A stretch of 14,289 bases of DNA from Pseudomonadota bacterium (GTDB lineage: Bacteria > Pseudomonadota > Gammaproteobacteria > Xanthomonadales > Xanthomonadaceae): the NCBI GenBank assembly GCA_019348095.1, contig JAHWKC010000022.1, positions 1 through 14,289 of the forward strand. The letters run 5' to 3'. Under the pieces are notes generated by a model that did not search any database, was not told the DNA's origin, and was given only the letters and a program-made list of their open reading frames with translations. Numbering within the stretch: position 1 is the first letter of the stretch; every line of letters begins with the position of its first letter. The position numbers and the translations under genes are program-made. This document shows, one piece after another, positions 1-14,289 of this stretch.

Positions 1-21
1 GACGAGGATGTCGAAGCGTGA
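1..21 (+). CDS. Possible 3' end of an upstream gene (last six codons)
   Basis: Frame 1 reads DEDVEA followed by a TGA stop at 19-21. This would fit the acidic tail of a gene cut by the window edge. In chemosensory operons of this kind a CheW or CheR gene often precedes the receptor, but six codons cannot identify a product. Any open frame would end somewhere near here by chance, so this call is weak. Confidence 0.3.
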   Translation, partial: DEDVEA

Positions 22-111
22 TCCGGCCACATGACCCGAGCGCATGACCCGGACCATCCGCATGGAGCACCGCACCGTGACCCACATCAAGCGCCCGCAA
101 GGAACACCGCC

Positions 112-1821
112 ATGAGCTGGTTCAACAATCTCAAGACCTGGGTCAAGCTGCTGCTCGGCTTCGGGCTCGTCGTGGCCTTGCTGGCGGTCGTGATCGCGAC
201 CGCGCAGCGCTCGCTGCGGATGCTCCAGGACGACTCCGCCGTCGCGTTCGCGGCGTATGGCCTGGAAAACAACCTCAACGAGGATCGTGCGGCGGTGCTG
301 ACGATGCTCAGCGCGACCGATGCGGCGACGCGCTCGGCACTGCTGCAGGAGGTTGCGGAGCATTCGCAGAACGGCGCCCAGTACATCCGGCAGATCCGCA
401 CACTGGCGCAGGGCGACCCGGTGCTGCTGGGCCTGCTGGATCAGTTCTCCGCGCCGTATCGGGAGTTCACCCAGTTCCGCGACACCCGGACCGTTCCGTT
501 GATCCTCAGGGGCGAGCTGGAGGCCGCGCGCGACAGCTCGCTGACGGGCCAGCATTCGCGCTATCTGGCGCTGCGCGATCTCAGCCGCGCCCTGGCCACC
601 GAGGCGCAGCAACAGGCCGATCGCCACGCCGCGCAGGCGCGCACGGTTTTTGCGCTGGTCGGCTTGCTGGCGCTGCTGGCGGCGGTACTCATCGGCTGGC
701 TGCTGACCCGCGCCATTGCGCGCCCGTTGCGCGAGCTGACCACCACCGCCGAGCGGATCGCGCTCGGTGAACTGCCGGCGGACGAGCAGGCGGTTGCCCG
801 CGACGACGAGGTCGGCTTGCTGCACCAGGCCTTCGCACGCATGACCCACAAGCTGCGCGACATGGCTGCGGTGGCTGCGAGCATCGCCGAGGGCGACCTG
901 CGCGTGGAGGTGCAACCGCAGTCCGAGCGCGACGTGCTGGGCCAGGCATTCGCCTCCATGGTGACCAACCTGCGCGGGCTCACCGGCGAGCTGCACGAGG
1001 GAATCAACGTGCTGAGCGCGTCGGCCAATCAGGTGTCCACGTCCACCAGCCAGTTCGCCGCCAGCGCCAGCGAGACCGCCGCGGCGGTCAGCGAGACCAC
1101 CACGACCGTCGAGGAGGTGCGCCAGACCGCGCAGGTGTCCAGCCAAAAAGCGCGGGTCGTGTCCGAATCGGCGCAGCGCGTGGCCTCGGTATCGGAAAAC
1201 GGGCGCAAGGCCACCGACGACACCACTGCCGGGATGAACCGCATCCAGCAGCAGATGGAATCGATCGCCGAGAGCATGATGCGGCTGAGCGAGCAGAGCC
1301 AGGCGGTGGGGCAGATCGTCGCGACTGTGGAGGACCTGGCCGGCCAGTCCAAGCTGCTGGCGGTCAATGCCTCGATCGAGGCGGCAAAGGCCGGTGAGCA
1401 TGGCAAGGGTTTCGCGGTTGTGGCACAGGAGGTCAAGAGCCTGGCCGAACAGTCGCGGCAGGCGACGGCGCAGGTGCGCAGCATCCTCAGCGATATCCAG
1501 CACGCCACCAGCGCGGCAGTGCTCGCCACCGAGCAGGGCAGCCACGCCGTGGAGGACGGTGTGCGCCAGTCAAGCCAGGCCGGCGAATCCATCCAGGCCC
1601 TGGCGGGCAGCATCAACGAGGCCGCCCAGGCCGCGGTGCAGATCGCCGCATCTAGCCAGCAGCAGCTGGTCGGCGTCGACCAGGTGGCCTCGGCGATGGA
1701 AAGCATCAAGCTGGCCAGCAGCCAGAACGTCGACAGCGCCAAGCAGCTGGAAAGCGCCGCGCACAGCATCAAGCTGCTGGGCGACAAGCTCAAGCAACTC
1801 GCCTCGGGCTACCGCCTGTAA
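112..1821 (+). CDS. Methyl-accepting chemotaxis protein (two TM segments, tandem HAMP, cytoplasmic signalling domain)
   Basis: This is an inner-membrane chemoreceptor that would control the CheA kinase encoded next. The start at 112 is chosen because AAGGA at 99-103 lies 8 nt upstream and the protein then opens with MSWFNNLKTWVKLLLGFG, typical of four-helix-bundle receptors; an in-frame ATG at 31 would add 27 hydrophilic residues and has no clear ribosome site. The product is 569 aa. TM1 is at about 9-30. A predicted helical periplasmic region follows, with TM2 at about 177-198 (FALVGLLALLAAVLIGWLL). A HAMP domain follows TM2, and a second HAMP-like unit (SIAEGDLRVEV) comes next. The signalling hairpin tip is SKLLAVNASIEAAKAGE from about residue 413, followed by GKGFAVVAQEVKSLAEQS. 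The C-terminus (ASGYRL) has no CheR-tethering pentapeptide. The ligand cannot be told. The domain call is secure; the sensory role is unknown. Confidence 0.96.
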   Translation: MSWFNNLKTWVKLLLGFGLVVALLAVVIATAQRSLRMLQDDSAVAFAAYGLENNLNEDRAAVLTMLSATDAATRSALLQEVAEHSQNGAQYIRQIRTLAQGDPVLLGLLDQFSAPYREFTQFRDTRTVPLILRGELEAARDSSLTGQHSRYLALRDLSRALATEAQQQADRHAAQARTVFALVGLLALLAAVLIGWLLTRAIARPLRELTTTAERIALGELPADEQAVARDDEVGLLHQAFARMTHKLRDMAAVAASIAEGDLRVEVQPQSERDVLGQAFASMVTNLRGLTGELHEGINVLSASANQVSTSTSQFAASASETAAAVSETTTTVEEVRQTAQVSSQKARVVSESAQRVASVSENGRKATDDTTAGMNRIQQQMESIAESMMRLSEQSQAVGQIVATVEDLAGQSKLLAVNASIEAAKAGEHGKGFAVVAQEVKSLAEQSRQATAQVRSILSDIQHATSAAVLATEQGSHAVEDGVRQSSQAGESIQALAGSINEAAQAAVQIAASSQQQLVGVDQVASAMESIKLASSQNVDSAKQLESAAHSIKLLGDKLKQLASGYRL

Positions 1822-1832
1822 GCGGCGGGGCG

Positions 1833-4214
1833 ATGAACAAGCGCGAGAGCGAGTTCCTGCAGCGGCTGAGGGCCACCTTTCTGGTGGAGGCGCGCGAGCA
1901 CCTGCAGGCGATCGCCTCGGGTCTGGTGGCGCTGGAGAAAGCCGGCTCGGTGAGCGAGCGCTCGCATCAGCTCGAAATCGTTTTCCGCCACACCCATAGC
2001 CTCAAGGGCGCCTCGCGCGCGGCCAACTTCCCGCGCATCGAGGCGGTCTGCCAGGGCATCGAGGAAGTATTCGCGCTGTGCAAGCGCCGCGGCCGGATCC
2101 TGACTGCGGCCGACTTCGACACGCTGCATCGGGCGTTCGACCTGGTGGGCGCCTACGTTGATGCCGGTGGCGTGGCGCCGGATGGCGCCTCGACCCAGGA
2201 AGCCTCGGATCTGGTCGGACAGCTGCAAGCAATGGCGTCCGGCGAGCACGCCGCCGAGCGCGAACCGGCGCCGCCCCCGGGGCTGGAGCCCTCCGCGTCG
2301 GCCGGCGAGCGCCGGAGCCTGCAGCAGGTCGGGCGGCAGCACCCGCCGGCCGGCGCGGCGCCCACCGAGCCGATCGCGCCGGCCGCGACTGCACCGGCCA
2401 CGATTCGTATCGCCGCCCCGCATCTGGACCGGGTGCTGCTGGCCGCCGAGGAGTTGCTGACGATCAAGCAGGGCAATGCCGAGCGCGCCGACGAACTGCG
2501 CCGGCTCGAGCGCGGCTTCGACGACTGGGGCAAGCAGTGGCTGGCCGCGCAGACGCCGCTGCGGCGGGTGCGCGCGCTCTCCACCCAGCTTCGGGCTGGC
2601 CCCGATCCGGCCAGCGCCGAGGCGCCGTACCGGGTGCTGGAATATGTCGACTGGACATTTGGCTACATCAAATCGCTGGAGGGCCGGCTGCGCGCCGTCG
2701 CCAAGTCGGCCGCCCGCGACGAGCACATCACCGGCAAGCAGATCGACGAGCTGCTGGACGAATCCAAGAACCTGCTGATGACACCGTTTGGCGCATTGAC
2801 CGAGCTCATGCCCAAGCTGGTGCGCGACCTCGCCCGCGACCAGGGGAAGCAGGTCGACCTGCAGCTCGGTGGCGCCGAGGTGCAGCTCGACAAGCGCATG
2901 CTTGAGCAGCTCAAGGACCCGCTGGTGCACCTGGTCCGCAACGCGATCGACCACGGCGTGGCGTCGCCCGCGCGGCGCAGCGCCGCTGGCCTGGCGGGCG
3001 CGGCGACGTTGCGCATCGAGGCGCGACTGGTGCACGGCAACAAGATCGAGATGGTCGTGGCCGACGACGGCGCCGGATTCGACCCCCAGCAGCTGCGCAA
3101 GGCCGCAGTCGATTGCGGCCTGATTGAGGAGGACGCCGCGCGCCAGCTCGACGACGGCCAGGCGGTCGAGCTGGCGTTCCGCTCGGACGTCTCCACCAGC
3201 CCGATCATCACCGAGATCTCCGGGCGCGGGCTGGGCCTGGCGATCGTGCGCGAGCGAGTCGAGAAGCTCGGTGGCCGCATCCAGGTGGAGAACCGCTTGC
3301 CACTCGGCGCGTGCTTCCGCATCACGCTGCCGCAGAGCCTGGCCACCTTCCGCGGCGTGTTCGTGCAGGCCGGCGGGCAGGTCTTCATCATTCCGACCAC
3401 CCATGTCGAGCGCGTCGCCCGGCTGCCGCGCACAGGGCTGAAGACCGTCAGCCGGCGCGAGACCCTGTCGATCGACGGCCAGGCGGTTGCGGTGGCCCAC
3501 CTGCACGACGTGCTGGAATTGCCGCCGCCGGCGACCGGCCCGACGTCCGGGTTCATCACCGTGGTGCTGGTCGGCGGCGGCCACGAGCGCCTTGCGCTGG
3601 CCGTAGATGAGGTGCTGCATGACGAAGAAGTGCTGGTCAAGCGGCTGCAACGGCCCCTGGTGCGGGTACGCAATATCGCCGGAGCGACCGTGCTGGCCTC
3701 GGGCAAGGTGCTGCCGATCCTCAACGTCGCCGACGTGCTGAAGTCGGCGCGCCACGCCGGCGACAGCCGCCAGGAAGCACCGGCCCCGTCGGGCGACGCC
3801 CGAACGCTGGCCCGCACCAGTGGCCGCAGGATCCTTCTGGCGGAAGACTCGATCACCTCGCGGCTGTTGCTCAAGGGCATCCTGGAGGGCGCCGGCTGCG
3901 AAGTGAAGACGGTGGGGGACGGCATCGAGGCCTTCACTGCGTTGCGCAGCGAGCCCTTCGACCTGCTGGTCTCCGACATCGAGATGCCGCGGCTGAACGG
4001 CTTCGACCTGACCGCGCGCATCCGCGCCGACCGCACGCTCGGGCAGCTGCCGGTGGTGCTGGTGACCGCGCTGGCGCGGCGCGAGGACCGCGAGCGCGGG
4101 ATCGATGTGGGCGCCAATGCCTACATCACCAAGGGCGGCTTCGACCAGCGCGACCTGCTCGCGGCGGTGGCGCGCCTGGTCGGCATCCGCGACCGGCAGG
4201 AGGAGCGCTCATGA
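1833..4214 (+). CDS. cheA: Hybrid chemotaxis histidine kinase CheA fused to a response-regulator receiver
   Basis: A cytoplasmic kinase that would autophosphorylate under receptor control and pass phosphate to receivers. It is 793 aa, starting 11 bp after the receptor stop. The N-terminal Hpt has phosphoacceptor H55 in HTHSLKG. An Ala/Pro-rich linker (about 130-190) follows, with no recognisable P2 CheY/CheB-docking domain. The central kinase core has N-box N370 in LVRNAIDHG, G1 box DDGAGFD and G2 box from G464 (GRGLGLAIV). A CheW-like domain (about 500-640) would couple it to the receptor. The C-terminal receiver (about 667-785) keeps acidic E671/D672, phosphoacceptor D715 (VSDIEMP) and K767, so it should be phosphorylatable. 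This Hpt-kinase-CheW-REC layout is that of FrzE-like alternative chemosensory kinases rather than flagellar CheA. The fused receiver may replace CheY or act as a phosphate sink. Its stop overlaps the cheB start. Confidence 0.96.
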   Translation: MNKRESEFLQRLRATFLVEAREHLQAIASGLVALEKAGSVSERSHQLEIVFRHTHSLKGASRAANFPRIEAVCQGIEEVFALCKRRGRILTAADFDTLHRAFDLVGAYVDAGGVAPDGASTQEASDLVGQLQAMASGEHAAEREPAPPPGLEPSASAGERRSLQQVGRQHPPAGAAPTEPIAPAATAPATIRIAAPHLDRVLLAAEELLTIKQGNAERADELRRLERGFDDWGKQWLAAQTPLRRVRALSTQLRAGPDPASAEAPYRVLEYVDWTFGYIKSLEGRLRAVAKSAARDEHITGKQIDELLDESKNLLMTPFGALTELMPKLVRDLARDQGKQVDLQLGGAEVQLDKRMLEQLKDPLVHLVRNAIDHGVASPARRSAAGLAGAATLRIEARLVHGNKIEMVVADDGAGFDPQQLRKAAVDCGLIEEDAARQLDDGQAVELAFRSDVSTSPIITEISGRGLGLAIVRERVEKLGGRIQVENRLPLGACFRITLPQSLATFRGVFVQAGGQVFIIPTTHVERVARLPRTGLKTVSRRETLSIDGQAVAVAHLHDVLELPPPATGPTSGFITVVLVGGGHERLALAVDEVLHDEEVLVKRLQRPLVRVRNIAGATVLASGKVLPILNVADVLKSARHAGDSRQEAPAPSGDARTLARTSGRRILLAEDSITSRLLLKGILEGAGCEVKTVGDGIEAFTALRSEPFDLLVSDIEMPRLNGFDLTARIRADRTLGQLPVVLVTALARREDRERGIDVGANAYITKGGFDQRDLLAAVARLVGIRDRQEERS

Positions 4215-5293
4215 GTGCAGCGCCGATCAACGTGCTAGTCGTCGACGATTCGCAGGTGATGCGCATGCTGCTGGTGCATCTTCTCGAGCAGGATCCGGCT
4301 GTCCGTGTAGCCGGCGCTGTCGATGGCGGCCCAGCCGCGCTGGCGTTCGTCGCAAACTGCTTGCCGGACGTGGTGTTGATGGATATCCACATGGACGGCA
4401 TGGACGGGTTCGAGGTCACGCGCCGGATCATGGAGGCCACCCCGGTGCCGATCGTGATGTGTTCGGCGGTCACCGATCCGCGCGCGGTCGCGACCGTGTT
4501 CCGGGCCTACGAGGCAGGCGCGGTCGCGGTGGCGGAGAAGCCGGTTGCCTACGACCACCCGGAATTCGCAAGGCTGTCGAGCGAGCTGCTGCAGACGGTC
4601 AAGCTGATGGCCGAGGTCAGGGTGGTGCGGCGCTGGCCGCGCCGGCCGGTGCCGGCCGCAAAGCCCCCGAAAACGCGCCCGCCGGGCAGGATCGAGGCGG
4701 TCGGCATCGGCGCGTCCACCGGCGGCCCGCCGGCGTTGCAGACGCTGCTGGGAGGGCTGCCGAAGGATTTCCCCGCGCCGCTGCTGGTAGTCCAGCACAT
4801 CAGCGCCGGCTTCTTGCCGGGGCTGGCGGAATGGCTGAGCCAGACCACCGCCCTGCAGGTGCAGATCGCCGCCCATGGGGTGGAGGCGCGACCGGGCCAC
4901 GTGTACCTCGCGCCGGACGATTTCCATCTTGCGATCGACGCGCAGGGGTGCCTGCGGCTCAGCCGCCACGCGGCCGAGAGCGGACTTCGCCCGGCAGTCG
5001 ACCACCTGTTCCGCTCGCTGGCCGAGCACTGCGGCGCCAGCGCCGTGGGCGTGCTGCTGACCGGCATGGGGCGGGACGGGGCGCTCGAGCTTCGGACCAT
5101 GCGCGAGCGTGGCGCGATCACCATTGCGCAGGACCACGCCACTTCAGTTGTCTACGGCATGCCCGGCGAAGCCGTCGCGCTGCAGGCCGCCAGCCAGGTC
5201 TTGCCGATCGAGCGGATCGCCGACGCGTTGTGCCGCATCGCCGCTGCAAGTAATCCAGTCAGTCAAGACCACTCACGCGAGGCCACGCCGTGA
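4211..5293 (+). CDS. cheB: Chemotaxis response regulator protein-glutamate methylesterase CheB
   Basis: CheB removes methyl groups from (or deamidates) receptor glutamates, resetting receptor sensitivity; phosphorylation by CheA activates it. The protein is 360 aa, close to the family norm. The N-terminal receiver has D12/D13, phosphoacceptor D58 (LMDIHMDGMDG) and K110. A basic, Pro-rich linker (about 138-160) joins it to the C-terminal esterase domain. The catalytic triad is complete: S169 in GASTGGP, H196 in VVQHIS and D289 in GMGRDGA. AGGAG at 4201-4205 precedes the ATG by 5 nt, and the gene overlaps cheA by ATGA, so the two are probably coupled in translation. CheB implies a partner methyltransferase CheR, not in this window and probably upstream. 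The receptor encoded at 112-1821 is the obvious substrate, but this is inferred from position. Confidence 0.98.
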   Translation: MSAAPINVLVVDDSQVMRMLLVHLLEQDPAVRVAGAVDGGPAALAFVANCLPDVVLMDIHMDGMDGFEVTRRIMEATPVPIVMCSAVTDPRAVATVFRAYEAGAVAVAEKPVAYDHPEFARLSSELLQTVKLMAEVRVVRRWPRRPVPAAKPPKTRPPGRIEAVGIGASTGGPPALQTLLGGLPKDFPAPLLVVQHISAGFLPGLAEWLSQTTALQVQIAAHGVEARPGHVYLAPDDFHLAIDAQGCLRLSRHAAESGLRPAVDHLFRSLAEHCGASAVGVLLTGMGRDGALELRTMRERGAITIAQDHATSVVYGMPGEAVALQAASQVLPIERIADALCRIAAASNPVSQDHSREATP

Positions 5294-8200
5294 CCGGGCA
5301 ACACAGTTTAGAGAGCAGCGGCGTCGAGATACTGATCGCTGAGGACAGCTCCACCCAGGCCATGAGCCTGCAGTACCTGCTGGAGCAGCAGGGCTACAGC
5401 GTGGTGGTCTGCGAGAACGGCCGCAAGGCGCTGGAAGCGGCAAAGCGGCGCAAGCCGACCCTGGTGATCAGCGACATCGTGATGCCCGAGCTCGACGGCT
5501 ACGGATTGTGCCGCGCGCTCAAGGCCGACTCGGACCTGGCCGAAGTGCCAGTGCTGCTGGTGACCACACTCAACGACCCGGAGGACGTGCTGCGAGGGCT
5601 GGACGCCGGCGCCGACAGTTTCATCCTGAAGCCCTACGACGATCCGTTCCTGCTTAACCGGGTGCGTTTCGTGCTGCTGCACCGGCAACTGCGCCGGACC
5701 GACCGCACCGACATGGGTGTGGAGATCAGCTTCAAGGGCCGCACCCACTTCATCACCTCCGACCGCCTGCAGATCCTCAACCTGCTGCTGTCGACCTACG
5801 AGGCGGCGATCCACCGCAACGAGGAGCTGCGCCGCTCCGAGGACGAACTGCGCCAGGCCAATGCCGCGCTCAGCAACGCCAACGCGCGGCTGGAGGAGCA
5901 GGTGGGCCAGCGCGAGCGGGCCGAGGAGCAGGTACGCCGCCTGTCCAGCGATCTGCTCAAGGCCAGCGAAGCACAATTGCAGCATAGCGAGCAGCGGTTC
6001 CGGCAGTTGCTCGACGTGGTGCCGGCGGCGATCTACGCCAGCGATGCCAATGGCCGGATCCTGGAATACAACCCGGCGGCCGTGGCGCTGTGGGGCCGTC
6101 ACCCGGAGCCAGGGGTCACTGGCGAGGCGTTCTACGAGGCCTGCCGTCTGCAGCGGCCCGACGGCGCGCCGCTGGAGGGGCTCGATGCGATGACGCTCAC
6201 GCTGGAAACCGGCGAGCCGGTCCGCAACGCCGAGCTTGCGCTGCGCCGGCCGGATGGCTCGCGGGTGGAAGTGCTGGTCAACACCGCATCGATCCGCGAC
6301 GCCGAGGGGCGCCCCGCCGGGTCGATCAACTGCCTGCTGGAGGTCACCGACCTGAGCCAGGCGCAGCGCCAGCTCTCGGCCGGCCGGCAGCTGGCGCAGG
6401 GCACGCTGGACGCGCTGTCGGCGCACATCTGCGTGCTCGACCAAACCGGCACCATCATTGCGGTCAACGAGGCCTGGCGCCGTTTCGGCCTGCACAACGG
6501 CGCCGCCGAGGCGGCGGTGGGCGAGGGCACGAACTATTTGGAAGTCTGCGCCCAGGTCCTGGGCTGCGAACGCGAGCAGGCCGAGCAGTTCGCGCAGGGC
6601 TTGCGCGAGTTCATGAACCAGCGCCGCGACGAGTTCCACATGGAGTACTCCTGCCATTCGCCGCAGGAGCAGCGCTGGTTCGTGGCCCGCGTCACGCGCT
6701 TTGCGATCGATCACACGGTGCGCTTTGTCATCGCGCACGAGAACATCACCGAGCGCAAGTTGGCAGAGGAGCAACTGAGGGAAAAGAACGGCCTGCTGAA
6801 AATGGCCGGCGACATGGCCCGGATCGGTGGCTGGGCGTACCGCCTGGAGGACCAGACGCTGATCTGGTCCGATGAGGTCGCCGCGATCCACGAGGTGCCA
6901 CCTGGAACGTCGCCGGACGTGGCGCAGGCAATTGAATTTTATGCCCCCGAGCACCGCGACCGGCTTGCCGCGAGGTTCAAGGCCTGTGTCGAACAGGGGG
7001 TGCCCTATGACGAGGAATCGGAAATCATCTCAGCCACCGGCCGGCGCATCTGGGTGCGCTCGATCGGGGTCGCGGTGACCAATGCCGAGGGCAATGTCGT
7101 GCGGGCGCAGGGCGCGTTCCAGGACATCTCCGCGCGCAAGCACGAGGAGGAGCGGGTCTCCCGTATCGCCGAGCGCCTCACCACCACGCTGGAGAGCATT
7201 ACCGACGCGTTCTACACCGTGGACCGCGAATGGCAGTTCACCTATGTCAACCGGGAGGCCGAGCGCATCATGCAACGCAGCCGCGAGCAGCTGCTGGGGC
7301 GCGGTATCTGGGAGGAGTTCCCGCAGGCGGTGGGCAGCGAGTTCGAGCGCCAGTACCGCGAGGCGGTGGAACAACACTGCGCGGTGCGGTTCGAGTCCTA
7401 CTACCCGGCGCTGGATCTGTGGGTAGAGGTGCAAGCCTATCCCTCCGACGAGGGGCTGGCGGTGTACTTCCGCGACGTCGGCAAACGCAAGAACGCCGAG
7501 CTGGCGTTGCGCCAGAGTGAGGAAAGCCTGCGCCTGGCCGTGACCGCCGGCGGACTCGGCACCTGGAACTGGAAGACCGCGGGCAATCACCTGCAGTGGT
7601 CCGACGCATCCCGGCACATGTTGGGCCTGGAGGCAGATGCCACGCCGGCTTACGAGGACTTCCTAGCAGCGATCCACCCGCAGGACCGCGAGCACGTCAC
7701 GAACGCATTGCAGCAGGCGGTGCAGGACAAGGCCGACTTTCGCGCCGACTTCCGGGTGGTCTGGCCCGATGGCTCGATCCGCTGGATCGCGGGCATGGGG
7801 CGGGCCTATACGGAATGCGGCGAGGACGAGCTGCGGATGGAGGGCGTCATCCTCGACATCACCGAGCGCAAGCGCAGCGAGCACGACCTGCTGGAGCTCA
7901 ACGAGCAACTGGAACAGCGCGTGGAGCAGCGCACCCGCGAGCTGGTCGCCGCGACCCAGCAGGCCGAGGCGGCCAACGCGGCGAAGTCCTCGTTCCTTGC
8001 CACGATGAGTCACGAGATCCGCACGCCGATGAACGGCATCGTCGGCATGGTCGACGTGATCGCGCACAGCCCGTTGTCGGAACACCAGGGCGATGCGGTG
8101 CGCACGATCCGCGAGTCGGCCTTCACCCTGCTGCACCTGATCGACGACGTGCTGGACTTCTCCAAGATCGAGGCCGGCAAGCTGGAGCTGGAGCGCACGC

Positions 8201-9927
8201 CTGTGTCGCTGGCCGACCTGGCCGAAGGCGTGTGCGACACACTGACCTCCGTTGCGGACACCAAGGGTGTGGACCTGTTCCTGTTCGTGTCACCGGAGGG
8301 CCCGGCACAGGTACGCGGCGATGCTGTCCGTCTGCGGCAGATCCTCTACAACCTGGTCGGCAACGCAATCAAGTTCAGTGGCGGGCGCGCCGACAAGCGC
8401 GGCCGGGTCGACCTGCGCATCGAAGTGGCGCGCGAGGCGCCACTGATGGTGCGCTTCGAGGTTTCCGACAACGGTGTAGGAATCCCGCAGGCGGCCCGTG
8501 CGCACCTGTTCCAGTCGTTCCAGCAGGCCGAGGTCTCCACTACGCGGCGCTACGGCGGCACCGGTCTAGGCCTGGCGATCTGCAAGCGGCTGGTCGAGCT
8601 CATGGGCGGCGAGATCGCAGTGGACAGCACGCCGGGCGTGGAGACCACCTTCACCGTGAACCTGCCGTTCGAGGCCGCGCCGGGTCGCCGCGCCGGTGGT
8701 CCGCGGCCCGACCTGACCGGGGTGAATTACGTCCTGGTATCGGGCGCGAACATCCGTGCCGAGGACCTGCGTGTCTACCTGGAGTGTGCCGGTGCCAGCA
8801 CGCGCGTGGTCGGCAGCGGCGTGGAGGCGGTCAAAGCCTGCGCCGAGCTGTCCGCGCCGATCGTGGTGCACGGTGGCATCGACGAGGACTCGCGCGACGC
8901 ATGGCTGTCGCTGTTCTTCAATGCCCCGGACGTGCGTCACCTGCTGATATCGCGCGGCCGCCGCCGCGTCGCCCGCCTCGCCGGGCCGAAGATCGTCACC
9001 ATCGACGGCAACTCGATGCGCCGGCGCTCGCTGCTGTACGCCGCCGCGGTGGCCGCCGGACGCGCCTCGCCGGCCAGCGGCGACTGCCGCACGCCCGGTG
9101 ACATCCCGCAACTGCAAGTGATCGCGCCGACCGTGGCGGAGGCTCGTGCGCGCGGCCAGTTGATACTGGTTGCCGAGGACGACACCACCAACCAGAAGGT
9201 GCTGTTGCGCCAACTCGAACTGCTCGGCTACGCCGCCGAGGTGGCCGGCGACGGCGTGGAGGCGCTGCGGCTGTGGCGCGGCGGCAGCTACGCGTTGCTG
9301 CTGACCGACCTGCACATGCCGCGGCTGGACGGCTACGGGCTGACCAGCTCGATCCGCCGCGAGGAAGCCGGCGGCCGGCGCATGCCGATCCTGGCGCTGA
9401 CCGCCAACGCGCTGCGCGGGGAGGCCAGCCGCGCGCTCGCCGCCGGCCTGGACGAATACCTGACCAAGCCGATGCAGCTTCCGGTGCTGCGTGAGGTGCT
9501 GAACAAGTGGCTGCCGCTGGACGTCGGCACGGGGCGATCGGCCGACGCCGACCCACTGCCGGAACCAGACGCGCAGGCGGCCCGGCGCGTGCTGGACGTT
9601 TCGATGCTGCGCGGCGTGGTGGGCGATGCGCCGGAGACCCTGCGCGAGCTGCTGGCCGACTACCAGCAAGCGGCCAGCCAGGCAGTCGCCAACCTGCACG
9701 CGGCGCTGGAGGCCGACGACATCAAGGAGATCGGGGTGATCACCCACCGGCTCAAATCGTCATCCAGGACCGTGGGGGCGCTGCCGATGGGCGATCTGTG
9801 CGCCGAGCTGGAGAACGCCTCCCGAGTTGCCGATAAGGCAGGAGTGAAGCGCGCGATGGGGCAGCTTGCACCGGCGCTGGCGGAGCTGCAGGCCAGCATC
9901 GAGCAGGCCCTGGAGGAGGACCTGTGA
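5290..9927 (+). CDS. Hybrid sensor histidine kinase: REC, five PAS-like regions, HisKA, HATPase, degenerate REC, REC, Hpt
   Basis: A 1545-aa soluble phosphorelay kinase with no TM segment seen. It starts at GTG, overlapping the cheB stop by 4 bp (GTGA), with GCGAGG at 5277-5282 as a possible ribosome site. The N-terminal receiver has D62 and K114, so another kinase (perhaps CheA) may feed it. A coiled-coil linker (about 150-230) leads to PAS-like regions at about 234-353, 367-491, 502-617, 631-737 and 741-864; several end in ITERK-type joints. HisKA carries H908 in [11 protein letters not shown]. The ATPase has N1025 (VGNAIKF), DNGVGI at 1060 and GGTGLGLAI at 1089. A receiver-sized segment at about 1146-1257 lacks the phosphoacceptor Asp. 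The next receiver is complete (AEDD, D1340 in LTDLHMP, K1393). The terminal Hpt has H1486 in THRLKSSS. The predicted relay is H908 to D1340 to H1486, then to an external receiver. The PAS ligands are unknown. The likely targets are the two downstream receiver proteins. Confidence 0.95.
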
Positions 9928-10018
9928 GACACATGATTGACTGCATCAATACCGGATCGGCATGTCGGCACGGCACGCAACGCTACGACACACACGTTAC
10001 AAACCGGCGGAGAGCTGC

Positions 10019-11230
10019 GTGAAAATACTGATCCTCGATGACGACCCGTTCGTGCTCAAGCTGCTTTCGATCCAGCTCAGGTCGCTGGGCCTTCGACGCC
10101 GCGGCTTTTTCGAACTGGTCCCCTGCGAGCGCGGCCACTTGGCCGTGGCGCTGCTCGAGGCGGGGCACGAGGATGTCGGCATGATCCTGTGCGACCTACA
10201 GATGCCCGAGATGGACGGGGTCGAGTTCGTCCGTCACCTGGTGCGGGTGGGTTACCAGGGCGGGGTGGTGCTGGTCAGCGGCGAGGACGAGCGCGTGCTG
10301 ATGAGCGCCCAGCGCGTGGCCAAGGCGCACGGGCTGAAAGTGCTCGGCGCACTGCAGAAGCCGGTGACGCCGGAGCACCTCAGGCAGGTACTCGACGAAG
10401 CACTGCTTGACAACCCGGCGGTGGCCTCTCGCCCCGATCAGACGGCCTACGAGCCGGACGAGCTGCGCCGCGCGATCGACGGCGGCGAGCTGGTCAACTA
10501 CTACCAGCCCAAGGTCGAGCTGGCCTCCGGTGAGGTCTGCGGCATGGAGGCGCTGGTCAGGTGGCGCCATCCGGTGGACGGGCTGGTCATGCCGGACCGG
10601 TTCATCGGGCTGGCCGAGGAATGCGGCCTCATCGAGGGCATCGCCCGGGTGGTGCTGCCCGCGGCGCTACGGCAGGGTCGGCAATGGCACGATGCCGGGC
10701 ACATGGTCGATGTGGCGGTCAACGTCTCGATGGGGACGCTGTGCTCGCTGGATTTCCCCGACTTCGTTGCCGAGCAGGCGCAACAGGTCGGCTTCCCGCT
10801 GGCCCAGCTGATGCTGGAGATCACCGAAAGCCAGCTGATGACCGATCCGCGGTCGCAGCTGGACATCCTGACCCGCCTGCGGCTGAAGCAGGTGCGCCTG
10901 TCGGTGGATGACTTCGGTACCGGCTACTCGTGCATGGCGCAACTGCGCGACCTGCCGTTCGACGAACTCAAGGTCGACCGGGGCTTCGTGCACCGCGCAG
11001 CGATCGATCCGTCGCTGCGCGCGATCCTGGAGGCCAGTCTCGGGCTGGCGCGGCAACTGGGCCTGAAGACCGTGGCCGAGGGCGTGGAGGACCAGGAGGA
11101 CTGGGACCTGTTGCGCACCACCGGTTGCGACCTGGCGCAGGGGTATCTGGTGTCCCGGCCGATGCCGGGCGCGGACGTCGCGGTGTGGATCAAGCGCTGG
11201 GAATCGCGCCGGGTCGAGCTCGTTACCTGA
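10019..11230 (+). CDS. REC-EAL response regulator, predicted c-di-GMP phosphodiesterase (RocR-like)
   Basis: This protein should hydrolyse c-di-GMP to pGpG when its receiver is activated. The GTG at 10019 is chosen because GGAG at 10009-10012 sits 6 nt upstream and the receiver begins at once (KILILDDD); an ATG at 9962 would add 19 residues with no good ribosome site. The product is 403 aa. The receiver (about 1-125) has D59 (CDLQMPEMDG) and K114. The EAL domain (about 147-400) keeps E177 (EAL), N235 (NVS), E267 (EITES), D297/D298 (DDFGTGYS), K318 and D320 (ELKVD), E354 (EGVE) and Q374 (QGY), so activity is expected. From memory, these residues are all spaced as in P. aeruginosa RocR, shifted by two. 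There is no DNA-binding domain, unlike VieA. It lies 91 bp after the hybrid kinase, its likely phosphodonor. Confidence 0.95.
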   Translation: MKILILDDDPFVLKLLSIQLRSLGLRRRGFFELVPCERGHLAVALLEAGHEDVGMILCDLQMPEMDGVEFVRHLVRVGYQGGVVLVSGEDERVLMSAQRVAKAHGLKVLGALQKPVTPEHLRQVLDEALLDNPAVASRPDQTAYEPDELRRAIDGGELVNYYQPKVELASGEVCGMEALVRWRHPVDGLVMPDRFIGLAEECGLIEGIARVVLPAALRQGRQWHDAGHMVDVAVNVSMGTLCSLDFPDFVAEQAQQVGFPLAQLMLEITESQLMTDPRSQLDILTRLRLKQVRLSVDDFGTGYSCMAQLRDLPFDELKVDRGFVHRAAIDPSLRAILEASLGLARQLGLKTVAEGVEDQEDWDLLRTTGCDLAQGYLVSRPMPGADVAVWIKRWESRRVELVT

Positions 11231-11306
11231 TTTCATCGACCGCGTCCGGTCCGCTTGCGCACCGGCGCGGTGCATCCAACGCTGCAGCATCCATCGAGCG
11301 CGACGC

Positions 11307-12473
11307 ATGAATGTCACTACCGCCTTTGACACCAGGATCCTGGTGGCGGCCACCAACGTCGAGGACGCCAAGATGGTGGCCGAGCTGCTGCGCGAGGATT
11401 TCGAGCAGGTCGGCACCGCCACCGACCCGGACCACGCGGTGCGCGACTTCGAGCGTTTCCGGCCGCAGGTGCTGGTGCTGGCGTTCAAGACGCTGGAGGA
11501 ATCGGAGCGGTTCTATCTCGGGCTGTACCGCCTGAGTGGACAGGTGCATGCCATTCCACACCGGACCCTGGTGCTGTGCCAACGCACCGATGCGTACCGC
11601 GCGTACGAGCTGTGCCGCAAGCAGCACTTCGATGACTACGTGGTGTTCTGGCCGGTCAATTATGACCCGCAGCGGGTCCGCATGGCCGCGCTGCTGGCGG
11701 CGCGCGCCGGCACCGTGGTCGGTAGCGACGGCCCCAGCCCGGTCGAATTTGCCGCGCAGGCGCGGCGCATCGCCGAGCTGGAAGTGCTGCTGCAGCGCAG
11801 CCTTGCGCGCGGCGACGAGCAGATCGCGCACTTCAGCGATTCGCTGCGGCAGGTCGAGAGCGACGTCGGCCAGGCGCTGGAGGGCTTCTCGTGCAAGGTG
11901 CTGGACGGCCGCCACGACGACCTGCTCGAGATCAAGAACCGCGAGGGCTTCCAGCGCGAGCTCACGCGGCTGCAGGAAGACGAGATGCGCGGCCCGTTCG
12001 CGACCGTGGATGCACTGCTGGAACCGGTGCGGCAATGGGTCGAGAGCTTCCGCCAGGAGCTCGCGCCGCAGCTGGACTCGGTGCGCGCACTGGCCGAACT
12101 TGCGGTCAGGGTCCGGCCGGTGGTGCTGATGGTCGATGACGACGAGTTCCAGCAGCGCCTGGTGCAGAGTCTGCTGGCCGAAGTCGCGGTGGACCTGGTG
12201 TTCGCCGACAGCGGCACCCAGGCAATGGCGCAACTGCGGACCCACCGCCCCGACCTGATCCTGATGGACTTCCAGTTGCCCGACATCAGCGGGGTCGAAG
12301 TCATGCGTCGGCTGAAGCTCGCCTCCGGCACCGCCGGCATCCCGGTGATCCTGATCACCGGCACCAGCACCCGGGAAGTCCTGCTGCAGAGCCACAAGGC
12401 CGGCGCGGTCGACTTCATGGTCAAGCCGTTTGACCGGAACCGGCTGATCGCCAGCATCAACAAGCACCTGTAG
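11307..12473 (+). CDS. Response regulator with N-terminal pseudo-receiver and C-terminal receiver
   Basis: A 388-aa cytoplasmic protein without an enzymatic or DNA-binding output domain. Residues about 8-132 look like a receiver fold (TRILVAATNVEDAKMVAELL) but the phosphoacceptor position holds A59 (VLVLAFKT), and the usual KP motif is replaced by WPVNYD at 115-120, so it should not be phosphorylated. The middle (about 150-262) is helical, Glu/Gln/Arg-rich and probably coiled. The C-terminal receiver (about 271-388) is intact: DDD at 277-279, D321 (ILMDFQLPDISG), T351 and K373 (MVKPF). The ribosome site before the ATG is weak. It begins 76 bp after the REC-EAL gene and is probably co-transcribed. 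It may compete for phosphate or bind the kinase, as VieB does in the VieSAB system; this parallel is from context, not homology. The stop codon lies inside a REP-like unit. Confidence 0.92.
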   Translation: MNVTTAFDTRILVAATNVEDAKMVAELLREDFEQVGTATDPDHAVRDFERFRPQVLVLAFKTLEESERFYLGLYRLSGQVHAIPHRTLVLCQRTDAYRAYELCRKQHFDDYVVFWPVNYDPQRVRMAALLAARAGTVVGSDGPSPVEFAAQARRIAELEVLLQRSLARGDEQIAHFSDSLRQVESDVGQALEGFSCKVLDGRHDDLLEIKNREGFQRELTRLQEDEMRGPFATVDALLEPVRQWVESFRQELAPQLDSVRALAELAVRVRPVVLMVDDDEFQQRLVQSLLAEVAVDLVFADSGTQAMAQLRTHRPDLILMDFQLPDISGVEVMRRLKLASGTAGIPVILITGTSTREVLLQSHKAGAVDFMVKPFDRNRLIASINKHL

Positions 12474-12624
12474 GAGCCGCATCAGCCGCGCACGCCGCCC
12501 TTGTAGGAGCGCCTTCAGCCGCGAGCTCATCGATGCGGCCTGCAAAATTCCGCGGTTGCAGGAGCGCACGAGTCGCGACGACGCGCCTGCGATGCGCAGC
12601 TTCGCGGCTGAAGCCGCTCCTACA
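12469..12624. repeat. Cluster of four REP-like palindromic units (BIME-like)
   Basis: Unit 1 (12469-12490) begins TGTAGGAGCCGCATCAGCCG. Unit 2 (12502-12524) begins TGTAGGAGCGCCTTCAGCCG. Unit 3 (about 12556-12579) is a diverged relative, TTGCAGGAGCGCACGAGTCG. Unit 4 (12602-12624) is inverted, and its reverse complement begins TGTAGGAGCGGCTTCAGCCG. Units 2 and 4 differ at one base in 23; unit 1 differs from unit 4 at three. Each unit can fold on GCGGCT/AGCCGC, and units 2 and 4 can pair with each other into a long hairpin. Such REP sequences are mobilised by RAYT transposases and are common in Xanthomonadaceae and Pseudomonas. No transposase gene is in the window. Their place right after the regulator operon suggests mRNA 3'-end protection or weak termination; there is no T-run. 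Confidence 0.85.
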
Positions 12625-12686
12625 AAGAGCGCTGAGCCGCCTTGAACCGGCCGATTGCATCTGGCCGACGACCAGATAACGAAAAC

Positions 12687-12716
12687 TTGACATTCGACAC
12701 AGTACCGGCCGTCGAA
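12687..12716 (+). promoter_or_regulatory. Candidate promoter for the riboswitch-DUF4402 transcript
   Basis: A perfect -35 match TTGACA lies at 12687-12692 in a locally AT-richer stretch. The -10 is poor: GTCGAA at 12711-12716 after an 18-bp spacer is the best I can place. Transcription from it would begin about 10 nt before the riboswitch aptamer, a sensible position, but the weak -10 keeps this tentative. Confidence 0.3.
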
Positions 12717-12734
12717 CACGTCGATGATGCGCCT

Positions 12735-12825
12735 GCACGATAAACGGCATACCGGTTTGAAAGAACGGGACGCAAAGCCACCGGCCTACAGGCGATTCGC
12801 CCATGGCAGCGGGGCTACCGAATGC
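12735..12825 (+). ncRNA. Cyclic di-GMP-I riboswitch (GEMM-I) aptamer
   Basis: The region carries the conserved GEMM-I blocks in order. There is a 5' strand CACGATAAACGGCATACC (12736-12753). A hairpin follows with a GAAA tetraloop at 12759-12762, flanked by CCG and CGG. Next come the hallmark GGGACGCAAAGCC (12767-12779), then ACCGGCCTAC as the likely tetraloop-receptor strand, a GGCG-ATT-CGCC tip at 12791-12801, and GGCAGCGGGGCTACCG (12805-12820). GGC at 12746-12748 can pair with GCC at 12777-12779, as in the Vibrio Vc2 aptamer. These blocks match the family closely and occur in the correct order and spacing. The aptamer lies about 108 nt upstream of the DUF4402 start at 12933, on the same strand. 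It should sense c-di-GMP and control that gene; ON or OFF sense cannot be read directly. Confidence 0.94.
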
Positions 12826-12932
12826 AACTCAGCGATTCCTCGACAGGCCGCACCGGCCTGCACCGATGAGCCCAGGTTGCCGTGCCTCGCTACGACGCGA
12901 GTACCACTTCGCAATTAACAGGGGCTATTCCC
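12826..12932 (+). promoter_or_regulatory. Riboswitch expression platform / 5' leader of the DUF4402 gene
   Basis: This leader links the aptamer to the coding start. It has a perfect 7-bp hairpin CAGGCCG-CAC-CGGCCTG at 12844-12860 and a 5-bp hairpin CTCGC-TACGAC-GCGAG at 12886-12901. Neither is followed by a T-run, so no intrinsic terminator is seen, which favours control of translation or Rho-dependent control. The ribosome site AGGGGC is at 12920-12925, 7 nt before the ATG. The string GGGGCTA at this site (12921-12927) also occurs in the aptamer (12811-12817), so aptamer strands could in principle pair with either. Confidence 0.5.
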
Positions 12933-13460
12933 ATGAGCATGAAAACCATTGTTGTCAGCGCGATCGCGCTGAGTGCTGCCGCGTTCGCCTCCACCAGCGT
13001 CGCGGCCGAGGCCACCGCCAGTGCCGGCGGTACCGTCATCAAGCCGATCGCCATCGCCAAGGCGGCCGACCTCGCTTTTGGTAAGTTCGCGCCGGGCGCC
13101 GGCGGCAGCGTGACGGTCAGCACCAGCGGTGCGCGCACCGCGACCGGCGTCATCCTCTCGACCGTCGGCAGCTCGCCTACCGCAGCCAAGTTCGACGTCA
13201 CCGGCGAGGCCGATGCCACCTACAGCATCGCGATCGCCCCGTCCGCCAACCTGGCGGATACCGCCACCACGCCGAACACGATGGCGCTGGCGACCTTCAG
13301 CGACCTGACCGCTGGCAACGCGGTCACCGGCAACGTCACCAGCGGCACCCTGACTGCCGGTGCGCAGTCGGTCTACGTCGGCGGCAAGCTGACCGTCGGT
13401 GCCACCCAGGCCGCCGGCACCTACAGCGGCAACGTCAAGGTCACCGTCGAGTACAACTGA
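12933..13460 (+). CDS. Secreted DUF4402 domain protein (putative major fimbria-like subunit)
   Basis: A 175-aa exported protein. The start at 12933 is chosen because AGGGGC at 12920-12925 is well spaced and the signal peptide follows at once; an ATG at 12882 would add 17 residues before it. Signal peptide about 1-25 (SMKTIVVSAIALSAAAFAS), likely cut after VAA. The mature part is rich in Ala, Gly, Thr, Ser and Val and has no Cys. It shows the DUF4402 pattern: an early LAFGKFAPGAGGSVTVS, a middle AKFDVTGEADATYSIAI, and a terminal GTYSGNVKVTVEYN beta-strand ending at the C-terminus. DUF4402 proteins are predicted beta-sandwich surface proteins, often beside chaperone or usher genes. The riboswitch leader and the strong terminator just after it fit a highly expressed, c-di-GMP-controlled structural subunit. 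That role is inferred. Confidence 0.88.
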   Translation: MSMKTIVVSAIALSAAAFASTSVAAEATASAGGTVIKPIAIAKAADLAFGKFAPGAGGSVTVSTSGARTATGVILSTVGSSPTAAKFDVTGEADATYSIAIAPSANLADTATTPNTMALATFSDLTAGNAVTGNVTSGTLTAGAQSVYVGGKLTVGATQAAGTYSGNVKVTVEYN

Positions 13461-13484
13461 GCGTTCCGCACGACAGCGAAAATG

Positions 13485-13504
13485 GCGCGGCATTGATGCC
13501 GCGC
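13485..13504 (+). other. Stem-loop downstream of the first DUF4402 gene
   Basis: GCGCGGCA and TGCCGCGC flank a TTGA loop, giving a perfect 8-bp stem 24 bases after the stop codon. No T-run follows. It probably protects the 3' end of the mRNA or works with the terminator hairpin just downstream. Confidence 0.6.
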
Positions 13505-13517
13505 GATCTGGCGGAGC

Positions 13518-13547
13518 AAGGCGGGCATGTCCCGCCTTGTTTCTTTA
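13518..13547 (+). terminator. Rho-independent terminator after the first DUF4402 gene
   Basis: AAGGCGGG (13518-13525) and CCCGCCTT (13531-13538) form an 8-bp GC-rich stem around a CATGT loop, followed by GTTTCTTT. This is a textbook intrinsic terminator. It would isolate the first DUF4402 transcript, or let only partial read-through reach the second DUF4402 gene and the chaperone-like gene. Confidence 0.88.
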
Positions 13548-13590
13548 GACTGGCGAGCAGTGAATCCCGGTTGCTGACGAGGTCGGTGTG

Positions 13591-14055
13591 ATGCATTCCG
13601 CGAATCCGCATCGTCTCCTGTTCGCACTGGCATGTGCTGCGGCTCTCGGGCCTGCGGCCGCCGCCGAGGTGGCCATCAGCAACGTCCAGCCATTGGCCTT
13701 CGGCAGCTTCACCGCCGGCCCCGGTTCTGTCACCGTGGGTGCCGATGGTGCCCGCGCAGCATCGGGCAACGTGGTCCTGCTCGGCACCGATCCAGGCCAG
13801 GCGGCGCAGTTCGTCGTCACCGGCGATGCCAACGCCAGCTTCGCCGTGACGCTGCCCGCAGACGGCTTGGTGACGCTCGGCAACGGCAGCCTGAACATGC
13901 CGGTGAATGCTTTTACCAGCAGCCCCGCTTCCACCGGTGTGTTGTCCGGTGGTGGCAGCCTGACCTTGAACGTAGGCGCCACGCTGGAAGTCGCCGCCGG
14001 TCAGTCCACTGGCGGCTACTCCGGCAGCTTCACGGTGGTCGTCAACTACAACTGA
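13591..14055 (+). CDS. Second secreted DUF4402 domain protein (putative minor subunit)
   Basis: A 154-aa exported paralogue of the protein encoded at 12933-13460. The ATG at 13591 is preferred because GAGG at 13579-13582 lies 8 nt upstream; the GTG just before it would add one residue. Signal peptide about 1-25, likely cut after AAA before EVAIS. Cys15 sits in ALAC, which is a poor lipobox, so a lipoprotein is unlikely. Matching stations with the paralogue are PLAFGSFTAGPGSVTV, AQFVVTGDANASFAVTL and the terminal GGYSGSFTVVVNYN. Sequence between these stations has diverged, so the copy is old. It lies behind the intrinsic terminator with no clear promoter in the 44-base gap, which suggests lower expression by read-through, as for minor pilins. 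The riboswitch may therefore reach it indirectly. Confidence 0.85.
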   Translation: MHSANPHRLLFALACAAALGPAAAAEVAISNVQPLAFGSFTAGPGSVTVGADGARAASGNVVLLGTDPGQAAQFVVTGDANASFAVTLPADGLVTLGNGSLNMPVNAFTSSPASTGVLSGGGSLTLNVGATLEVAAGQSTGGYSGSFTVVVNYN

Positions 14056-14123
14056 TTCACTACAGTTGATCACCCGGAGGCGCCTATGGTCTGGCCGTGC
14101 GCCCCACCAACAGGGAGACCCCC

Positions 14124-14289
14124 ATGCCGTCCCCGATGGACTACGAAACCACGACCGCAGCCAACGTTCAGGGCGCGGCCCTCATGACCCGCATCCGGCG
14201 GCGCTGGCCGGCGCTGGCGGTAGTGCTCGCGCTGCTGTCGCTGTTCGCCGTACCGGTATCAGCGCAATTGATGGTGCATCCGACCCGCA
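14124..14289 (+). CDS. 5' end of a secreted protein, probably a PapD-like periplasmic pilus chaperone (partial)
   Basis: The frame is open to the window end. ATG at 14124 has AGGGAG at 14112-14117, 6 nt upstream. ATG at 14184 is the alternative and starts directly at the signal peptide, but has a poorer ribosome site. From 14184 the protein has three Arg residues, a hydrophobic core (ALAVVLALLSLFAVPV) and an SAQ cleavage site, so it is exported. The mature part begins LMVHPTR, matching the first beta-strand of periplasmic fimbrial chaperones, where a PTR motif is common. Two DUF4402 genes just upstream support this, since such clusters usually continue with chaperone and usher genes. Only about ten mature residues are visible, so the family call rests mostly on this motif and the context. 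Confidence 0.6.
   Translation, partial: MPSPMDYETTTAANVQGAALMTRIRRRWPALAVVLALLSLFAVPVSAQLMVHPTR

Follow-up and report, generated by a model that had tools for sequence, protein, structure and literature searches.

Does the second messenger c-di-GMP act directly on the messenger RNA of a surface-fibre operon? The question is raised by the last part of the stretch of DNA analysed here (14,289 nt, a complete contig; hereafter the window), where a candidate aptamer lies in front of a gene of the uncharacterised DUF4402 family. The best explanation, taking aptamer, cis control and pilus jointly, is that a c-di-GMP-I riboswitch would form the 5′ leader of a chaperone-usher pilus operon with DUF4402 subunits, and we put its probability at roughly 0.8.

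The aptamer and its ligand

The original prediction placed a GEMM-I aptamer at 12735-12825. When the whole window was run through cmscan against 4227 Rfam families, one match only rose above its gathering threshold: RF01051 (c-di-GMP-I) at 12736-12822 on the + strand, with 72 bits against a threshold of 35 and an E-value of 8.1e-13. The predicted aptamer is present, its ends were off by 1-3 nt, and the covariance-model check that had been proposed for it gives a score twice the cut-off. The alignment spans model positions 1-87 of 87, with 0 non-standard pairs marked, and keeps 34 of the 36 strongly conserved (upper-case) consensus positions, the exceptions being 12750 and 12789. P2 is GAAA-capped, one G is inserted relative to the model, and all three signatures quoted in the prediction are found in sequence order. 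Across the assembly (2.7 Mb, 72% complete), this aptamer is the single RF01051 match.

12736..12822, + strand: c-di-GMP-I (GEMM-I) riboswitch aptamer with P2 and P3 (RF01051, 72 bits; 34/36 consensus positions)

Riboswitches of the cGAMP class (GEMM-Ib) typically carry A at the position equivalent to G20 of the Vibrio cholerae aptamer Vc2, and the mark of that class is a non-G at this site; the window aptamer has G there, at 12747, as c-di-GMP sensors do. In Vc2, the ligand is contacted by G20, A47 and C92 (PMC4744006). By our own mapping of these residues onto the Rfam alignment columns, the intercalating A47 corresponds to A12775, and the equivalent of C92 is C at both 12818 and 12819. That the ligand is 3′,3′-cGAMP rather than c-di-GMP is highly improbable: cGAMP riboswitches were originally annotated within the same class (PMC9262584), and a G20A construct binds cGAMP (PMC6274999), but G12747 disfavours such a ligand, and GGCA is kept in 12 of the 12 aptamers compared. 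The selectivity position is described as a selectivity factor and no hard filter (PMC9262584). Judged by its sequence, the aptamer is almost certainly genuine and of the c-di-GMP-selective type.

A probable pilus operon behind the aptamer

The gene behind the aptamer, whose ATG lies at 12933, 110 nt beyond the aptamer end, was predicted to encode a DUF4402 protein, and its product matches PF14352 with 96 bits (cut-off 25.2). A second DUF4402 gene and the start of a chaperone-like gene follow.

12919..12932, + strand: Shine-Dalgarno region (AGGGG 8 nt upstream of the ATG, read from the sequence)
12933..13460, + strand: DUF4402 protein 1, 175 aa, probable chaperone-usher pilin (PF14352, 96 bits; signal peptide by eye)
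13588..14055, + strand: DUF4402 protein 2, 155 aa, probable second pilin (PF14352, 103.7 bits)
14124..14289, + strand: start of a chaperone-like gene (55 codons), truncated by the contig end

Protein 1 is 93% identical to a protein of Lysobacter sp. D1-1-M9, which makes a Lysobacter-like host likely, and 68% identical to the first DUF4402 protein of locus L031, with whose second DUF4402 protein protein 2 shares 49% identity. The chaperone-like fragment of 55 codons, ending in AQLMVHPTR, has no informative Pfam match and no tblastn match at 1e-3; against the start of the Halomonas chaperone, 11 of 19 aligned positions are identical (pairwise E 6e-4). No usher gene lies within the window, the contig ending 55 codons into the chaperone-like gene. 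A strong hairpin, GCGCGGCATTGATGCCGCGC, is found at 13485-13504 between the two DUF4402 genes; it is terminator-like on the minus strand only and may set the ratio of the first to the second pilin. No sigma-70 promoter was found in a scan of 12400-13650.

What such an operon might make is indicated by predicted folds and by relatives in which it is complete. The AlphaFold model of protein 1 (pLDDT 87.5) has the Csu, Caf1, Pap and Fim subunits as its nearest solved folds in the PDB, with modest scores; Csu and Caf1 pilins fill the first ten places of the Foldseek search, and one match reaches E 0.001 or better (TM 0.40/0.50). By these models, the DUF4402 subunits are predicted to have the immunoglobulin-like fold of chaperone-usher pilins. 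Searches by tblastn with four Halomonas proteins found the order DUF4402-DUF4402-chaperone-usher-like in seven of seven riboswitch-bearing relatives, and the same four-gene order in three Massilia loci, in Lacisediminimonas, in genome G048 and in the two Geobacteraceae loci, one of which breaks off in the usher gene. In G403, a single DUF4402 gene stands ahead of chaperone-like and usher-like genes. The chaperones of the relatives have about 290 aa and the usher-like proteins 866-1008 aa.

PapD_N was recognized in all five chaperone relatives with E-values of 0.01 or lower (the lowest being 5e-6), the proteins of L031 and L136 scoring 21.6 and 20.5 bits, under the cut-off of 23. The Pfam Usher family (PF00577) was matched by 0 of the 10 usher-like relatives. 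Aligned to usher by hhalign, the usher-like protein gave an E-value of 7.6e-5 and a probability of 62%, and the top 17 Foldseek matches of its model are FimD or PapC ushers with TM 0.12-0.27; the model is poor (pLDDT 49), so these matches serve as support only. Sequence searches of the PDB with DUF4402, usher and chaperone returned nothing useful, the best chaperone match being FimC at E 0.054, and NCBIfam gave no match for five of the six proteins tried, the sixth hitting a DamX model far under its cut-off through a SPOR domain. A C-terminal SPOR domain is seen in the usher-like protein of the G1020 operon.

DUF4402 is, by its modelled fold, most likely a chaperone-usher pilin, and the fold predictions and the relatives make it likely that the operon encodes a pilus, with two pilins, a chaperone of the PapD type and a divergent usher. 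The DUF4402 fimbriae of the original prediction are in this way supported by predicted fold and gene order. It is improbable that DUF4402 is another kind of secreted protein whose neighbours form no pilus system: against this speak the Csu and Caf1 pilins at the head of the Foldseek list, the chaperone-like and usher-like genes in every riboswitch-bearing relative as well as in four loci of Massilia and Lacisediminimonas, and the usher indicated by both Foldseek and hhalign.

Upstream of the riboswitch region, positions 31-12473 hold a chemosensory-type cluster with an MCP, a CheA-like hybrid, a CheB, a 1545-aa PAS hybrid kinase, a REC-EAL protein and a lone REC, the last two of these genes (9962-12473) lying directly 5′ of the riboswitch region.

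9962..11230, + strand: REC-EAL protein, probable c-di-GMP phosphodiesterase, second gene upstream (PF00072, PF00563)

We take the cluster to resemble a Wsp-type system, but with EAL in place of the GGDEF output; the window's own genome has 22 GGDEF matches. The gap before the riboswitch (12470-12625) contains inverted repeats, GTAGGAGC...GCTCCTAC, of 24 nt and 96% complementarity, which resemble the REP/GTAG palindromes that occur in Stenotrophomonas and its kin.

Recurrence of the pairing

DUF4402, counted as present when the E-value was 0.001 or lower (which admits a few matches under the curated cut-off), was found in 2/395 genomes of the window's family, 13/369 of its class, 7/250 of the Halomonas lysinitropha family, 13/283 of the Halomonas lysinitropha order and 2/290 of the Massilia agrisoli order; plasmid records yielded one weak relative. 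These five taxon searches together with a set of 8 loci gave 40 different genomes. Rfam scans covered at least one DUF4402 locus in each, leaving out L076-L078, L121-L128, L131 and two matches without a locus; some scanned loci have short upstream sequence, such as L038 with 273 nt.

A riboswitch of type c-di-GMP-I or c-di-GMP-I-GGC precedes the first DUF4402 gene in 8 of these 40 genomes: the window's own, G760, G761, G827, G932, G933, G939 and G1020. Six of the seven DUF4402-bearing genomes of the Halomonas lysinitropha family have the pairing, as does G1020. Eight of the 11 genomes with a best DUF4402 match of at least 90 bits have it (exceptions G048, G403 and G763), against none of the 29 with weaker or unscored DUF4402, at least one locus being scanned per genome. 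The aptamer ends 110 nt before the ATG in the window and 129-140 nt before it in the other pairing genomes. Genome-wide searches with RF03167, in which 150 first-look candidates were scored per genome, gave a single match each in G760 and G761, at the DUF4402 operon. An RF01051 match occurs somewhere in 37 of the 395 genomes of the window's family.

A chance juxtaposition of riboswitch and DUF4402 gene is very unlikely because the same pairing stands in seven other genomes, and we reject it. Position and recurrence make it very probable that the aptamer is part of the DUF4402 operon and regulates it in cis. A point against the best explanation is that no riboswitch was seen in 32 of the 40 DUF4402-bearing genomes.

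Directly ahead of the riboswitch-DUF4402 operon of G1020 (locus L137), and in the same orientation, is a gene whose product combines an Hpt domain, two REC stretches and GGDEF and is probably a diguanylate cyclase. In Massilia agrisoli (G763, locus L083), a c-di-GMP-I riboswitch of 69.4 bits precedes a secreted-looking protein of 466 aa and not the DUF4402 operon.

How the leader might act

Three elements, one within the aptamer and two between it and the Shine-Dalgarno, enter into the proposed mechanism.

12802..12816, + strand: 3′ arm of aptamer helix P3, alternative partner of the anti-Shine-Dalgarno segment (duplex energy)
12868..12884, + strand: proposed switch (anti-Shine-Dalgarno) segment, pairing with the P3 3′ arm or the Shine-Dalgarno
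12886..12901, + strand: hairpin between this segment and the Shine-Dalgarno (CTCGC-loop-GCGAG; kept in the G199 leader)

No intrinsic terminator was found on the + strand between 12400 and 13650, and control by such a terminator is rejected. Since there is none and one segment has two alternative partners, we infer control at translation: 12868-12884 would pair with either the P3 3′ arm or the Shine-Dalgarno, a weakly supported step that we consider somewhat more probable than not. Its duplex with the P3 3′ arm is calculated at -23.6 kcal/mol, the lower P3 helix itself at -13.6 and its duplex with the Shine-Dalgarno region at -12.2 kcal/mol. In the minimum-energy fold of a window transcript ending before the Shine-Dalgarno, P3 is invaded by 12868-12884; this nascent fold has -62.4 kcal/mol, against -58.4 with the aptamer forced, a gap of 4 kcal/mol that proves the existence of a competitor only, because a forced fold never scores better. 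The CTCGC-loop-GCGAG hairpin appears in three window folds.

Conservation and shuffling bear on the same segment. The anti-Shine-Dalgarno segment is conserved in the leader of G199, and pairing near the Shine-Dalgarno is conserved between the two leaders; in G199 the Shine-Dalgarno helix has 11 pairs, with p 0.003, the lowest value that 300 shuffles allow. Tested against shuffles, the dual-pairing segment is significant in no single leader (p 0.056-0.81, n=11; window p 0.11), and combining six lineages gives p 0.034, or 0.014-0.072 when another Halomonas leader represents its lineage. In equilibrium folding, Shine-Dalgarno accessibility is about equal with or without the aptamer in five of the eight leaders run out of 11, the window included (0.34 versus 0.29); in the other three, forming the aptamer lowers it by 0.09-0.18, which is the sign of an OFF switch. 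A first accessibility test against dinucleotide shuffles, which attained the 0.05 level in three of the 11 leaders (G760, G1020 and G127), had the Shine-Dalgarno misplaced in at least the window and G939 and was superseded by the segment and equilibrium-folding tests.

The simplest reading, a little above even odds in our estimate, would be a kinetically controlled translational OFF switch, as for Vc2 (PMC9262584). When bound, c-di-GMP would lock P3, and the freed 12868-12884 would cover the Shine-Dalgarno and lower translation; without ligand, the segment would invade P3 and the ribosome site would remain open. The near-equal equilibrium accessibilities mean that such a switch would require kinetic control. 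OFF is the favoured direction, though just barely, because equilibrium coverage is alike in most leaders run, the single-leader p-values are non-significant and the combined p ranges as given above; ON falls slightly short of even.

c-di-GMP generally favours adhesion, a rule with which OFF control of an adhesive pilus is at odds. The same riboswitch and operon with an ON switch, for example because P1 and the sequence directly 3′ of the aptamer rearrange in a way that the nearest-neighbour model misses, is accordingly a serious possibility, if one we would not bet on. Its precedents are Vc1, reported as ON before gbpA, the gene for a secreted colonisation factor of V. cholerae (PMC4744006), and the ON class II switch of Clostridioides difficile pilA1 (PMC6366702); equilibrium folding leaves the sign for the window undecided. 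Against ON, the anti-Shine-Dalgarno segment competes directly with P3, a layout that gives OFF under co-transcriptional folding. It is unlikely that the leader acts on transcription, by Rho-dependent termination or through RNA stability, rather than on translation initiation: the expression platform is putative here, which leaves room for such control, but the + strand of 12400-13650 lacks an intrinsic terminator, and the conserved Shine-Dalgarno pairing of window and G199, with the 11-pair helix of the latter, speaks for translation.

Leaders and other c-di-GMP-I loci

Outside the aptamer, the leaders at DUF4402 operons fall into three types that share no detectable similarity. The six Halomonas-type leaders are mutually alike (z 13-28) and carry AGGGGA in five cases and CGGGGA in the sixth, with a spacing to the start similar to that of the window. 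Compared with them, the window leader gives z -0.1 to 1.9, and with that of G1020 about 0. It resembles the leader of G199, a genome of another genus of the window's family (z 8-9), and shows a weak likeness to that of G127 (z 3.6-4.9). The operon behind the G199 riboswitch is SCPU-chaperone-usher-SCPU, and in G013 a c-di-GMP-I leader precedes an SCPU gene. Such likenesses suggest exchange of leaders between pilus operons, or repeated pairing; alternatively, there may have been one riboswitch gain followed by leader divergence. In a tree built from the first DUF4402 protein of 14 loci (the G933 entry starts a codon too late, and that of L036 is over-long at its start), 9 of 11 inner branches are poorly resolved and the number of riboswitch gains is not settled; the riboswitch label needs 2 changes on it, a number as low in 5 of 500 shuffles.

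More tentatively, the c-di-GMP-I leader might be an exchangeable control cassette of chaperone-usher pili. There would then have been at least three pairings with DUF4402 operons (in the window's Lysobacter-like lineage, in Halomonas and kin, and in the G1020 lineage), without detectable similarity outside the aptamer; the window leader would have come by exchange from an SCPU pilus operon, and one segment would choose between the P3 arm and a Shine-Dalgarno that mimics it.

Elsewhere in the window's family, c-di-GMP-I matches (L008-L030) precede large secreted-looking proteins, which are another set of riboswitch targets. Among the 29 other c-di-GMP-I loci of the family, 12 have an N-terminus like ...PTTYPGNFTSCDDLPGV... 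(by eye) and at least three a GDSL-type start (FFGDSLTDSG). Tandem aptamers, two to three in a row, occur at G026:C5:42791-43111, G034:C1:1646871-1647077 and G007:C14:83370-83577.

Comparison with known systems

The regulation of chaperone-usher pili is usually described in terms of DNA switches and protein regulators. If our reading is true, c-di-GMP sets pilus synthesis directly in the mRNA, without a protein receptor, and the DUF4402 family gains a probable role as pilin. The recurrence of the pairing suggests that cells use c-di-GMP to decide directly on fibre production, and the leaders provide testable cases in environmental bacteria. The term DUF4402 is absent from the open-licence PMC papers searched, in line with the original remark that no described DUF4402 case was known, which holds among the matches listed. 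Among the matches listed (in two instances the best 15 of 237 and of 32) for riboswitch paired with chaperone-usher, archaic chaperone, Lysobacter or Marinobacter, again in open-licence PMC papers (including PMC6637768 and PMC11218506, each in part), there is no such case. A term search of the available text of one review of chaperone-usher pilus regulation gave neither riboswitch nor c-di-GMP (PMC9820224).

Vc2 is of the same aptamer class and is described as a translational OFF switch, probably under kinetic control; it switches through P1 (PMC9262584), whereas the proposed competitor in the window pairs with the P3 3′ arm and the target is a pilus operon. Vc1 is likewise of this class and precedes the gene of a secreted attachment protein, but it is an ON switch for which the authors, in the portion of the paper available, saw no anti-Shine-Dalgarno, and GbpA is no pilin (PMC4744006). 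Cyclic-dinucleotide riboswitches on pilus-related genes are exemplified by Cdi-2-4 and the Geobacter pilM switch (PMC6366702, PMC9262584); the former, however, has a class II aptamer and controls transcription of the type IV pilin gene pilA1 (PMC6366702), and the latter senses cGAMP and also controls transcription (PMC9262584). The archaic chaperone-usher (Csu-type, SCPU) pili are among the nearest solved folds to DUF4402 and have c-di-GMP-I leaders at the SCPU genes of G199 and G013, that of G199 resembling the window's; yet DUF4402 and SCPU are separate Pfam families, and the usher-like partner of DUF4402 goes unmatched by Pfam Usher. The aptamer class is known, and c-di-GMP riboswitches have been described for a type IV pilin gene and for a secreted attachment factor (PMC6366702, PMC4744006); new among the papers searched is the kind of target for the c-di-GMP-I class, a probable DUF4402 pilus operon.
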